Positions 1-64,000 of a stretch of DNA of 64,000 nucleotides are shown in pieces (within the stretch, counting starts at the first letter, position 1; every line of letters begins with the position of its first letter). A program made the position numbers and the translations under genes. The notes below the pieces were generated by a model. It searched no databases and was not told where the DNA came from. It saw only the letters and a program-made list of their open reading frames with translations. This DNA is from Halobacterium litoreum (GTDB taxonomy: Archaea; Halobacteriota; Halobacteria; Halobacteriales; Halobacteriaceae): positions 2,542,001 to 2,606,000 of the forward strand of contig NZ_CP089466.1 in the NCBI RefSeq assembly GCF_021233415.1, given 5' to 3'.

Positions 1-1
1 G

Positions 2-346
2 AACGGCAACCCGCTCGAGGGGATGTTCGCGTGGATGGCCAACACCCCGTGGTTCCTCGACTTCGTGAACGTCGCCGTTCCCGTCGGCGAGGCGCTCATC
101 GGCGTCGCGCTCCTGCTCGGCGCAGTCACCCGACTCGCCGCGTTCTTCGGGGCGTTCATGATGCTGATGTTCTACTTCGGGAACTGGAGTGTCGGACACG
201 GCTACGTGAACGGCGACTTCGCGTACATGCTCGTGTTCCTCGCGGTCGCGGCGTTCGGCGCCGGGCGCATCCTCGGCGTGGACGCCTACCTCGAGCGACT
301 CGACGTCGTGAAGCACAACGCGTGGCTGCGCTACCTCCTCGGGTAG
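2..346 (+). CDS. DoxX-like membrane protein, 5' end cut by window edge
   Basis: The frame is open from base 2, before the first ATG at 23, so only the last 114 codons or so are present. The product is hydrophobic with about three membrane segments and a short C-terminal tail. The run PVGEALIG, the FMMLMFYFG helix and GDFAYMLVFLAVAAFGAGR are typical of haloarchaeal DoxX/DoxD family proteins. The founding archaeal member is part of a thiosulfate:quinone oxidoreductase, but the redox partner of haloarchaeal versions is not known, so the role is left open. The gene converges on orc1; the 238-base spacer between them carries two ORB-like inverted repeats. Confidence 0.7.
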   Translation, partial: NGNPLEGMFAWMANTPWFLDFVNVAVPVGEALIGVALLLGAVTRLAAFFGAFMMLMFYFGNWSVGHGYVNGDFAYMLVFLAVAAFGAGRILGVDAYLERLDVVKHNAWLRYLLG

Positions 347-383
347 CACGCCCGAGACCCGACAGCCGGCTGCGCGCTGGCCA

Positions 384-403
384 CCACCCGACATTTCGGG
401 TGG
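384..403. repeat. ORB-like inverted repeat downstream of orc1
   Basis: CCACCCGACATTTCGGGTGG has perfect 8-base arms around CATT. Its right arm, TTTCGGGTGGA with the next base, is the core of the origin boxes at 2912 and 3124. It lies between two convergent genes, so it could be an Orc1 binding site, a terminator hairpin, or both. Confidence 0.6.
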
Positions 404-490
404 ACCGATCATTTCTTCGATACTGCCGTTACGCGCCACTAGAGGACGTATTGGCAACAGTTCCAGTGGAACTGGAAGGGTGTGTCACGG

Positions 491-507
491 CCACCCGTTT
501 CGGGTGG
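491..507. repeat. Second ORB-like inverted repeat downstream of orc1
   Basis: CCACCCGTTTCGGGTGG has perfect 7-base arms and a 3-base loop, followed by AACG. The right half, CGTTTCGGGTGGA, matches the 13-base core of the ORB at 2912-2931. It sits 78 bases beyond the orc1 stop and 107 bases from the similar repeat at 384. Confidence 0.6.
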
Positions 508-584
508 AACGCGCCGCAGTTCGAGGAGGGTTGCCATCGACGCACTGTGAGCGTGAACGGAAACGACAACGAGAGCGCGAGCGG

Positions 585-2135
585 TCAGTTGTCGAATCTG
601 GCCTGCACGAACGGCGTGACGTTCTCGATGTCACTCAGCCGGGAGTCGGCTTCGAGGACGGCCTCCGTCTCCTCGACCGGCACCGAGAGCGAGATTTCTT
701 TGGTGCGCCCGTACCGGCCCTTCGACACCACCACGGCGTTGACGATGCCGAGCATGTCGAGTTCTGAGATGAGGTCGGTGACGCGGCGCTGCGTGAGCAC
801 GTCGGCGTCCAACTCGTCGCAGAGCGTCTTGTAGATGTTGTACACCTCGCCCGTGTTCACGTTGTGGACGCCGTTGTCCTCCAAGAGGAGGATGGCGTAC
901 AGGACGAGTTTGCTCTGGGTCGGGAGCGTGCGCACGACCTCCACCACGCGGTCGAGTTCTATCTTGTCCTGCGCGCGACGCACGTGGGCTTCGGTGACGT
1001 CGTCGGACTGGTCGCGCTCCGCGAGTTCCCCCGCCGTCCGGAGCAGGTCGAGGGCTCTGCGGGCGTCCCCGTGTTCCTGCGCGGCGAACGCCGCACACAG
1101 CGGGATGACGTCCTCGGAGAGCGCGTTCGCCTTGAACGCCACCTCCGAGCGGTGCTGGAGGATGTCCCGGAGTTGGTTCGCGTCGTACGGCGGGAAGACG
1201 ATCTCCTCCTCGCCCAGACTCGATTTGACTCGGGGGTCGAGGAAGTCGGTGAACTTCAGGTCGTTCGAGATACCGATAATCGAAACCCGGGAGTTGTCCA
1301 ACTCGGAGTTCATCCGGGAGAGGTTGTACAGCGTGTCGTCCCCGGACTTCTCGACGAGTTTGTCGATCTCGTCGAGCATGATGACGGCGACGCGTTCCAC
1401 GTAGTCGACGGCGTCGAAGAACGTCGCGTACACGCGGTCGGTCGGCCACCCCGTCATCGGGACTTCCTCCATCTCCGATTTCTCCTGGAGGAGCGTCTCT
1501 ATCTGTTCGTCTATCTCGTCGATGGAGTCGAACTGCTCACGGAGGTCACCGAAGTCGTCGGCGTCGTCTCCGGCGCCGGCCCCGTCCTCGGGCGTCGCGT
1601 CGAACGCGTCGCCCTCCGTTTCGAGTGCGGACGGGTCGGCCTCGGCCTCGTTCCGGAGGTCTTGGAGTTTCGCGACGCGGTCGTCGACGAACGCCCGGTT
1701 CTGCTCGATGAACGTGTTCGCGAGCTGCGCGAGCACGCGGTACTGGGTGTCCGTCACCTCGCAGTTGATGTACTCGACCTCGCAGGGCACGTCGTACTTC
1801 TGGGAGGTCTTCTCCAGTTCCTGGCTCACGAACTTCGCGCTCGCGGTCTTCCCGGTCCCCGTCTTCCCGTAGATGAGGATGTTCGACGGCGTCTCGCCCC
1901 GCAGCGCGGCGACCAGGATGGTCGCCATGTTGTTGATCTGGTCTTTGCGGTGCGGGAGTTCGTGTGGCGTGTAGGACGGGCGCAGGACCTCCTTGTTCTC
2001 GAAGATGGGCTCGCCGCTGAGCAGGTCGTCGAACAGGCCCTCGTCGCCGTCCTCGTCGTCGAGTACGTCGTCGAGGTCGACGTCGAAGTCCCGGTCGGCG
2101 CGTCGGCGTCCGTCCGGCGTCGGTTCGTCTGACAT
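585..2135 (-). CDS. orc1: Orc1/Cdc6 replication initiator
   Basis: Replication initiator of 516 residues that binds origin recognition boxes and helps load the MCM helicase. Walker A GKTGTGKT is at about residues 90-97, Walker B VIMLDEID at 251-258, a sensor motif IGISND follows, and a C-terminal winged-helix region (from about residue 400) supplies further DNA contacts. The N terminus is very acidic, and an acidic, partly helical insertion (about 150-225) separates the Walker motifs. The start at 2135 (MSDEPTPDG) is preferred over the upstream ATG at 2264 because the extra 43 codons are basic, Cys-rich and unlike the protein. An ORB lies 14-33 bases before this start, so autoregulation is plausible. 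It is divergent from oapA across the origin. Confidence 0.95.
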   Translation of the reverse strand: MSDEPTPDGRRRADRDFDVDLDDVLDDEDGDEGLFDDLLSGEPIFENKEVLRPSYTPHELPHRKDQINNMATILVAALRGETPSNILIYGKTGTGKTASAKFVSQELEKTSQKYDVPCEVEYINCEVTDTQYRVLAQLANTFIEQNRAFVDDRVAKLQDLRNEAEADPSALETEGDAFDATPEDGAGAGDDADDFGDLREQFDSIDEIDEQIETLLQEKSEMEEVPMTGWPTDRVYATFFDAVDYVERVAVIMLDEIDKLVEKSGDDTLYNLSRMNSELDNSRVSIIGISNDLKFTDFLDPRVKSSLGEEEIVFPPYDANQLRDILQHRSEVAFKANALSEDVIPLCAAFAAQEHGDARRALDLLRTAGELAERDQSDDVTEAHVRRAQDKIELDRVVEVVRTLPTQSKLVLYAILLLEDNGVHNVNTGEVYNIYKTLCDELDADVLTQRRVTDLISELDMLGIVNAVVVSKGRYGRTKEISLSVPVEETEAVLEADSRLSDIENVTPFVQARFDN

Positions 2136-2148
2136 GTTTTGCTCGAAT

Positions 2149-2168
2149 ACCCCTTCGTTTCGTGTGGA
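2149..2168 (-). repeat. Origin recognition box (ORB), orc1-proximal
   Basis: ACCCCTTCGTTTCGTGTGGA, the reverse complement of an ORB of the form TCCAC-CGAAACG-GGGGT. It ends 33 bases upstream of the orc1 start codon and probably overlaps its promoter. Confidence 0.85.
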
Positions 2169-2409
2169 GAGCGGTTTCGGATGACAGCACCCCGGAGAAC
2201 GCCAGTACCGCCGGTTTCTCGCAGGGCGTATCGAACACCGCTCCAGTTGATGCAGATGAACCAATGGAAACGAGAGAGACTAATAAGTTTCGATGGGTGG
2301 TGGCCGGAGCGAAACGACGGGTAGGGAGTTCGTAACGCCGCTTTGTGCGCCGCGACGCGTCAGGTGATGTGGACGAGAACAGTAACGACGGCAATCTGGG
2401 GCGGTACGC

Positions 2410-2420
2410 TTCGAGTGGAA
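2410..2420 (-). repeat. Partial ORB core
   Basis: TTCGAGTGGAA matches only the TCCACTCGAA half of the box and lacks the G-rich end. It is a weak or mini-ORB at best. Confidence 0.4.
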
Positions 2421-2473
2421 CGGAGGCAGCGGGAGAGAATTGGGGGAGAGAGAACGAGGTGAAAAGGAGGGGA

Positions 2474-2510
2474 GAGTCTGGACGAGTGGGAGGGTGAGTC
2501 TGGACGAGTG
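2474..2510 (+). repeat. Tandem direct repeat in origin, purine-rich side
   Basis: GAGTCTGGACGAGTG occurs at 2474-2488 and again at 2496-2510, a 22-base period. A related GTCGACGAGTG follows near 2580. It could be an accessory binding site or a by-product of the purine-rich composition. Confidence 0.6.
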
Positions 2511-2863
2511 AGAGGTGCGGGTACGGGAGTCAGCGGGAAGTATGGGGTGCAGGAGTCGACGGGAGGTGTGAGTGCGAAAGTCGACGAGTGACGACGAGGA
2601 ATGTCTCGGTGGTTCGTTCGGTTCGGGGGCGTCGTAACGTCGACTCGATTCGGTCGCGGTTCGCCGCGCCGACTGTGAATGGTTGTATCGAGTGTCGATC
2701 GTGTGCAGGCTCGTGACGGAACGAAGGGAGCAGCGGGAAATACGAGAAGCAGTCGCGGGGAGGGGCGAGCAGCGAGAGAACAACAGGAAAGCAGCGAGAG
2801 CGGAGCGGAGGAGTGTGGTGAGAGTGAGACGAGAACGGGTGGAGATTGGAGTGTGGTGGGGTT

Positions 2864-2883
2864 TCCACTCGAAACGTGGGGGT
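2864..2883 (+). repeat. Origin recognition box (ORB)
   Basis: TCCACTCGAAACGTGGGGGT, preceded by TT. It faces the ORB at 2912 with both G-rich ends inward, separated by a very G-rich 28-base spacer. Confidence 0.9.
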
Positions 2884-2911
2884 TGGGGTGCGGGGCGTGG
2901 GGTGGCCCCCC

Positions 2912-2931
2912 ACCCCTTCGTTTCGGGTGGA
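2912..2931 (-). repeat. Origin recognition box (ORB) left of the unwinding element
   Basis: ACCCCTTCGTTTCGGGTGGA is the exact reverse complement of the box at 3124-3143. The two form a perfect 20-base inverted pair around the AT-rich segment. Confidence 0.92.
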
Positions 2932-2964
2932 GCGGAGAATAGGCGGGAGAGGTGAGAGAGCGAG

Positions 2965-3075
2965 ATGGGTACTTGATTAGGAAAAGACTAAGTGACTACT
3001 GTCAAAACAGAATCCGCAAACCAGAACGAACCGTTAGTTTGGGTGGGGAAGTGGTCTAGTTCTAGTTCTGTCTTG
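2965..3075. other. Putative DNA unwinding element
   Basis: Locally AT-rich stretch (about 55% A+T by eye, against a third elsewhere) including TTGATTAGGAAAAGACTAAG and GTTAGTTT, ending in a CTAGTTCTAGTTCT run. It is flanked by inverted ORBs at 2912 and 3124, the arrangement known for archaeal origins. Melting itself cannot be shown from sequence. Confidence 0.75.
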
Positions 3076-3123
3076 CCGGCTCACTCCCGTTCTCGCGGAC
3101 ACCCCACCGCGGCTCACTCTCGT

Positions 3124-3143
3124 TCCACCCGAAACGAAGGGGT
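3124..3143 (+). repeat. Origin recognition box (ORB) right of the unwinding element
   Basis: TCCACCCGAAACGAAGGGGT, the exact inverted partner of the box at 2912-2931. The TCCAC end faces the AT-rich segment. Confidence 0.92.
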
Positions 3144-3280
3144 GGGGGCTAGATGCCCGGTCGTCGACGTCTCTTGGTACCACTCGTCACGAACCACCCG
3201 CCCTCTCTTTCTAGTCCAATCCTACCTATTCCCTCACCCCGACCTGTTCCTCCCCAACACTCCGGCTCGTTCTTTCTCAA

Positions 3281-3318
3281 GCACTCCGCCCCGTCCCTCC
3301 CTAGGCACTCCGCCCCGT
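3281..3318 (+). repeat. Tandem direct repeat in origin, pyrimidine-rich side
   Basis: GCACTCCGCCCCGT occurs at 3281-3294 and 3305-3318 (24-base period), with a degenerate copy ACACTCCGGCTCGT just before them. Together with the repeats at 2474-2510 it gives the origin short tandem repeats on both sides of the unwinding element. Confidence 0.6.
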
Positions 3319-3520
3319 TTCCCGTCGAGCCGACGTCACGCGGACGGTTCACCGACACACCGGAGTCACCGCCCTCGTTCGACTCGAAACGTCGGCCTAC
3401 TCCGCGCTCCGGAGACGCCCGTCTGACGTAGGTTTAAGTTGTCTCGCCGGGAGTTCTCCAGATAACCGTCCGTATCCTGCGTCAAACATACAAGGCGCGG
3501 GGTGCGTATGGAGGTCAAGG

Positions 3521-4165
3521 ATGGGACTGTTCGCAGAACTCAGAGACAGCATCTCTCGGGTCACGTCGAGCCTGTTCGACGACGACTCGGAACCGAAACG
3601 AATCGGGATTTACGGACCGCCTAACGCGGGGAAAACGACCCTCGCGAACCGCATCGCCCGCGACTGGACGGGCGACGCGGTCGGTCCCGAGAGCCACATC
3701 CCTCACGAGACGCGTCGCGCGCGCCGAAAGGAGAACGTCGAGATCGAACGCAACGGGAAGACCGTCAACATCGACATCGTCGACACGCCCGGCGTGACGA
3801 CGAAAGTCGACTACTCGGAGTTCCTCGAACACGACATGGAAAAAGAGGAGGCCGTGCGTCGCTCCCGCGAGGCGACCGAGGGGGTCGCCGAGGCGATGCA
3901 CTGGCTCCGCGAGGACGTTGACGGCGTCATCTACGTGCTGGACTCGACGACCGACCCGTTCACGCAGGTGAACACGATGCTCATCGGCATCATCGAGTCC
4001 CGGGACCTCCCGGTGCTCATCCTCGCGAACAAGACGGACCTCGAGGACGCCAACATCCAGCAGATCTCGAACGCGTTCCCGCAACACGAGACGATTCCGC
4101 TCTCGGCGCTGGAAGGCGAGAACATGGACGAGGTCTACGAGAAGATCGCGGAGTACTTCGCGTGA
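3521..4165 (+). CDS. oapA: Origin-associated GTP-binding protein OapA
   Basis: Era/Der-like small GTPase of 214 residues. G1 is GPPNAGKTT (about 32-40), G3 is DTPG (about 88-91), G4 is NKTD (about 170) and a final SAL marks G5. Between G1 and G3 is a basic stretch with ETRRARRKE. In haloarchaea this gene is conserved next to the main origin with oapB and oapC, and a link to replication is inferred from that; the biochemical role is not established. A strong Shine-Dalgarno GGAGGT at 3510-3515 supports ATG 3521, unusual in a genome where leaderless starts dominate. A TATA-like TTTAAG near 3432 suits a transcript with a leader. First gene of a tight three-gene operon. Confidence 0.9.
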   Translation: MGLFAELRDSISRVTSSLFDDDSEPKRIGIYGPPNAGKTTLANRIARDWTGDAVGPESHIPHETRRARRKENVEIERNGKTVNIDIVDTPGVTTKVDYSEFLEHDMEKEEAVRRSREATEGVAEAMHWLREDVDGVIYVLDSTTDPFTQVNTMLIGIIESRDLPVLILANKTDLEDANIQQISNAFPQHETIPLSALEGENMDEVYEKIAEYFA

Positions 4166-4171
4166 TTGTCC

Positions 4172-4564
4172 ATGCCTGAAACTACCAGCGGCGACGGGCC
4201 CGAAGAGGGCGTCCAGGTCGACCTCATCAGTAGCGAACGCATGTCCGGGAAGACGTCGATGGAGAAGATTCGACTCATCCTCGACGGCGTCCGGGACGGC
4301 AACATCGTCGTCCTCGAGTCCGGCTTGACGCCCGACGAGGAGTCGAAACTCATCGAGGTGACGATGAGCGAGATCAACCCGGACGGCTTCTCCGGCATCG
4401 AAATCGAGAGTTTCCCGCAGTCCGAGACCAACGACACGAGTCTCCTCGGTCGCCTGATGGGCAAACAGGAGTCCTCGAAGTTGACGGTCATCGGGCCGGC
4501 GAACCAGATTCAGTCGCTGCACAAGGACGAGACCCTCATCAGCGCGCTCATCTCACGCAAGTAA
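4172..4564 (+). CDS. oapB: Origin-associated protein OapB (DUF2073 family)
   Basis: Protein of 130 residues from ATG 4172; an in-frame TTG at 4166 directly after the oapA stop would add two residues. No catalytic motif is obvious. The sequence begins acidic, then shows an alpha/beta pattern (VDLISSERMSGKTSMEKIRLILDGVRDGNIVVLESGLTPDEESKLIEV), a segment GFSGIEIESFPQ, and a LMGKQESSKLTVIGPANQIQSL stretch near the end, matching the archaeal DUF2073 family found beside origins. It is separated from oapA by 6 bases and its stop overlaps the oapC start (TAATG), so translational coupling is likely. Confidence 0.88.
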   Translation: MPETTSGDGPEEGVQVDLISSERMSGKTSMEKIRLILDGVRDGNIVVLESGLTPDEESKLIEVTMSEINPDGFSGIEIESFPQSETNDTSLLGRLMGKQESSKLTVIGPANQIQSLHKDETLISALISRK

Positions 4565-5406
4565 TGCCCCACCAGTGTACGAACTGCGGGCACGTCTTCG
4601 ACGACGGCTCGAAGGAGATGCTCTCGGGGTGTCCCGACTGCGGCGGGAACAAGTTCCAGTACCACCCGGGTGACGTCCCCGAGGAGCCGTCCGAGGACGC
4701 CGAACCGCCCGAGCGCGAGTCCGGGTCGGTGAGCGGCGCGGTGGGTCGCGCCGCGAACAAGGTTCGGGACGCGGTGTCCCGTGATTCCTCGCCCGAGCGC
4801 GACGCACGCGCGGAGCACTCGAAAGACGAGGGTGCAGACGCGAGCGCGGACGACGCTCCACCCGAAACGTCGGCGTCTGCGGACGTGTCCATCGAGTCCG
4901 CGTCCGCCGCGGCCGACGACTCGCCGGCGACGGAGGCGTCGACCGGGAGCGGCGCTGCACCCGAAACGGGGGGCGTCGAGGACGCCGGGCCGGCCGGTGG
5001 CGCCGTCGACTCCGAGTCGGACACATCGCAGTCCGACGCGACGGCCGCCGATTCCGGCACCGGCGGCGCCGAAGCAGTGGACGCCAGCACGTCCGACACC
5101 GAGGACACGGCCCAGGCGTCCGCGCGAAGCGAAGTCGTCGACCGGAACGTCCTCCCGGACGCCTCCGAGGGCCGGGTCGTCAAAGAGCCCGACGACGAGG
5201 AGGACCGACCGGACCTCGAAGCGCTCCGGCAGGAACTGAACGACCAGTTCGAGTCCATCCGCATCGTCGCACCCGGCCAGTACGAACTCAACCTCATGGA
5301 GTTGTACGACCGCCAGGAGTACATCATCGCGCTCCAGGAGGACGGCCAGTACGTCATCGAGGTGCCGGACGCGTGGGACGCGCCGGACCCGACCGACGCC
5401 GAGTAG
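4564..5406 (+). CDS. oapC: Origin-associated zinc-ribbon protein OapC
   Basis: Protein of 280 residues with three parts. An N-terminal zinc ribbon has CTNCG at Cys5/Cys8 and CPDCG some 16 residues later. A long low-complexity middle (about 40-205) is rich in Ala, Ser, Asp, Glu and Thr and probably disordered. The folded C-terminal part (about 215-275) contains LRQELNDQFESIRIVAPGQYELNLMELYDRQEYIIAL and VIEVPDAW, the conserved core of the haloarchaeal Zn-ribbon/OapC family. Third gene of oapABC. The linker DNA carries two ORB-like cores, TCCACCCGAAACGTCGG at 4857 and a weaker one near 4957. Function unknown beyond conserved origin linkage. Confidence 0.85.
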   Translation: MPHQCTNCGHVFDDGSKEMLSGCPDCGGNKFQYHPGDVPEEPSEDAEPPERESGSVSGAVGRAANKVRDAVSRDSSPERDARAEHSKDEGADASADDAPPETSASADVSIESASAAADDSPATEASTGSGAAPETGGVEDAGPAGGAVDSESDTSQSDATAADSGTGGAEAVDASTSDTEDTAQASARSEVVDRNVLPDASEGRVVKEPDDEEDRPDLEALRQELNDQFESIRIVAPGQYELNLMELYDRQEYIIALQEDGQYVIEVPDAWDAPDPTDAE

Positions 5407-5534
5407 CGAGCAGTCCCAACTTCCATCCTTCACACCGCCGTTTCCACTCGACAGCGCCGCGGCCACCGCGCTCTCGTTTCGTCGCTTGCCGCGTGGCGAA
5501 GTTGTTTTCCGCTGTGGCGTCGCGTCTCCGATAG

Positions 5535-7082
5535 ATGACGCTTCGCAGACGAATCCGGGCGCGCCTCGCGGCCGTCGTCGCGGCGCTGGCGCGCGGATTC
5601 GGGGCGCTCCAGTCGTGGCTCGCCGGCGTCCTCGCGGCGTTCCCGGCGTTGCTCGCTCGCCTCGGCCTCGTCGACCGCTCGAAGGGCGAGGAGGCGTTCG
5701 ACCTCGCGGTGCCGGCGATGGTGACCGGCGGTCTGCGCACGCTGCTGCGCACCGCCGACTTCCTGATGGTGAGCATCGCCGCCGGCTCCACCGCGGTCGC
5801 CGCCCTCGAGTTCGGGTTCCAGTACTACTTCATCCCGTTCGGCCTCGCGCTCGCGCTCACTTCCGGCACCATCAGCGTCGTCTCCCGGCTGAAGGGCGCC
5901 GAGGACGACGTGGGCGCTGACTTCGCCATCAAGCAGTCGCTGTGGCTCTCCCTCATCGTCTCAGTCCCCATCACCGTCGGGACGTGGCTGTACGCCGACC
6001 CGCTCGTCGCGCTGCTCGCGAGCGACCCCGAGACCACGCGACTCGGCGCGGACTACCTCCGCGTCGTGATGCTCTCCGTCGCGTTCCGGTTCTGGAGCAT
6101 GACCGCCGCCCGCGCGCTCGCCGGCGCGGGCGACACCCGCACCCCGATGTACGTCCGTCTCGTGACGCTCCCGACGAACATCGCGTTGAACGCGGTGCTC
6201 ATCTTCGGCCTGTGGGTGTTCCCGGAACTCGGCGTCGTCGGCGCGGCGTGGGGGACCGCCGTCTCGAACGCCGTCGCGGGCGTCGCGTTCTTCGCCGTCC
6301 TGCTGTCGGGCCGGTGGAGCGTCACCCTCCACCTCGGCGGGAAGCAGTGGGACTGGCGCGTCGCGAAGGAGATCGTGCGCGTCGCGCTCCCGCTCGCCGG
6401 CACCCGGCTCTCGCGGACGTTCGGGCGGTTCCCGTTTCTCTGGGTGCTCGGGACGTTCGGCCCCACCGTCGTCGCGGCGTACGCCATCGGCCGGCGCGTG
6501 ATGTTGCTCGCGCTGATGCCCGCGTGGGGCTACTCGACGGCGTCCTCGACGCTCGTCGGCCAGCGCCTCGGCGCCGACGACCCCGACGAGGCCGCCGAGT
6601 ACGGCTGGCAGACGCTCCGCATCGCGCTCGTCACGCAACTGCTCATCGGCGCCGCCATCTTCGCCGCCGCCGCACCCATCGCTCGCGTGTTCGACGCCGG
6701 CGACGTGGGGCTAACGGTGACGTTCATCCGCGTGTTCGGCCTCGGCGTCGCTGGCTTCTCCGTCTCGCGCACACTCCGGGGCGGCCTGCGGGGCGCGGGA
6801 GACACGCGCTGGCCGTTCTACGGCGGGATTATCGGCACCTACGCGGTGCGCCTGCCCCTCGCGTTCGTCGCGCTCCCGGTCGGCTTCGCGCTCTCCGCCG
6901 GCCCGTACGCCCTCGGGCCGCTCGCGATTCCCGCCGTCTCGTTCGCGCCCGGCCTCGGACTGGGGTTGATTGCCGTCTACGCCGCGATTCTCGGGGACAT
7001 GTACGCTCGCGCCGCCGTCAACCTCGCGCGCTTCAAGTCCGGCGCGTGGCGGGCGTACGGCGCGCCAGCGACCGGCGACTGA
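5535..7082 (+). CDS. MATE family efflux transporter
   Basis: Integral membrane protein of 515 residues with about 12 membrane segments in two homologous halves, as in MATE/DinF exporters, which move cationic drugs or metabolites outward in exchange for H+ or Na+. Family features are the RSKGEEAFDLAVPAMVTGGL entry to helix 1, ALAGAGDTRTPM around residue 200 and its counterpart LRGGLRGAGDTRWPFYGG around 420. An N-terminal extension of about 45 residues is basic and amphipathic. The upstream 128 bases contain TTGTTTTCC about 27 bases before the ATG, consistent with a leaderless transcript. Substrate cannot be inferred. Confidence 0.85.
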   Translation: MTLRRRIRARLAAVVAALARGFGALQSWLAGVLAAFPALLARLGLVDRSKGEEAFDLAVPAMVTGGLRTLLRTADFLMVSIAAGSTAVAALEFGFQYYFIPFGLALALTSGTISVVSRLKGAEDDVGADFAIKQSLWLSLIVSVPITVGTWLYADPLVALLASDPETTRLGADYLRVVMLSVAFRFWSMTAARALAGAGDTRTPMYVRLVTLPTNIALNAVLIFGLWVFPELGVVGAAWGTAVSNAVAGVAFFAVLLSGRWSVTLHLGGKQWDWRVAKEIVRVALPLAGTRLSRTFGRFPFLWVLGTFGPTVVAAYAIGRRVMLLALMPAWGYSTASSTLVGQRLGADDPDEAAEYGWQTLRIALVTQLLIGAAIFAAAAPIARVFDAGDVGLTVTFIRVFGLGVAGFSVSRTLRGGLRGAGDTRWPFYGGIIGTYAVRLPLAFVALPVGFALSAGPYALGPLAIPAVSFAPGLGLGLIAVYAAILGDMYARAAVNLARFKSGAWRAYGAPATGD

Positions 7083-7111
7083 GCCCCTGTCTCACGGACG
7101 CGAACGACACG

Positions 7112-7120
7112 GATTTAAGT
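7112..7120 (+). promoter_or_regulatory. TATA box for leaderless small gene at 7143
   Basis: GATTTAAGT is centred 27 bases before ATG 7143, the spacing expected when transcription starts at the initiation codon. Confidence 0.6.
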
Positions 7121-7142
7121 CGAAGCGGTCGAATCCACGCAC

Positions 7143-7226
7143 ATGAGCACGGCCACGAAAGTCGTCTTCGCGACAGTCGGCATCGCCGCAGTACTCTCGT
7201 TGTTCGTCCTCCTGAACGTCGCGTAG
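7143..7226 (+). CDS. Tiny single-span membrane peptide
   Basis: A 27-residue ORF: a short polar start (MSTATK) followed by one hydrophobic helix VVFATVGIAAVLSLFVLLNVA. It has its own TATA box at the leaderless distance, and its stop codon TAG is followed at once by the ATG of the next gene (7227), so the two are probably cotranscribed. The type of peptide resembles small membrane proteins common in haloarchaea, but no function is known. The gene would be missed by length cut-offs. Confidence 0.6.
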   Translation: MSTATKVVFATVGIAAVLSLFVLLNVA

Positions 7227-8003
7227 ATGTTCTCCGAGCGCGCCCTCTCGGGCGACCTCGCGGCCGTCCGCGAGGCGTACGCGTCCGACGCGCTCGTCCT
7301 CGACTGCGCGCGGGACTTCGAGGTGCTCCCGCCCGCGAACCGGGACGACCTCGCGCTCCTCACCGACAGCATCGTTCCCCACGAGTACGACGAGTCGTGG
7401 CTCCCCGAGGACGCCCCGGAGTTGCTGCGTCGACTCGCCACGGACGACCTCGTCGTCGGGATGCCCGGCGACGGCGCCGTCGCGTGGACATCGCAGACCG
7501 AGCCGCCGGTCGTCTTCGTGAAAGCCCGCATCGAGGGCACGCCCGACGCGTTCGCGGACTTCCTCGTCGCCGAGGCGCTCGTCGAGGCCGCCCTCGACCT
7601 CCCGGAGCAGTTCCTCGGCTTCTTCGGCGAGACGTACCGCGAGTTCGACGCCGCCGTCGACCGCGACCCGACGACCGTCTACCAACTCGCGACGGCGTGC
7701 TGTGACGCCTACCGCGGCCTCCACACCCGCGAGGAGTTCGAGGCGTGGGGCGACGACTACCCCGACCTCTACGACGCGTGGGTGGACGCCGGCGAGCGCC
7801 TCGAACCCCGACTGGACGGCCTCGCGGGCGAAGTCGCGCGCGGCGAGACCTCGTTCGCGGACGCCGCCGAACTGGCGTGCTCGGCGGTGAAACACGACGT
7901 CGACGTGCCGGCGCCGTTCGGCGCGCTGGACTCGGTTGCGTACCGACGCCACGGCCCCGAGTACGCGGTGACGTGGGCGGAGAAGATTTTCGGCGACGAG
8001 TAG
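7227..8003 (+). CDS. Haloarchaeal conserved hypothetical protein
   Basis: Soluble acidic protein of 258 residues, mostly alpha-helical, with no signal peptide or membrane segment. It contains paired Cys at about 152-153 (TACCDAY) and a single Cys near 222 (LACSAVKHD). No recognised domain or active-site pattern was found. It starts directly after the stop of the 27-residue peptide gene and probably shares its promoter. It converges on the RecA-like gene at 8030 with a 26-base gap. Confidence 0.75.
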   Translation: MFSERALSGDLAAVREAYASDALVLDCARDFEVLPPANRDDLALLTDSIVPHEYDESWLPEDAPELLRRLATDDLVVGMPGDGAVAWTSQTEPPVVFVKARIEGTPDAFADFLVAEALVEAALDLPEQFLGFFGETYREFDAAVDRDPTTVYQLATACCDAYRGLHTREEFEAWGDDYPDLYDAWVDAGERLEPRLDGLAGEVARGETSFADAAELACSAVKHDVDVPAPFGALDSVAYRRHGPEYAVTWAEKIFGDE

Positions 8004-8029
8004 TGCTCGTGAGTTCGGCCCGCAGCCCG

Positions 8030-8608
8030 TTAGTAGTCGGTCGCCACGTTGCCGTCCTCGTCGAGCTCGACGACGACGTCGCTGGCGTCGCGGAACGCGT
8101 CGACGTCCTCGGCGTCGTGGACCTCCTCGGAGACGTGAACGAGCGCGACGGCGTCGTGGCGCTCCAGTAGGCCGCCGAGTCGCTGGATGGCGTCCAGCGC
8201 TTGGGCCTCGTCGGCGTAGTACGCGAGTTCGGTCAGCGAGTCGAAGGAGACCCGGCGCTTCCCGGGGTTGTCGGTGAGGAACTGGTCGATGGCGGTGAGG
8301 ATGCCGTCCACGTCGTCCGGCGAGGAGACGTAGTGGACGTGGCTCGCGCCCCGGCGGGAGTAGCCGCGCTCGACCGACAGCGTGTCCAGAATCTCCGCGC
8401 TGTCCTCGTCGACGTCGTAGTACTCCAGTTTCTGCGTGACCTCGCGGGCGGTGGTTCGCGTGGACACGACGAGGAAGTGGTCGGTGTCCGTCTTCAGGAA
8501 GTCGGTGTCCATGCGGTCTGTCTCCCCCGTGCTCGGGTGGAGGAGGAGGACGACGGTGCCCCCGGGGACGGAGTCGGGCGCGCCGTCGATAGCGAGGTCG
8601 TAGTCCAT
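8030..8608 (-). CDS. RecA/KaiC-like protein with degenerate ATP site
   Basis: Protein of 192 residues. The layout (strand then loop LLLHPSTGETDRMDTDFL, then VVSTRTTAREVTQKL, then RRVSFDSLTELAYYADEAQALDAIQRLGGLLERHDAVALVHVSEEVHD) follows the RecA/KaiC-like fold of haloarchaeal proteins sometimes called HTR-like. The Walker A region lacks the GKS/T lysine, so ATP hydrolysis is unlikely and a binding or signalling role is more plausible; that is inference. Its promoter should lie in the 100-base spacer before 8709. No enzymatic function can be assigned. Confidence 0.7.
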   Translation of the reverse strand: MDYDLAIDGAPDSVPGGTVVLLLHPSTGETDRMDTDFLKTDTDHFLVVSTRTTAREVTQKLEYYDVDEDSAEILDTLSVERGYSRRGASHVHYVSSPDDVDGILTAIDQFLTDNPGKRRVSFDSLTELAYYADEAQALDAIQRLGGLLERHDAVALVHVSEEVHDAEDVDAFRDASDVVVELDEDGNVATDY

Positions 8609-8708
8609 ACGCGACGGGAGCGGACGCGGCGTCTTAACCTTGCGGGTCGGGGAAGCGACGGCGGCAGGGAGTCGGCGCGACGCCGGCGAACGCGCTCGAA
8701 CCGCCGCG

Positions 8709-9146
8709 TCAGAGCAGGCTGTCGGCGGTCGCCGCGCCGACGACGCTGAAGATGGCGCCGACGCTCGCGGCCTTCGCCGTCAGCCACGCGAGCGCGCCCA
8801 TCTCGGTGCTCAACTCCAACTGCGTCGCAAACGTGTGGGGCGCGGTGAGCGCGAGCGACAACACGAACACGGCCCCGAACGAGACGCCCATCAGCGAGAC
8901 GAACCGCACCGGTACCCCGGCCACGTCGGCTTCGCGGTCCGGGTCGCGGTCGTCGTCTGCCTTGTACAGCGCGCCGTAGCCGATGGCGAACACGAACGCC
9001 ACGGTGACGGCGACGTGGTACCACTGCATCCGACTGGCGAGCAGCCACACCTCCTCGGTGACGACGAACGGTCCCGCCAGCAGGAAGCCGCCGACGACCT
9101 GCTGGGCGGTGTCCGCGTACGCGTACCGCTTCCGATTCCCGACCAT
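8709..9146 (-). CDS. Integral membrane protein, DUF2391-like
   Basis: Protein of 145 residues with about four membrane segments: GFLLAGPFVVTEEVWLLA, AVTVAFVFAIGYGALY, FVSLMGVSFGAVFVLSLALTAP and LTAKAASVGAIFSVVGAA. The N terminus RKRYAYADTAQQVVGG is typical of the haloarchaeal DUF2391 group. No catalytic or metal-binding motif is visible and the role is unknown. Monocistronic: a hairpin-rich spacer lies upstream and a 100-base gap downstream. Confidence 0.7.
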   Translation of the reverse strand: MVGNRKRYAYADTAQQVVGGFLLAGPFVVTEEVWLLASRMQWYHVAVTVAFVFAIGYGALYKADDDRDPDREADVAGVPVRFVSLMGVSFGAVFVLSLALTAPHTFATQLELSTEMGALAWLTAKAASVGAIFSVVGAATADSLL

Positions 9147-9243
9147 GCTCGTGGTTTGCGTGACGAGTCGCTAAAGTGTCATCGGCTTCCGGAATTGCCG
9201 GTCGCCGTGTAGTGCTTCGACAGTCACTCGATGACTGCCGCCT

Positions 9244-9386
9244 GCAAGCCCTCGGCGCGCTCGCGTCCGGTCGCTCGCTGCGCGCCTCGTCGCTCGTTTC
9301 ACTCGCTCCGTCGGTGCTTGCGTCGCGACCGAACGAGCAAGCGCGAGCGCGCCTCGCCCTTGCAATCCACCAGGCTACCGGCTGTG
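9244..9386. repeat. Intergenic hairpin repeat unit, copy 1
   Basis: Part of the 369-base spacer 9147-9515. Left arm 9244-9272 (GCAAGCCCTCGGCGCGCTCG...) pairs with right arm 9325-9363 (...GCGAGCGCGCCTCGCCCTTGC). The right edge, CTCGCCCTTGCAATCCACC followed by AGGCTACCGGCTGTG, closely matches copy 2 at 37407-37440, and the loop has the same CGCTCGCTGCGCGC...GTGCTTGCGTCGC core. The rest of the spacer shows only a GCTGTCGG-type short repeat near 9395-9430 and the methyltransferase promoter region. Confidence 0.7.
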
Positions 9387-9515
9387 GCGTCTGTTGGTGC
9401 TGTCGGCTGTGTCGTCTGCTGGTGCTGTCGGCGGTGGCGTCGGGCGGAGGCGTCGCTCGCCACGGTGCTGTCGCGGTCCGGTGGCGTTTTGCCCGATGCG
9501 GGCGAGGATTCGAGT

Positions 9516-10193
9516 ATGAGCGTTCGCGAGGAGTTCGACGAGTGGGCGGCGTCGGGCCGCGACAGGGGAATGGAGGAGCGCCACTGGCAGACCGCGAAAC
9601 ACGTCCTCGCGCGGATGCCCGTGGAGGACGACGACTACGTCCTCGACCTCGGGACGGGGTCGGGGTACGCCCTGCGCGCGCTCCGGGAGCGCGGCGTCGC
9701 GCGCGGCTACGGTCTCGACGGCGCGCCGGCGATGGCGCAGAACGCCCGCGACTACACGGACGACGACCAGATCGGGTTCGTCGTCGGGGACTTCGGGAGC
9801 CTGCCGTTCGCCGACGACTCCGTCGACCACGTGTTCTCGATGGAGGCGTTCTACTACGCCAGCGACCCCCACCACACGCTCGAAGAGATCCGGCGCGTGC
9901 TGAAGCCCGGCGGGACGTTCTACTGCGCGGTGAACTACTACGAGGAGAACGTCCACAGCCACGACTGGCAGGACAACATCACCGTCGAGATGACGCGGTG
10001 GGACCGGTCGGAGTACCGGGAGGCGTTCCGCGACGCCGGCCTGCACGTCGCCGAGCAGGACAACGTCGCGGACCGGGACGTGGAGATTCCGCCGGCCTCG
10101 GAGTTCCCCTACGAGGGCTTCGAGACGCGCGAGGACATGGTCGAGCGCTACCGGACGTACGGCACCCTGTTGACGGTCGGCGTCGCGCCGTAG
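9516..10193 (+). CDS. SAM-dependent methyltransferase
   Basis: Class I (Rossmann) methyltransferase of 225 residues. Motif I is VLDLGTGSGYALRAL (about 46-60), the acidic residue after strand 2 is in GYGLDGAPAM, motif II/III is FVVGDFGSLPFADDSVDHVFS and the post-motif LKPGGTFYCAVNYYEEN is typical of the Methyltransf_11 group. The C-terminal part is short and does not reveal the substrate. ATG 9516 is chosen because the SAM fold begins soon after it; the frame stays open upstream through the hairpin repeat but codes nothing family-like. It converges on the ABC ATPase at 10209 with a 15-base gap. Confidence 0.85.
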   Translation: MSVREEFDEWAASGRDRGMEERHWQTAKHVLARMPVEDDDYVLDLGTGSGYALRALRERGVARGYGLDGAPAMAQNARDYTDDDQIGFVVGDFGSLPFADDSVDHVFSMEAFYYASDPHHTLEEIRRVLKPGGTFYCAVNYYEENVHSHDWQDNITVEMTRWDRSEYREAFRDAGLHVAEQDNVADRDVEIPPASEFPYEGFETREDMVERYRTYGTLLTVGVAP

Positions 10194-10208
10194 AACGTAC
10201 GAGCCGCC

Positions 10209-11237
10209 CTACTGCCGGATTATCGTCGCCGCTTCCCGGGGAAACGACAGCGTCGCCGACCCGCTGTCGGGCGCGTCGGCGGCCTTGGCGAGGAGTGACG
10301 TCCCGTTCCAGTCGCAGTGTACCTTGTAGGTGTCGCCGAGGAACTCCGCGCGCTCCACGCTCACGGCAATCTCGTTCTCCCCGGAACCGAAGGACAGCGC
10401 TTCCGGACGGACGCAGACTGTCACGTCGCCGGACGCCGATTCGGCGGCCTCGAAGGTGCCCGCGTCCACCGCCACCGAAGACCCCTCTGTTTCGTGTGGA
10501 GACGCGACGCCGTCGAGGACGTTGTTGTCGCCGACGAACTCCGCGACGAACCGCGACTCGGGGGCTCGGTACACGTCCTCGGGCGTTCCGACCTGCTCGA
10601 CGCGGCCGCCGTTCATCACCGCGACGCGGTCCGAGACTGACAGCGCCTCCTCCTGGTCGTGCGTGACGTAGACGGTCGTGATGTCGAGTTCCGACTGAAT
10701 CGCCTTGACCTGCACGCGCAAGCGCTCCCGGAGGCGGGCGTCGAGTGCGCTCATCGGCTCGTCCAACAGGAGCACGCTCGGACCGGGAGCGAGCGCGCGA
10801 GCGAGCGCGACGCGTTGCTGTTGGCCGCCCGAGAGTTGGTCCGGAGCGCGGTCGCCCATCTCGGGCATGTCCACGAGGTCGAGCAGTTCCGCGACGCGCT
10901 CGTCCTTGGATTTGCCCTCGGGCGGGTCGCGGAACCGCAGGCCGTACGCGACGTTCTCCGCGACGCTCATGTGCGGGAACAGCGCGTAACTCTGGAACAC
11001 GATGCCCACGTCGCGGCGCTCGGGCGGCACGCCGGTCATCGAGTCGTCGCCGAAGCGAACGTCGCCGGCGTCCGGTGATTCGAAGCCCGCGACGAGGCGG
11101 AGCGTCGTCGTCTTCCCACAGCCCGAGGGACCGACGAGCGTGAAGAACTCGCCGTCGGCGACGGAGAGGGACACGTCGTCGACGGCGGTCGTCGGACCGA
11201 ACTCGCGGGTGACGCCGTCCAGCGTGAGCCTCGTCAT
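10209..11237 (-). CDS. ABC importer ATPase (thiamine/iron type)
   Basis: ATP-binding subunit of 342 residues. Walker A is GPSGCGKTT (about 36-44), the Q-loop is FQSYALFPHMSV, the signature is LSGGQQQRVALARAL (about 133-147), Walker B is VLLLDEPMSALD and the H-loop is VTHDQ. A C-terminal TOBE-type domain (about 240-342) follows, with GDTYKVHC. The N-terminal core matches the FbpC/ThiQ/PotA group. Its start overlaps the permease stop by 4 bases (ATGA). The binding protein and fused permease upstream suggest thiamine or ferric iron as substrate. DNA encoding the linker before TOBE (PHETEGS) contains an ORB-like 20-mer at 10481-10500. Confidence 0.88.
   Translation of the reverse strand: MTRLTLDGVTREFGPTTAVDDVSLSVADGEFFTLVGPSGCGKTTTLRLVAGFESPDAGDVRFGDDSMTGVPPERRDVGIVFQSYALFPHMSVAENVAYGLRFRDPPEGKSKDERVAELLDLVDMPEMGDRAPDQLSGGQQQRVALARALAPGPSVLLLDEPMSALDARLRERLRVQVKAIQSELDITTVYVTHDQEEALSVSDRVAVMNGGRVEQVGTPEDVYRAPESRFVAEFVGDNNVLDGVASPHETEGSSVAVDAGTFEAAESASGDVTVCVRPEALSFGSGENEIAVSVERAEFLGDTYKVHCDWNGTSLLAKAADAPDSGSATLSFPREAATIIRQ
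10481..10500 (-). repeat. ORB-like box inside an ABC ATPase gene
   Basis: ACCCCTCTGTTTCGTGTGGA differs from the orc1-proximal ORB at 2149 by two bases in 20. It lies in coding sequence about 7 kb from the origin. Confidence 0.55.
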
Positions 11238-13126
11238 GGGCGATACTCACCTCCGACGTAGTCGATGACCACGAAACTGGCGGCTGTCACCGCGAGCAGG
11301 ACGGTGCCCATCGCGGCCGCCGGCCCGACGCTCGGCCCGGCAGTGCGGTCCACGAGGTAGCGCTCCAGCGCGACCGGCATCGTGTACGTGCTCCCGCCCT
11401 CGGCGAGCAGGACGGTGGCGTCGAACTCGCCGATGCTGATGGCGAACGCGAACGCCGCGCCCGCGAGTACGCCCGGCCACACGAGCGGGAGTTCCACGTC
11501 CCAGAGCGCGCGCCCCCGGCTCGCGCCGAGCGAGCGTGCCGATTCCACGAGCCGGCGGTCGACCGAGGAGAGCATCGGCGCGACGTTCCGCACGACGAAC
11601 GGGTAGCCCGCGACGGCGTGCGCGAACACCACCACGACGGGACCGACGATGCTGATTCGCAGGCCGCCGAGTTCGACGCCGAAGACGAGCGACTGGAGCA
11701 TCCCGAACCCGACGACGATGCCGGAGACGGCGATTGGCGCCATCAAGACGGCGTCGACGACCTTCCGGCCGCGCCCGCCGCGCGCGGAGAATGCGGCGAC
11801 GACGACGCCCATCGGGAGCGCGACGGCGAGCGCGCCGACGCCGAACTTCAGGGAGTTCCAGACCGCTGTCGCCGGCTGCGTGCGGCCTCCGGACTGGCGT
11901 TCGAGGATGAACTCCCACCAGCGGAGTGTCGGGTCGACGGCGCCGCCGAAACTCGCGAGCACCATCGACGCGAGCGGCGCGAGGAAGACGACGGCGACGA
12001 CGACGCCGTAGACGGCGACGCCACCCCGGACGAGCCACTCGCGGGCGGTGTCGGCGTCGAACAGCCGGTGACGCGAGAGCGGGTTGTTCGTGCCGCCCGC
12101 CGCGCGCCGCCCCTCGTAGCGCAGGTAGACGTACATCAACGCGAGCGAGAACACGGTTTCGAGCGTCGCGAGCGCGGCCGCGGTCTGGTAGTCGAGTTGC
12201 TGGACGCGGGCGTACAGCCACACCTCGACGGTCGCCAACTGGAGGCCGCCGAGCGCGAGCACGATGGGGAACGTCATGAACGTGAAGATGAACGTCAGCA
12301 GCGCGCTCGCCGCGAGCGCGGGGACGAGTTGGGGTGCGACGACGTCGCGGAACGCCCGGAGGGGGTTCGCGCCGAGCGAGCGCGCCGTCTCGACGGCGCT
12401 CGCGTCGACGTTCTCCCACGCCGTCCCGACCATCCGCGTGACGAGCGGGGCGTTGTAGAAGGCGTGTGCGAGCACCACGATTTCGAGCGTGTACAGCATC
12501 TGGACTCGGCCGAAGCCGAGCCACGCGAGCAGGTCGTTGACGGTGCCGAACTGGCCGAACGTCGCGACGAACCCGACCACGACCATGATGGAGGGGAGGA
12601 CGAACGGGAGGATTGTCAGGGACTTCAGCGTGCGGCGGCCCGGGAACTCGAAGCGCGCGAGGACGTACGCGCCCGGCAGGCCGAGCGCGACGCTCGCGAC
12701 CGTGGAGAGCGCGGCCTGCCACGCGGTGAAGCCGAACAGGCCCTTCCGGACCTCGGGGTAGACGACCCACGCGTCGGGGAGCGCGCGCGGCCACGTCAGC
12801 GGGTCGCCGAGCACGACGCCCGTCCAGTTCCACCCGAAGCCGACGCGCACGCTCGTCAGCCACGCCAACACGTCGCCGGGCACCCGTGCTGGGTGCGCGA
12901 ACAGGCCGTGGGCGGCGCCCATGTAGAACTCTGATTCGAGCACCTCGCGGACCGGCTGGAAGGGGCGGGCGACGCTCCCGAGAGCGTTCTCGAACACCGT
13001 CCACACGGGGTAGTAGAACACCACGAGGAGGACGGCGAGCGTGCCGACGCCGGCCAGCGGGAGCGCCGCGCGCTCCGCCAGCCGCGTCAGTTGCTCGCTA
13101 TCTGTTGTGCCCACGCTTCGGTCCAT
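11234..13126 (-). CDS. ABC importer permease, two fused domains (ThiP/FbpB type)
   Basis: Permease of 630 residues with about 12 membrane segments and two copies of the binding-protein-dependent permease domain. The EAA loops are ETARSLGANPLRAFRDVVAP (about 230-255) and ESARSLGASRGRALWDVELP (about 535-560), which dock on the ATPase. Such fused permeases are usual in thiamine (ThiP) and ferric iron (FbpB) importers. It follows the binding-protein gene with a 40-base overlap at the chosen ATG; a GTG at 13114 would shorten this. It ends in a 4-base overlap with the ATPase gene, so all three are one operon. Confidence 0.88.
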   Translation of the reverse strand: MDRSVGTTDSEQLTRLAERAALPLAGVGTLAVLLVVFYYPVWTVFENALGSVARPFQPVREVLESEFYMGAAHGLFAHPARVPGDVLAWLTSVRVGFGWNWTGVVLGDPLTWPRALPDAWVVYPEVRKGLFGFTAWQAALSTVASVALGLPGAYVLARFEFPGRRTLKSLTILPFVLPSIMVVVGFVATFGQFGTVNDLLAWLGFGRVQMLYTLEIVVLAHAFYNAPLVTRMVGTAWENVDASAVETARSLGANPLRAFRDVVAPQLVPALAASALLTFIFTFMTFPIVLALGGLQLATVEVWLYARVQQLDYQTAAALATLETVFSLALMYVYLRYEGRRAAGGTNNPLSRHRLFDADTAREWLVRGGVAVYGVVVAVVFLAPLASMVLASFGGAVDPTLRWWEFILERQSGGRTQPATAVWNSLKFGVGALAVALPMGVVVAAFSARGGRGRKVVDAVLMAPIAVSGIVVGFGMLQSLVFGVELGGLRISIVGPVVVVFAHAVAGYPFVVRNVAPMLSSVDRRLVESARSLGASRGRALWDVELPLVWPGVLAGAAFAFAISIGEFDATVLLAEGGSTYTMPVALERYLVDRTAGPSVGPAAAMGTVLLAVTAASFVVIDYVGGEYRP

Positions 13127-14223
13127 TCGCCGACGTTCCCTGCGAGTTCGTCGTACGTGAAGGTCACGGGCTCCGGCGGCTCGTACGCGTACTTCGCGTA
13201 CTCCTCGGGGAGCGTGGCGGTCGTCGTCGCCGGGAACTGGACGTTGTTCACCGCGATGTTTCGCTGGGCCTCGTCGGTCAGCATGAACTCGGCGAACTGT
13301 GCGGCGATATCGGGCTTGTCGGTGTCAGCGAACCGCGCGAACGCCTCGGGGTTCGCGTAGCCCTCGTCGTTCAGGAAGCCGACCTGGTGGCGGGGAATCT
13401 CGTCCTCGCCGTTGTAGTACACCTGGTCCGTGGAGTACGAGACGACGATGGGGCGTTCGCCCGCGAGGAACGCGTCGTAGGCCGGCTGCCAGTCGTCGAG
13501 GACGCGCACGTCGTTGTCCACGAGCGTGTCCCAGTAGTCGAGATAGCCGTCCTCGCCGAACTCGTGAATCGTCCACAGCAGGAACGCCCGGCCGGGGTCG
13601 CTCGTCTGGGCGTTCTGCGCGAGCAAGTCGCCCCGGTAGGCGTCCGAGGCCAGCGCCTCGAACGTCCCGGGGTTCTCGACTTTCGTGCCGTCGTAGACGA
13701 GCGAGATGTAGCCCGTGTCGTAGGGGAGCGCGCGGTTCTGCGGGTCGATTCGCAGGCTGTCCTTGATGTCGCCGGCGTTGGCCACGTCGCCCGCGAGGTC
13801 GTCGAACAGCGTGGCGTTCGGGAGGTTCTCGTCGACGCGCACGAGTTCGCCGGTGTTCAGGCCGACGAACAGGTCGGCGTCGATGTCGACGCCCTGTTTC
13901 TTCCGCTGGATGAACTCGTTGACGCCGTTGCTCGGCGCGGTGAACCGCACCTCGGTGTCGTGTTCGGCCTCCCACGCGGTCTTCAGCCAGTCGCCCGCGG
14001 TCCCCTCGTCGCCGAAAAAGGAATCGTAGGTCGCGACTCGCAGCGGGCCACTGGACTGGCTGGTGGTGCCGCCGGTCGTCGCGGTCGTGGTGCCGTCGCC
14101 GGACGTCGTCTCGCTCGTCGTGGTGTCGCCGCCTCCGGAGTTCTCGACCTGGAGGCAGCCGGCGGTGGCGAGGCCGACGGCGCCGACGCCGACGGACGTG
14201 AGGTACTCGCGGCGTTTCATCAC
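13087..14223 (-). CDS. ABC importer substrate-binding lipoprotein (thiamine-type)
   Basis: Extracellular solute-binding protein of 378 residues. The N terminus KRREYLTSVGVGAVGLATAGC combines a twin-arginine motif with a lipobox (TAGC), so it should be exported folded by Tat and lipid-anchored at Cys23 or so. A Thr/Ser/Gly-rich linker (about 28-58) precedes the binding domain (LRVATYDSFF...). The opening and the GYISLVYD and SYSTDQVYYNG segments fit the thiamine-binding TbpA group better than iron-binding proteins, but this is by resemblance only. The ATG at 14220 is an equally good start. No TPP riboswitch was found upstream. Confidence 0.82.
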   Translation of the reverse strand: MMKRREYLTSVGVGAVGLATAGCLQVENSGGGDTTTSETTSGDGTTTATTGGTTSQSSGPLRVATYDSFFGDEGTAGDWLKTAWEAEHDTEVRFTAPSNGVNEFIQRKKQGVDIDADLFVGLNTGELVRVDENLPNATLFDDLAGDVANAGDIKDSLRIDPQNRALPYDTGYISLVYDGTKVENPGTFEALASDAYRGDLLAQNAQTSDPGRAFLLWTIHEFGEDGYLDYWDTLVDNDVRVLDDWQPAYDAFLAGERPIVVSYSTDQVYYNGEDEIPRHQVGFLNDEGYANPEAFARFADTDKPDIAAQFAEFMLTDEAQRNIAVNNVQFPATTTATLPEEYAKYAYEPPEPVTFTYDELAGNVGEWTEAWAQQIASN

Positions 14224-14315
14224 TCGGTTGTTTTGGCCTGTGGTAGAAAAACGCGTCGCTCGGCGGTTCCGAGCGTCCCGAGCGCTTTTGTCGGTGGCCC
14301 GCGGTATTCCGGGCA

Positions 14316-15389
14316 GTGAACCCCTCGCGGACCACGGTTCTCGCCGGCGTGCTCGCCGCGCTCCTGCTCGCGTCCAGCGTGCTCCTCGGCGCCGTCTTCG
14401 CCACCGTCTTCTTCGCCGGGACGGTCGCGTACTTCCTCATCCCCCTCCTCCACCGCGTCGAACGCCTCGGACTCTCCCGGTGGCTCGCTAGCGCCGCCAC
14501 CACCGCGCTCGCCGTGCTCGCCGTCGTCGTCCCGCTCGGTGTCGCGCTCTACGTCGCCAGCGGGCGCGTCACCCAACTCCTCGACGCGCTCCGCGACCTC
14601 CCCGAGTCCTTCGAGGTGGCCGTTCTCGACTACACGTACGTCGTCGAGGTGGGCGCGCTGTTGGACACCGTCGCCGAGTACGCCGCGACGCTCGCCGTCG
14701 ACGCCGCCAGCGCGCTCCCCGTCCTCGCGCTCAAACTCACGCTGTTCGGCGTACTCGTCTTCGGCCTCCTGCTCGGCCACGAGGACGCCGAGCGCGCGTT
14801 CCTCAACACCATCCCGCGAGCCTACCACGACGTCGCGCACGCGCTCGGCCAGCGCGCCACCGCCACGCTGTACGCCATCTACGTCCTGCAGGCCGTCACC
14901 GCTCTCGCCACCGCCGCCATCGCCTTGCCCGTGTTCTACGCGCTGGGCACGCCGTTCCCCGTCACGCTCGCCGTCGTCGCGGGCGTCCTCCAGTTCGTCC
15001 CCATCGTCGGGCCGTCGCTGGTAGTCGGCGCGCTCGCCGTCTACCGCATCGGCGCCGGCGACACCACCGGCGCAGTCACCATCGTCGTCGTCGCGGGCAT
15101 CCTCGTCGCGTGGCTCCCCGACGTGCTCGTGCGCCCCCGCCTCTCCCGCGAGACGGCGAACCTCCCCGGGAGCCTCTACTTCATCGGCTTCACAGGCGGC
15201 CTGCTGACGGTGGGTCCGGTCGGCATCATCGCCGGGCCGCTGGTCGTCGCGCTCACTGTCGAAGCCGCGAACCTGCTCGCCGACGAGCGCCGCGCGAACG
15301 GCGAGAACGGGACGCTCGAACCGGAACCCACGGACGGTCCCGCGAATCCCGACACCTCGGGCGGCCCCGGCGACGCGGACGACGCCTGA
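14316..15389 (+). CDS. AI-2E family (PerM-like) transporter
   Basis: Membrane protein of 357 residues with about eight membrane segments. The family signature is in the second half: LQFVPIVGPSLVVGALAVY (about 225-243), then WLPDVLVRPRLS and LYFIGFTGGLLTVGPVGIIAGPLVVAL. Members have been linked to autoinducer-2 export or Na+/H+ exchange in bacteria; the haloarchaeal substrate is unknown. The C-terminal 30 residues are acidic and disordered-looking. The start is GTG 14316 just before a hydrophobic helix. It abuts the convergent rhodanese gene with no spacing (TGA at 15387-15389, CTA at 15390). Confidence 0.85.
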   Translation: MNPSRTTVLAGVLAALLLASSVLLGAVFATVFFAGTVAYFLIPLLHRVERLGLSRWLASAATTALAVLAVVVPLGVALYVASGRVTQLLDALRDLPESFEVAVLDYTYVVEVGALLDTVAEYAATLAVDAASALPVLALKLTLFGVLVFGLLLGHEDAERAFLNTIPRAYHDVAHALGQRATATLYAIYVLQAVTALATAAIALPVFYALGTPFPVTLAVVAGVLQFVPIVGPSLVVGALAVYRIGAGDTTGAVTIVVVAGILVAWLPDVLVRPRLSRETANLPGSLYFIGFTGGLLTVGPVGIIAGPLVVALTVEAANLLADERRANGENGTLEPEPTDGPANPDTSGGPGDADDA

Positions 15390-16160
15390 CTACTCGACTG
15401 GGTGGCCGGCGGCCTCCCACTCGGTCAGGCTCCCCTCGTAGAACTGCACGTCCGGGTAGCCGAGGTGCCGGAGGGCGACGAACGTGTGGCTGATGCGCCG
15501 GGCCGTGTTGCAGTAGAGCACGACGCGCTTCTCGGCCGTGACGCCGTGTCCCGCGAGAATTTCTTCCAGTTCCCCGCGGGATTTCAGGGCGCGCGTCTCG
15601 TCGTCCACGAGTTCCTTCCAGTCGAGGTTCACCGCGCCCGGCAGGTGGCCGGCCTCGAACTCCTCGGGGTCGCGGGTGTCCACGAGCACGGTGTCGGGGT
15701 CGTCGAGCGCCGCGAGCACGTCGTCGGCGTCCACGAACACGCCCTCCACGGGGTCGCCCGCTTCGTACTCTGTCGGCGCCACGTCGGTCGCGTCGGTGGT
15801 CGTCTCGTGCTCGCGGAGCCACGCGCTGTAGTCGCCGTCGAGGAGACGCACGTTCTCGTGGCCGTAGAACAGCGCCGTGACGAGGAAGCGCGCCGCGAAC
15901 ACGCCGTGCGTGTCGTCGTACGCGACGACCGTGTCGCCGGGTTCGACGCCCGCCTCGGAGAGCAGGCCTTCCCAGTCCTCGCGGGGCGGCATCGTCCCCA
16001 CCGGCCCGTCCTCGCTCCGGAACGTGTCGAAGGGCACGCTCACCGCGCCCGGCAGGTGGCCGATGCCGTCGTACTCCCACGCGTCCCGCACGTCCACGAC
16101 GCGAACGCCGTCCCGGTTCGCGTCGAGCCAGTCCGCGGACACCACCCATTCGTCGGTCAT
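15390..16160 (-). CDS. Two-domain rhodanese (thiosulfate sulfurtransferase)
   Basis: Protein of 256 residues with two rhodanese domains. The C-terminal one is catalytic: VVLYCNTARRISHTFVALRHLGYPDVQFYEGSLTEW has the active-site Cys in CNTARR. The N-terminal domain has VVAYDDTHGVFAARFLV in the same place, with Asp instead of Cys, as is normal for tandem rhodaneses. These enzymes transfer sulfane sulfur from thiosulfate or mercaptopyruvate. ATG 16160 is preferred to the ATG at 16193: a TATA-like GTGCTAAGTC is 29 bases upstream of it and the extra 11 residues are not family-like. Divergent from a second rhodanese at 16370. Confidence 0.9.
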   Translation of the reverse strand: MTDEWVVSADWLDANRDGVRVVDVRDAWEYDGIGHLPGAVSVPFDTFRSEDGPVGTMPPREDWEGLLSEAGVEPGDTVVAYDDTHGVFAARFLVTALFYGHENVRLLDGDYSAWLREHETTTDATDVAPTEYEAGDPVEGVFVDADDVLAALDDPDTVLVDTRDPEEFEAGHLPGAVNLDWKELVDDETRALKSRGELEEILAGHGVTAEKRVVLYCNTARRISHTFVALRHLGYPDVQFYEGSLTEWEAAGHPVE

Positions 16161-16369
16161 CGACTCGGCGTACGCGCGCCGGCGACTTAGCACCCGCCCC
16201 GTCGCCGCGACTCCGGGATGGCGGCATTTCCTGCCGGTTTCGTCTGGGGAGCCCGCTACGCCCGCTTCCCGCCTCCCGAAACGCGGCGAGACTCGCCGCC
16301 ACGTCGAACGGCCGGGGGTACCTGCCGGGGAGTCCGAGAGTTATGAGGTGTGACGTCGTAGATACGTCC

Positions 16370-17230
16370 ATGGCAGAATACGCCAACGACGTGCTCGTCA
16401 CCGCGGACTGGGTCGAAGACCACCTCGACCAGTTCCAGAGCGACGACCCCGACTACCGACTCGTGGAAGTCGACGTGGACACCGAGGCCTACGACGAGGC
16501 GCACGCGCCCGGCGCCATCGGCTTCAACTGGGAGACCCAACTGCAGGACCAGACCACGCGGGACATCCTCTCGAAGGACGACTTCGAGGACCTCCTCGGG
16601 AGCCACGGCATCACCGAGGACTCCACCGTCGTCCTCTACGGCGACAACTCCAACTGGTTCGCCGCGTACACGTACTGGCAGTTCAAGTACTACGGCCACG
16701 AGAACGTGAAACTCCTCGACGGCGGCCGGGACTACTGGCTCGACAACGACTACCCGACCACCGACGAAGCCCCCGACTTCACCGAGCGCGAGTACGAGGC
16801 CCGCGGCCCCTTCGAGGGCATCCGCGCGTACCGCGACGACGTCGAACACGCCGTCGAGAAGGGCCTGCCGCTCGTCGACGTGCGCTCCCCCGAGGAGTTC
16901 ACCGGCGAGATTCTCGCGCCCCCGGGCCTCCAGGAGACCGCTCAGCGCGGCGGCCACATCCCCGGCGCGAAGAACATCTCGTGGGCCGCGACGGTCAACG
17001 ACGACGGCACGTTCAAGTCCGCCGACGAACTCGCCGAGCTCTACGGCGCGGAGGACATCGATGGCGACGAGACCACCGTCGCGTACTGCCGCATCGGCGA
17101 GCGCTCCAGCATCGCGTGGTTCGCGCTCCACGAACTCCTCGGCTACGAGAACACCGTCAACTACGACGGCTCGTGGACGGAGTGGGGGAACCTCGTCGGC
17201 GCACCGGTCGAAACGGGTAGCGGCGAGTAA
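16370..17230 (+). CDS. Two-domain rhodanese (thiosulfate sulfurtransferase)
   Basis: Protein of 286 residues with tandem rhodanese domains. The active loop is YCRIGERSSIAWFALHELLGY with Cys in CRIGERS; the N-terminal domain has VVLYGDNSNWFAAYTYW with no Cys. GAKNISWAATVNDDGTF between the halves is typical of thiosulfate sulfurtransferases. It is a paralogue of the divergent 15390-16160 product, but the active loops differ (CNTARR against CRIGER), so substrates or partners may differ. ATG 16370 is chosen because a TATA-like AGTTATGAG sits about 27 bases upstream and the homologous domain starts there, not at ATG 16343. Confidence 0.9.
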   Translation: MAEYANDVLVTADWVEDHLDQFQSDDPDYRLVEVDVDTEAYDEAHAPGAIGFNWETQLQDQTTRDILSKDDFEDLLGSHGITEDSTVVLYGDNSNWFAAYTYWQFKYYGHENVKLLDGGRDYWLDNDYPTTDEAPDFTEREYEARGPFEGIRAYRDDVEHAVEKGLPLVDVRSPEEFTGEILAPPGLQETAQRGGHIPGAKNISWAATVNDDGTFKSADELAELYGAEDIDGDETTVAYCRIGERSSIAWFALHELLGYENTVNYDGSWTEWGNLVGAPVETGSGE

Positions 17231-17293
17231 CGACGCTCACAATCCCGATTTCCGACGCCAGCATACAAGCCGCCGGCCGGCCTACACCACGCC

Positions 17294-17923
17294 ATGAACG
17301 CCACCGAACTCCTCGAATCCGTCCGCGCTGACAACGAGACCGCGCTCTCCCGCCTCGGCTCCTCGAAGAGCCTCTACGCCGCGACCGGCGGCGAGATGGA
17401 GGCCGATGCGGTCCTGCGCGCCGCCGCCGACGCCGAGTACGCCGCCGCGCGCACGTTCGACCAGTGGGCCGACACCGAGGGCGACGAGGGCGCCCGCGAC
17501 GCCTTCGAGACCACCGCCAGCGAGGAAGACGACCACTACGAGACGGTCGTCGGGAAACTCGGCGACTACGACGCCGGCGACGACCTCGGCGCGATGCAGT
17601 CGTACCTCCGGGGCCTCGACTCGACGCCCGCGCGCGCCGGCGGCCTGCTCGGGCGCCTGCTCGCCACCGAGAAGTCCAAGGAACAACTCACGGGCTTCTT
17701 CGTCGGGCAGGCCGACCCCCAGACCGCCCAACTGTTCCGCGAGTTGAAGGGCGACCTCGACGACCAGCGCGAGCGCGCGCTCTCCCTCCTCGACTCGGTC
17801 TGCAATTCTGACGACGACTGGGACGAAGCGAAAGACGCCGCCGACGGCGCGATTCAGGCCGCCTACGACGAGTACACCGAGCAGTTGGAGGCGATGGGCG
17901 TCAACCCGAAGCCGGTCTGCTGA
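17294..17923 (+). CDS. Rubrerythrin/ferritin-like helical protein
   Basis: Acidic protein of 209 residues predicted as an all-helical bundle. The first 100 residues (AADAEYAAARTFDQWADTEGDEGARDAFETTASEEDDHYETVVGKLGDY) have the E-x6-Y and E-x2-H spacing of ferritin-like di-iron bundles, though not every ligand is present, so metal binding is uncertain. Two Cys occur near the C terminus (SVCNSD and the last residue). A TATA-like GCATACAAG is about 29 bases upstream of the ATG, so the gene is probably leaderless. Similar haloarchaeal proteins are annotated as rubrerythrin family; the role is unknown. Confidence 0.65.
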   Translation: MNATELLESVRADNETALSRLGSSKSLYAATGGEMEADAVLRAAADAEYAAARTFDQWADTEGDEGARDAFETTASEEDDHYETVVGKLGDYDAGDDLGAMQSYLRGLDSTPARAGGLLGRLLATEKSKEQLTGFFVGQADPQTAQLFRELKGDLDDQRERALSLLDSVCNSDDDWDEAKDAADGAIQAAYDEYTEQLEAMGVNPKPVC

Positions 17924-17934
17924 ACGACGAGCAT

Positions 17935-18130
17935 CCGCGAGCGCGGAGCGCTCGCGGTTCACAGCGCGCTTCGCGCGCTGGCGGCGAGGCCCACCGGAGT
18001 TCTCGTGAGCGAAGCGAACGAGAGCACGTCAGCGCACCGCGCTGACGGAGGTGGGCCGACGCCGCTTTTCCCCAAGTTTTTGCCGAATCGGGTGCGCAAA
18101 GCGCACCCCGATGCAGCGCAAAAAGTGGGT
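17935..18130. repeat. Array of perfect inverted repeats in intergenic spacer
   Basis: Four perfect hairpins with 3-base loops: 17935-17957 (10-base arms CCGCGAGCGC, loop GGA), 17962-17980 (CAGCGCGC, loop TTC), 18029-18047 (GTCAGCGC, loop ACC) and 18090-18108 (GGGTGCGC, loop AAA), plus a longer-loop TCTCGT/ACGAGA at about 18002-18025. The last hairpin is enclosed by an outer pair, CCCAAGTTTTTGC near 18071 and GCAAAAAGTGGG near 18117. The outer pair ends at the stop of the minus-strand gene at 18131 and may be its terminator. Confidence 0.75.
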
Positions 18131-18400
18131 TTAGACGCCTTCGACGCCCGACCGGTACTCCGTGAGTTCCGCGAGCGCGCGTTCCACGGTCTCGGCGAGG
18201 TCGTCGTCCGCCTCGCTTTCGATGTCGCGGAGCGCGTGCATGTGGCGGTCGAGGCGACCGTGGTCGGGGCCGCGGTCGCGATCCGCGAGCGCGAACAGCG
18301 CGTCGGCCTGCCCGCGGAGGCGCTCCCCGAGGTCGCCGTCCGCGCGTTCGCTGGCGTCGTCGAGGAGTTCGGCGGCGGTCGTGAGGTGGTCTCGGGTCAT
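18131..18400 (-). CDS. Small helical haloarchaeal hypothetical protein
   Basis: Protein of 89 residues, highly charged and predicted all-helical (TTAAELLDDASERADGDLGERLRGQADALFALADRDRG..., then DIESEADDDLAETVERALAELTEYR). It has His at HGRLDRHMHALRDIE but no recognisable catalytic or metal site. It resembles a small conserved haloarchaeal family of unknown function. The frame has a clean leaderless-type start and a terminator-like structure after the stop. Confidence 0.65.
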   Translation of the reverse strand: MTRDHLTTAAELLDDASERADGDLGERLRGQADALFALADRDRGPDHGRLDRHMHALRDIESEADDDLAETVERALAELTEYRSGVEGV

Positions 18401-18445
18401 GTAGCGGAGTTCGTGGCGCGGACGCTTAGAACTGGGTGTGCGCTC

Positions 18446-18456
18446 AACTTTATGAG
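18446..18456 (+). promoter_or_regulatory. TATA box for C2H2 zinc-finger gene
   Basis: AACTTTATGAG is centred 27 bases before ATG 18478, matching leaderless transcription. Confidence 0.6.
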
Positions 18457-18477
18457 AATCGTTGACAACTACCTAGT

Positions 18478-18639
18478 ATGGCCCCGAAACGACACCACCG
18501 CTGTAACCTCTGCGGGAAGGACTTCGAGGAGGGCGGCAAACTCCGCGACCACGTGGAGAGACGACACCCGAAGCGGGACGTCCACTGGTGGGTGGTCGCC
18601 GAGGACCCGTCGAACCTCCCGTTCGAAGTCCACGACTGA
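18478..18639 (+). CDS. Single C2H2 zinc-finger small protein
   Basis: A 53-residue basic protein (MAPKRHHRCNLCGKDF...) with one classical C2H2 finger: CNLC, then HVERRH, about a dozen residues apart, so Cys9, Cys12, His25 and His30 are the likely zinc ligands. A conserved tail, HWWVVAEDPSNLPFEVHD, follows. One-finger small proteins are common in haloarchaea, where some affect biofilm or gene expression; this one is not assigned. The leaderless TATA box supports the start. It converges on the gene at 18687 with a 47-base gap. Confidence 0.75.
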   Translation: MAPKRHHRCNLCGKDFEEGGKLRDHVERRHPKRDVHWWVVAEDPSNLPFEVHD

Positions 18640-18686
18640 CGCGCCGCTGACGGCTGTCCTCGCCCGCGGGAAGCGCCCGCTAGACC

Positions 18687-19100
18687 TCAGTCAGCGAGGC
18701 CGATTGCGCCGCCGCCGAGCATCACGAGCCCGCCGACGACTGCGGCGTAGAGGCCGTAGCCCGATTGGATGAGCGATGCGCCGAACGAACCCGACGCGTT
18801 CGCGGCGGCCGCCGGGTCGAGGAGGTACATGGCGCCGATGCCGGTCGTCACCAGGCCGAACGCGGCGACCGCGCCGGCGTCCGCGCGCTCCCACTCGCGG
18901 AGGACGACGACCCCGACGGCGAGAATTGCGAGCAGCAAGACGATTCGGCCGTCCAGGGTCGCCGCCACGTCCATCCCCTTCTGGGAGCCGCTGACCCCTC
19001 CGAACGACACCGTAATCCACGGGAGGAACGCGCTAATCGCCGCGAGCGTCGCGCCGCCGACTGCTGTCAACTCTCCGGTAGTGTAGTCGTTAGACGACAT
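18687..19100 (-). CDS. Four-span membrane protein
   Basis: Protein of 137 residues with four membrane segments: ELTAVGGATLAAISAFLPWITVS, GRIVLLLAILAVGVVVL, AGAVAAFGLVTTGIGAMYLL and GYGLYAAVVGGLVMLGGGAIGL. The pattern of a first helix ending in LPWI, a loop with GMD, then three more helices is seen in small unassigned membrane proteins of haloarchaea. ATG 19100 is preferred over 19124 because a TTTTTAAG TATA-like box is 30-37 bases upstream of it. The same spacer holds the divergent uvrB promoter (CATATTATTT near 19161). Confidence 0.65.
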   Translation of the reverse strand: MSSNDYTTGELTAVGGATLAAISAFLPWITVSFGGVSGSQKGMDVAATLDGRIVLLLAILAVGVVVLREWERADAGAVAAFGLVTTGIGAMYLLDPAAAANASGSFGASLIQSGYGLYAAVVGGLVMLGGGAIGLAD

Positions 19101-19198
19101 CGAGTGACTGCACGAGGCGGGCACGGTGACTTAAAAACACATCCAAAATGACGACTTTCTCATATTATTTCGGTGCGGCGCAGTGGTGGTCGCCGGAG

Positions 19199-19221
19199 GC
19201 GCGCCCCTGAAGTGGGCGCGC
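19199..19221 (+). promoter_or_regulatory. Hairpin in the uvrB leader
   Basis: GCGCGCCC (19199-19206) and GGGCGCGC (19214-19221) form a perfect 8-base stem with a 7-base loop, ending 15 bases before the uvrB ATG. With the TATA box near 19161, transcription should begin near 19190, so the hairpin would lie in the mRNA leader. Confidence 0.5.
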
Positions 19222-19236
19222 GCCTAGGACGAGACA

Positions 19237-21303
<2,067 letters not shown>

Positions 21304-21390
21304 CCGCCCGTTCCGGCTCCCGGCGAGAACCACAGACCCGTCTGTGAGACTCTCTACCGTGGTAGAACGTCGGTGAGAACGGTCCCTAGG

Positions 21391-21400
21391 TTCATAATAC
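21391..21400 (+). promoter_or_regulatory. TATA box for ABC exporter operon
   Basis: TTCATAATAC is centred about 25 bases before ATG 21421, matching a leaderless transcript. Confidence 0.6.
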
Positions 21401-21420
21401 GGGAGCCACCACTTCGCGGC

Positions 21421-22386
21421 ATGCCCGCTATCGAAACGGACGGTCTCACGAAGCGGTTCGGCGACTTCGTGGCCGTCGACGCCCTGGATTTGACGGTGGA
21501 GGAAGGCGAGGTGTTCGGCTTCCTCGGGCCCAACGGCGCCGGGAAGTCCACCACCATCAACATGCTGCTCGGTTTCCTCCAGCCGAGCGACGGCACCGCC
21601 ACGGTCCTCGGCCACGACGCCGCGGGACAGTCCCGGAACGTCCGCCAGCGTACCGGCCTGCTCCCCGAGGGATTCGAACTGTACGAGAACCTCACCGGAC
21701 GCGAGCACGTCGTCTCCGCCATCGAGACGAAGAACGCCGACGACGACCCGGACGCCATCATCGACCGCGTCGGCCTCGAACCCGAGGCCGCCCGCCGGCA
21801 GGCCGGCGGCTACTCGAAGGGGATGACCCAGCGCCTCGCGCTCGGCATCGCCCTCGTCGGGAGTCCCGACCTCCTCATCCTCGACGAACCCTCCTCCGGG
21901 CTCGACCCGAAGGGCGCCAAACTCCTCCGACAGATCGTCGACGAGGAGGCCGAGCGCGGCGCCACGGTGTTCTTCTCCAGTCACATCCTCGGGCAGGTCG
22001 AGCAGGTGTGTGACCGCGTCGGCATCATGAATCAGGGCCAGATGGTCGCCGTCGACACCATCGACGCGCTCCGCGACCAGATGCAGGCCGAGTCCACCGT
22101 CGAGGCCGAAGTGTCCGCCGTCCCCGACACGGACACCGTCGCGGCCGTCAACGGCGTCCGCGACGTGGCCGTCTACGGCAACACCCTCGAAATCTCCTGC
22201 ACCCAGCCGGAGGCGAAGATGCCCGCGCTCCGCGCGCTCGACGACGCCACCGACGTGACCGACATCACCGTCGAGGATGCGTCCCTCGAAGCGCTGTTCG
22301 AGAAGTACACGAACGGCGACGTGCCCGAGGCGGAGTCGGCGGCGACGCCGGAAGCCGCGCCGGCCACCGGAGGTGACGCGGCGTGA
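21421..22386 (+). CDS. ABC-2 type exporter ATPase
   Basis: ATPase of 321 residues in the CcmA/NatA group. Walker A is GPNGAGKST (about 39-47), the signature is YSKGMTQRLALGIAL (about 135-149), Walker B is LLILDEPSSGLDP and the H-loop is FFSSHIL. A C-terminal region (about 225-300) with VEAEVSAVPDTDTVAAVNGVRDVAVYG and EDASLEALFEKYT matches the accessory domain of this family. ATG 21421 is preferred over 21373 because MPAIETDGLTKRFG is the family start. It overlaps the permease gene by 4 bases. It is closely similar to the ATPase at 32352. Confidence 0.88.
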   Translation: MPAIETDGLTKRFGDFVAVDALDLTVEEGEVFGFLGPNGAGKSTTINMLLGFLQPSDGTATVLGHDAAGQSRNVRQRTGLLPEGFELYENLTGREHVVSAIETKNADDDPDAIIDRVGLEPEAARRQAGGYSKGMTQRLALGIALVGSPDLLILDEPSSGLDPKGAKLLRQIVDEEAERGATVFFSSHILGQVEQVCDRVGIMNQGQMVAVDTIDALRDQMQAESTVEAEVSAVPDTDTVAAVNGVRDVAVYGNTLEISCTQPEAKMPALRALDDATDVTDITVEDASLEALFEKYTNGDVPEAESAATPEAAPATGGDAA

Positions 22387-23234
22387 GCCTCTACACCGTC
22401 GCGCGCGACGACTTCAAGAACGCCCGCCGGTCGTACGCCGTCCTCGGCGTCATCGGCGTGCTCACCGCCATCGTCGTGCTCATCTTCGCCGCCGAGATGA
22501 ACCAGTACGACCACCCGTACCGGACGCTGTTCGACGTGTCCTTCTTCCTGTTCCTCACCTTCCCCATCATCCTCGCGCCGCTCACGTACCTCTCCATCGC
22601 GGGCGACCGCGACGGCGGCGCCATCAAGTACGCGATGGGGCTCCCGAACTCGCGGGGCGAGTACGTCTTCGGGAAACTGGTGTCGCGGCTCGGCGTCACG
22701 CTCGTGGCCGTCGCGCTCTCCATCGGCGTCGCGTTCCTGTTCTCGCTGGTCACGTTCGTGAACGCGCCGGACCCGGTCAGGTTCGTGAAGTTCGCGCTCG
22801 TCTCGCTTTTGTTCGCGTTCTCCTTCGTCGGCATCTTCGTCGGCGTCTCCGCGATGACGAGCAAGCGCTCGCGGGCGATGCTTGGCGTGTTCGGCGCGTA
22901 CTTCGTGCTCGTGCCGTTCTGGTTCGGGTTCCTGCCGTTCGTGTCGCTGACGAACATCCTCAGCACCGCCACCGACCTGTTCGGCGTCACCATCTCCGAG
23001 AACACCGGCCGCCTGATTCAGTCGCTGTCCCCGGCCACGTCCTACCTGTACGCGACTGAAATCGTCTATCAGGGCGTCCTACCGACGCCCTACGGGAGCC
23101 TAAACTCGAACTTCGTCGACCCACCCAACGAGATTTACCGGCAGTTCTGGTTCAACGCGCTCGTGATGTTCGCGTGGGGCGCCGTGTCGCTGTTCGCGGG
23201 CTACGTCTCGTTCCGGCGCTCGGAACTCGGGTAG
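22383..23234 (+). CDS. ABC-2 type exporter permease
   Basis: Permease of 283 residues with about six membrane segments and the ABC-2 organisation: a cytoplasmic amphipathic start (SLYTVARDDFKNARRSYAV), the large first loop, AGDRDGGAIKYAMGLPNSRGEYVFGKL, and a C-terminal helix ending FRRSELG. The AIKYAMGLPNSRGEYVFGK segment is conserved among haloarchaeal ABC-2 permeases and recurs in the products at 31497 and 33266. Start is GTG 22383 inside the ATPase stop. Substrate unknown. Confidence 0.85.
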   Translation: MSLYTVARDDFKNARRSYAVLGVIGVLTAIVVLIFAAEMNQYDHPYRTLFDVSFFLFLTFPIILAPLTYLSIAGDRDGGAIKYAMGLPNSRGEYVFGKLVSRLGVTLVAVALSIGVAFLFSLVTFVNAPDPVRFVKFALVSLLFAFSFVGIFVGVSAMTSKRSRAMLGVFGAYFVLVPFWFGFLPFVSLTNILSTATDLFGVTISENTGRLIQSLSPATSYLYATEIVYQGVLPTPYGSLNSNFVDPPNEIYRQFWFNALVMFAWGAVSLFAGYVSFRRSELG

Positions 23235-23341
23235 CGAGTCTGCGAATCTCTCACAAACCGTCGTCTGACGCCCGTTCGCCGCGGAATTTCTCTCGTAGAC
23301 GCCAACCTTTTTCAGTCACGCGCCGGTTAGCCCGGGCCATC

Positions 23342-23416
23342 ATGCTATCACCGTTCGCCAGCGGACGCTCACACCCCGGACACCCGATTCAGCCGCCGAC
23401 ACGGGGGGTGCATTGA
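23342..23416 (+). CDS. Possible 24-residue ORF before the TauE-like gene
   Basis: MLSPFASGRSHPGHPIQPPT continues for four more residues and stops one base before the GTG of the next gene. A T-rich TATA-like stretch (CCTTTTTCAG) lies 30-35 bases upstream. It could be a translated leader or simply the untranslated leader of the transporter. Composition gives little support. Confidence 0.25.
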   Translation: MLSPFASGRSHPGHPIQPPTRGVH

Positions 23417-23417
23417 C

Positions 23418-24509
23418 GTGTCGGACTCCGAGTCGCCGTCGTCGTCCGCGCGCCTGACGAAAGCGTTCCTCAAGTACCAGCACGTCTTCGTCTTCCTCGC
23501 GCCCGTCCTGTTCGTCGGCTTCGTCTACTTCGGGCCGCTCGCGCCCAGCGACCCCGCACCCGGCTACTGGACGAACTACTGGTGGCTGTTCCCGGCGTTC
23601 CTCACGGGCGCGACCATCGTGAACACCGTCGGCATCAGCGGGTCGGCGCTGTTCGTGCCGTTCCTCATCTTCATCTTCCCGCTGTTCGCTCAGCCGCTGG
23701 AGGCCGAGACGCTCGTGAAAATCGGGCTCATCAGCGAGTCCTTCGGGCTGTCCAGTTCCTCCATCGCGTTCGTCCAGTACGGGCTCGTGGACCGCCGCCT
23801 CGCGCTGTCGCTCGTCCTCGGCGGCCTCCCGTTCGTCGTGGGCGGCGCGCTCCTGTCCTTCGTCATCCCGGAGCCGGTGTTCCACGCGCTCCTCGGGCTC
23901 GCGTTGCTCGCGGCCTCGTACCTCCTGTTCAAGGCCGACCTCGGGCACGGCGACTCGGCGGAGAGCAGCGAGGAGAGCGCCGCGGCCGCGGCTGACGGCG
24001 GCCACCTCCCGGACGACGCCGACAAGCTCGGGCCAGCGGGCGTCCGCACGGACGACGACGGCACCGTGACGCGGGTCGACCGCGACGGCGAGACCTACGA
24101 GTACGACCGCTCGGGCTACCTGAAGCGGTTCGGGAACTACAGCGTCGGCGGCACCTTCCAGGGGCTCGCCGGCTTCGGCATCGGCGAACTCGGCATCATC
24201 TCGATGCTGTCCTCGAAGATTCCGGTGCGGGTCGCCATCGGCACGAACCACATCGTCGTCGCGTCGACGGCCATCATCGCGTCGCTCGTTCACGTCTTCG
24301 GCGGCGGCCTCGTCGGCGGGCACTCGATGGACCTGTCGACGACGCCGTGGAACATGGTCGTGTGGACGGTGCCGGCGACGGTGACGGGCGGCCAGATTGC
24401 GCCGTACGTCTCCGCCGCGTTGGACACCGAGACAATCAAGAAAGGCGTCGGCGGGCTGTTCGCCGTCATCGCCACGGCGCTGTTCCTGATGGCGGTGGGG
24501 GGGTTCTGA
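23418..24509 (+). CDS. TauE/SafE family anion exporter
   Basis: Membrane protein of 363 residues with about eight membrane segments in two halves: the first contains AFLTGATIVNTVGISGSALFVPFLIF, the second GTFQGLAGFGIGELGIISMLSSKIPVRVAIGTNHIVVASTAI. These repeated segments are the hallmark of the TauE/SafE (DUF81) family, which exports sulfite, sulfoacetate or similar anions. An acidic cytoplasmic loop of about 75 residues (about 180-255) separates the halves. The start is GTG 23418. It is followed after one base by a UspA gene, a common pairing of transporter and nucleotide-binding regulator in haloarchaea. Confidence 0.82.
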   Translation: MSDSESPSSSARLTKAFLKYQHVFVFLAPVLFVGFVYFGPLAPSDPAPGYWTNYWWLFPAFLTGATIVNTVGISGSALFVPFLIFIFPLFAQPLEAETLVKIGLISESFGLSSSSIAFVQYGLVDRRLALSLVLGGLPFVVGGALLSFVIPEPVFHALLGLALLAASYLLFKADLGHGDSAESSEESAAAAADGGHLPDDADKLGPAGVRTDDDGTVTRVDRDGETYEYDRSGYLKRFGNYSVGGTFQGLAGFGIGELGIISMLSSKIPVRVAIGTNHIVVASTAIIASLVHVFGGGLVGGHSMDLSTTPWNMVVWTVPATVTGGQIAPYVSAALDTETIKKGVGGLFAVIATALFLMAVGGF

Positions 24510-24510
24510 G

Positions 24511-24945
24511 ATGTACGACCACGTCCTCCTGCCGACCGACGGGAGCGAGGGGACGGCGGCGGCCGCCGAGCACGCCGCCAGCCTCGCCGACGCGTACGAC
24601 GCGACCGTTCACGTCCTCGCGGTGGCCGACGAGCGCAACCGCTTCGAGTCGCCGAGCGCGGGCATCGCCGCGGAAGCGTGGGAGGAGAGCGAGCGCGAAC
24701 GCGCGGAGGCGGCCGTCGACGAGACGGCGAGCGCGCTCCCCGACGGCGTCGCCGTCGAGCGCGTCGTCACCGAGGGCATCCCCCACGAGGCCATCGTCGA
24801 GTACGCCGAGGATTCGGGCGCCGACGTCGTCGTGATGGGGACGCACGGACGCACCGGTATCGACCACTACCTCGTCGGGAGCGTCGCGGAGAAGGTGGTG
24901 CGCACCTCGCCGGTGCCGGTGATGACGGTCGGACTCGACGACTGA
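24511..24945 (+). CDS. Universal stress protein A family
   Basis: UspA domain protein of 144 residues. It begins MYDHVLLPTDGSEGT (ATP-binding Asp) and has the nucleotide motif GTHGRTGIDHYLVGSVAEKVVRTSPVPV near the C terminus, i.e. G-x2-G-x9-G-S, so it probably binds ATP. It starts one base after the TauE-like transporter gene and is very likely cotranscribed; regulation of the transporter is inference. Its stop directly abuts the stop of the convergent small gene at 24946. Confidence 0.9.
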   Translation: MYDHVLLPTDGSEGTAAAAEHAASLADAYDATVHVLAVADERNRFESPSAGIAAEAWEESERERAEAAVDETASALPDGVAVERVVTEGIPHEAIVEYAEDSGADVVVMGTHGRTGIDHYLVGSVAEKVVRTSPVPVMTVGLDD

Positions 24946-25122
24946 CTACTTTTCGTACAGTTTCGCCTGCTGGTCGACGTATCGCGTCGGCCACTCGCGG
25001 ACGTGTCGCCGGAGTCTCGCGACGACGCCGCGTGGCGCGCGAGCGAGACGCCAGCCGAGACTCTCGTCGGCGTGGCGGCTCTGCTCGTCGATACGCCCAC
25101 GGGGGGCATCGTCGTAACTCAT
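24946..25122 (-). CDS. 58-residue basic hypothetical protein
   Basis: An ORF below usual length cut-offs: MSYDDAPRGRIDEQSRHADE followed by an Arg/Trp-rich half (SLGWRLARAPRGVVARLRRH, REWPTRYVDQQAKLYEK). It has a strong AT-rich TATA region at 25145-25158, centred about 29 bases before the ATG, and its stop (CTA at 24946-24948) abuts the UspA stop with no gap. The rest of the spacer to nrdA belongs to promoters. Promoter placement and codon pattern support a real gene; no function can be given. Confidence 0.6.
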   Translation of the reverse strand: MSYDDAPRGRIDEQSRHADESLGWRLARAPRGVVARLRRHVREWPTRYVDQQAKLYEK

Positions 25123-25144
25123 TACGTCTGGGCATAGTACCCCC

Positions 25145-25230
25145 TAGATAATAAGTATCATGGACGTTGGTGGGGGACGTAGAAAACAAACTAGGTTGTA
25201 CTTCCACAACTGGGGTTGGTAAGTTTTATT
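25145..25230. promoter_or_regulatory. Divergent promoter region of the ribonucleotide reductase operon
   Basis: The minus strand reads ATACTTATTATCTA at 25158-25145, the TATA box of the small gene at 24946. On the plus strand AAGTTTTATT at 25221-25230 is the likely nrdA TATA box, giving a leader of about 75 bases. Between them lies a dyad, GTTGT at 25195-25199 and ACAAC at 25206-25210, which is a candidate operator. It does not match the bacterial NrdR box. Confidence 0.55.
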
Positions 25231-25332
25231 CGGCGGGCGCGAGTGGGACGGAACACGACCGAGCGACCCGTTCGCGGGCGTTTTCGCGGATAGCGACTGC
25301 CACGTCCAGCGGCGGCGCTCGGCACCCCACCA

Positions 25333-27732
25333 ATGAGCCAGACCACGCCAGACCGGACGCTCGAAGCGGCGCTCGACCGCGCCAGCGAAGGCCACGAGGA
25401 CGCCCTCGCGGACGAACGCGACAGCGTCCTGCGCGAAGCCGAACGCAACGCCTACGACGACGCCACCACCGACGAGCGCTACGAGGCCCTGCTCGGCGCG
25501 CTCACCGGCCGCATCGACCGCCACCCGGCGTACAAGACCGTCGCGGGGCGCGTGCTCCGCGAGCGCCTCGAACGCCGCCTCGTCGACGACTACGACCCCG
25601 ACGACCGGGACGCCGCCTACCGGCGCGCGTTCCGCGACGGCATTCGACAGGGCTTGGACGCCGACCTGCTCGACGAGCGCATGGGCGACTACGACCTCGA
25701 CCGCCTCGCCGACGCCATCGAACCCGAGCGCGACGACCGCCTCGACTACATGGCGGTGGACACCCTCCAGCAGCGCTACTTCCTCCGCGAACCCGACGCC
25801 GACCCCTTCGAACTCCCGCAGACGTTCTGGATGCGCGTCGCGATGGGCGTCGCGCTCCGCGAGAACGCCGACGAGCGCGAGGAGTACGCCATCGAGTTCT
25901 ACGACGCCCTGTCCACCCTGCGGTTCGTCCACTCCACGCCGACGCTGTTCCACGCCGGCACCGCACACCCCCAACTGTCGTCGTGTTACCTCACTACCGT
26001 CCCCGACGACCTAGAGGGCATCTTCGACGCGTACAAGGAACACGCCAAACTCTCGAAGTGGAGCGGCGGCCTCGGGAACGACTGGACGCCGCTCCGGGCG
26101 GCGGGGTCGCTCATCGAGTCCACTGGCGTCGAGTCCACGGGCACCGTCCCGTTCCTCAAAATCTCGAACGACGTGACCGCCGCCATCAACCGCTCCGGGA
26201 AGCGCCGCGGCGCGGCCGCCGCCTACCTCGCGTGCTGGCACCTCGACTTCCCCGCGTTCTGTGACCTCCGCCGGAACACCGGCGACGAGCGCCGCCGCAC
26301 CCACGACATGAACACCGCGGCGTGGATTCCCGACCTGTTCATGGAGCGCGTCCGCAACGACGAGCAGTGGACGCTGTTCTCCCCGAAGGAGACGGGCGAC
26401 CTCCACGAACTGTACGGCAGCGACTTCGCGGAGCGCTACCGCGAGTACGAGGCGATGGCCGACGAAGGGGACGTCGAGAACTTCGAGCGCGTCGACGCCA
26501 CCGACCTCTGGCGCACGATGCTCACGCGCCTCTTCGAGACGGGCCACCCGTGGCTCACGTTCAAGGACCCCTGTAACGTGCGCTCGCCCCAGGACCACGC
26601 CGGCACGGTGCGCTCCTCGAATCTCTGTACGGAAATCACGCTGAACACCTCCGAGGAGGAGACGGCGGTCTGCAACCTCGGGAGCGTCAACCTCGCGCGC
26701 CACGTCGACGACGGCGAGGTGGACCGCGAACGGCTCTCCGAGACCGTGGAGACGGCGATGCGGATGCTGGACAACGTCGTGGACCTGAACTTCTACCCGA
26801 CGGAGAACGCCGAGCGCTCGAACATGCGCCACCGCCCTGTGGGCCTCGGCGTGATGGGGTTCCACGACGCCCTCCAGCGGATGCGCGTGCCGATGGCGAG
26901 CGACGACGCGCTCGAACGCGCCGACGAACTACAGGAGTTCGTCTCCTACCACGCCATCGACGCCTCGGCCGGCCTCGCCGCCGAGCGCGGGACGTACGAG
27001 AGTTACGAGGGTTCGAAGTGGGACCGAGACATCTTCCCGCAGGACACCGTCGACCTGCTCGAAGCCGAGCGCGACCGCGAGATTCCGGTCCCGCGCGAGG
27101 AGCGCCTCGACTGGAGCGACGTGCGCGAGCGCGTCGCCGCCCACGGGATGCGGAACTCGAACACGATGGCGGTCGCGCCCACCGCCACCATCTCCACCAT
27201 CGCCGGCACCTCCGCGTCCATCGAACCGGTGTACTCGAACCTCTACGTGAAGTCGAACATGAGCGGCGACTTCACGGTAGTCAACGACCGCCTCGTCGCC
27301 GACCTCGAAGACCGGGGCCTGTGGACCGAGGAGATTCGGGACAAACTCACCTACCACGACGGCTCCGTACAGGAACTCGACGCGGTGCCCGACGACCTCC
27401 AAGAACTGTACCGGACCGCCTTCGAAATCGACCCGCGCCACCAACTCCGGCTCGCCGCCCGGCGCGGCGTCTGGATAGACCAGAGCCAGTCGGTGAACGT
27501 CTTCTTCCCCGAGACGGACGGGTCGAAGCTCTCCGAGGTCTACCAGACGGCGTGGGAACTCGGCCTGAAGACGACCTACTACTTGCGCACGCTCGGCGCC
27601 AGCCAAATCGAGAAGACGACGCTGGACATGGACGAGTACGACGACACCCAGTTCCGGGGCGACGGCGACGACGAGGACGGGGACGGCGACCTGCCGAGCG
27701 TCGAGGACCCGACCTGCGAGGTGTGTCAGTGA
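25333..27732 (+). CDS. Ribonucleotide reductase large (alpha) subunit
   Basis: Class I type alpha subunit of 799 residues, reducing ribonucleotides to deoxyribonucleotides. Predicted catalytic residues by comparison with the E. coli enzyme: Cys218 in LSSCYL (redox pair), Asn430, Cys432 and Glu434 in SNLCTE (active-site thiyl and partners), Cys447 in AVCNLGS (redox pair), and the Tyr-Tyr pair in TTYYLRTLG near 755 for radical transfer. The C-terminal tail CEVCQ carries the Cys pair that is re-reduced by thioredoxin-like proteins. The N-terminal 130 residues lack the KRDG motif of an ATP-cone. The stop overlaps the beta-subunit start by one base (TGATG). Confidence 0.93.
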   Translation: MSQTTPDRTLEAALDRASEGHEDALADERDSVLREAERNAYDDATTDERYEALLGALTGRIDRHPAYKTVAGRVLRERLERRLVDDYDPDDRDAAYRRAFRDGIRQGLDADLLDERMGDYDLDRLADAIEPERDDRLDYMAVDTLQQRYFLREPDADPFELPQTFWMRVAMGVALRENADEREEYAIEFYDALSTLRFVHSTPTLFHAGTAHPQLSSCYLTTVPDDLEGIFDAYKEHAKLSKWSGGLGNDWTPLRAAGSLIESTGVESTGTVPFLKISNDVTAAINRSGKRRGAAAAYLACWHLDFPAFCDLRRNTGDERRRTHDMNTAAWIPDLFMERVRNDEQWTLFSPKETGDLHELYGSDFAERYREYEAMADEGDVENFERVDATDLWRTMLTRLFETGHPWLTFKDPCNVRSPQDHAGTVRSSNLCTEITLNTSEEETAVCNLGSVNLARHVDDGEVDRERLSETVETAMRMLDNVVDLNFYPTENAERSNMRHRPVGLGVMGFHDALQRMRVPMASDDALERADELQEFVSYHAIDASAGLAAERGTYESYEGSKWDRDIFPQDTVDLLEAERDREIPVPREERLDWSDVRERVAAHGMRNSNTMAVAPTATISTIAGTSASIEPVYSNLYVKSNMSGDFTVVNDRLVADLEDRGLWTEEIRDKLTYHDGSVQELDAVPDDLQELYRTAFEIDPRHQLRLAARRGVWIDQSQSVNVFFPETDGSKLSEVYQTAWELGLKTTYYLRTLGASQIEKTTLDMDEYDDTQFRGDGDDEDGDGDLPSVEDPTCEVCQ

Positions 27733-28727
27733 TGCCGGTGCTCGATAGCGACGCCGAACACGACCCGAACAAGATTCTCCCCATCGACTACGACTGGGCC
27801 CGCGAGTACTACCAGCAGGGCGTCGCGAACAACTGGACGCCCGAGGAGGTCCCGATGCAAGACGACGTCTACCAGTGGAACAACGACGAACTCACCGACG
27901 CCGAGCGCCAGCTCGTCGAGTGGAATCTGGGCTTCTTCTCCACGGCCGAATCCCTCACGGCGAACAACATCGTGCTCGCCATCTACGAGTACGTCACGGC
28001 GCCGGAGTGCCGGCAGTACCTCCTCCGGCAGGCCTACGAGGAGGCCGTCCACACGGACACCTTCATCTACTGCTGTGACAGCCTCGGGTTCGACCCCGAC
28101 TACATGTACGGGATGTACGACCGCATCCCCGCCATCGCCGAGAAAGACGAGTTCGTCGTCGACCTCACGCGCGCCGTCGACGACCCGACGTTCACCATCG
28201 AGACGGACGACGACCTCCGGGATTTTCTCCGGGACCTCGTCGGCTTCTACGTCATCATGGAGGGCATCTTCTTCTACGCGGGGTTCGCGATGATGCTCGC
28301 GCTGAAGCGCCGCGGGAAGATGGTCGGCGTCGGCGAGCAGTTCGAGTACATCATGCGCGACGAGTCGCTGCACCTGAACTTCGGCGTGGACCTCGTGAAC
28401 CAGATTCGGGACGAACACCCGGGCGTCTGGACCGCCGACTTCGAGGCCGAGGTCGCCGCCCTGATGCGGGAGGCCGTCGACCTCGAACAGGTGTACGCCC
28501 GCGAGGCGTGCCCCGAGGACGTACTCGGGATGTCCAGCGAGCAGTTCGCGGAGTACGTCGAGTACGTCGCCGACCGCCGCTTCGAGCAACTCCGCATGGA
28601 CCCGGTCTACGGCACCGAGAACCCCTTCCCGTGGATGACCGAGCAGGTCGACCTGAACGCGGAGAAGAACTTCTTCGAGCGCAACGTCTCGGAGTACCAG
28701 CAGGGCGGGTCGCTGGACTGGGACTAG
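27732..28727 (+). CDS. Ribonucleotide reductase small (beta) subunit, Phe at the radical site
   Basis: Beta subunit of 331 residues supplying the radical-generating metal cofactor. Predicted metal ligands are Glu73, Glu104, His107, Glu177, Glu211 and His214. The residue seven after Glu104, where E. coli has the radical Tyr122, is Phe111 (EAVHTDTF). This spacing, 73-104-107-111-177-211-214, is the same as 89-120-123-127-193-227-230 in the Chlamydia trachomatis class Ic enzyme, which uses a Mn/Fe cofactor without a Tyr radical. The first ligand is Glu, as in class Ic, rather than the Asp of E. coli. It is translationally coupled to the alpha subunit and its stop shares CTAG with the convergent gene. 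Confidence 0.93.
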   Translation: MPVLDSDAEHDPNKILPIDYDWAREYYQQGVANNWTPEEVPMQDDVYQWNNDELTDAERQLVEWNLGFFSTAESLTANNIVLAIYEYVTAPECRQYLLRQAYEEAVHTDTFIYCCDSLGFDPDYMYGMYDRIPAIAEKDEFVVDLTRAVDDPTFTIETDDDLRDFLRDLVGFYVIMEGIFFYAGFAMMLALKRRGKMVGVGEQFEYIMRDESLHLNFGVDLVNQIRDEHPGVWTADFEAEVAALMREAVDLEQVYAREACPEDVLGMSSEQFAEYVEYVADRRFEQLRMDPVYGTENPFPWMTEQVDLNAEKNFFERNVSEYQQGGSLDWD

Positions 28728-29203
28728 AGCGTCGGGGCGCTCCGACGGCGCTCCCGTCGCTCGTCGAGCGCTTCGTCGCGCAGGCGTCGCTCGCGGTCGG
28801 TCTCGCAGGAGAGGGCGGGCACCGGCGCGGGGGACTCGTCGTCGTCGAGTGCGACGAAGGTGAAAAACGAGGACGCCGTCTCGCGGCGTTCGCCGGCGCT
28901 CGGGCGCTCCGCGAACACGTCCACCTTCACGTCGACGCTGGTGTCGCCGGTGTCGAAGACGTACCCCTCGACGGCGACGATTTCGCCGAGGTCGATGGGG
29001 CCGCGGAAGTCGACGTGGTCCATCGACGCCGTGACGACCTGTCGGCGGGAGAACCGCCGGCCGACGATGGCGCCGCAGATGTCCATCCAGTGGAGGACGC
29101 TCCCGCCGAGCGCGCGCCCGAGGTTGTTCGTGTCGTTGGGCATCAGAATCTCGTGCATCTCCGTGTACGACGCGGCGAGCGCGACTTCCTCGGACCGGTC
29201 CAT
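28724..29203 (-). CDS. Acyl-CoA thioesterase, hotdog fold
   Basis: Hotdog protein of 159 residues in the BACH/YciA-like thioesterase group that hydrolyses acyl-CoA. Typical features: MPNDTNNLGRALGGSVLHWMDICGAIVGRRF (catalytic Asn/Asp region and central helix), VVTASMDHVDFRGPIDLGE and the TGDTSVDVKVDVFAE strand. A charged Arg-rich helix forms the C terminus. ATG 29203 is chosen since upstream codons have no family match. It is a paralogue of the product at 44862. Its stop overlaps the beta-subunit stop by four bases (CTAG). Confidence 0.85.
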   Translation of the reverse strand: MDRSEEVALAASYTEMHEILMPNDTNNLGRALGGSVLHWMDICGAIVGRRFSRRQVVTASMDHVDFRGPIDLGEIVAVEGYVFDTGDTSVDVKVDVFAERPSAGERRETASSFFTFVALDDDESPAPVPALSCETDRERRLRDEALDERRERRRSAPTL

Positions 29204-29265
29204 GGAGGCACGCCTCGCTCCACGACCATAAAACAAACCCAGTTGCTCTACTGCAATTAGAATTG

Positions 29266-31017
29266 CTACAGTCGGTTCGCGATGGTCTCCGCCGTCGCCG
29301 AACCGACGCCCTCCACGTCCCGGAGGTCCTCGACGGACGCCTCCCGAACCGCGTCCACGCTCCCGAACCGCCGGAGCAGGCGCTTGCGCAACTCGGGGCC
29401 GACGCCCTCCACGCCGTCGAGCGCCGTCGCCACCTCGTCCCGGACGGTCTGGTGGTACGCCACCGCGAACCGGTGGGCCTCGTCGCGGACGCGCTGGAGG
29501 ACGTGTAGTTGGGGCGCATCGTCGTCCCAGTCGTACGTTCTGTCGGGCGTCACTACGATTTCCTCGTCTTTCGCCAGTCCAACGGCGGGCACGTCCCAGC
29601 CGACTGCATCGAGTGCCTCGCGGGCCGCGTCCAACTGTCCGCGCCCGCCGTCGATGAGCAGCAAGTCGGGGTCCGGGCGGTCGTCTCGTCCTTCGACGGC
29701 GCGCTCGACGCGCCAGCGCACGAGGCGGCGCATGTTCGCGTAGTCGTCGTTCTCCTCGTCCAGTTTCTTCCGGCGGTAATCCGCCTTCTCCGCGCTCCCC
29801 TCGACAAAGCAGACGTCGCTTCCGACGACGGCCTTCCCCTGCGCGTGGCTCACGTCGAACCCCTCGATGCGCGCCGGCCTGCCGATGCCGAGCGCGTCCG
29901 CGAGCGCGCCGAGTTCGTCCCGTTCCCCGGTGTACCGGTGGGCGTTCTTCAGCGCGAGGTCCACGAGCGTCGCCTCCCGGCCCGCGCCCGGCACCCGGAC
30001 GTCGACCCCCGCGTCCGCCAGCCACGCCGCCACGTCCTCGTCGCCGTGGTCCTCGGGGAGCAGGAGGCGGTCCGGCAGGTCCCGTTCGGCGTAGAACTGC
30101 ACGACGAACGCCGCCAGCACGTCAGCGACCCGGCTGGCGCCGTCCGCGGCCCCGCCCTCCGGCGCGTCGAGTCGGTGCTGGTCGCGCTCCACCAACTGCC
30201 CGCGCTCGGCGTGCAGGCGCGCCACCGTCGCCGAATCGCCCTCCACCGCCACGCCGAGCACGTCGGTCGTCGCCGCGTCGTCGCGCCCCGCCACCGCCCC
30301 ACCAGACCCCTCGTGGAACCCGGTCACGGCGTCGAGTCGGTCCCGCAGATTCGCGGCGCGCTCGAACTCCTGTGCCTGCGCCGCCTGCTCCATCTCGCGC
30401 TCGATGGGGTCGGCGAGCGCGCCGGTCTCCCCCTCGAAGAAGCGGCGCGCGCTCTCCACGTCCTCGGCGTAATTCCCTTCCGAGATTTCGCCCGTGCAGG
30501 GCGCCGTACACAGCCCCATCTCGTAGTCGAGACACGGCCGGTCCCGGTTCCGGTACTTGTGCTCGGAGCACCCGCGGAGGCCGTACACCTCCCGCACCGC
30601 CTTCACCACCGTCTCGACCTCGCCCACGTCCGTGTACGGGCCGTACGCCGCCGCGCCCTCGTCGGGGTCGCGAGTCACCTCGATGCGGGGCGCCGCGTGG
30701 TCCGTGAACTGCACCAGCGGGTAGGACTTGTCGTCCTTGAGGCGGACGTTGTACCGGGGCTGGTGGCGCTTCACGAGGTTCGCCTCCAGCAACAGGGCCT
30801 GGGTCTCCGTGTCCGTCACCGCGAAGTCGAGGGCGTCAGCGCGCTCGACCATCCGGCCGATGCGCGCCGACCGCGGGTCGGCGTACGACCGCACCCGGTC
30901 CCGGACGTCCACCGCCTTCCCGACGTACAGCACGGTGCCGTCCGCGCGCTCGAACTGGTAGACGCCCGGCTCCGCCGGCAGGTCGCTCGCGCGCTCCCTG
31001 ACCTCGTCGGCGTCCAT
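29266..31017 (-). CDS. uvrC: Excinuclease ABC subunit C
   Basis: UvrC of 583 residues, the dual-incision nuclease of excision repair. The N-terminal GIY-YIG domain ([29 protein letters not shown], about 17-45) makes the 3' cut; a Cys-rich stretch [25 protein letters not shown] (about 150-174) is the usual metal-binding linker; a UVR domain follows near 200-230; the RNase H-like C-terminal nuclease contains [20 protein letters not shown] and [14 protein letters not shown]; and tandem helix-hairpin-helix motifs ([35 protein letters not shown]) end the protein. Somewhat shorter than the 610-residue E. coli enzyme. It partners with UvrB encoded at 19237. Confidence 0.97.
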
Positions 31018-31124
31018 CGCCCCCGGCTACGGCCGCGCCGGCTTTCAACTGCGCGGTCCCCGGCGTTCTCGCGCCCCGTCCCGACCTCGAATCGTTGAAG
31101 GACGTGGTCGTTGAATCACCCGCC

Positions 31125-31379
31125 ATGAGCGACACCGAGCGCGTCTGGCTGGTCTTCCGCGAGTACACCGACAAGGGCCTGCTGAGTCTCGTGTACGCCA
31201 CCGAAGACGGCGAACACGTCTTCGAGAAGCAACGCTCGATGAACGCCGGCGACCCGACCGCCGCCACCGACGCCGACGTCGCCGACCTCGAACCGGTCGA
31301 GGACCCCGCGGACGTCGAGCGGTACAGCGACGAAGCCCAGCGAATGCGGGACGAACACGACCCCGACGAGACCGTCTGA
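31125..31379 (+). CDS. Small haloarchaeal hypothetical protein
   Basis: Protein of 84 residues, acidic, with a compact alpha/beta start (SDTERVWLVFREYTDKGLLSLVYATEDGEHVFEKQRSM) and an acidic tail. The start MSDTERV at 31125 is favoured over the TTG at 31095 because it is an ATG and the preceding residues are not protein-like. No domain is recognised. The gene is divergent from uvrC and stands just upstream of an ABC permease gene. Confidence 0.65.
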   Translation: MSDTERVWLVFREYTDKGLLSLVYATEDGEHVFEKQRSMNAGDPTAATDADVADLEPVEDPADVERYSDEAQRMRDEHDPDETV

Positions 31380-31496
31380 CTCTCGGATGTCGCGGAGCGC
31401 GCCCGATTCGCAGTGCCCGCGACGCCGGGCAAGACACTTCACGCCGCCCCGCGACGCTCCCGGTATGACGCCCCTCCACCGGCCGGTGACCGCGCC

Positions 31497-32279
31497 GTGA
31501 CGTGGCTGGCGGTCGCCCGCCGCGACGTCCGCGAGTACCGCGCCGACCGCACGCTCGCGTCCTTCTGTGCGTTCTTCGCGCTCGCCTGCGGCGCCGTCGC
31601 GTACGTCGCGACGGGCGACGCCGGCGCGCCGCCGCTCTCCGAGGCGCTCGCGCTCATGTTCCTCTTCGGCGTGCCTCTGACCGCCGCGTCGTTCGTCGAC
31701 GAGTCGATTCCCCGCGCCGTCGTCTCCGGTCGCGTCCGCCTCACGCTCTCGCTCCCGCACGCCCGCGGCGAGTACGTCGCGGGCGTCGGCGCCGCCGGCC
31801 TCGCCGCCACCCTGCTGGCGACTGCGGTCGGCGTCGCGAGCGCGCTCGCCATCTACCTCGTTCGCGGCGGGCCCGTCGCGCCGCTCCGGCTCGCCGGCGT
31901 CTGCGCCGTCGTTTCGCTCCTCGCCGCCGCGTTCACCGCCGCGACGCTCGCGTTCACCGCGCGCTCCCGGTCGCCGACGCTCTCCACGGCGACCGCCTAC
32001 GGCTTCTTCCTCGTGTCGTTCGTCTGGCCGGCGTTCGTCCAAATCGGCCGTCTGCTCCTCGACGGCGAACTCGGCATCGCGGTCTCGGACGCCGCCGCGA
32101 ACGCCGTCGTCCACCTCAGCCCCGTCTTCGCGTTCCAGGCCGCGCTCGCCGGCGTCGAGACGGGGTTCGGCGGCGCGTCCGGTTCCGTCCCGCCGTGGGC
32201 CGGCGTCCTCGTGTTGCTCGCGTGGACCGGACTCGGGTACGCGCTCGCCGCGCGCCGATTCGGCAGTCTCGAACTCTGA
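31497..32279 (+). CDS. ABC-2 type permease
   Basis: Permease of 260 residues from GTG 31497, with about six membrane segments. The opening VTWLAVARRDVREYRADRTL aligns with the starts of the permeases at 22383 and 33266, which sets the start. LTLSLPHARGEYVAG is the conserved cytoplasmic loop. An 11-codon ORF, ATG 31465 to TGA 31500, overlaps this GTG and could act as a coupling leader. With the ATPase at 32352 and permease at 33266 this gives an ATPase flanked by two permeases, possibly a heteromeric exporter; a separate promoter spacer of 72 bases before 32352 leaves this open. Confidence 0.8.
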   Translation: MTWLAVARRDVREYRADRTLASFCAFFALACGAVAYVATGDAGAPPLSEALALMFLFGVPLTAASFVDESIPRAVVSGRVRLTLSLPHARGEYVAGVGAAGLAATLLATAVGVASALAIYLVRGGPVAPLRLAGVCAVVSLLAAAFTAATLAFTARSRSPTLSTATAYGFFLVSFVWPAFVQIGRLLLDGELGIAVSDAAANAVVHLSPVFAFQAALAGVETGFGGASGSVPPWAGVLVLLAWTGLGYALAARRFGSLEL

Positions 32280-32351
32280 AGCGGCGGTCGAACGTCGCTA
32301 CCGGTGAGAATCACCGCAACGGATTTACAGTCTGCTCGTGACGTTTCGCCC

Positions 32352-33269
32352 ATGCCAGCCATCGAGTTGTCCGGCGTCACGAAGCGATTCGGTGACGTCA
32401 CAGCCCTCCACGACCTCGACTTGCGCGTCGAGGACGGCGAGATATACGGCTTCCTCGGGCCGAACGGCGCCGGGAAGTCCACGACCATCGACATCCTCCT
32501 GGACTTCGTGCGCCCGACGTCCGGGCGCGCCGAAGTGCTCGGAATGGACGCACAGGCGAACTCCAAGGCCATCCGCCAGCGTACCGGCGTCCTGCCGGAC
32601 GGCTTCCACGTCTACGACCGCCTGACGGCGCGCCAGCACCTCGAGTTCGCCATCGAGTCGAAGAACGCGGACGACGACCCCGAGGCGCTCCTGGAGCGCG
32701 TCGGCATCCCGGGCGCGGTCGACCGGAAGGCCGGCGGCTTCTCGAAGGGGATGGCCCAGCGCCTCGCGCTCGCCGTCGCCCTCGTCGGGAACCCCGACCT
32801 CATCATCCTCGACGAGCCCTCGACGGGCCTCGACCCGAACGGCGCCCGCGAGATGCGGAGCATCATCCAGGAGGAGGCCGAGCGCGGCGCCACCGTCTTC
32901 TTCTCCAGTCACATCCTCGAACAGGTCGAAGCCGTCTGCGACCGCGTCGGCATCCTGCAGGACGGCGAACTCGTCGCCGAGGACACCATCCGCGGCCTGC
33001 GCGACGCCGCCGGCACCGGCACCACGCTCACCGTCACCGTCGACGCCGTCACCGACGCCGTCACCGACGCCGTGCGCGACGTTGCGGGCGTCACCGACGT
33101 CTCGGCGTCCGGCGACACGCTCACCGTGCGCACCGAGAGCGCCGCGAAGACCGACGTGCTCGACGCCGCCGAGTCCGCGGGCGCCGACGTGCTCGACTTC
33201 GCCACCGAGGAGGCGTCCCTCGACGACGTGTTCGCCGCGTATACCGAGAAAGCCGAGGTGACGGCATGA
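32352..33269 (+). CDS. ABC-2 type exporter ATPase
   Basis: ATPase of 305 residues. Walker A is GPNGAGKST (about 39-47), the signature is FSKGMAQRLALAVAL, Walker B is LIILDEPSTGLDP and the H-loop is FFSSHIL. The C-terminal part has TVTVDAVTDAVTDAVRDVAGVTDV, containing an in-frame VTDA repeat, and ends EEASLDDVFAAYTEKAEV. MPAIELSGVTKRFG fixes the start at 32352 rather than 32304. It is a close paralogue of the 21421 product (same start and same QRTGVLP/QRTGLLP segment), suggesting duplication of the ATPase-permease pair. It overlaps the next gene by four bases. Confidence 0.88.
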   Translation: MPAIELSGVTKRFGDVTALHDLDLRVEDGEIYGFLGPNGAGKSTTIDILLDFVRPTSGRAEVLGMDAQANSKAIRQRTGVLPDGFHVYDRLTARQHLEFAIESKNADDDPEALLERVGIPGAVDRKAGGFSKGMAQRLALAVALVGNPDLIILDEPSTGLDPNGAREMRSIIQEEAERGATVFFSSHILEQVEAVCDRVGILQDGELVAEDTIRGLRDAAGTGTTLTVTVDAVTDAVTDAVRDVAGVTDVSASGDTLTVRTESAAKTDVLDAAESAGADVLDFATEEASLDDVFAAYTEKAEVTA

Positions 33270-34111
33270 GTTGGCGCGTCGTCGCGAAGAAGGACTTCCG
33301 GGACGCCAGCCGGTCGAAGGCGCTGTGGGCGCTCACCGCGCTGTTCGTGCTGTTCATGGCGGGGATGGCGTACGTCTACACGCTCCTCCAGGAGAGCGGC
33401 GGCGCCGCCGGCACGGAACTGGAGAGCGTCGGCCTGCTCTTTTTCCTCCTCAACCCCGTCACGCTGCTCGTGCCGCTGACCGCGCTCGTGATGGCGCACA
33501 AGTCCGTCGCCGGCGAAGTCGAGTCAGGCAGCGCGAAGTTCCTCCTGTCGCTCCCGCACACGCGCCGCGACGCGCTCGCCGGGAAAGTCGCGGGGCGCGG
33601 CGCCGTCCTCGGCGCGGCCGTCGCCGTCGGCCTCGTCGTCGCCGCCGTCGTCACCGTCGTCATGTACGACTCCTTCGACGCGATGGCGTACCTCGGCTTC
33701 TCGGCGCTCACGCTCCTGCTCGCCGTCGCCTACGTCGCCATCGCCGTCGGCCTCTCGGCGACCACGAAGGACGCCGGGCGCGCCACCGTCCTCGCCGCCG
33801 GCTTCTTCGTCGTGTTCGAACTCGCGTGGGCCATCGTCCCCATCGGCATCTACTACCTGCTGAACAACTCCTTCACGCCGACCGGCACGCCGCCCGAGTG
33901 GTACCTCCTCCTGAACCGCATCCCGCCGTCCTCGGCGTTCACGAACGCCGTCTTCGGGTTCCTCCCCGGAAACGCCGGCACCATCGCCCAGTACTTCCCG
34001 CAGAACCCGCCCATCTACCTCTCGAAGTGGGGCGCGCTCGCGATTCTGCTCGCGTGGGCCGTCGCCGTCCCGCTGGTCGGCTACCGCGTCTTCGACCGCG
34101 CGGACCTCTAG
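33266..34111 (+). CDS. ABC-2 type exporter permease
   Basis: Permease of 281 residues with about six membrane segments. MSWRVVAKKDFRDASRSKALWAL opens the protein, the conserved loop is GSAKFLLSLPHTRRDALAGKVAGR, and the last helix ends GYRVFDRADL. It overlaps the ATPase gene by four bases (ATGA), so the two are one translational unit. Substrate unknown. The stop TAG at 34109-34111 shares CTAG with the stop of the convergent acetyltransferase gene. Confidence 0.87.
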   Translation: MSWRVVAKKDFRDASRSKALWALTALFVLFMAGMAYVYTLLQESGGAAGTELESVGLLFFLLNPVTLLVPLTALVMAHKSVAGEVESGSAKFLLSLPHTRRDALAGKVAGRGAVLGAAVAVGLVVAAVVTVVMYDSFDAMAYLGFSALTLLLAVAYVAIAVGLSATTKDAGRATVLAAGFFVVFELAWAIVPIGIYYLLNNSFTPTGTPPEWYLLLNRIPPSSAFTNAVFGFLPGNAGTIAQYFPQNPPIYLSKWGALAILLAWAVAVPLVGYRVFDRADL

Positions 34112-34491
34112 GGCTGCCGGCGGTACCGGCGCGTGCGCCGCCCGTCGAACATCGGTCCGGCGCCCGCGTCCTCGAACCCCTCGTCGTCGAGAATCGTCCG
34201 GAAGTCGTCGTCCTCGTCGTCCGGCAACACCACCTCCACCGGCAGGTCCTCGCGCGCCGCGAACTCGCAGGGCGCCGCGAGCAGGTCGCCGAGCGCCGCC
34301 GGGTCGCCGCCGAGACGCGTGACGTGGACCGCGCCCCGCCACGTGTCGTAGGCGACGAATCCCGCTACTTCACCGTCGTCGTCGGCGACTCGCACGGAGC
34401 GGTCGCGGATGAGTCGGGCGGCGTCGACGGCCTCGTCGGCGAGCGCGACGACCGCGTCGGCGTCCTCGTCGGTTGCGTCGCGGACGTGCAT
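34108..34491 (-). CDS. GNAT-like acetyltransferase domain protein
   Basis: Protein of 127 residues starting MHVRDATDEDADAVVALADEAVDAARLIRDRSVRVADDDGEVAGFVAY, the N-terminal half of a GNAT fold. The acetyl-CoA loop (usually Q/R-x2-G-x-G/A) is not clear: the region reads GDPAALGDLLAAPCEFAARE, so catalytic activity is uncertain. A basic tail RRTRRYRRQP ends the protein. ATG 34491 is chosen because the upstream ATG at 34587 adds 32 residues without homology. It is divergent from lysC. Confidence 0.7.
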   Translation of the reverse strand: MHVRDATDEDADAVVALADEAVDAARLIRDRSVRVADDDGEVAGFVAYDTWRGAVHVTRLGGDPAALGDLLAAPCEFAAREDLPVEVVLPDDEDDDFRTILDDEGFEDAGAGPMFDGRRTRRYRRQP

Positions 34492-34586
34492 AGCGACCCG
34501 TAAGCGCGCCGAGGACTTCAACCCCGCGCGGCAACCGTTTCGGGCATGCAAGCAGTTATCCCCACCGAGGGCCCTACTCTCCGGCA

Positions 34587-34628
34587 ATGACTACGGTACG
34601 CTGTGCCGGTGACCGCCGATGCGCGTAG
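34587..34628 (+). CDS. Possible 13-codon upstream ORF overlapping lysC
   Basis: ATG 34587 to TAG 34628 encodes MTTVRCAGDRRCA and overlaps the lysC start (34619) by ten bases. A TATA-like CAGTTATCC lies about 31 bases upstream of this ATG, so the mRNA may begin at this small ORF and lysC would then be translated internally, by coupling. Two Thr codons directly follow the ATG. In-frame TGA at 34610 rules out a longer lysC. Confidence 0.35.
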   Translation: MTTVRCAGDRRCA

Positions 34629-35806
34629 TCGCGAAGTTCGGCGGCACCAGCCTCGGGAGCGGCGACCGCGTGGAGCGCGCCGCGGACTCCATCGCGGACG
34701 CGGTCGCGGCCGGCCACGAGATTGCGGTGGTGGCGTCCGCGATGGGCAACACCACGGACGAACTGCTCGACGACATCACGTTCGACGCCGAGGACGCCGA
34801 CCGCGCCGAAATCGTCTCGATGGGCGAACGAACGTCGGTGCGGATGCTGAAGGCGGCGCTCGCGGCCCGCGGCGTCGAAGCGGAGTTCCTCGAACCCGGC
34901 CACCCGGATTGGCCCATCGTCACGAACGAGCGCGGCGAAGTCGACGCCGACGCGACACAGGAGCGCGTCGAAGCGCTCGCCGACCACCTCGGCGACGCCG
35001 TCCCCGTCATCACGGGCTTCCTCGCCGAGGACCACGAGGGGAACGTCACGACGCTCGGGCGCGGCGGCTCGGACACCACCGCCGTGATGCTCGGGCGGTA
35101 CGTCGACGCCGACGAGGTCGTTATCGTCACCGACGTCGAGGGCATCATGACCGGCGACCCGCACGTCGTCGAGGGCGCGCGCAACGTCGGCGAAATCACG
35201 GTCGACGAACTCCGGAATCTGTCCTTCCGCGGCGCCGAGGTGGTCGCGCCGTCCGCGCTCTCCTTCAAGGACGACGACCTCTCCGTTCGCGTCATCCACT
35301 ACCAGCACGGCGACCTGCTGTCCGGCGGCACGCGCGTCGAGGGCAAATTCGAGAACATGATCGACATGCGCGAGGAACCGCTCGCGTGTCTCACCGTCGC
35401 CGGGCGCGCCATCCGGAACCGCCCCGGCATCATGTCGACGCTGTCCACGGCGCTCTACGAGAGCGACATCAACGTCGACGCCGTGGCGTCGGGGATGGAC
35501 TCGATGACGTTCTACGTCGACGAGGAAATCGCCGAGCGCGCCGAGAACGTCCTCCACCGCGAGGTCATCGACGTCGGCGAACTCTCCTCGGTGACGGTCA
35601 CCGACAACATCGCGGTCATCCGCGTGCTCGGCGGCGAACTCCCGAACCAGCCCGGCGTCCTCCAGCGCATCGTCGACCCCATCGCGGAGGCCAACATCAA
35701 CGTCATCGACATCATCTCCAGTGCCACCTCGGTCGCCGTTTTCGTCGACTGGAGCGACCGCGAGGAAGCCCTCGACATCGTCCAAGACCACTTCGGGTCG
35801 ACGTAG
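34619..35806 (+). CDS. lysC: Aspartate kinase
   Basis: Aspartokinase of 395 residues, making aspartyl phosphate for threonine, methionine and possibly lysine synthesis. The kinase domain starts MRVVAKFGGTSLGSGDRV, has SMGERTSVRML, VTGFLAEDHEGNVTTLGRGGSDTTA and VVIVTDVEGIMTGDP. Two ACT domains (about 250-395), including RNRPGIMSTLSTALYESDINVDAV and NQPGVLQRIVDPIAEANINVIDI, are the usual allosteric sites. An in-frame stop nine bases upstream fixes the start. The neighbour thrC is 12.5 kb away, so the pathway is not one operon. Confidence 0.96.
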   Translation: MRVVAKFGGTSLGSGDRVERAADSIADAVAAGHEIAVVASAMGNTTDELLDDITFDAEDADRAEIVSMGERTSVRMLKAALAARGVEAEFLEPGHPDWPIVTNERGEVDADATQERVEALADHLGDAVPVITGFLAEDHEGNVTTLGRGGSDTTAVMLGRYVDADEVVIVTDVEGIMTGDPHVVEGARNVGEITVDELRNLSFRGAEVVAPSALSFKDDDLSVRVIHYQHGDLLSGGTRVEGKFENMIDMREEPLACLTVAGRAIRNRPGIMSTLSTALYESDINVDAVASGMDSMTFYVDEEIAERAENVLHREVIDVGELSSVTVTDNIAVIRVLGGELPNQPGVLQRIVDPIAEANINVIDIISSATSVAVFVDWSDREEALDIVQDHFGST

Positions 35807-35895
35807 CCGGCGTCGTCCCTCACTGAACAACCCTGTACGGGCGGGTACACGTCTTCTACGCCGGAACTTTCACAGTTCGGCCCCCTGTTCTGCAC

Positions 35896-37245
35896 GTGCG
35901 TTCCTACAAGACGACGATGGTCGACCCCGTCCGCCTCCTCCCCCGCGAGGACCGCGACGCGGCGCTCGCGGACGCGGGCTACAACGTCTTCAACCTCGAC
36001 AGCGCGGACGTCTTCGTCGACCTGCTGACCGACTCGGGAACCGGCACGATGAGCAACGACCAGTGGGCCGCCATGATGCAGGGCGACGAGGCCTACGCCG
36101 GCGGCGACAGTTTCGCCGACCTCGAAGCCGCTGTCTCCGACGTGATGGGCTTCGAGAACGTCGTTCCCGCCCACCAGGGCCGCGGCGCCGAGAACGTCCT
36201 CTACGGCGCGCTCGTCTCCGAGGGCGACACCATCCTCAACAACGCCCACTTCGACACCACACGCGCGCACGTCGTCGCGAACGGCGGCGACGCCGTCGAC
36301 TGCCCGGTCGAAGCCGCGACGGACATGGACTCCGACGACCCCTTCAAGGGCGACTTCTCGCTGGACCGCGCCCGCGCCGTCGTCGACGACGTCGGCGCCG
36401 AGAACGTCCCCGTCGTCGTCCTCACCATCACGAACAACTCCATGGCCGGCCAACCGGTCAGCGTCGACAACACCCGGGCCGTCGCCGAGTTCGCCGACGA
36501 CATCGACGCGACGTTCGTCGTCGACGCCTGCCGGTTCGCCGAAAACGCCCACTTCGTCCAGCAGCGCGAACCCGAGTTCGCTGACGACTCCGTCGCCGCC
36601 ATCGCCCGCGAACAGCTCTCCTACGCCGACGCCTGCGTGATGAGCGGGAAGAAAGACGGCCTCGTCAACATCGGCGGCTTCGTCGGCATCCGCGAAGGCC
36701 GCGACGAACTCCACGAGCAGTGCCGCCAGCGCGGCATCCTCTACGAGGGATTCTCCACCTACGGCGGCATGTCGGGTCGGGACATCGCCGCGTTCGCCGT
36801 CGGCCTCCGCGAAGCCGTCGACCCGCCGTACGTCGCCGAGCGCGTCGAACAGGTCCAGCGCCTCTGCGAGGCGCTCGCCGACCGCGGCGTCCCCGTCTAC
36901 CAGCCCGCCGGCGGCCACGCCGTCTACATCGACGCCAACCGCGCGCTCGACCACATCCCCCGCGACCAATATCCGGGGCAGGCGTTCGTCTGCGAACTCT
37001 ACCGCGAGGGCGGCGTTCGTGGTGTGGAACTCGGGCGCTTCGCCTTCCCCGACACCGACCGCCGCGACCTCGTGCGCCTCGCCGTCCCCCGCCGCATGTA
37101 CGGCCCCGACCACGTCGAACACGTCGCCGACACCGCCGAAGCCGTCTGCGAGCGCGCCGACGAAATCTCGGGTCTGGAAATCGTCGAGGAACCCGAGATG
37201 GAAGAACTCCGGCACTTCTCCGCCGAACTCCGGCCGGTCGAATAG
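35896..37245 (+). CDS. tnaA: Tryptophanase (beta-eliminating lyase)
   Basis: PLP enzyme of 449 residues. It matches the tryptophanase/tyrosine phenol-lyase family along its length: the GTGTMSNDQWAAMMQGDEAYAG substrate/K+ region, NVVPAHQGRGAENVL, NAHFDTTRAHV, VDACRFAENAHFV and the Schiff-base Lys in MSGKKDGLVNIGG (Lys252 or 253). Tryptophanase releases indole, pyruvate and ammonia; tyrosine phenol-lyase is the main alternative and cannot be excluded by eye. The start is GTG 35896 with a TATA-like GAACTTTCAC about 28 bases upstream; ATG at codon 8 is possible. Confidence 0.88.
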   Translation: MRSYKTTMVDPVRLLPREDRDAALADAGYNVFNLDSADVFVDLLTDSGTGTMSNDQWAAMMQGDEAYAGGDSFADLEAAVSDVMGFENVVPAHQGRGAENVLYGALVSEGDTILNNAHFDTTRAHVVANGGDAVDCPVEAATDMDSDDPFKGDFSLDRARAVVDDVGAENVPVVVLTITNNSMAGQPVSVDNTRAVAEFADDIDATFVVDACRFAENAHFVQQREPEFADDSVAAIAREQLSYADACVMSGKKDGLVNIGGFVGIREGRDELHEQCRQRGILYEGFSTYGGMSGRDIAAFAVGLREAVDPPYVAERVEQVQRLCEALADRGVPVYQPAGGHAVYIDANRALDHIPRDQYPGQAFVCELYREGGVRGVELGRFAFPDTDRRDLVRLAVPRRMYGPDHVEHVADTAEAVCERADEISGLEIVEEPEMEELRHFSAELRPVE

Positions 37246-37309
37246 TACGGGCTCGGTTTCTGCTGTACTCTCGCTCTTCGCGGCTCTGCTCCGAGCGTCG
37301 ACGACGTTA

Positions 37310-37440
37310 GAAAGCCCTCGGCCGCCACGACTCTCGCCGCTCGCTGCGCGCTTCGCTCCCTTCGGTCGCTGCAGTGCTTGCGTCGCGGGGAGTCGTCCTG
37401 ACGGCCTCGCCCTTTCGATCCGCCAGGCCTACCGGCTGTG
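37310..37440. repeat. Intergenic hairpin repeat unit, copy 2
   Basis: Left edge GAAAGCCCTCGGCC (37310) with inner arm CACGACTC, loop GCTCGCTGCGCGCTTCGC...GTGCTTGCGTCGC, inner arm GAGTCGTC (37390), right edge CTCGCCCTTTCGATCCGCC then AGGCCTACCGGCTGTG (to 37440). Edges and loop match the units at 9244 and 60543, while the inner arms differ but still pair. Confidence 0.7.
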
Positions 37441-37476
37441 TGGTCTCGTCACGAGCACGCCGGCTGTCGCATTCTG

Positions 37477-38136
37477 CTACCGTCCGTCCGACAGCCGGTC
37501 TGCCGTCTCCGGCGGCAAGCCGGCCTCCTGGACGGCCTCTTGTACGCGTTCGGTGTCGTACTCGACGCGGTGTTCGCTCACGGACAGGTCGTCGAGGTCG
37601 AGGACGGCGTACGCCGCGCGCGGGTCGCGGTCGCGGGGCTGGCCGACGCTCCCCGGATTCATCACCACGCCGTCGGCGTACGTCTCGTGGGCTTGGACGT
37701 GCGTGTGGCCCAGAATCAGCGCGTCCTCGTCGCCGAGCAGGTGCGGACCGAAGTCCTCGGGGTACGTGTACTCGTCTTGTCGCTCCGGGTGGTCGTGGAC
37801 GACCTTCACGCGGCCGTCGGCGAGCGTGCGCTCGCGGGGCAGATTCTCCACCCACGTGCGCTGCACGTCGTTCAACTCGGCTTTGGCGTGTTCGACGCCC
37901 GCCTGCGCCATCCCGTTCCCCCGGAAGTTCCGATCCGTCGCGACCATCCGGTCGTGGTTCCCCATCACCGCCGGGACGCCGCGCTCGCGGAGGCCGTCCA
38001 CGCACTCGGCGGGCCACGGATTGTACCCGACTACGTCGCCCGCGCAGACCAGTCGGTCCACGTCCGGCATCTCGTCGAGAACCGCCTCCAGCGCGACCAG
38101 ATTCGAGTGAACGTCAGAGACGACGCCGACCTTCAT
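37477..38136 (-). CDS. YfcE/MJ0936-type metallophosphoesterase
   Basis: Calcineurin-like phosphoesterase of 219 residues. Metal-binding motifs in order: SDVHSN, GDVVGYNPWP, GNHD, VVHDHPE and GHTHVQ. The NPGSVGQPRDRDPRAAYAVLD segment is typical of the YfcE/MJ0936 group of small phosphodiesterases, whose physiological substrates are mostly unknown. Start at 38136 (MKVGVVSDVH) is fixed by the first metal motif; longer frames upstream are not family-like. It follows purO by 25 bases and may be cotranscribed with it. Confidence 0.88.
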   Translation of the reverse strand: MKVGVVSDVHSNLVALEAVLDEMPDVDRLVCAGDVVGYNPWPAECVDGLRERGVPAVMGNHDRMVATDRNFRGNGMAQAGVEHAKAELNDVQRTWVENLPRERTLADGRVKVVHDHPERQDEYTYPEDFGPHLLGDEDALILGHTHVQAHETYADGVVMNPGSVGQPRDRDPRAAYAVLDLDDLSVSEHRVEYDTERVQEAVQEAGLPPETADRLSDGR

Positions 38137-38161
38137 GCCCGGGACTCGGGCGTCCTCGGCC

Positions 38162-38746
38162 TTAGTCCTCCTGCCCGTTCTCGATTGCCGTCGCGTACCC
38201 CTCGCCGTCCCGCACGACACCCACCGAGCAGACCGCGTGCTCGAACGCCGCGCTGTACGCCTCGGCGGCGGCCTCGCTCGCGGTGTCGGCCTCGAAGCCG
38301 ATTGGCTCGGGACTGTCCTTCTCGTAGGTCGCGACGAGCGTCGGCTCGTCGACGGATTCGACGAGCAGTGCGTCCTTCCGCACCGTCCCGACGTAGGCGT
38401 CGCCCTCGGGCGTCAGCACTCCGGCGATGCGGGGCGTGTCGTAGTCGTCTTTCTCGTAGTCGAGCGCGAGCAGCGACTCGGCGAGCGCGTCCCGCGCCGG
38501 ATACCCCAACCCGAGTTTCTCGGTGATAGGGTCGACGTGGCTCCCGTTCCCGACGACCGCGTGCCCGACGGCCTCCCGGTAGCAGTTGTACGACACGTAG
38601 GGGTTGTCCGTCTCGGGGGCGTCCGGCGTCGGCGCGACCGTCAGCGCGCCCTCGCGTTCGACAACGCGGCGATTCGGGAACGACCGCGAGGAGACGCGGT
38701 ACGCGGCGACCTCCGGACCGACGACGACGAACCGTCCGACGTACAT
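38162..38746 (-). CDS. purO: IMP cyclohydrolase, archaeal PurO type
   Basis: PurO of 194 residues, the archaeal enzyme that closes FAICAR to IMP in the last step of purine synthesis, replacing the bacterial PurH domain. It begins [26 protein letters not shown], with the conserved Tyr/Arg-rich nucleotide pocket; [25 protein letters not shown] and the YATAIENG end match the family. A TATA-like CCTATTTGCC on the minus strand lies about 28 bases before the start, so the gene is probably leaderless. Confidence 0.9.
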
Positions 38747-38855
38747 ACGAGAACGTGCATCCTAGCGTGGCAAATAGGCGTCGGTGTGTACACGTTCGAG
38801 TGTTCGGGCGCTCGCCGCCGTGCCGAACGCTCTCACCGCCGGACGCCTTCGCAAC

Positions 38856-38866
38856 ACTAATAAATT
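38856..38866 (+). promoter_or_regulatory. Promoter of tRNA-Gln
   Basis: ACTAATAAATT lies 31-41 bases upstream of the mature 5' end, consistent with a short 5' leader removed by RNase P. Confidence 0.65.
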
Positions 38867-38896
38867 CGAATCCCGTCGTATCCACTGCGAACGACG

Positions 38897-38969
38897 AGTC
38901 CCGTGGGGTAGTGGCCAATCCTGAAGCCTTCTGGGGGCTTCGACGGAAGTTCGAATCTTCCCGGGACTA
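38897..38969 (+). tRNA. tRNA-Gln (anticodon CUG)
   Basis: A 73-base cloverleaf without encoded CCA. Acceptor AGTCCCG (38897-38903) pairs with CGGGACT (38962-38968), discriminator A38969. The D arm contains GGGTAGTGG. The anticodon stem is AAGCC/GGCTT with loop TTCTGGG, giving anticodon CTG, which reads CAG. The T arm is GGAAG, TTCGAAT, CTTCC (38945-38961). No intron. Bases from 38950 onward are duplicated 96 bases downstream. Confidence 0.93.
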
Positions 38970-39090
38970 TTCTCCTGCGCGCTACGGCACGCAGTGAATC
39001 GTGCAGATTCGAAGCAGGGAACGGAGCGAAGCGGAGTGACCGGGGTTCGAATCTTCCCGGGACTATTCTCCTGTGCGTTACGGTACGCAG
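38950..39090 (+). repeat. 45-base direct duplication of the tRNA-Gln 3' end
   Basis: Bases 38950-38994 (T loop to 25 bases past the tRNA) recur at 39046-39090 with three differences, all C in copy 1 and T in copy 2. The copies are separated by 51 bases. Such a tRNA 3' end plus flank repeated in direct orientation resembles att sites of an integrated element, but nothing except the short spacer lies between them and no integrase is near. Confidence 0.8.
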
Positions 39091-39130
39091 CGACGCGTCC
39101 GTCCCCGCCGAATCCCAAATTAAGAAGGTG

Positions 39131-39257
39131 GTGCAGTCCGTCTTTCGGGACGCCCAGGTCCCGAACCCGGTCGTGTGCCCTGACCATCGACCTGGGTGCA
39201 CTCCCGTGGACCACCCGCCACGGGAGGTTTCTGCGAGCGCGCTGTGCCCAGACAGCG
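39131..39257 (+). ncRNA. Candidate structured RNA
   Basis: Nested pairings: GTGCA 39131-39135 with TGCAC 39197-39201; CCCAGGTC 39153-39160 with GACCTGGG 39189-39196 (contiguous with the first on the 3' side); a side hairpin GTCC/GGAC at 39136-39151; GGTC 39169-39172 with GACC 39182-39185 inside; a separate hairpin CTCCCGTGG 39201-39209 with CCACGGGAG 39218-39226; and CGCTGT 39240-39245 with ACAGCG 39252-39257. A TATA-like CAAATTAAG lies near 39115-39123, rather close for a start at 39131. It does not look like 5S, SRP, RNase P or a tRNA. Strand and ends are inferred. Confidence 0.5.
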
Positions 39258-39296
39258 ACGGGTTTCGCGCGTACTGACGGCGAATTTATGTGTAGG

Positions 39297-39306
39297 TTTT
39301 ATTTTA
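39297..39306 (+). promoter_or_regulatory. TATA box for membrane protein gene at 39329
   Basis: TTTTATTTTA is centred 27 bases before the ATG, the leaderless distance. A second AT-rich stretch, AATTTATG, lies at 39283-39290. Confidence 0.55.
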
Positions 39307-39328
39307 CGTTCCCGGATTTGGGAGGACG

Positions 39329-40048
39329 ATGTCGGAAACTGACAACAACAATACCACCGACCGGCCGCCGGAACAGCCGGTCGCGGACCAACGACCGAAC
39401 CCCCAGCAGACCGCACAGCCCTCGATTTCGGACCTCGCGACCGACGAGACGACCAAGGCGTACGTGAAGTTCGTCACCGCGTGTTTCGCGCTCGTCGGCG
39501 CCGCGGCCGGTCTCGCCGTGGTGCTCGTCGGTTTCCTCGGCGGCGCGCCGCTGTCCCCTGACATCATCGTCAGCCCGAACACCTTCCTCGACAACTTCGA
39601 CGCGGTGATGGGGCAGCTGTACGCGAACCGTCTCGCGTTCCAGACGATGAACGCCGCGCCCGTCGCGGCGGGCCTGCTCGGGGTCGCGGGCGGCCTCTAC
39701 ACCGCGACCACGCTCGACGGCACGGACCGCCACACGTACGTCGCGAGCGCGCTCGCTGGCGGCGTCGGCGCGTTCGTGCTCGTCGTCGTGGTCGGCGTCC
39801 TCGCGTCGGTTGCGGTCTCCACGGTGCCGACGCCACAGCCGTCCGAGACCGCGTCAGCGCTCTCCGGAACGACCGCACAGACCTCCCAGCTGAGCAGCGC
39901 GTCGGGCGCCATCTCCGCGGTGTACATCGGCGGGACGAAACTCGCGTTCGACAAACTCGCGTTCAACGCCGTCGCCGTCGGGGTCGGCGTCGGCGCCGTG
40001 AGCGCCGCGAGCGCGTACGTCGCCCGCGAATACGCACCGACGAACTGA
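39329..40048 (+). CDS. Haloarchaeal multi-span membrane protein, paralogue 1
   Basis: Protein of 239 residues. A polar, Gln/Pro/Asn-rich N terminus (about 1-45) is followed by four hydrophobic segments: VTACFALVGAAAGLAVVLVGF, a Gly/Ala segment APVAAGLLGVAGGLYTAT, VASALAGGVGAFVLVVVVGVLASVAV and LAFNAVAVGVGVGAVSAASAYV. The motif TYVASALAGG corresponds to TYVASAAGGL in the next gene, and both end with NAVAVG, so the two are tandem paralogues. No catalytic site is visible. The function is unknown; the gene follows the structured RNA candidate. Confidence 0.7.
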   Translation: MSETDNNNTTDRPPEQPVADQRPNPQQTAQPSISDLATDETTKAYVKFVTACFALVGAAAGLAVVLVGFLGGAPLSPDIIVSPNTFLDNFDAVMGQLYANRLAFQTMNAAPVAAGLLGVAGGLYTATTLDGTDRHTYVASALAGGVGAFVLVVVVGVLASVAVSTVPTPQPSETASALSGTTAQTSQLSSASGAISAVYIGGTKLAFDKLAFNAVAVGVGVGAVSAASAYVAREYAPTN

Positions 40049-40084
40049 CTGCGGACGACGCCACCGTCTCCCATATCACTGCAA

Positions 40085-40093
40085 AATTATAAG
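40085..40093 (+). promoter_or_regulatory. TATA box for membrane protein gene at 40119
   Basis: AATTATAAG is centred 30 bases before ATG 40119. The downstream paralogue thus has its own promoter. Confidence 0.65.
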
Positions 40094-40118
40094 TGAGGGA
40101 AGTGATATTCCTCGCTCG

Positions 40119-40736
40119 ATGTCGGGTCAGAGCGGCGACACGGGAGGGGAATCGCAGACGACTACACACCAGACACAGCGCGTCACCCAACAGGAGGACT
40201 CCTACGCGGACCTCGTGACGGCGCCGTTGACCAAGCAGTTTGCGAAATTCTCGGGGGCGACCGGCGCCGGCGTCGGCGTCGGTCTCGGCGTCATGTTCCT
40301 GCTGTTGAAGTTCGTCGGCGCGCCGACGATTACGCAGTCCACCGGCGGGAGCGGCGGCAGCGGGTCGAACGCGGGCATCGCCGCGACCCAGTTCGTGAAC
40401 TCGTCCGCGCAGTTCACCATCTACCTGCTGCCGTTGCTCGCCGCGGCGTTCGCCGCGGTCGTCGGCCTGTACGCGGCCCGAGAAATCGACGCCGAGGACC
40501 GCGAGACGTACGTCGCGAGCGCCGCGGGCGGCCTCGCCGGTGCGCTCGCGCTGTTCGTCGTCGGCGCGTTCCTCGTGTCGATGGCGTTCGGCACCGCGAG
40601 CCTGCAGGGCAGTACGGTCGTCCAGAAGCCGGGGAGCGTGGAGTTCGGGAACCTCCTCGTGAACGCGGTCGCGGTCGGCGCCGGTGCAGCGGTCGTCGCG
40701 GCGGCGACGACGTGGACTCACCGCACGCAGGCTTAG
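40119..40736 (+). CDS. Haloarchaeal multi-span membrane protein, paralogue 2
   Basis: Protein of 205 residues with a polar Gln/Thr-rich N terminus and four hydrophobic segments: ATGAGVGVGLGVMFLLLKFVG, FTIYLLPLLAAAFAAVVGLYAA, VASAAGGLAGALALFVVGAFLVSMAF and LLVNAVAVGAGAAVVAAATTW. A Gly/Ser loop (STGGSGGSGSN) follows the first segment. It shares the REIDAEDRETYVASA / LDGTDRHTYVASA element with the upstream gene. Its own TATA box indicates independent control. The stop (TAG 40734-40736) overlaps the serB stop (TTAG). Confidence 0.7.
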   Translation: MSGQSGDTGGESQTTTHQTQRVTQQEDSYADLVTAPLTKQFAKFSGATGAGVGVGLGVMFLLLKFVGAPTITQSTGGSGGSGSNAGIAATQFVNSSAQFTIYLLPLLAAAFAAVVGLYAAREIDAEDRETYVASAAGGLAGALALFVVGAFLVSMAFGTASLQGSTVVQKPGSVEFGNLLVNAVAVGAGAAVVAAATTWTHRTQA

Positions 40737-41371
40737 TCGAGTAGGTCCCGCTCGCGGAACAACCCCTCCAGTTCTGCCATCGACGACACGGACGCGTCGC
40801 AGTGCGCGTCCACGCCGTCTTTCGGTTCGAAGCCGACCGCGTAGCCCGCGGCGTTCAGCATCGGCACGTCGTTCGCGCCGTCCCCGACGGCGACGGCCTC
40901 CTCGACGGCCACGTCGAAGTCCGCGCAGACCTCGCGGAGCGCGTCGTCTTTCGTTCCCTCGACGAGGGGGCCGTCCACCGCTCCGGTGAGTTCGCCGTCG
41001 GCTTCTGGGAGGCGGTTCGAGACGACGCGGTCGGCGCTCACGCCGGCGGCGTCCAGCGCGGCCTCGACGCCCGCGCCGAAGCCGCCCGTGAGCACGACGA
41101 CGCGCACGCCCTGCTCTCGCAGGTCGCCGATTAGGGGGCCGGCGTCGTCTCGCAGGCGCACGCCTCCGTAGATGTCGGCCGCGTCGGTGCTGTCGAGGCC
41201 GGCGACGAGGCCCGCGCGCTCCCGTAGGCTCTCGGCGTAGGAGAGGTCGCCGCGCATCGCGCGCGCCGTGATGTCCGCGACCTCGTCGCCGACGCCGTGG
41301 CGGGCGGCGAGTCGGTCGAGCATCTCCGAGTCCGCGAGCGTGCCGTCGAAGTCGAACGCCACCAGCGACAT
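40733..41371 (-). CDS. serB: Phosphoserine phosphatase
   Basis: HAD-family phosphatase of 212 residues. Motif I is DFDGTL (Asp7 nucleophile, Asp9 acid), motif II is VVLTGGF, the motif III Lys is in EGTKDDAL and motif IV is GDGANDVPML. The small cap with EMLDRLAARHG and SYAESLRERAGLVAGL fits SerB, which makes serine from phosphoserine. SerA, two steps earlier in the pathway, is encoded 1.9 kb away on the other strand, which supports the assignment. Confidence 0.9.
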   Translation of the reverse strand: MSLVAFDFDGTLADSEMLDRLAARHGVGDEVADITARAMRGDLSYAESLRERAGLVAGLDSTDAADIYGGVRLRDDAGPLIGDLREQGVRVVVLTGGFGAGVEAALDAAGVSADRVVSNRLPEADGELTGAVDGPLVEGTKDDALREVCADFDVAVEEAVAVGDGANDVPMLNAAGYAVGFEPKDGVDAHCDASVSSMAELEGLFRERDLLD

Positions 41372-41421
41372 TGGAGGGGGTTGGCGGTCAGCGGGGAAAA
41401 GTCTCGCTGCCGTGGCAGGCG

Positions 41422-42306
41422 TTACGGCTCGGGGGCGTGGGCGTCGAGGACGGCGCCGCGACTCTCGACGAGCGCGCCGAGGTGGTCGGTGTCGGCGAGC
41501 GCGCGGAAGTCACAATCGGGGAGGGCGTCCGCGGTGCGCCGGGCGGCGGCGACGGGAACGTTGGTGTCGCGCTCGCCGTGGAACCACCGAACCTCGCAGT
41601 CCACGTCCCGCGGGCGAGTCGGCCAGTCCTCGGTGAACTGTCGGGATTCGCGGACGACGCCGGCGCGACGCTCCGAGAGCGCTTCGAGGAAGTCCCGCTT
41701 CACCACGTCGGCCACCTCGTCGGGGACGCCGTCGCGGGCGCCGTCGGTGGTGTACTGGGCGGTGACGAACGCGGGCGGGCGCCGGGCGGCCAGCCACGCC
41801 TGCCCGCGCAGGAGTCCCCCCAGAACTCGGGGGGTCGCGCCGGCGAGCGTCCCGAGCACGCGCTGGGGCGTCGGCGTCTCCTCGCGCTCGGAGGCGGGGA
41901 CGCCGCCGGCCACCACGTCGACGCGCGTCACGCGGTCGCCGAGGTCTGTGGCCGCCGCGAGCGCGTGCGGCGCGCCCCCGGAGAACCCGAGTAGGCCGGC
42001 GGACTCGACGCCGGCGTCGTCCAGCACCGCGGCGACCACGTCGCCCGTGTCCGCGGGGCCGTAGCCGTCGCGTGCGGGACTCTGCCCGTAGCCGGGGCGG
42101 TCGAAGGCGAGTACGCGAACGCCACGCGCTCGCGCCGCGTCGTCGTACAGTTCGCCGAGCACGCGCGAACCGGGCGTGCCGTGGAGGAACACCACCGGCT
42201 CGCCGCCGGGGTCGCCGTACGACTCGTAGGCGACCGGCTCGCCGGCCACCTCGGCGGTCTGCGTGCCGACCTGCTGGTCGCTCCGGGCGCGTGACGTGAC
42301 GCTCAC
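41422..42306 (-). CDS. Alpha/beta hydrolase
   Basis: Hydrolase of 294 residues from GTG 42306. It has the oxyanion motif VVFLHGTPGSR, the nucleophile elbow LLGFSGGAPHALA (catalytic Ser in GFSGG), an Asp in WFHGERDTNVPV and a catalytic His in DTDHLGAL. A cap-like insertion separates the elbow from the last two residues. The substrate is unknown; esterase or haloperoxidase-like activity are typical guesses. The start is uncertain, since the frame stays open to 42447 but those codons overlap the promoter region shared with the divergent regulator. Confidence 0.82.
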   Translation of the reverse strand: MSVTSRARSDQQVGTQTAEVAGEPVAYESYGDPGGEPVVFLHGTPGSRVLGELYDDAARARGVRVLAFDRPGYGQSPARDGYGPADTGDVVAAVLDDAGVESAGLLGFSGGAPHALAAATDLGDRVTRVDVVAGGVPASEREETPTPQRVLGTLAGATPRVLGGLLRGQAWLAARRPPAFVTAQYTTDGARDGVPDEVADVVKRDFLEALSERRAGVVRESRQFTEDWPTRPRDVDCEVRWFHGERDTNVPVAAARRTADALPDCDFRALADTDHLGALVESRGAVLDAHAPEP

Positions 42307-42358
42307 GAGTGGACGTAGCCGGCCCGAGCGCGAGGGGGTTTCGGCGGATGCATCCGGT

Positions 42359-42368
42359 CTTTTATAAG
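42359..42368. promoter_or_regulatory. Near-palindromic TATA box between divergent genes
   Basis: CTTTTATAAG reads TATA-like on both strands. Its centre is 27 bases before GTG 42391 (leaderless) and about 57 bases before GTG 42306, which would leave a leader of some 30 bases for the hydrolase. Confidence 0.6.
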
Positions 42369-42390
42369 TCGCGGACGAGGAGAATGGCGC

Positions 42391-43083
42391 GTGAAACGCG
42401 TCACGCTGTCCGTCGCGTACCCGCCCGAACTCATCCACCCGCTCCACCGCGAGGTCGTCGCGCGGGACGCCGCGACGCGCGCCGACCTCCTGACGTGGGG
42501 GCCGGTCGGGAGCGCCACCGGCCTCTCGTGGTTCGACGCCGACCGCGACGCCACCGCAGCGCTCCTCGACGCCGTCCCGCAGATGGCTGACGTGAGTCTC
42601 GTCGCGGGCGACGGCGGCACGTACGCCTTCACGCGACAGACCGAGTACGGGTTCGCCGACGAACTCCTCGAACTGGTCGTCGAGGCGGACGCGGCCTTCG
42701 TCCCGCCGCTCTCGTTCCGCGAGGACCGTACTGCGCGCTTCGAGGCGGTGGGCGAGTCAGACGCGCTCGCGGCGTTCTACGAAGCGCTCGCCGGCGTGTT
42801 GGATGCGAGCGTCGAGGCGGTCCACGACTTCCGGCGGGGCGGGACGCCAGCCGACCTCACGACGCGCCAGCGCGACGCGCTCGCCGCCGCCGTCGACCTC
42901 GGCTACTACGAGGTGCCCCGCGAAGCGAGCGTCGCGGACGTCGCCGACGCCATCGACTGCTCGTCGAGCACCGCTGGCGAACTGCTCCGGCGCGCCGAAC
43001 GCGTCGTCGTCCGGGACGCCGTCGCTGGTGAACCTGCACCCCGCCGGCCCCACCGCCCCCGCCTCGCCGGCGGCGACCCGTAG
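42391..43083 (+). CDS. Bat-like helix-turn-helix regulator
   Basis: Transcription regulator of 230 residues. The N-terminal sensor-like region (about 1-145) is mixed alpha/beta (MKRVTLSVAYPPELIHPLHREV). The C-terminal HTH (about 155-205) reads LTTRQRDALAAAVDLGYYEVPREASVADVADAIDCSSSTAGELLRRAE, the hallmark of the bacterio-opsin activator (Bat, HTH_10) family widespread in haloarchaea. Genes controlled are unknown; the divergent alpha/beta hydrolase is the nearest candidate. It starts with GTG and is leaderless. A strong inverted repeat, GCCCGGC...GCCGGGC, just after the stop (43084-43110) may terminate it. Confidence 0.88.
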   Translation: MKRVTLSVAYPPELIHPLHREVVARDAATRADLLTWGPVGSATGLSWFDADRDATAALLDAVPQMADVSLVAGDGGTYAFTRQTEYGFADELLELVVEADAAFVPPLSFREDRTARFEAVGESDALAAFYEALAGVLDASVEAVHDFRRGGTPADLTTRQRDALAAAVDLGYYEVPREASVADVADAIDCSSSTAGELLRRAERVVVRDAVAGEPAPRRPHRPRLAGGDP

Positions 43084-43209
43084 CCCGGCAGACGCTGCCG
43101 GAGCCGGGCGCGGGCGTGGACAGAACCGCCGCCAGCCGCCACACCACATTACACGTTCTCGAACACATCCCGGGCTCTAGAGTCGCGTCAATACGTGCAT
43201 GTGCGGAAA

Positions 43210-43218
43210 CCCTTATCC
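43210..43218 (+). promoter_or_regulatory. TATA box for serA
   Basis: CCCTTATCC is centred 27 bases before ATG 43241. Confidence 0.5.
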
Positions 43219-43240
43219 GCGCTCCCGGCGACTCACGGAC

Positions 43241-44824
43241 ATGAAGGTTCTCGTCACGGACCCCATCGCGGACGCCGGCCTCGACCGACTCCGCGACGCC
43301 GGCCACGAGGTAGTAACGGCCTACGACGCCGAGGGCGACGCGCTCCTCGACGCCGTCTCCGACGCCAACGCACTGGTCGTGCGGTCCGGGACGCTCGTCA
43401 CCGAGGAGGTCTTGGAGGCCGCGCCCGACCTCGCCATCGTCGGGCGCGCCGGCATCGGCGTGGACAACATCGACATCGACGCCGCCACCGACCACGGCGT
43501 CGTCGTCGCGAACGCCCCCGAGGGGAACGTCCGCGCCGCCGCCGAGCACACCGTCGCGATGGCGTTCGCCGCCGCGCGCTCGATTCCGCAGGCCCACGCC
43601 CGCCTCACCGACGGCGAGTGGGCGAAAGGCGAGTTCCTCGGCACCGAACTCAACGGCAAGACCCTCGGCGTCGTCGGCCTCGGTCGGGTCGGCCAGGAGG
43701 TCGCCAAGCGCCTCCACTCGCTGGGCATGGACCTCGTCGCCTACGACCCCTACATCGGCGAGGAGCGCGCCGAACAGCTCGGCGCGGAACTCGTGGAGTT
43801 CGAGGACTGTGTTGCGCGCGCCGACTTCCTCACGATTCACGTCCCGCTCACCGACGAAACCGAGGGCCTGATTGGCGAGGCCGAACTCGCGGAGATGGAG
43901 GGCGGCTACGTCGTGAACGTCGCCCGCGGCGGCGTCGTCGACGAGGACGCGCTCGCCGAGGCCGCCAACGACGGCGTCATCGCAGGCGCCGCCCTCGACG
44001 TGTTCGCGGAGGAACCGCTCGCCGACGACTCGCCCCTGCTCGACGCCGAGTCGGTCGTCGTCACCCCTCACCTCGGCGCGTCCACGCAGGCCGCCCAGGA
44101 ACACGTCGCCACCACTACCGCCGACCAGGTCGTCGCCGCGCTCGCCGACGAACCCGTGTTGAACGCCCTGAACGCGCCGAGCGTCGACGAGAGCGCGTTC
44201 GGCCGCATCCAGCCCTACGTCGAACTCGCGGAGACCGCCGGGAAGGTCGCCGCCCAGTTGTTCGACGACCGCATCGAGTACGTCGACGTCACCTACGAGG
44301 GCGACATCGCGAGCGAGGACCTCGAACTCGTCACGGCGAGCGCCCAGAAGGGCGTCTTCGAGCCGCTGGAGTGGCAGGTCAACGCCGTGAACGCGCCCCG
44401 CGTCGCCGAGGAGCGCGGCATCGAGGTCTCCGAGACGAAGACCCGACAGAGCGACGACTTCCAGAGTCTCGTCTCGGTCACCGTCGGCAACAGCGACCGC
44501 GACCTCACCGTCTCGGGCACGCTGTTCGCGGGCGACGACCCGCGCCTCGTGAAAATCGACGGCTACCGCGTCGACGCCATCCCGCACGGCCACATGCTCG
44601 CCGCGCGCAACCGCGACGAACCCGGCGTCATCGGTTTCGTCGGCACCGTCCTCGGCGACGCCGGCGTGAACATCGCGGGGATGTTCAACGCCCGCGAGAC
44701 CATCGGCGGCGAGGCGCTCACCGTCTACAACCTCGACTCGCCGGTGCCCGAGGACGCCCGCGACCGCCTCGCGAGCGACGACCGCATCATCGACGTGACG
44801 AACGTCCAGTTGAACGGCGAGTAG
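43241..44824 (+). CDS. serA: D-3-phosphoglycerate dehydrogenase
   Basis: SerA of 527 residues, first enzyme of phosphorylated serine synthesis. Substrate and NAD domains contain VVRSGTLVTEEVLEAAPDLAIVGRAGIGVDNID, the Rossmann motif GVVGLGRVGQEVAKRL (about 141-156), the catalytic Arg/Glu/His set in VNVARGGVVDEDAL and VVTPHLGASTQAAQEHV. An intervening domain (about 315-450) and a C-terminal ACT domain (EPGVIGFVGTVLGDAGVNIAGMFNAR, about 455-527) match the long class, usually subject to serine feedback. ATG 43241 is chosen with its TATA box. Confidence 0.95.
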   Translation: MKVLVTDPIADAGLDRLRDAGHEVVTAYDAEGDALLDAVSDANALVVRSGTLVTEEVLEAAPDLAIVGRAGIGVDNIDIDAATDHGVVVANAPEGNVRAAAEHTVAMAFAAARSIPQAHARLTDGEWAKGEFLGTELNGKTLGVVGLGRVGQEVAKRLHSLGMDLVAYDPYIGEERAEQLGAELVEFEDCVARADFLTIHVPLTDETEGLIGEAELAEMEGGYVVNVARGGVVDEDALAEAANDGVIAGAALDVFAEEPLADDSPLLDAESVVVTPHLGASTQAAQEHVATTTADQVVAALADEPVLNALNAPSVDESAFGRIQPYVELAETAGKVAAQLFDDRIEYVDVTYEGDIASEDLELVTASAQKGVFEPLEWQVNAVNAPRVAEERGIEVSETKTRQSDDFQSLVSVTVGNSDRDLTVSGTLFAGDDPRLVKIDGYRVDAIPHGHMLAARNRDEPGVIGFVGTVLGDAGVNIAGMFNARETIGGEALTVYNLDSPVPEDARDRLASDDRIIDVTNVQLNGE

Positions 44825-44861
44825 GCGGGACGACTTTCTCACCGGCGCGCGTTGCTCCGGT

Positions 44862-45305
44862 ATGGCCTCCGTCAGCGACACGTTCATCGAGAACCGGGAG
44901 CGCGTCCAGCCCGACGACGCGAACAACTACGAGTCCGCCCACGGCGGGAACGTCGTGAAGTGGATGGACGAGGTCGGCGCGATGTCCGCGATGCGCCACG
45001 CCGGCACGACCTGCGTGACGGCGCGCATCAACAGTTTCAGCTTCGACCGCCCGATTCCCACCGGCGACACCTGCGTCATCGACGCCTACGTCTACGACGT
45101 CGGGCGGACGAGCGTGAAGGTCCGCCTGCGCGCGTACCGCGAGGACCCCCGGACGGGCGAACGCGAGCAGACCACCGACTCCTACTTCGTGTTCGTCGCC
45201 GTCGACGAGGAGATGCACCCGACCGAAGTCCCCGAACTGCGCGTCGAGACCGAGCGCTGTCGTGAACTCCGCGAGGCGGCGCTCGAAGGCGAAGCCGAGC
45301 ACTGA
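44862..45305 (+). CDS. Acyl-CoA thioesterase, hotdog fold
   Basis: Protein of 147 residues in the BACH/YciA-like group: VQPDDANNYESAHGGNVVKWMDEVGAMSAMRHAGTTCVTARINSFSFDRPIPTGD, then YVYDVGRTSVKVRLRAYRED and a YFVFVAVD strand. Predicted active-site residues are the Asn in ANNY and the Asp in KWMDEVG. A paralogue is encoded at 28724; the two share the GG-x-V-x2-WMD core but differ in the C-terminal helix. It starts 37 bases after serA. Confidence 0.85.
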   Translation: MASVSDTFIENRERVQPDDANNYESAHGGNVVKWMDEVGAMSAMRHAGTTCVTARINSFSFDRPIPTGDTCVIDAYVYDVGRTSVKVRLRAYREDPRTGEREQTTDSYFVFVAVDEEMHPTEVPELRVETERCRELREAALEGEAEH

Positions 45306-45364
45306 CCGGACCGCGGACTACCGCAACCCTCGCGCTCAAATACGCGCCGTCCCTCCTCCCGGTA

Positions 45365-46540
45365 GTGACAGACTCCGCGACCGAGGAGCGACTGGTGACG
45401 GGGTACGCGGGCCGCCTGCTCGTCGCCGTCTCCGTCGGCTGGCTCGCGATTCAGGCGGGCCGGCTCGTGCTGTCGCCGTCGCTCCCCGCGGTGAAAGCCG
45501 ACCTCGGCATCTCGGACGCGCAGGCCGGCTTCGCGTTCACGCTCCTCTGGGGGCTGTACGCGCTCCTCCAGTACCCGAGCGGACGGCTCTCGGACGCCCT
45601 CTCGCGGAAGACGCTGCTCGCGTCGGGGCTGGCGCTCGTCGTCGTCGGGTTCGGCGCGCTCGCGTCCGCGCCGAACTACGCCTTGTTCCTGCTCGGGGCG
45701 GCCGTCGTCGGTGCTGGCGCGGGACTCTACCCGACCGCCGCCCGCGCGCTCGTCTCCGACCTCTACACCGAGAAGCGCGGCCGCGCGTTCGGCCTCCACA
45801 CCGCCTCCGGCGACGTCGGCGGCGTCGCCTCGGCGGGCCTCGCGGCGCTCGTGCTCGCCGTCGCGACGTGGCGCTGGGCGTTCCTCCCTGTCGTCGCCGT
45901 CGCGCTCGCGATTCTCGTCTCGCTGCACCTCTGGAGCCGGGAAGCCTACGTCTTCGAGCGCCGGTCGCTGGACGTCCGCGACACCGCCGACCGCCTGCTC
46001 CGCGGGTCGCGGTTCCGGTGGCTGCTGGTCGCGTACACGCTGTACGCGTTCACGTGGCAGGCGACCGCCGCCTTCCTCCCGACCTTTCTGGAAGTCGGCA
46101 AACAGTTCGACCCGCTGGTCGCGCAGGTCGCGTTCGGGGTGCTGTTCGGCGTCGGCGCGGTCGTCAAACCGACCGCGGGCACGCTCTCGGACCGCCTGCC
46201 GCGGCGCACCATCACGGTCGGCGCGCTCCTGTTGGGCGCGGTGTCGCTGGCGGGCGTCGTGCTCGCGGACTCCCCGGTCGCCTCCGTCGCCGCCGTCGTC
46301 GCGTTCGCCGCCGGCCTGATGGCGTTCCCGCCGGTGATGCAGTCCTACCTGATGGACGCGTTCCCCGACGACTCCGCGGGCGGCGACCTCGGCGCGATGC
46401 GCACCGTCTACATCGGCATCGGCGCGCTCGGCCCGACGTACGTCGGCACCGTCGCCACCGCCGCCGACTACCGGGTCGCGTTCTGGGGGCTGGTCGTCGC
46501 GTTGCTCGCGAGCGCCGCGCTCGTCGCCGTCACCACCTAG
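45365..46540 (+). CDS. Major facilitator superfamily transporter
   Basis: MFS protein of 391 residues with 12 membrane segments. The loop 2-3 signature is SGRLSDALSRKTLLASG (G-x-L-x-D-x2-x-R-K/R) and its repeat in the second half is AGTLSDRLPRRTITVGA. LYPTAARALVSDLYTEKRGRAFGLHTASGDVGG in helices 4-5 is typical of drug or organic-anion MFS members. The start is GTG 45365, with a TATA-like TCAAATACG 21-29 bases upstream. The stop shares CTAG with the convergent histidine kinase. Substrate unknown. Confidence 0.87.
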   Translation: MTDSATEERLVTGYAGRLLVAVSVGWLAIQAGRLVLSPSLPAVKADLGISDAQAGFAFTLLWGLYALLQYPSGRLSDALSRKTLLASGLALVVVGFGALASAPNYALFLLGAAVVGAGAGLYPTAARALVSDLYTEKRGRAFGLHTASGDVGGVASAGLAALVLAVATWRWAFLPVVAVALAILVSLHLWSREAYVFERRSLDVRDTADRLLRGSRFRWLLVAYTLYAFTWQATAAFLPTFLEVGKQFDPLVAQVAFGVLFGVGAVVKPTAGTLSDRLPRRTITVGALLLGAVSLAGVVLADSPVASVAAVVAFAAGLMAFPPVMQSYLMDAFPDDSAGGDLGAMRTVYIGIGALGPTYVGTVATAADYRVAFWGLVVALLASAALVAVTT

Positions 46541-48177
46541 GGCTTCGCGTGCCTCTCCACCGGTTCGACACCGGATACGCCGACGCGCACGCCGCCTCCG
46601 TCGCTCTCGTCGAGTGTCACCGTCCAGCCGTGGGCCGCCGCGATGTCGGCGACGATGGCGAGGCCGAGGCCGGTTCCGTCGTCGTTCGTCGTGTGCCCCC
46701 GGTCGAAGACGTCGTCGCGCGCGTCGGCGGGGATACCGGGGCCGTCGTCGGCGACGAAAAAGCCGTCCTCGGTCGGTGCCACGGTGACGGTCACCTCGCC
46801 GCCGCCGTGTTCTACCGCGTTCCGGAAGACGTTCTCGAGGAGGCTCTCCAGTTGCCCGGGGTCCGCGACGACGGCGCCGTCGACTCGCAGGTCGAGGGTC
46901 GCGTCCGCCGTCGGGACGTTGCTCCACGCGCGCTGTGCGACCGTCGGGAGCGACACCGCCGTCGTCTCCGGGTCGTCCACGCCGGCGCGCGCGAGTCGGA
47001 GCGTCCCCTCGATGATGTCGTCCATGCGGTCGTGGGCCTGCCGGACGCGGTCGAACTGCTCGGAGTCGCCGGTCTCCTCGGCGAGGTCGAGGTAGCCGTC
47101 GGCCACCGTCAGGGGGTTCCGGAGGTCGTGGCTGATGGTGTCGGCGACGCGCTCCAGTCGCTCGTTCTCGCGGTCGAGTTCGTGGCGCTGGCGCTCCAGT
47201 TCGGTGACGTCCCGAAGCAACAGCAGTTCGCCGTCCTCGTCCGTGCTCACGTCGGTCCGCCGCACGGTCAGCCACCGCGCCCCGTCGCCGCCGTCCACGG
47301 ACACGGGGTCGGTGTGGTCCGCGTCCAGCGCTGCGAGCACGGCGTCCGGGAGCACGTCGTCGAGGGTATCGCCAGCCGTCAACTCCGCGCCGAGCAGGCG
47401 CTCCGCGCTGGGATTGTAGTCGGCGACGCGCCGCTCGGCGTCCACGACGAGAACGCCGTCGTCCAACTCCGAGAGCACGCGGTCGTGGGCGACGGGCACG
47501 AGGTCGAACAGTTCGTAGCGCGCGATGGCGTACGCGAACGCCGCCGCGGTGACGCCGACGAACGCCTCCGGTTCGACGACGGTGGTGCCGGAGTAAAACG
47601 CCATCGCGGCGGCCCACGGCACGGTCACGCCAGCGAGCACGACCACCGTCTGCCGGCGGTACTGTCGGCCGACGCGCAACATCGCGTCGAGGAGCATCGT
47701 CGTGCCCGCGGCGTTGAGGAGATTCGAGTACGCCACGCCGACCCAGAACGCCGGGCCGAACTCGCGTTCGAGGCGGACCACGCCGTCGACGCGCTGGAGG
47801 CGCATCGACTCCCGGACGAGGTGGTGGGCGTCGTTCGTCACCGAGAGCACGAACACCGCGACCGGAATCACCGAGAGCGCGGCGAGGATGCGGGGCGTCG
47901 CCCACCTCTCGCGGTCGGTGTAGTCCGCCGCGAACGCGAACCACGCGACGGGCGTCGCGGTGATGCCGACGTACTGCACGACGACCGAGAACTGCGTTAC
48001 CGCGTACGACGTGGACGCGACCTGGAGCGCGTTACCGGCCGCCCAGACGGCGGCCGCCGCGGTGAACGCCGCCGCGCCGGTGGCGCCGGGCGCGTCTTGC
48101 CGCCACGCGTACCACGCGACGGTAGCGGCGACGACCGCCGACGTTGCCGAGAGAACGACACCGACGGTCACCTGCAT
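46537..48177 (-). CDS. Membrane sensor histidine kinase
   Basis: Kinase of 546 residues. The N-terminal 220 residues contain seven membrane segments, as in the HisKA_7TM sensor domain. A PAS-like domain (DRVLSELDDGVLVVDAERRVADYNPSAERLLG, about 228-325) follows, a helix with the H-box VADTISHDLRNPLTVADGYL (phospho-His near 344), then the ATPase domain: N-box ENVFRNAVEHGG, G1 DDGPGIP and G2 GTGLGLAI. The ligand is not known. No response regulator gene is adjacent, as is common in haloarchaea. A minus-strand TATA-like GGCTTATTCC lies about 29 bases before the ATG. Confidence 0.9.
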   Translation of the reverse strand: MQVTVGVVLSATSAVVAATVAWYAWRQDAPGATGAAAFTAAAAVWAAGNALQVASTSYAVTQFSVVVQYVGITATPVAWFAFAADYTDRERWATPRILAALSVIPVAVFVLSVTNDAHHLVRESMRLQRVDGVVRLEREFGPAFWVGVAYSNLLNAAGTTMLLDAMLRVGRQYRRQTVVVLAGVTVPWAAAMAFYSGTTVVEPEAFVGVTAAAFAYAIARYELFDLVPVAHDRVLSELDDGVLVVDAERRVADYNPSAERLLGAELTAGDTLDDVLPDAVLAALDADHTDPVSVDGGDGARWLTVRRTDVSTDEDGELLLLRDVTELERQRHELDRENERLERVADTISHDLRNPLTVADGYLDLAEETGDSEQFDRVRQAHDRMDDIIEGTLRLARAGVDDPETTAVSLPTVAQRAWSNVPTADATLDLRVDGAVVADPGQLESLLENVFRNAVEHGGGEVTVTVAPTEDGFFVADDGPGIPADARDDVFDRGHTTNDDGTGLGLAIVADIAAAHGWTVTLDESDGGGVRVGVSGVEPVERHAKP

Positions 48178-48284
48178 GACACCCGTAGGTTACGGTAGTC
48201 TGGAATAAGCCTACTGGCTTCTGGGCGGTGTTTCGACGTCTCTCGGGCGGTATTAGGGCGTCTCGGGAGCGAAAATTACTCGCC

Positions 48285-49532
48285 TCAGAGCGCGTCGAGG
48301 ACGCCGTCAGCGTCGGCGGGCACCGCCGTCGTGTCGCCGCCCGCTTCGGCCGCCGCGTCCGGGTCCTTCAGGAGGTGGCCGGTGGTCAGGCAGACGACGC
48401 GCTCGTCGGGGCCGACCTCGCCGCGCTCGCGCAGTTCCAGCAGCCCGGCGACGCTCGCCGCCGACGCCGGCTCGACGCCGATGCCGTCTTCGGCGAGCAT
48501 GCGCTGGGCGTCGGTAATCTGGTCGTCCGAGACGGCGACGGCCGTGCCGCCCGTGTCGTAGATGCCGGGGAGCGCCTTCGGCGCGTTCACGGGGTTCCCG
48601 ATGCGGATGGCGGTCGCGCGCGTCTCCACGTCGTCCCAGCGCTCGACGTGGTCCGCGCCGGCTTCGACGGCTTCGACCATCGGCGCCGCGCCCGCGGCCT
48701 GCACGCCGGTGAGCGTCGGCATCTCGCCCGCTTCCATCTCGCCGGCGGCGACGAGTTCGCGGAACGCCTTGTACAGCGCGGCCGTGTTCCCGGCGTTCCC
48801 GACGGGGAGGACGATGCGGTCGGGCCACTCGCCGTGGGCCGCAACGGACTGTTCGAGCATCTCGAACGCGATGGTCTTCTGGCCCTCCAGGCGGAACGGA
48901 TTGAGAGAGTTCAGGAGGTACGCCTCCCCGCGGTCGGCGAGTTCGGCGACCACGTCGAGGCAGTCGTCGAAGTTGCCGTCCACCTCGCAGATGCGCGCGC
49001 CGTGCAGCGCCGCCTGCGCGACCTTCCCGGCGGCCACCTTCCCCGCCGGCAGCAACACGAGGACGGGCGTGTCGGCGCGCGCGCCGTACGCCGCCAGCGC
49101 CGCCGACGTGTTCCCCGTCGACGCGCACGCGAGGCGCCCGACGCCGAGTTCGTCCGCGACGCGCACGCCGACGGTCATCCCGCGGTCCTTGAAACTCCCC
49201 GTCGGGTTCATCCCCTCGTGTTTCACGCGCAGGTCGGCGACGCCCGCCTCGGCCTCGATTTTCGGCGCCTCGTACAGCGGCGTGTTCCCCTCCTGAATCG
49301 ACACCCCGGACTCGAAGGGCAGCGATTCGGCGTACCGCCAGACGCCCTCGCCCGAGAAGTCGTCGAACGTCGGGTAGTCGGCGTACCGCGCCTCCAGCAG
49401 GCCGTCGCAGTCCGGACACCGGTACACAACGCCGTCGAACGGCGCGAGCGTCGCGCCACACTCGACGCACGCCAGCCACGCGCCGTCGTCGGCTTCGGCG
49501 GGCGCGCTGCCGCCGAGCGAGAGGTCGGTCAT
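48285..49532 (-). CDS. thrC: Threonine synthase
   Basis: PLP enzyme of 415 residues converting O-phosphohomoserine to threonine. An N-terminal zinc-ribbon-like segment has Cys22, Cys25, Cys39 and Cys42. The PLP lysine is Lys115 in MNPTGSFKDRGM, the phosphate loop is LPVGNAGNTAAL, and ACASTGNTSAALAAYGARA and EPASAASVAGLLEL fit the family. ATG 49532 is preferred to 49559; a TATA-like CGTATTTGTG on the minus strand is about 28 bases upstream. LysC, encoded 12.5 kb away, supplies the pathway. Confidence 0.92.
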   Translation of the reverse strand: MTDLSLGGSAPAEADDGAWLACVECGATLAPFDGVVYRCPDCDGLLEARYADYPTFDDFSGEGVWRYAESLPFESGVSIQEGNTPLYEAPKIEAEAGVADLRVKHEGMNPTGSFKDRGMTVGVRVADELGVGRLACASTGNTSAALAAYGARADTPVLVLLPAGKVAAGKVAQAALHGARICEVDGNFDDCLDVVAELADRGEAYLLNSLNPFRLEGQKTIAFEMLEQSVAAHGEWPDRIVLPVGNAGNTAALYKAFRELVAAGEMEAGEMPTLTGVQAAGAAPMVEAVEAGADHVERWDDVETRATAIRIGNPVNAPKALPGIYDTGGTAVAVSDDQITDAQRMLAEDGIGVEPASAASVAGLLELRERGEVGPDERVVCLTTGHLLKDPDAAAEAGGDTTAVPADADGVLDAL

Positions 49533-49593
49533 GCGAACGACTCGGTGACGGACACACAAATACGGGCCGGGTGGCGCGGGTTTTGCCGGTCCG

Positions 49594-50502
49594 TCAGTAC
49601 GCGTAACTGTGCTCGGCCACCTCGATACGCCCGTCCTCGCGTTCGGCCAGCGGCGCGTACCGGTCGTCGCCGAGTTCGCCGAGGTAGTCGGCGAACTCCT
49701 CGCGGAGTCCCTCGGGCGAGTCGTCCCAGAGGCCGACGGCGTGCTCGACGAGTTCGTCGGCGGTCGCGTGTTCGCGGTCCGCGTCGCGCGTGACGCCGTA
49801 GAACGCAGACGCCGCCATCTCGCGGAGGAGCACGCGGTCCTCCCACGCGTACATGCAGTCCCAGTCCGAGGGCAGGAACTGGACGCCGCGCTCGCGGTGG
49901 CGCGCGCACTCGCGGCGTTCGAGGTCGCCGATTGGCCGGAGTTCCACGTCGAAGGTGTCGTCGCCCATCTCGACGACGAAGTAGCCGCCGTAGCGCTGTT
50001 CGCCCGTCTCCGGGTTCGTGGCCTGCAGGAACGCGGCGTTCAGCCGTCGGTCCTTCCGCCGGCCGAAGTGGGTGTTTCCACAGAAGTGCGCGTTCCCGTC
50101 GAAGTGGTCGACGAGCCGCCACGTCTCCATGTGCGTGACGAGAATCGTGTCGGAATCGACGCGCTCGGGGTCGTTCGTGAACCGCTGGCCGCCGACCGTC
50201 ACGGCGCCGTCGCTCGGAATCTCGGTGCCGGCGTCGATGTCGTAGTCGATGTCGCCGAACAGGTCCTGGTTGCCCCACACCCACAGCAGGCCGTGGTCGG
50301 CGCGCTCGTCGAACTCGCACAGGTGGTGTTCGGTCTCCCGGAGTTGTTCGACACCGAGTTCGGCGTCGTGGCGCATCGCTCGCGTGAAGTCGCCGACGTG
50401 CACGACGTAGTCGAAGGACTCGCCGTCGATGTCGTCGAGGACGCGCTGGAGGGACTCGCCGTCGCCGTGGTTGTCGCCCATCACGAGGAACCGATTGCTC
50501 AT
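49594..50502 (-). CDS. Calcineurin-like metallophosphoesterase
   Basis: Phosphoesterase of 302 residues. Metal motifs in order are VMGDNHGDG (DNH instead of the usual DxH), VVHVGDF, WGNQD (GNxD), VTHMET and GNTHFG. A C-terminal half of about 120 residues, with ERRECARHRERGVQFLPSDWDCMYAWEDRVLLREMAA, is not part of the standard fold and looks specific to haloarchaea. The substrate is unknown. A TATA-like GGACTAAGTC on the minus strand is about 29 bases before the start; it also overlaps the end region of argF, 39 bases away. Confidence 0.83.
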   Translation of the reverse strand: MSNRFLVMGDNHGDGESLQRVLDDIDGESFDYVVHVGDFTRAMRHDAELGVEQLRETEHHLCEFDERADHGLLWVWGNQDLFGDIDYDIDAGTEIPSDGAVTVGGQRFTNDPERVDSDTILVTHMETWRLVDHFDGNAHFCGNTHFGRRKDRRLNAAFLQATNPETGEQRYGGYFVVEMGDDTFDVELRPIGDLERRECARHRERGVQFLPSDWDCMYAWEDRVLLREMAASAFYGVTRDADREHATADELVEHAVGLWDDSPEGLREEFADYLGELGDDRYAPLAEREDGRIEVAEHSYAY

Positions 50503-50541
50503 GTCTGAACGCCGAACGAACGCCGACTTAGTCCTCCCGTT

Positions 50542-51423
50542 CTAGTCCACCAACTCGACCAGCACCGCCTTCTGGGCGTGCAGGCGGTTCTCGGCCTGCC
50601 GCCACACCACCGAGTTCGGGCCGTCGATGACGCCCGCCGTGACCTCCTCGCCGCGGTGGGCGGGCAGACAGTGCATGAACGCCGCGTCGCCGAGGAGCGC
50701 GTCGTCCACCCGGAACCCCTCGAAGGCCGAGAGGCGCTTCTCGCGTTCGGCCTCGTCGCCCATGCTCACCCAGACGTCCGTGTAGACGGCGTCCGCGCCC
50801 GCCGTCGCCGCCTCCGGGTCGTGGCCGACGTCGACGCTCCCGTACTCGCTGGCGCGCTCGACCGTCTCCGCTGCGAAGCCGTACTCGGCGGGCGTGGCGG
50901 CCTGCACGTCGTAGCCCGCCATCGCCGCGCCGACGAGGAACGACGCGCCGACGTTGTTCGCGTCGCCGATCCACGCCACCGTCCCCGAGTCGCCGACGAC
51001 CTCGCGGAGCGTCAGCAGGTCGGCGAGCGTCTGGGCCGGGTGCGCGGCGTCCGAGAGGCCGTTCACCACCGGGACGCCGGCGTTCGCCGCCAGCGTCTCC
51101 AGGTCGTCGTGGCTCCCGACGCGCGCCATCACCGCGTCCGCGTACAGGCCGAGCGCGCAGGCCGTGTCCGCGACCGGTTCGCCCCGGCCCAACTGGATGT
51201 CGTCCTTGCCGAGGAAGACGGCGTGCCCGCCGAGTTGGGTCATTCCCACCTCGAAACTCACCCGAGTGCGCGTCGACGGCTTCTCGAACAGCATCGCGAG
51301 CGTTCGGCCGGCGAGCGCGGTGTGGGGGATGCCGTCGGCCTGCGCCTGTTTCAGCGCGGCCGCGTCGTCGAGCACGCTCGCCAGTTCCTCGGGTGTCAGG
51401 TCGTCTATCGTCAGGAAGTGCAT
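50542..51423 (-). CDS. argF: Ornithine carbamoyltransferase
   Basis: OTC of 293 residues, making citrulline from ornithine and carbamoyl phosphate. Carbamoyl phosphate motif is EKPSTRTRVSFEVGM (about 50-64), ornithine-side features include HPAQTLADLLTL, and the catalytic Cys motif is FMHCLPAHRGEE. It overlaps argE by 13 bases and is the last gene of the lysW-argXCBDEF operon. Slightly shorter than bacterial OTC (about 310-335). Confidence 0.94.
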   Translation of the reverse strand: MHFLTIDDLTPEELASVLDDAAALKQAQADGIPHTALAGRTLAMLFEKPSTRTRVSFEVGMTQLGGHAVFLGKDDIQLGRGEPVADTACALGLYADAVMARVGSHDDLETLAANAGVPVVNGLSDAAHPAQTLADLLTLREVVGDSGTVAWIGDANNVGASFLVGAAMAGYDVQAATPAEYGFAAETVERASEYGSVDVGHDPEAATAGADAVYTDVWVSMGDEAEREKRLSAFEGFRVDDALLGDAAFMHCLPAHRGEEVTAGVIDGPNSVVWRQAENRLHAQKAVLVELVD

Positions 51424-52421
51424 AGTTGCTGAGCCGCCGTCGTGAGTACCTCGACGCCGCGGTCGAACGCGGCGAGGTCGATGCGTTCGTCGGGCGCGTG
51501 GTCGAGCGCCGAGTCGCCGGGGCCGTACGTCGCGACGGGGCAGTCCCACGCAGCGGCGTAGAGGTTCGCGTCGCAGGTCCCGGTCTTGCGGACGTGCGTC
51601 GGGTCGCCGCCCGCGTCGCGGACGCCCGCCCGGAGCGCGCCCGCGACCGGGGTGCGCGCGTCCGCCGCGAGCGCCGGCATCGCTTCCGTCCACGTCACGT
51701 CGCCGGCCTCGGTGCAGTCCGCGACCGTCGCCCGCACGTCGCTGGCGGTCGTGTCGGGCGGCAGGCGGAACTCCACGTCTACCGTCGCCTCGAACGCGGT
51801 GCCGTCGTCGGCGAGGCCGCCGTCGAACGAGACGGGCTTGACCGTCACCGACTCGAACACCGACTCTCCGGAACCGAAGGCGGCCTGCACGCGCTCCGTC
51901 CACGCCGTCGCGCGCTGGACGGCGTTGGGTTCCGGACGCGACGTGTGCGCGCTCGCGGTCGAAACCTCGTAGGTCGCGCGCGCCAGCCCCCGGTAGCCCA
52001 CCGCGATGGCGTCCCAGCCCGAGGGTTCGCCGTTCACGACTGCGTCCGGTTCCGCCCGGTGCTCCACGAGGTGGCGCGCGCCCGCCGACGTGGTCTCCTC
52101 CTCGACGACGCCCGCGAACGACGCGCCCGTCTCGACGCTCGCGGCCGCCATCGCCGCCAGCGGGCCGGTCGCGTCCACGCTCCCGCGCCCCCACAGTTTG
52201 CCGTCTTCTTCGCGAACCTCGATGTCGCCCGGAACGGTGTCGACGTGGCTCGTGAGCAGCACCGAGTCGTCGCCGGGCGCGCGGACGTTCCCGACTTCGT
52301 CGGTCCACGCGTCGCGGCCCTCGCGCTCGAAGTAGTCCACGAGGACCGTTGCGGCGTCGGCTTCCGCACCCGAAACAGAGGGGGTCGAGACGAGGTCAAC
52401 GAGGAGGTCGCGGGGCGTCAC
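51411..52421 (-). CDS. argE: [LysW]-ornithine/lysine hydrolase (ArgE/LysK)
   Basis: M20 family zinc peptidase of 336 residues that releases ornithine from the LysW carrier. Zinc ligands and catalytic residues are in LLTSHVDTVPG (His and Asp), WGRGSVDATGPLAAM (bridging Asp), FAGVVEEETTSAGARHLVEH (Glu pair) and the final His in DSALDHAPDERIDL. A dimerisation-type insertion lies between about 150 and 255. It overlaps argD by four bases. DNA at 52366-52385, coding for the start of the protein, is an ORB-like sequence. Confidence 0.9.
   Translation of the reverse strand: MTPRDLLVDLVSTPSVSGAEADAATVLVDYFEREGRDAWTDEVGNVRAPGDDSVLLTSHVDTVPGDIEVREEDGKLWGRGSVDATGPLAAMAAASVETGASFAGVVEEETTSAGARHLVEHRAEPDAVVNGEPSGWDAIAVGYRGLARATYEVSTASAHTSRPEPNAVQRATAWTERVQAAFGSGESVFESVTVKPVSFDGGLADDGTAFEATVDVEFRLPPDTTASDVRATVADCTEAGDVTWTEAMPALAADARTPVAGALRAGVRDAGGDPTHVRKTGTCDANLYAAAWDCPVATYGPGDSALDHAPDERIDLAAFDRGVEVLTTAAQQLCTS
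52366..52385 (+). repeat. ORB-like box inside argE
   Basis: CGCACCCGAAACAGAGGGGG followed by T resembles TCCAC-CGAAACG-GGGGT; the reverse complement is close to the box at 10481 (both contain CCCTCTGTTTCG). It is about 49 kb from the origin. Confidence 0.45.
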
Positions 52422-53530
52422 AGCACCGCCTCCAGCGCCGACGCCACCGTCTCGACGTCTCCCTCAGACACCGTCAGCGGCGGGAGGAAGCGCACTACCG
52501 TCCGACCGGCCGGGAGCGCGAGAATCCCGTGTTCCATCGCGAGACTCGGGAGCGCGCGGTTCGCCCCCCGTTTCACCTCGACACCGACTAGCAGACCCTC
52601 GCCGCGCACGTCCCGAACCGGGAGGTCGGCGAGCTCGGACTGGAAGTGCGCGCCCACCTCGCTCGCGTGGCCCGCCAGCCCCTCGTCCTCGATGACGTCG
52701 AGGGTGGCGAGCGCCGCGGCGCAGGGGACGGGGCCGCCGGAGAACGTCGACCCGTGGTTGCCTGCGTCCTCGGCAATCCAGCCGGCGCACAGCGTCGCGC
52801 CAATCGGGAGGCCGGACGCCAGCCCCTTCGCGACCGTCAGGACGTCGGGTTCGACGCCCGCGTTCTCGCACGCCCACAGGCTCCCGGTGCGCCCGAGGCC
52901 GGTCTGAATCTCGTCGAACACGAGCGCCGCGCCCGCGTCGTCGCAGGCCTCGCGGGCCGCCGCGAGGTACCCCTCGGGCGCGGGGTTCACGCCGCCCTCG
53001 CCCTGCACGGGTTCGAGCAGGACGGCGGCTGTCTCCTCGTCTACGGCCTCGGCGAGCGCCTCGCTGTCGCCGTAGTCCACGAACTCGACGTTCTCGGGCA
53101 CCGCGAAGCCCTCGCGGTATTTCGGCTTCCACGTCGCCGCGAGCGCGCCGAGCGTGCGCCCGTGGAACGCGCGCTTGGCCGCCACCACCTTCTCGCGGCC
53201 GGTGGCGTGGCGCGCGAACTTCAGCGCCGCCTCGTTGGCCTCCGTCCCCGAATTACAGAGCCAGACGTTCGAGCAGTCGCCGGGCGCGAGCCCCGCGAGG
53301 CGGTCGTACAGCGCCGCGCGCGTCTCGGTCGGGTACGACCCCTGCACGAACAACAGGTCGCTCGCCTGCTCCTCGACGGCACTCACCACGTCGGGGTGGC
53401 AGTGGCCGACCGGCGCACACGCGTAGGACGCGCCGAAGTCGAGGTACTCGGTGCCGTCCTCGCCGTACAGGTGGACGCCCTCGCCGGACTCGATGCCGAT
53501 GGGTTTCTCCCCGAAGACGAATCCGCTCAT
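52418..53530 (-). CDS. argD: [LysW]-glutamate-semialdehyde aminotransferase
   Basis: Class III PLP aminotransferase of 370 residues, forming LysW-bound ornithine. Family segments: YLDFGASYACAPVGHCHPDVV, VWLCNSGTEANEAALKFAR, AFHGRTLGALAATWKPKYR, LEPVQGEGG, VFDEIQTGLGRTG and the Schiff-base Lys in LTVAKGLASGLPIGATL. The chosen start is MSGFVFGEK at 53530, overlapping the argB stop by four bases. Confidence 0.93.
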   Translation of the reverse strand: MSGFVFGEKPIGIESGEGVHLYGEDGTEYLDFGASYACAPVGHCHPDVVSAVEEQASDLLFVQGSYPTETRAALYDRLAGLAPGDCSNVWLCNSGTEANEAALKFARHATGREKVVAAKRAFHGRTLGALAATWKPKYREGFAVPENVEFVDYGDSEALAEAVDEETAAVLLEPVQGEGGVNPAPEGYLAAAREACDDAGAALVFDEIQTGLGRTGSLWACENAGVEPDVLTVAKGLASGLPIGATLCAGWIAEDAGNHGSTFSGGPVPCAAALATLDVIEDEGLAGHASEVGAHFQSELADLPVRDVRGEGLLVGVEVKRGANRALPSLAMEHGILALPAGRTVVRFLPPLTVSEGDVETVASALEAVL

Positions 53531-54351
53531 ACTGCCTCCGGGTCGAAATGCGTCCCCGCGCCGGAGAGCGCCCGCACCACGGGGTCGCGGGCGTTCGCGT
53601 CCGACACGACGACCTCCTCGGCGCCGCTTTCCAGGGCCTCCGTCGCGGCGAGTACCTTCTTCGACATGAACCCCTCCGCGGCGTCCTCCGCGGCCGCGAG
53701 TTCGCCGGGCGTGCGCACCGCCTCGATGAGCGACCCCTCGTCGTCGGGGTCCTCGTAGACGCCCGCCACGTCCGTCAACACGACGAGCGTGGCGTCCAGC
53801 GCGCCAGCGACGGCGGCCGCCGCGCGGTCCGCGTCGGCGTTCACCGCGGTGCCGTCGTCCGCGAGCATCGGCACCGACACCACGGGCACGTAGCCCGCGT
53901 CCAGTTGGGCGCACAGGAGGTCGGTGTTCACGTCCGTAATCTTCCCCGAGTGGTCGCCGCGGCGAATCTTCTTCTTCCCGTCCTCGACGACCTTTACGGC
54001 GGACTTCCGCGGCCCCGAGAGCAGACTGCCGTCCACGCCGTTCAGGCCGACGGCGGGCACGCCCGCGTTCTCGAACGCCGCGACGAGGTCGGTGTTCACC
54101 TTCCCCATCGCCATCGTGAACACGCCCATCGTCTCCGCGTCGGTGAACCGCCCGGTCATCCCGGACGGCGACTCGACGTATTCGGGCTCCTTCCCGTAGT
54201 CGTCGAGCGCGTCGTCCACCGCGGTCGACCCGCCGTGGACCACGACCACGTCCTCGTCGTTCACCGTCAGGTGCGCAACGTCGGTCACGGCACCCGCCGG
54301 GTCGACGGCGCGCGCGCCGCCGATTTTGACGACTACCGTCACGCGAGCCAC
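53527..54351 (-). CDS. argB: [LysW]-glutamate kinase
   Basis: Amino acid kinase fold protein of 274 residues phosphorylating the side chain of LysW-bound glutamate. The N terminus VTVVVKIGGARAVDP carries the Lys for ATP, VVVHGGSTAVDDAL is the glycine loop, and VNADADRAAAAVAGALDATLVVLTDVAGVY and GFMSKKVLAATEALESGAEEVVVSD match ArgB/LysZ. The KKKIRRGDHSGKI segment is typical of the LysW-dependent type. Start codon is GTG 54351; GTG 54342 is an equally good alternative and would give MTVVVKIGG. It begins 7 bases after the argC stop. Confidence 0.92.
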   Translation of the reverse strand: MARVTVVVKIGGARAVDPAGAVTDVAHLTVNDEDVVVVHGGSTAVDDALDDYGKEPEYVESPSGMTGRFTDAETMGVFTMAMGKVNTDLVAAFENAGVPAVGLNGVDGSLLSGPRKSAVKVVEDGKKKIRRGDHSGKITDVNTDLLCAQLDAGYVPVVSVPMLADDGTAVNADADRAAAAVAGALDATLVVLTDVAGVYEDPDDEGSLIEAVRTPGELAAAEDAAEGFMSKKVLAATEALESGAEEVVVSDANARDPVVRALSGAGTHFDPEAV

Positions 54352-54358
54352 CCCCCAG

Positions 54359-55429
54359 TCATGGACTCCCCACCGGGTGCATCCCGTACTGTTCGAGTCC
54401 CGCCGTCTCCGCGAAGCCGAGCGCGACGTTCGCCGCGTGGACGGCCTGCCCGGCAGACCCCTTCACGACGTTGTCGATGGCCGAGAACGTCACGACGCGG
54501 CCGTTCTCGGGGTCCACCTCGAAGCCAACCTCGGCCTTGTTGGTGCCGGCGACGGCCTTCGGTTCGGGGTAGCGGTAGACGCCGCTCCCGCCCGCCACCG
54601 TCTCCACGAACGGCTCGTCGCCGTACGTCTCGCGGTAGGTGCCCCAGAGGTCGGTCTTCGAGACCGGTCCGTCGGGGAACACGTGACAGGTCGCGCTCGC
54701 GCCCCGCACCATGTCCACGGCGTGCGCCGTGAACGACACGGAGAGCCCGAGTTCCTGCTCGATTTCGGCCTCGTGGCGGTGGCCGGTCGGCGCGTACGGG
54801 CGCACGACGCCCGAGCGCTCGGCGTGCGAGGACGCCGCGCCGCCGCCGGCGCCGCCCTCCGAGGAGCCGACTTTCACGTCCACGACGACGTGTGCGCCCT
54901 CCAATAGGCCGGCCTCGGCCAGCGGGAGCAGCCCCAGAATCGTCGCAGTGGCGTTACAGCCGCCGCCCGCGATGAGGTCCGCGCCCGGTAGGTCGTCGCG
55001 GGAAATCTCGGGGAGCGCGTACACCGCGTCTTCGAGGTGTTCGGGCGCGCTGTGGCCGTCGTACCAGTCGTCGTACTGCGCCTCCGTTTCGAGGCGGAAG
55101 TCCGCGCTCAGGTCGACGACGGTGCCGGCGGCGTCCCGCCACGCGTCGACGTGCTCCATCGCGACGCCGTGGGGCGCCGCCGCGAACAGCACGTCCACGG
55201 AGTCGAGGTCCGACGGCTCCGAGAACCGCAGGTCGAGGCCGCGGAGGTTCGGGTGGACGCTGCCGACGGTCTTGTTCGCGTACTCGCGGCTGGTCGCCTG
55301 CGCCACCGCGAATTCGGGGTGGCCGGCGAGCAGGCGCAGGAGTTCGCCGCCCGCGAACCCGCTCGCGCCGACGACGCTCGCCGTCGTCGTCGCGCTCTCC
55401 TCGTCTGTCGCGTCTCCGGTCACTGCCAT
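54359..55429 (-). CDS. argC: [LysW]-glutamyl-phosphate reductase
   Basis: NADPH-dependent reductase of 356 residues. The Rossmann start is TTASVVGASGFAGGELLRLLAGHPEF, the catalytic Cys is in AGGGCNATATILGLLPL, and the catalytic His region is HRHEAEIEQELG. A Gly/Ser-rich stretch (VGSSEGGAGGGAASSHAERSG) is the substrate loop of the family. The chosen ATG 55429 overlaps the argX stop by one base (TGATG). Confidence 0.93.
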   Translation of the reverse strand: MAVTGDATDEESATTTASVVGASGFAGGELLRLLAGHPEFAVAQATSREYANKTVGSVHPNLRGLDLRFSEPSDLDSVDVLFAAAPHGVAMEHVDAWRDAAGTVVDLSADFRLETEAQYDDWYDGHSAPEHLEDAVYALPEISRDDLPGADLIAGGGCNATATILGLLPLAEAGLLEGAHVVVDVKVGSSEGGAGGGAASSHAERSGVVRPYAPTGHRHEAEIEQELGLSVSFTAHAVDMVRGASATCHVFPDGPVSKTDLWGTYRETYGDEPFVETVAGGSGVYRYPEPKAVAGTNKAEVGFEVDPENGRVVTFSAIDNVVKGSAGQAVHAANVALGFAETAGLEQYGMHPVGSP

Positions 55430-56298
55430 CACGCGGTAACCTCCACGGTCTGAGCGGCTTTCGTCTCCAGCCAGTCCACGACGGCGGCGGGCACGTCCAC
55501 GCCGGTCGCGTCGTTCAGCGCCTTGAACTCCACCGTGTGGTTCACCTCGTGAATCGTGTAGTCGCCCGATTCCGTTTCCATTGCGTCGACCCCGAGCAAA
55601 CCGCCGCCCACCGCGTCGCTCGCCTTCGCGACGAGGGCCGCGAGTTCGTCGTCGACCTCGAAGTCGGCCGTCTCGGAGCCCTTCGCGGCGTTCGTGAGCC
55701 AGTGGTCGCCCGAGCGCGTCATCGCCGCGATGGGCTCGCCGTCGGCGGCGAGCACGCGCACGTCGCGGCCCGGCTTCTCCACGTACTCCTGGACGTAGAA
55801 CACGCTGTGCTCGTAGTGCCCGAGCGTGTCCTTGTGTTCGAGGATGGCCTCGGCGGCGCTGCGGGACTCGATTTTCGCCATCAGGCGCCCCCACGACCCG
55901 ACGACGGGCTTCAGCACGCAGGGGTAGCCGTACTGTTCGATGGCGTCGAGCGCGCTCTCCGTGGTAAACGCGACGGTGGTATCGGGCGTCGGCACGCCCG
56001 CATCCGCGAGCGCGAGACTCGTCTCGGCCTTGTCCGCGCAGACCGACGCCGTCTCGGCGCTGTTCACGACGGGGACGCCGTAGGACTCACAGAACCGCGT
56101 GAGGTACGTCGAGCGACTGGTGGCGAGACACCGGTCGACGACGATATCGCAGTCCGCGAGGGGGGCGTCGGTGCCGTCGAGCGCGAAGCCGTGCTCGCGC
56201 ACGTCTATCTTCGTCACGTCGTGGCCGCGCTCCCGGAGTTCCGTCAGGAGGAGTTTCTCGTCCCGACGGATGCGGGAGTAGAGGATGCCGACGTGCAA
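55429..56298 (-). CDS. argX: Glutamate-[LysW] ligase (RimK/ATP-grasp)
   Basis: ATP-grasp ligase of 289 residues that attaches glutamate to the C terminus of LysW. ATP-grasp features: YGYPCVLKPVVGSWGRLMAKIES (ATP Lys), VFYVQEYVEKPGRDVRVLAADGEPIAAM and the metal-binding end DYTIHEVNHTVEFKAL. The start is probably TTG 56298 (LHVGILYSRIRRDE), one base after the lysW stop (TGAGTTG); no ATG or GTG fits the family start. LysX and ArgX are hard to separate by eye; the arginine context, with no lysine-specific genes, favours ArgX. Confidence 0.88.
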   Translation of the reverse strand: MHVGILYSRIRRDEKLLLTELRERGHDVTKIDVREHGFALDGTDAPLADCDIVVDRCLATSRSTYLTRFCESYGVPVVNSAETASVCADKAETSLALADAGVPTPDTTVAFTTESALDAIEQYGYPCVLKPVVGSWGRLMAKIESRSAAEAILEHKDTLGHYEHSVFYVQEYVEKPGRDVRVLAADGEPIAAMTRSGDHWLTNAAKGSETADFEVDDELAALVAKASDAVGGGLLGVDAMETESGDYTIHEVNHTVEFKALNDATGVDVPAAVVDWLETKAAQTVEVTA

Positions 56299-56299
56299 C

Positions 56300-56464
56300 T
56301 CACTCCCCCCAGTCCTCGGCGAGGTCCGGCGCTCGCTCGAGGGTCGGGGGAGCGGTGTCGACGACTTCCAGCTCGGTGCCACAGGTGCCACAGTCCAGTA
56401 TCTCGCCCGCTTCGGCGTCGTCGTGCACGGCCACGTCGGCCCCGCACTCGGTACACGTGCTCAT
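56300..56464 (-). CDS. lysW: LysW/ArgW amino-group carrier protein
   Basis: Acidic carrier of 54 residues. A zinc-ribbon has CTECG (Cys4, Cys7) and CGTCG (Cys25, Cys28). The C terminus EDWGE ends in the conserved Glu whose gamma-carboxyl receives the substrate glutamate. It is the first gene of the arginine operon, with TATA box CCTTAAGT (minus strand) centred 30 bases upstream, so it is leaderless. Its stop is one base before the TTG start of argX, indicating coupled translation. Confidence 0.95.
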   Translation of the reverse strand: MSTCTECGADVAVHDDAEAGEILDCGTCGTELEVVDTAPPTLERAPDLAEDWGE

Positions 56465-56490
56465 TACACTCCTGCCTACACCGGCATACT

Positions 56491-56498
56491 ACTTAAGG
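56491..56498 (-). promoter_or_regulatory. Promoter of the lysW-arg operon
   Basis: Minus strand CCTTAAGT, centred 30 bases before ATG 56464. Upstream (56515-56535) is an A-rich run with two AACAAA copies. The rest of the 227-base spacer to argH holds hairpins GGCGC-GAGA-GCGCC (56547-56560 region) and GCCCC-AAAC-GGGGC (56612-56625), possibly the argGH terminator. Confidence 0.6.
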
Positions 56499-56691
56499 TA
56501 ATCGAACCTGTCAAACAAATTAAACAAACTGTACGGCACGCTACTGGCGCGAGAGCGCCGAAAAGGGCGAACAAAGCGAAACCGATACCGAAGTCAGAGA
56601 GTTGTCTATTTGCCCCAAACGGGGCGGTCGTCGCGGTCGCGGCGCGGCCGCGGTGCTGTCGACGGCCGCGACGGTCGGCGCTCCAATCAGT

Positions 56692-58143
56692 TCAGACATA
56701 GGCGGCCACCTCCGCGTCCAGTGCGGCCGCCGCGTCGGTCAGCGCCTCGCGGCGCGCGGCCACGGCGGCCTCGTCCTCGGCGACGCCCTCGACCACGTCC
56801 CCGAGCGCGTCGCGCACTGCCGCAGGCGCGGGGCCACCGGTCGAATCGCGGGACGCCACGCTCTCCACGGGGTCGAGCGCCGCCGCGACGACCTCGGGGT
56901 CGGCGAGGTCGGATAGCGACTCGCCGGTCACCTCGCGGGCGGCCGCGTCCACCGCGTCGAGGTCCGCGCCGCGTTCGGCGGCGAGCGCGACGATTTCGTG
57001 CGCCTCGCGGAACGGCAGCCCCGCCGCAGCGAGCGCGTCCGCGACGCCGGTCGCGGTCGAGAACCCCTCGGTCGCCGCGGCTTCGAGGTCGTCGGCGGGC
57101 CAGTCGGCGGTCGCCACCGCGCCAGCGGCCACCTCGGTCGCCTCGGTCACGCAGTCGGCGGCGCGCCACGCGTGGGTGGTCGCGCGCTGGAGGTCGCGGT
57201 TGTACGCGCGCGGCAGGCCCTTCAGCGTCGTCGCGAGCCCCTGGTACGCGCCGACGGCGTCGCCCGCCGTCCCGCGCACCAACTCCATCGAGTCGGGGTT
57301 CTTCTTCTGGGGCATAATCGAGGACGTCGACGCGTAGTCGTCGTCGACGTCGACGAACCCGCGGTTCGCGAAGAACACGACGTCCTCGGCGAGCCCCGAA
57401 CACGTCACCGCGACTGAGGCCAGCGCCGCCACCGCCTCAAGCAGGAAGTCGCGGCCCGCCGCCGCGTCTGTCGCGTTCGTCACCACGCCGTCGAACCCGA
57501 GCAACTCGGCGGTGCGCTCGCGGTCCACGTCGAAGGTGGTGCCCGCGAACGCCGCCGCGCCCAGCGGCGACTCGTTCGCGTGGTCGAACGCCGCCAGCAG
57601 GCGAGTGGTGTCGCGCGCGAGCGTCCCCTCGTAGGAGAGCGCCCAGTGCGCGACGGTCGTCGGCTGCGCGGGCTGCAGGTGCGTGAAGCCGGGCATCACG
57701 GTCTCCGTCTCCGCGTCGGCCACGTCCGCGAGCGCGCCGCGGAGCGCGAGCACGGCGTCGAGCGCGCCCAACAGGTCCTCGCGGAGGCGGTGGCGGATGC
57801 AGGTCGCCACCTCGTCGTTGCGCGAGCGCGCCGTGTGCATCTTCCCGCCGACGCGCCCGATACGGGAGACGACCGCGGACTCGATTGCCTCGTGGACGTC
57901 CTCGCCGTCGGGCAGCGCCTCGAAGCCCGCGGCCTCCACGTCGTCCAGCGCGCCGAGAATCTCGCTCGCTTCCGCGTCGGTCACGATGCCCTGTTCGGCG
58001 AGCATCACGACGTGCGCGCGGTCGACCGCGAGGTCGGCGTCGAAGATGCGAACGTCCGCGTCCATCGAGGAGAGGAACGACCGCGCGGGGCCGCCGCTGA
58101 AGCGGTCGCGGCGCACCACCGTGCCGTCGTCCTCTCCGCTCAT
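56692..58143 (-). CDS. argH: Argininosuccinate lyase
   Basis: Lyase of 483 residues releasing arginine and fumarate. The fumarase-superfamily signature is TSSIMPQKKNPDSMEL (about 267-282) with the mobile catalytic Ser. Other conserved parts are GGKMHTARSRNDEVAT, MPGFTHLQPAQPTTVAHW and GAAAFAGTTFDVDR. It overlaps argG by four bases, forming an argGH operon separate from the lysW operon. An Ala/Glu-rich C-terminal helix (about 445-483) completes it. Confidence 0.95.
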   Translation of the reverse strand: MSGEDDGTVVRRDRFSGGPARSFLSSMDADVRIFDADLAVDRAHVVMLAEQGIVTDAEASEILGALDDVEAAGFEALPDGEDVHEAIESAVVSRIGRVGGKMHTARSRNDEVATCIRHRLREDLLGALDAVLALRGALADVADAETETVMPGFTHLQPAQPTTVAHWALSYEGTLARDTTRLLAAFDHANESPLGAAAFAGTTFDVDRERTAELLGFDGVVTNATDAAAGRDFLLEAVAALASVAVTCSGLAEDVVFFANRGFVDVDDDYASTSSIMPQKKNPDSMELVRGTAGDAVGAYQGLATTLKGLPRAYNRDLQRATTHAWRAADCVTEATEVAAGAVATADWPADDLEAAATEGFSTATGVADALAAAGLPFREAHEIVALAAERGADLDAVDAAAREVTGESLSDLADPEVVAAALDPVESVASRDSTGGPAPAAVRDALGDVVEGVAEDEAAVAARREALTDAAAALDAEVAAYV

Positions 58144-59360
58144 TCCTCGCTCCCCGTGTCCCCGCCGTCCGTCGTCAGTTCGGGCTTGCTCGCGTTCGCG
58201 AGGCGCGACTGGAAGCCGTGGTACTTCGCCACGCCCGTCGCGTCCTCTTGCTCGATGCCGTTGACCGTCTCCGTGTCGAACGAGGCGGCGTCAGCCGAGT
58301 AGACGGCGTGCTCGCTCTCGCGAGCGACCGGGCGCGCCTGCCCGCCCTCGAATTTCACGGTCACGGTGCCCGTGACCTGCTGTTGGGTCTCGTCCACGAA
58401 CGCGTCGAGCGCGCTCACGAGCGGGTGGTCGGCGAGCCCCTCGTAGGCCTTCTGGGCCCACTGCTGGTCGACCTGCTGTTTGAAGTCGCGCTCGTCTTTG
58501 GTCAGCACGAGGCCTTCGAGGGCCTCGTGGGCGGCGAGCAGCGTGGTGGCCGCCGGGTGCTCGTAGTTCTCGCGCACCTTCAGGCCGAGCATGCGGTCTT
58601 CCATCAGGTCGGTGCGACCCACGCCGTAGCCGCCGGCGAGGTCGTTCAGGTACTCGATTAAGTGGACCGGCTCCATCTCGTTCCCGTCGACGGCGACGGG
58701 GACGCCCGCCTCGAACTCGATGTCGACCGTCTCGGTCTCACCGGTCGGGGCGTCGGTCCAGTCGTAGATGTCCTCCGGCGGCACGTAGCCCGGGTCTTCG
58801 AGGTCGCCGCCCTCGACGGAGCGACTCCAGAGGTTCGTGTCGATGCTCCACTCGCCGTCGTTGCCCGCCTCGACTGGCAGGCCCTTCTCGGCGGCGTAGT
58901 CGATCTCCCACTCGCGGGTCAGGCCGAGTTCGCGGACGGGCGCGCAGACGTCCATGTCGCTGGCGCGCCACACCGCCTCGAAGCGCAGTTGGTCGTTGCC
59001 CTTCCCCGTGCAGCCGTGAGCGAGCGCCGTACAGCCCTGCTCCTCGGCCACGCCGAGAATCGCCTCGGCGATGACCGGGCGCGCGAGCGCGGTGCCCAGC
59101 GGGTAGCCCTGATAGGTGGCGTTGGCCTTCACGGCGCCGAAGCAGGCTTCGGCGAACTCGGCCTTCGCGTCGACCACGTAGTGTTCGACGCCGAGCGCGT
59201 CGGCCGTCTCGTGGGCCTCGGCGAACTCCGAGTCCGGCTGGCCGACGTCGACGGTGACGCCGATGACGTCGTCGTAGCCGTACTCCTCTTTCAGCAGCGG
59301 TACGCAGACTGTCGTGTCGAGCCCGCCCGAGAAGGCGAGCGCGACGGTTCCTCCTGTCAT
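58140..59360 (-). CDS. argG: Argininosuccinate synthase
   Basis: Synthase of 406 residues joining citrulline and aspartate with ATP. The PP-loop is ALAFSGGLDTTVCVPLL (about 6-22), followed by AHGCTGKGNDQLRFE, REWEIDYAAEKGLPV, WSRSVEGGDLEDP and DLMEDRMLGLKVRENYEHPAATTLLAAHEAL, all characteristic. ATG 59360 (MTGGTVALAF) is the only start fitting the family; the frame stays open for another 180 codons upstream without homology. First gene of argGH. Confidence 0.95.
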   Translation of the reverse strand: MTGGTVALAFSGGLDTTVCVPLLKEEYGYDDVIGVTVDVGQPDSEFAEAHETADALGVEHYVVDAKAEFAEACFGAVKANATYQGYPLGTALARPVIAEAILGVAEEQGCTALAHGCTGKGNDQLRFEAVWRASDMDVCAPVRELGLTREWEIDYAAEKGLPVEAGNDGEWSIDTNLWSRSVEGGDLEDPGYVPPEDIYDWTDAPTGETETVDIEFEAGVPVAVDGNEMEPVHLIEYLNDLAGGYGVGRTDLMEDRMLGLKVRENYEHPAATTLLAAHEALEGLVLTKDERDFKQQVDQQWAQKAYEGLADHPLVSALDAFVDETQQQVTGTVTVKFEGGQARPVARESEHAVYSADAASFDTETVNGIEQEDATGVAKYHGFQSRLANASKPELTTDGGDTGSEE

Positions 59361-59473
59361 GTGTTGTGTGTGTTGTCGCGACGTTCGAAACGCGGTGCGG
59401 CCGACCGGGACCAAAGAGTAGGTAGTAGTGGGGTCTAAGCGGACCCCGGTCGTCGCGACGAGGAGGAACGCGC

Positions 59474-59550
59474 GGCCGACCCGCGGGAGGCCGCGGAACG
59501 AACGAGCGGCGTAGCCGCGAGCCGTGTGCCCGACCCGCGGGAGGCCGCGG
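59474..59550. repeat. Direct repeat with nested hairpins upstream of argG
   Basis: The 20-base CGACCCGCGGGAGGCCGCGG occurs at about 59477-59496 and 59531-59550. Each copy is followed within about 12 bases by a hairpin around GTA (GCGGC-GTA-GCCGC and GGCGGC-GTA-GCCGCC). The spacer 59361-59733 otherwise shows no gene; it must hold the argG promoter and that of the small gene at 59734. Confidence 0.6.
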
Positions 59551-59733
59551 GCGGCGTAGCCGCCGGGCTCCGGGACGTCGAACCCGCGGAGTGAGTCGGC
59601 GGCGTCATCGTACCCGACGAAACTACCTCCGCCATCATAAGCGTTGCTCGCTACACAGTCACACACCCTTCTCGTCAGCGAGCGAATGAGAACGGCCCGA
59701 ACGCTCTTCAGCGTCGTGTCTGTACGCCCGTCT

Positions 59734-59928
59734 ATGCCGACATCACGGGGCGACATCGACACGGACAGCCTGCTCAAGATAATCCTCGTACTCGTGGTCG
59801 TGTGGCTCGCGCTCGAAGTCATCGGCGCGCTCATCGAATCCCTGGCGGCCGTCCTCGGACTCGCCCGGCCAATCGTCGGGCTCGCGGTGCTCGCGCTCAT
59901 CGTGCTCTGGCTGCTCGACGAAATCTAA
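59734..59928 (+). CDS. Small two-span membrane protein
   Basis: A 64-residue protein with a polar start MPTSRGDIDTDSLLK and two hydrophobic helices, IILVLVVVWLALEVIGALI and GLAVLALIVLWLLDEI, joined by a short loop (ESLAAVLGLARPIV). The size and layout match a conserved small haloarchaeal family of unknown function. ATG 59734 is favoured over 59644 because upstream residues are not membrane-protein-like. The following RNA ligase-like gene starts 38 bases later and may be cotranscribed. Confidence 0.65.
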   Translation: MPTSRGDIDTDSLLKIILVLVVVWLALEVIGALIESLAAVLGLARPIVGLAVLALIVLWLLDEI

Positions 59929-59966
59929 ACGCCAGCGCTTTCACGCTCCGTCCCGGACAGACGGGC

Positions 59967-60494
59967 GTGTACAGCGTGAACGCGCCGGTGCCGGCGTCGG
60001 TCAAGGACGTCGCCGCCGACCTCCGGCCCGCGCTCACCGGCTTCGACCGCGTGCGCGAACGCCACGAGCAGACGCTCCTCGTCAAGCGCGTGCCCGCCGA
60101 CGACCGGAAGGAACTCCGGACGGCGTGGCAGACCGCCAAGGACGCGCTCGCCGGCGCGCCCGCCGTCGAAGCCCGCGTCTCGGAGGTGGACACCTTCCAG
60201 AACCCCCCGAACGGCTCCAGCCCCGTCGTCTACCTCGCCGTCGAGAGCCCCGGCATCCACGACCTCCACGCGCGCCTCTGCTCGGTCTTCGACCCGGTGC
60301 CCGTGATGGAGGGCGGCGACGACTACGACCCCCACGTCACGCTCGCCCGCGACGCCGACGGCTTCCAGGGCCGGCGCGCCGTCGACAACATCGACGGCCG
60401 CCAAGTCGGCCCGGTCACGTGGACTATCGACGAACTCCACCTCTACGACGCCACCTACGGCGAACGCGTGGACTCTATCTCGTTGCCGGCGTGA
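59967..60494 (+). CDS. 2'-5' RNA ligase family (2H phosphoesterase) protein
   Basis: Protein of 175 residues from GTG 59967. It begins VYSVNAPVPASVKDVAADLRPALTGFDRVRERHEQTLLVKRV, like haloarchaeal 2H proteins. The second H-x-T motif is clear, DPHVTLARD (about 116-124); the first reads HEQT, with one extra residue, so the catalytic pair may be altered. 2H proteins act on 2',3'-cyclic phosphate or 2'-5' linked RNA; the substrate here is unknown. GTG is inferred from the family start since the frame has no nearby ATG. Confidence 0.78.
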   Translation: MYSVNAPVPASVKDVAADLRPALTGFDRVRERHEQTLLVKRVPADDRKELRTAWQTAKDALAGAPAVEARVSEVDTFQNPPNGSSPVVYLAVESPGIHDLHARLCSVFDPVPVMEGGDDYDPHVTLARDADGFQGRRAVDNIDGRQVGPVTWTIDELHLYDATYGERVDSISLPA

Positions 60495-60542
60495 GTTCTC
60501 GTACTGTTTGAAAATTGGCGTTGCTACCGTGAACGCTACCTC

Positions 60543-60824
60543 CTCGAAAGCCCCGAGATTGTGGACTCGGTGCGCTCGCTGCGCGCTTCACTCGCTTCGC
60601 TCGTTCCAGTGCTTTCGTCGCGCGCCTTCGTCCACAATCTCGCCCCTTTCAGTCCCGCCCGGTACCGGATGACGCGCCCGCTGGAAACACGCCTACCGAC
60701 CAACTGGTGTTAGGTGGGACTGAAAGGGGCGGAGCGGTCGACTGCGCCCGGGCGAAGCAAGCACGCGACCGGCGGGAGCGCGCGCAGCGAGCCCCGGCGT
60801 ATCGACCGCTCCGGGGCTTTCGAG
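60543..60824. repeat. Inverted pair of intergenic hairpin units, copies 3 and 4
   Basis: Unit A (60543-60656): edge CTCGAAAGCCCC, arm GAGATTGTGGAC, loop with GCTCGCTGCGCGCTTCACTC, arm GTCCACAATCTC, edge CCCCTTTCAGTCCC. Unit B (60716-60824) is the reverse complement in layout: edge GGGACTGAAAGGGG, arm GGAGCGGTCGA, arm TCGACCGCTCC, edge GGGGCTTTCGAG. Edges match between units; arms differ but are self-complementary within each. The 375-base spacer 60495-60869 holds no gene. Confidence 0.8.
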
Positions 60825-60869
60825 GACACGTCGGCGGCACTGGCCGAACTGCCGGCTGTTGAAATTGGC

Positions 60870-63083
60870 TCAGGGACTAGGCGGGTCGCCGTCGTAGGCG
60901 TCCAGGTCGCCGTAGAAGTTCAGCATCGAGAACCGCAGTTTCTCGGGGTCGATGTCCACGAGTTCCTGCCGGTCTTCCGGGGGGAACGTGGGGTTGACGC
61001 TGTACTTGCGCATCGCCGTCCGGCTCTCTTTCGTGTACCGGCGGTCGACGAGCATCCGGACGCCGAAGTCCTCGGGCGACCGAATCACGCGCCCCATCGC
61101 CTGCCGGGTCTTGCGGACGGTGGGAATCTCCACGGCGTACCGCCAGCCGGCGTCCTCCTCGTGGTGTCTGTCGTCGCGGCCGTCGAACGTGCGGGTGTAG
61201 GCGTCCTGGACGGCTTCGGCGCGCGCGTCGAGGTGTGGGTAGGGGACGCCGACGACGGCGACGGTGCGGGCGTCGTCCCCGTCGAAGCTCACGCCCTCGG
61301 CGAGCGTACCCCACAGCGACGTGAACAGCGCGCCGTTGCGGTCGGCGACGAACTCCTGTCGCAAGTCCTCGGCGGCGACGCCGGGCTGGTCGAGGTAGCG
61401 GGTGGTGTCGGCGTCCGCGAGGAGGTCGTGGTAGCGCTCGGCCTCGGCGTAACTCGGGAAGAAGAAGAGGCAGTTCCCGGGCGTGAACCGCACCGCGTCG
61501 CGGAGCGCGCCCGCGACCTCGTCTTGGACCGAGGGGTCCTCGCGGTTCGAGGAGAACAGGGGTTCGGTGTCCACCGCGAACGTCCGGCGGCGGTCCTCGG
61601 GGAACTGCAGGCCGTACGCCATCGTCACCGGGTCGTCGAGGCCGAGCACGTCGCTCACCACGTCGAACGGGCGGAGGGTCGCCGACATCAGGACGGAGGC
61701 GTGGACGGCGTCGAAGAGGTCCGTCGTCACCTCGCGGGGGATGCAGGTGTAGAGTTCGGCGCGCCCGTACACCTCGTCGGTCTGCTCGTTCCGGCGGACC
61801 GCCGCCGTCGGGTACTGGCCGAGGTCGTTTCCGCGCTCGATGTACGCCTCCACGAACTCCGCGACCCGGAGGACGTGGCAGTCCCGGCGCGTCGTCGTCT
61901 CCCCGTTCCGGTAGGCCTCCTCGTACTCCTCGTCTAAGTACTCGCCGAGGCCGAGCGCGTCGGTCACGTCCTCCTTGATGCCGGGCCCGGTGTACGACTG
62001 GAGGAAGGCCAGCGTCAGGTCGTCGCGCCGGTCGTCGTTCGCGACGGGCACGTCCTCCCAGTTCTCGCCGACCTCGGACTTCGCGCGCGACGGCCCCTTT
62101 CCGCCCGGGCCGAAGGAGTCCTCGTAGGTCTCCACGAGCGCGTCCCGGAACGCCGACACCACGCGCTCGGCGGCCTCTCCCCGGTCGTCCTCGACTTCGT
62201 CGAGTTCCGCGAGCGCGCTGTCGAGGCTGTTCTCCGTCAGTTTCTCCGCGGCGTGGTCGCGGGCCGCGTCCTCGACGTTGTGCGCCTCGTCGAAGACGAC
62301 CACCACGTCCTCCGGGTCCCGACCCAGCCAGCGGAAGAACTGCGCGCGGATGCCGGGGTCGAGCAGGTGGTGGTAGTTACACACCGCGAGGTCGACGCCC
62401 TCGATGCCGTCCTTCAGGAGTTCGTACCCGCAGAGGCCCTGCTGCTCGGCGTACTCGTAGATGTCCTCGGGGGTGCGCACGCCGTCGTACAGCCACTGGT
62501 AGAAGTCGTCGTTGTCGCCGACGAGGTTCTCGTAGTAGCGCTCGCAGACGTTCCCCTCCTGGAGGTCTTCGAGGTCGTCCTCGACGGCTTCGAGTTCCTC
62601 CATCACGGACTGTCGGGCTTCCGCCGCCGCCTCGTCGCCGTCCTGGGCCTCGTCTAAGAGGGCCTCCTGGCGCTCCTCCAGTTGGCGCTTGTCGCGCTCG
62701 GCGTCCACGAGTTCGTGGGTGTTGTCCCGGAGCACCTGGCACTCCTCGTAGTTCACGTCGATGTGACACATCGACCCCTTCCCCTTGAACACGACCGCGC
62801 GGATGGGTTCGGCGTCGTGAATCTCACGGGCCTCGCGGACGAACTGGCGCATCTGCTGGTGGACGTTCGTCGTGATGACGACCGTCTTGTTCTCCTCGCG
62901 GGCGTGCGAGAGCGCCGGCGCGAGCGCCGCGAGCGTCTTCCCCGTCCCGCAGGCGCCCTCGAACAGCACGTCCCGGCCGGTGTCGAGGGCGTCCCGTATC
63001 TCGTCCATCGCCGCCCGCTGGTTGTCGTACGGCGAGGGCTTCGGGAAGAACTGCAGGTAGTCGGGTGAGTCGCTCGCGGCCAC
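60870..63083 (-). CDS. XPD/Rad3-family DNA helicase
   Basis: Superfamily 2 helicase of 737 residues. Walker A is FEGACGTGKTLAAL (about 41-54), the DEAH box is VVVFDEAHNVEDAARDH (about 261-277), motif V is GTLAEGVSFDGDDARTVAVVGVPYPHLD and motif VI is RQAMGRVIRSPEDFG. Cys106, Cys115, Cys180 and Cys218 lie where the Fe-S cluster domain of XPD should be, and an acidic coiled-coil-like insertion (about 123-178) separates the middle pair. It opens YLQFFPKPSPYDNQRAAM as archaeal XPD does. XPD unwinds 5' to 3' in repair; whether it replaces or complements UvrABC here is unknown. DinG is the alternative. Confidence 0.88.
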   Translation of the reverse strand: MAASDSPDYLQFFPKPSPYDNQRAAMDEIRDALDTGRDVLFEGACGTGKTLAALAPALSHAREENKTVVITTNVHQQMRQFVREAREIHDAEPIRAVVFKGKGSMCHIDVNYEECQVLRDNTHELVDAERDKRQLEERQEALLDEAQDGDEAAAEARQSVMEELEAVEDDLEDLQEGNVCERYYENLVGDNDDFYQWLYDGVRTPEDIYEYAEQQGLCGYELLKDGIEGVDLAVCNYHHLLDPGIRAQFFRWLGRDPEDVVVVFDEAHNVEDAARDHAAEKLTENSLDSALAELDEVEDDRGEAAERVVSAFRDALVETYEDSFGPGGKGPSRAKSEVGENWEDVPVANDDRRDDLTLAFLQSYTGPGIKEDVTDALGLGEYLDEEYEEAYRNGETTTRRDCHVLRVAEFVEAYIERGNDLGQYPTAAVRRNEQTDEVYGRAELYTCIPREVTTDLFDAVHASVLMSATLRPFDVVSDVLGLDDPVTMAYGLQFPEDRRRTFAVDTEPLFSSNREDPSVQDEVAGALRDAVRFTPGNCLFFFPSYAEAERYHDLLADADTTRYLDQPGVAAEDLRQEFVADRNGALFTSLWGTLAEGVSFDGDDARTVAVVGVPYPHLDARAEAVQDAYTRTFDGRDDRHHEEDAGWRYAVEIPTVRKTRQAMGRVIRSPEDFGVRMLVDRRYTKESRTAMRKYSVNPTFPPEDRQELVDIDPEKLRFSMLNFYGDLDAYDGDPPSP

Positions 63084-63162
63084 GATGGCGGGTCGTTGGT
63101 CGCCACGCCGTATAAACGTCAGCCCGTCTTCTCGCCGAACCGAGGTTTAGGCCGACCAAAAC

Positions 63163-63170
63163 GTATATTC
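63163..63170 (+). promoter_or_regulatory. TATA box for small gene at 63196
   Basis: GTATATTC, centred about 30 bases before ATG 63196. Confidence 0.6.
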
Positions 63171-63195
63171 GGCTGCGGCCCGGTACTCTCTGCTG

Positions 63196-63330
63196 ATGGC
63201 ACTCTCGCAGGACGACGACGGCGAGACGGTCTCGGCGTTCCGCTCGTCGCCGGACCGCACCGTCTTCACCGAAGCCGACAACCCCGACGGCTGGCTCTCC
63301 ACCGACTACACCGTCGACGTCGAACGATAG
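63196..63330 (+). CDS. 44-residue haloarchaeal hypothetical protein
   Basis: Acidic small protein: MALSQDDDGETVSAFRSSPD, then RTVFTEADNPDGWLSTDYTV and DVER. The RTVFTEADNPDGWL core with a closing DYTVDVE is a recognisable conserved small haloarchaeal family without known function. Its own TATA box supports leaderless expression. Divergent from the helicase and convergent with dpsA. Confidence 0.7.
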   Translation: MALSQDDDGETVSAFRSSPDRTVFTEADNPDGWLSTDYTVDVER

Positions 63331-63379
63331 GAACGACGCACAGCGCGCCGACCGAAAAATCAGTATCTGTCTTCGCGGT

Positions 63380-63919
63380 CTACTCGCCGACGACCAGCGT
63401 GTCGTCCTCGAGGTAGTGCTCGACGTGGTGGGCGTCGTCCTCGACCTCGACGAGGTTCTCGCGCAGCATCTCGGCGGTCGCGTGGTCGCCGAGGTTCGAC
63501 GCGAGGTCGACGTGCTCGCGCAGGCTCTCGATGACGTCCCCGTACATCGCGAGGTCGTTCTCCAGGGACGTCCGGATGTCGTAGACGTCCTCGTCCTCGG
63601 GCTCCAGCGAGGACTCGGCTTCGAGGGTCGCGCCGCTCGCGTGGGGTACGCCGCCCAGCGCCTGCACGCGCTCCGCGAGTTCGTCCGCGAACGCCTCGGC
63701 GTTCTCGGCGGCGTCGCCGAGGAACAGGTGGAGGTCGCGGAACTCCGCCCCCTCGACGTTCCAGTGGTGTTTCTTCAACTGGTGGTAGAGGACGTACGTG
63801 TCCGCGAGGTCGGCGTTCAGCGCGTCGACGACCTGCTCGGCCTTCTCCGCGTCCATCCGGAGCGCTTCGGAGCCCTCGACGTCACCGGCGTGCGCGCGTA
63901 CTTCTTTCTGGGTGCTCAT
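63380..63919 (-). CDS. dpsA: Dps-like ferritin DpsA
   Basis: Dps-family ferritin of 179 residues that stores iron and protects DNA from oxidative damage as a dodecamer. The ferroxidase region is ADTYVLYHQLKKHHWNVEGAEFRDLHLFLGDAAENAEAFADELAERV, with the His, Asp and Glu ligands at the subunit interface; DDAHHVEHYLEDDTLVV ends the protein. It matches Halobacterium salinarum DpsA in most of its length, including the MSTQK start at 63919, which is why the ATG at 63928 is not used. Confidence 0.95.
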   Translation of the reverse strand: MSTQKEVRAHAGDVEGSEALRMDAEKAEQVVDALNADLADTYVLYHQLKKHHWNVEGAEFRDLHLFLGDAAENAEAFADELAERVQALGGVPHASGATLEAESSLEPEDEDVYDIRTSLENDLAMYGDVIESLREHVDLASNLGDHATAEMLRENLVEVEDDAHHVEHYLEDDTLVVGE

Positions 63920-63943
63920 GACAGTCACCTATTCGACCGCCCG

Positions 63944-63953
63944 CCACTTAAAG
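63944..63953 (-). promoter_or_regulatory. Promoter of dpsA
   Basis: Minus strand CTTTAAGTGG, centred about 30 bases before the dpsA ATG. Upstream, 63955-63975 is AT-rich and could hold an operator; iron-responsive control is known for H. salinarum dpsA but no defined site is recognised here. Confidence 0.6.
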
Positions 63954-64000
63954 ATTTTTGCCAAATAGAAATTCGGTTACGGAATCGGAAAACAACGTTC

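Follow-up and report, generated by a model that had tools for sequence, protein, structure and literature searches.

REPINs are inverted doublets of REP sequences, described from Pseudomonas and others, in which the length and the pairing of a hairpin are kept and its sequence is not (PMC3116915). The haloarchaeal element described here shares with them the inverted conserved ends around a variable hairpin with compensatory changes, an intergenic and dispersed distribution, and singlets that resemble decayed doublets (PMC3116915). It differs from REPINs in that it is archaeal, forms a nested composite of two cassettes with a central palindrome, and occupies a strict slot beside start and stop codons. 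REPINs go together with a RAYT/Y1 transposase gene, whereas the haloarchaeal element is present without one in its own genome and in several others. Additionally, the palindromes of REPIN and REP-RAYT systems carry a GTAG or CGTC tag at one end (PMC3733652), and this tag is absent from the haloarchaeal edges, which read CTCGAAAGCCCC and GCCCCTTTCAGTCC. Since both the RAYT gene and the tag are missing, we describe the element as built like a REPIN or BIME and do not class it as one. In the account of BIMEs drawn on here, palindromic units alternate in orientation and form mosaics, and the haloarchaeal cassettes are likewise shuffled between loci (PMC2817692). The haloarchaeal units are about 113 bp long, as compared with the short REPs. 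For Escherichia coli, REPs are known chiefly at 3′ ends, whereas the haloarchaeal element is found mostly next to start codons, with an enrichment between divergent genes. We read it as a REPIN- or BIME-like element of DNA structure that probably forms a border between transcription units.

Among haloarchaeal repeats, SMR-A of Haloquadratum walsbyi also has a length of about 110 bp, inverted ends and tens of copies, and it is alike in showing no target duplication and having no known mobiliser (PMC3119063). SMR-A inserts into near-terminal palindromes of PATE/IS605 elements, whereas the copies described here sit between host genes (PMC3119063). Strict pairing and a slot at gene borders, as seen in the present family, are not described for SMR-A (PMC3119063). 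PATEs, which are IS200-IS605 derivatives of Haloquadratum, are palindrome-bearing repeats without a gene, as is the present element (PMC3119063). However, they derive from IS605-type elements and lack inverted-repeat ends, whereas the present element has such ends and needs no Y1 transposase for its presence (PMC3119063). MITEs have terminal inverted repeats in common with an autonomous transposon, and no such partner was found in the H. litoreum genome. Integron attC sites likewise combine conserved ends with paired arms that vary.

The locus was found in the window, that is, the whole stretch of 64,000 nucleotides of Halobacterium litoreum chromosomal DNA (C1:2542001-2606000) that was analysed. 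An intergenic region between two convergent genes (60495-60869) holds both hairpin units described in the sequence-only reading, and two further units of the family are present in the window:

9241-9368 (C1:2551241-2551368), plus strand: further, weaker family unit, between divergent genes
37307-37421 (C1:2579307-2579421), plus strand: further family unit, between convergent genes
59967-60494, plus strand: gene of a 2′-5′ RNA ligase superfamily protein (PF13563), left convergent neighbour
60495-60540, no strand: left outer flank, about 46-48 bp from the stop codon of the 2′-5′ RNA ligase-like gene to the outer stem
60541-60554, plus strand: outer edge, left strand of the outer stem, TCCTCGAAAGCCCC, perfect pairing with 60813-60826
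60555-60641, plus strand: hairpin cassette A, with arm GAGATTGTGGAC (60555-60566), loop (60567-60629) and arm GTCCACAATCTC (60630-60641)
60642-60659, plus strand: inner edge, left strand of the inner stem, GCCCCTTTCAGTCCCGCC, from complementarity and the DNA fold
60660-60712, no strand: central spacer, long in the window copy, with 61 bp between the units
60713-60730, minus strand: inner edge, right strand of the inner stem, GGTGGGACTGAAAGGGGC, from complementarity and the DNA fold
60731-60812, minus strand: hairpin cassette B, with arm GGAGCGGTCGA (60731-60741), loop (60742-60801) and arm TCGACCGCTCC (60802-60812)
60813-60826, minus strand: outer edge, right strand of the outer stem, GGGGCTTTCGAGGA, from complementarity and the DNA fold
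60827-60869, no strand: right outer flank, 43-45 bp, ending at the stop codon of the XPD-like helicase gene
60870-63083, minus strand: gene of a DEAD_2/XPD-like helicase (PF06733, PF13307), right convergent neighbour

The nearest named match of the helicase is from H. bonnevillei (83%). The window also contains a tRNA gene at 38897-38969 (Rfam RF00005).

The sequence-only reading had claimed that the two units share their edges in opposite orientation and differ in their arms. This was confirmed, and the arms showed perfect pairing over 12 bp in unit A and 11 bp in unit B. Folding of the single units resulted in z-scores of -3.7 to -5.2 compared to shuffles. Within single units GCCCC stands opposite GCCCC, because these bases belong to the outer and inner stems. 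The outer edges of A and B are mutually complementary over 15 bp without a mismatch (60541-60555 with 60812-60826), and the inner edges are complementary at 95% (60641-60659 with 60713-60731). When the whole composite (298 nt) was folded as DNA, a z-score of -7.0 was obtained and none of 200 shuffles folded equally well. The window copy is a single composite and not two separate hairpins, a point that had escaped the sequence-only reading. In the predicted DNA fold, the outer stem, hairpin A, an inner hairpin and hairpin B meet at a branch without any unpaired base, so that this copy is predicted to fold as a perfect four-way (Holliday-like) DNA junction.

Searching the genome and its relatives with a covariance model revealed further copies, which have compensatory arms and are not identical duplications, so that the refuting outcomes named in the sequence-only reading did not occur. 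In the H. litoreum genome, 43 matches with E < 0.001 were found in 32 clusters, and edge patterns together with BLAST gave more than 20 units. Matches were present in 12 of 13 Halobacterium genomes, with 5 to 52 per carrying genome; one genome (G006) contains zero copies. An order-wide sample showed matches in 137 of 195 genomes and 48 of 66 genera, several other genera share the composite layout, and ten haloarchaeal plasmids match as well. A unit runs from a conserved edge through a variable arm of 10-12 bp and a loop to the complementary arm and another conserved edge. Two-unit clusters across Halobacterium are arranged tail to tail (+/-) around a central palindrome in 30 of 31 cases. Most gaps between units measure 29-41 bp, 32-33 bp being the commonest, and the usual spacer of this length carries a CCGG-TTGGTCAG-CCGG palindrome. 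Single units and decayed copies occur often, as do deletions in the loop. A search of the open-access literature by edge sequence strings and by topic yielded no description of this haloarchaeal family, which is therefore apparently undescribed, although this is not proof of novelty.

To assess how the arms vary, 20 units of the H. litoreum genome were gathered by their edges alone. Their arms were 99.5% paired, both sides had changed at 9 of 10 positions, and 72 double-changed cells were counted compared to 23.5 in shuffles (0/500 as high). In slid controls, pairing dropped to 36-52%. Five other species provided 97 units, in which 300 double-changed cells were observed compared to 95 in shuffles (0/500), with all slid controls low; this set was found by a structure model and is therefore biased towards structure. 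Consistent with the earlier claim, structure is kept rather than sequence. However, part of the arm change arises because whole hairpins are swapped as cassettes between loci, and not only by stepwise compensatory mutation. In close relatives, double-sided arm changes (21) outnumbered one-sided changes (16).

The 49 non-Watson-Crick cells in the arms of the 97 units (alignment A2) comprise 8 G.T, 12 A.C and 29 others, and the 20 own units show a single G.U in 200 arm cells. Selection on the RNA of one strand should favour G.U, and this was not seen; the pairing is therefore maintained at the DNA level, through selection or a process that perfects palindromes, unless both strands act as RNA. 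The sequence-only reading had also suggested a DNA cruciform, which fits the missing G.U preference and the predicted perfect four-way junction. On the other hand, C.C mismatches exceed G.G mismatches in the arms of the 97 units (14 and 1). This strand asymmetry counts against the explanation favoured below, because a symmetric role in duplex DNA does not predict it. Locus-specific pairing was looked for in the variation of the inner stem outside the conserved edge, and none was found. In the outer flank, weak pairing was observed (p = 0.001-0.03 for the last 4 bases).

None of the copies overlaps a called gene, and all are intergenic between host genes. The distance from the outer edge to the next start codon has a median of 97 bp (IQR 90-104, n=88) and that to the next stop codon a median of 48 bp (IQR 41-55, n=37), where genes were called by a custom codon-score script and single distances may be off if a start codon is misplaced. 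On truncated inner sides, the distances to genes are broad. Over the approximately 48 bp beyond the outer edge, the strand that reads towards the element is rich in G and T, at start and stop sides alike, whereas element-free intergenic regions lack this bias. Element-free regions have median lengths of 2 bp between convergent and 126 bp between divergent genes. The tight spacing could alternatively mean that a compact genome tolerates only insertions into small gaps.

At the window locus, five further species retain the composite with different arms. In G004, the fused outer edges remain and nothing else of the composite, and in the copy-free G006 only 6 bp separate the two genes. As G006 lives without any copy, the element is dispensable. 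Other loci are also common to several species, indicating orthologous retention; at a second locus, the composite is kept in G003, decayed in G007 and G012, and absent from G006. Besides the 6-bp gap, G006 has 26 bp between promoters at another locus, and the flanks diverge too fast to show a target duplication or a clean empty site. Comparison of G008 with G002, whose flanks are about 85-96% identical, showed how cassettes turn over. One cassette was kept at 92-96% identity, and the other was replaced edge to edge as a block (59-67% identity), each of the replaced cassettes being most similar to a unit at another locus. Deletion of one hairpin, with its edges left behind, also occurs. These block swaps between loci mean that much of the arm change is cassette exchange. 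At one orthologous locus (L235 in G008, L257 in G002), the composite seems to have been turned around in place, with unit A in one species corresponding to unit B in the other and the spacers agreeing as reverse complements.

The family, the composite structure, the DNA-level pairing, the slot and the cassette turnover are computed results, and from them we infer a function. Our main reading, held tentatively at a probability of roughly 45%, is that a haloarchaeal intergenic composite palindrome acts through DNA structure as a border between transcription units. Negative supercoiling, which accumulates upstream of promoters, would extrude the four-way structure from duplex DNA. The extruded cruciform might then serve as a structural border, either as a supercoil sink or as an insulator, between adjacent transcription units. 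Cassettes may be copied between elements by a DNA process that uses the conserved edges for priming, such as template switching or gene conversion, and this copying would renew perfect palindromes while the sequence drifts. Against the main reading stand the dispensability seen in G006, the many single and decayed copies, the alternative origin of the spacing, the lack of locus-specific pairing in the inner stem, with only weak pairing in the outer flank, and the C.C excess. If this reading holds, an undescribed structured DNA element stands beside promoters, in a fixed place, in most sampled genera of an archaeal order. It would provide a natural test of whether cruciforms act as gene borders and of how palindromes remain perfect during sequence turnover. 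REPIN-like architecture would be extended to archaea without the transposase that is thought to move REPINs. The element also shows how the shape of DNA can outlive its sequence.

Nearly as likely as the border role is that these are purely selfish, non-autonomous structured repeats of REPIN- or MITE-like kind, moved in trans by an enzyme and without a host role, the slot reflecting tolerated insertions. The range of 0 to 52 copies per genome inside one genus suits such repeats, as do the frequent decayed singles and loop deletions, the very compact element-free intergenic regions, in particular between convergent genes, and the REPIN-like architecture (PMC3116915). Additionally, the unit nearest to a given one comes from the same genome more often than in shuffles (0.342 compared to a shuffle mean of 0.188). 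Several results do not agree with it. Y1 transposase genes (PF01797) number zero in the H. litoreum genome and in G001, G003, G005, G009 and G010, all of which bear copies, and an autonomous or longer element sharing the outer ends was not found in the H. litoreum genome, where sites that differ from the outer end at no more than one position belong to family units or adjoin one, save for one likely chance match. Recent whole-element transposition or target duplication was not seen, orthologous loci retain their copies, and the flank zone has a distinct composition on both sides. The non-autonomous mobile family proposed in the sequence-only reading stands as to its many dispersed copies without a partner gene; overall, that reading is partly supported.

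Two further readings were rejected. The copy-free G006 carries 2 Y1 transposase genes, and the presence of Y1_Tnp does not track the element among the Halobacterium genomes, which speaks against mobilisation of the RAYT/IS200 type. With regard to a viral origin, zero matches were found in 50,697 phage records, and IMG/VR viral contigs contain zero exact matches to the edge pattern.

A bolder form of the border reading seems unlikely to us. Here, the edges would be a docking site, and cassettes would be cut down to bare edges and replaced from elsewhere by structure-recognising recombination, the resulting junction being the functional border across haloarchaea. If this were true, the element would be a cassette-exchange system in which pairing, and not sequence, is the heritable trait.

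The bidirectional terminator suggested in the sequence-only reading is improbable. In that case, T-rich outer flanks would end transcripts arriving from either side and the hairpins would stop read-through. The first approximately 48 bp past stop codons are indeed T-rich solely when an element follows, the outer edges lie at the median distance past stops given above, and in Haloferax hairpins upstream of some 3′ ends are partial terminators (PMC7237163). However, the T-rich zone precedes the hairpin and also occurs at the start-codon side, and G.U is not tolerated in the arms. Moreover, the sites favour divergent gene pairs, in which neither gene reads towards the element: divergent and convergent regions number 36 and 11 at the 93 element sites compared to 63 and 68 among element-free regions (Fisher p = 0.001), the opposite of what a terminator would predict. 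These orientation statistics, together with a T-rich zone before and not after the hairpin, led us to reject termination as the main role.

Transcription of the composite as a family of structured non-coding RNAs would account for the strong covariation and for a folded form on either strand, but it is very improbable and was rejected, as no family of Rfam 15 reaches its gathering score on the element and G.U is not favoured over A.C in the arms (8 and 12), and the composite is nearly symmetric between strands.

Some further observations concern other modules and the distribution of copies. Several composites carry within their inner stem an insert of a second family, made of two short hairpins (GGAAGAC...GTCTTCC, ACCCTC, GCGAACGC..GCGTTCGC); it was seen in the spacers of L227, L258 and L240 and at C1:508942-509298 of the H. 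litoreum genome. The insert is flanked on both sides by a TCAGTCC/GGACTGA 7-mer, resembling a target duplication. A third module, which consists of two hairpins and a GTGATGA linker (a C-box-like motif), is inserted in unit loops at C1:2630633-2630804 of the own genome and at L203 (3735-4132), and the arms differ between the two copies. Finally, an arc of 0.92 Mb of the H. litoreum chromosome (C1, about 736,500-1,653,000) is free of copies, a gap so large being obtained in 1 of 20,000 uniform simulations, and a gap of about 1.1 Mb is also seen in G002 and G008 among the matches listed.
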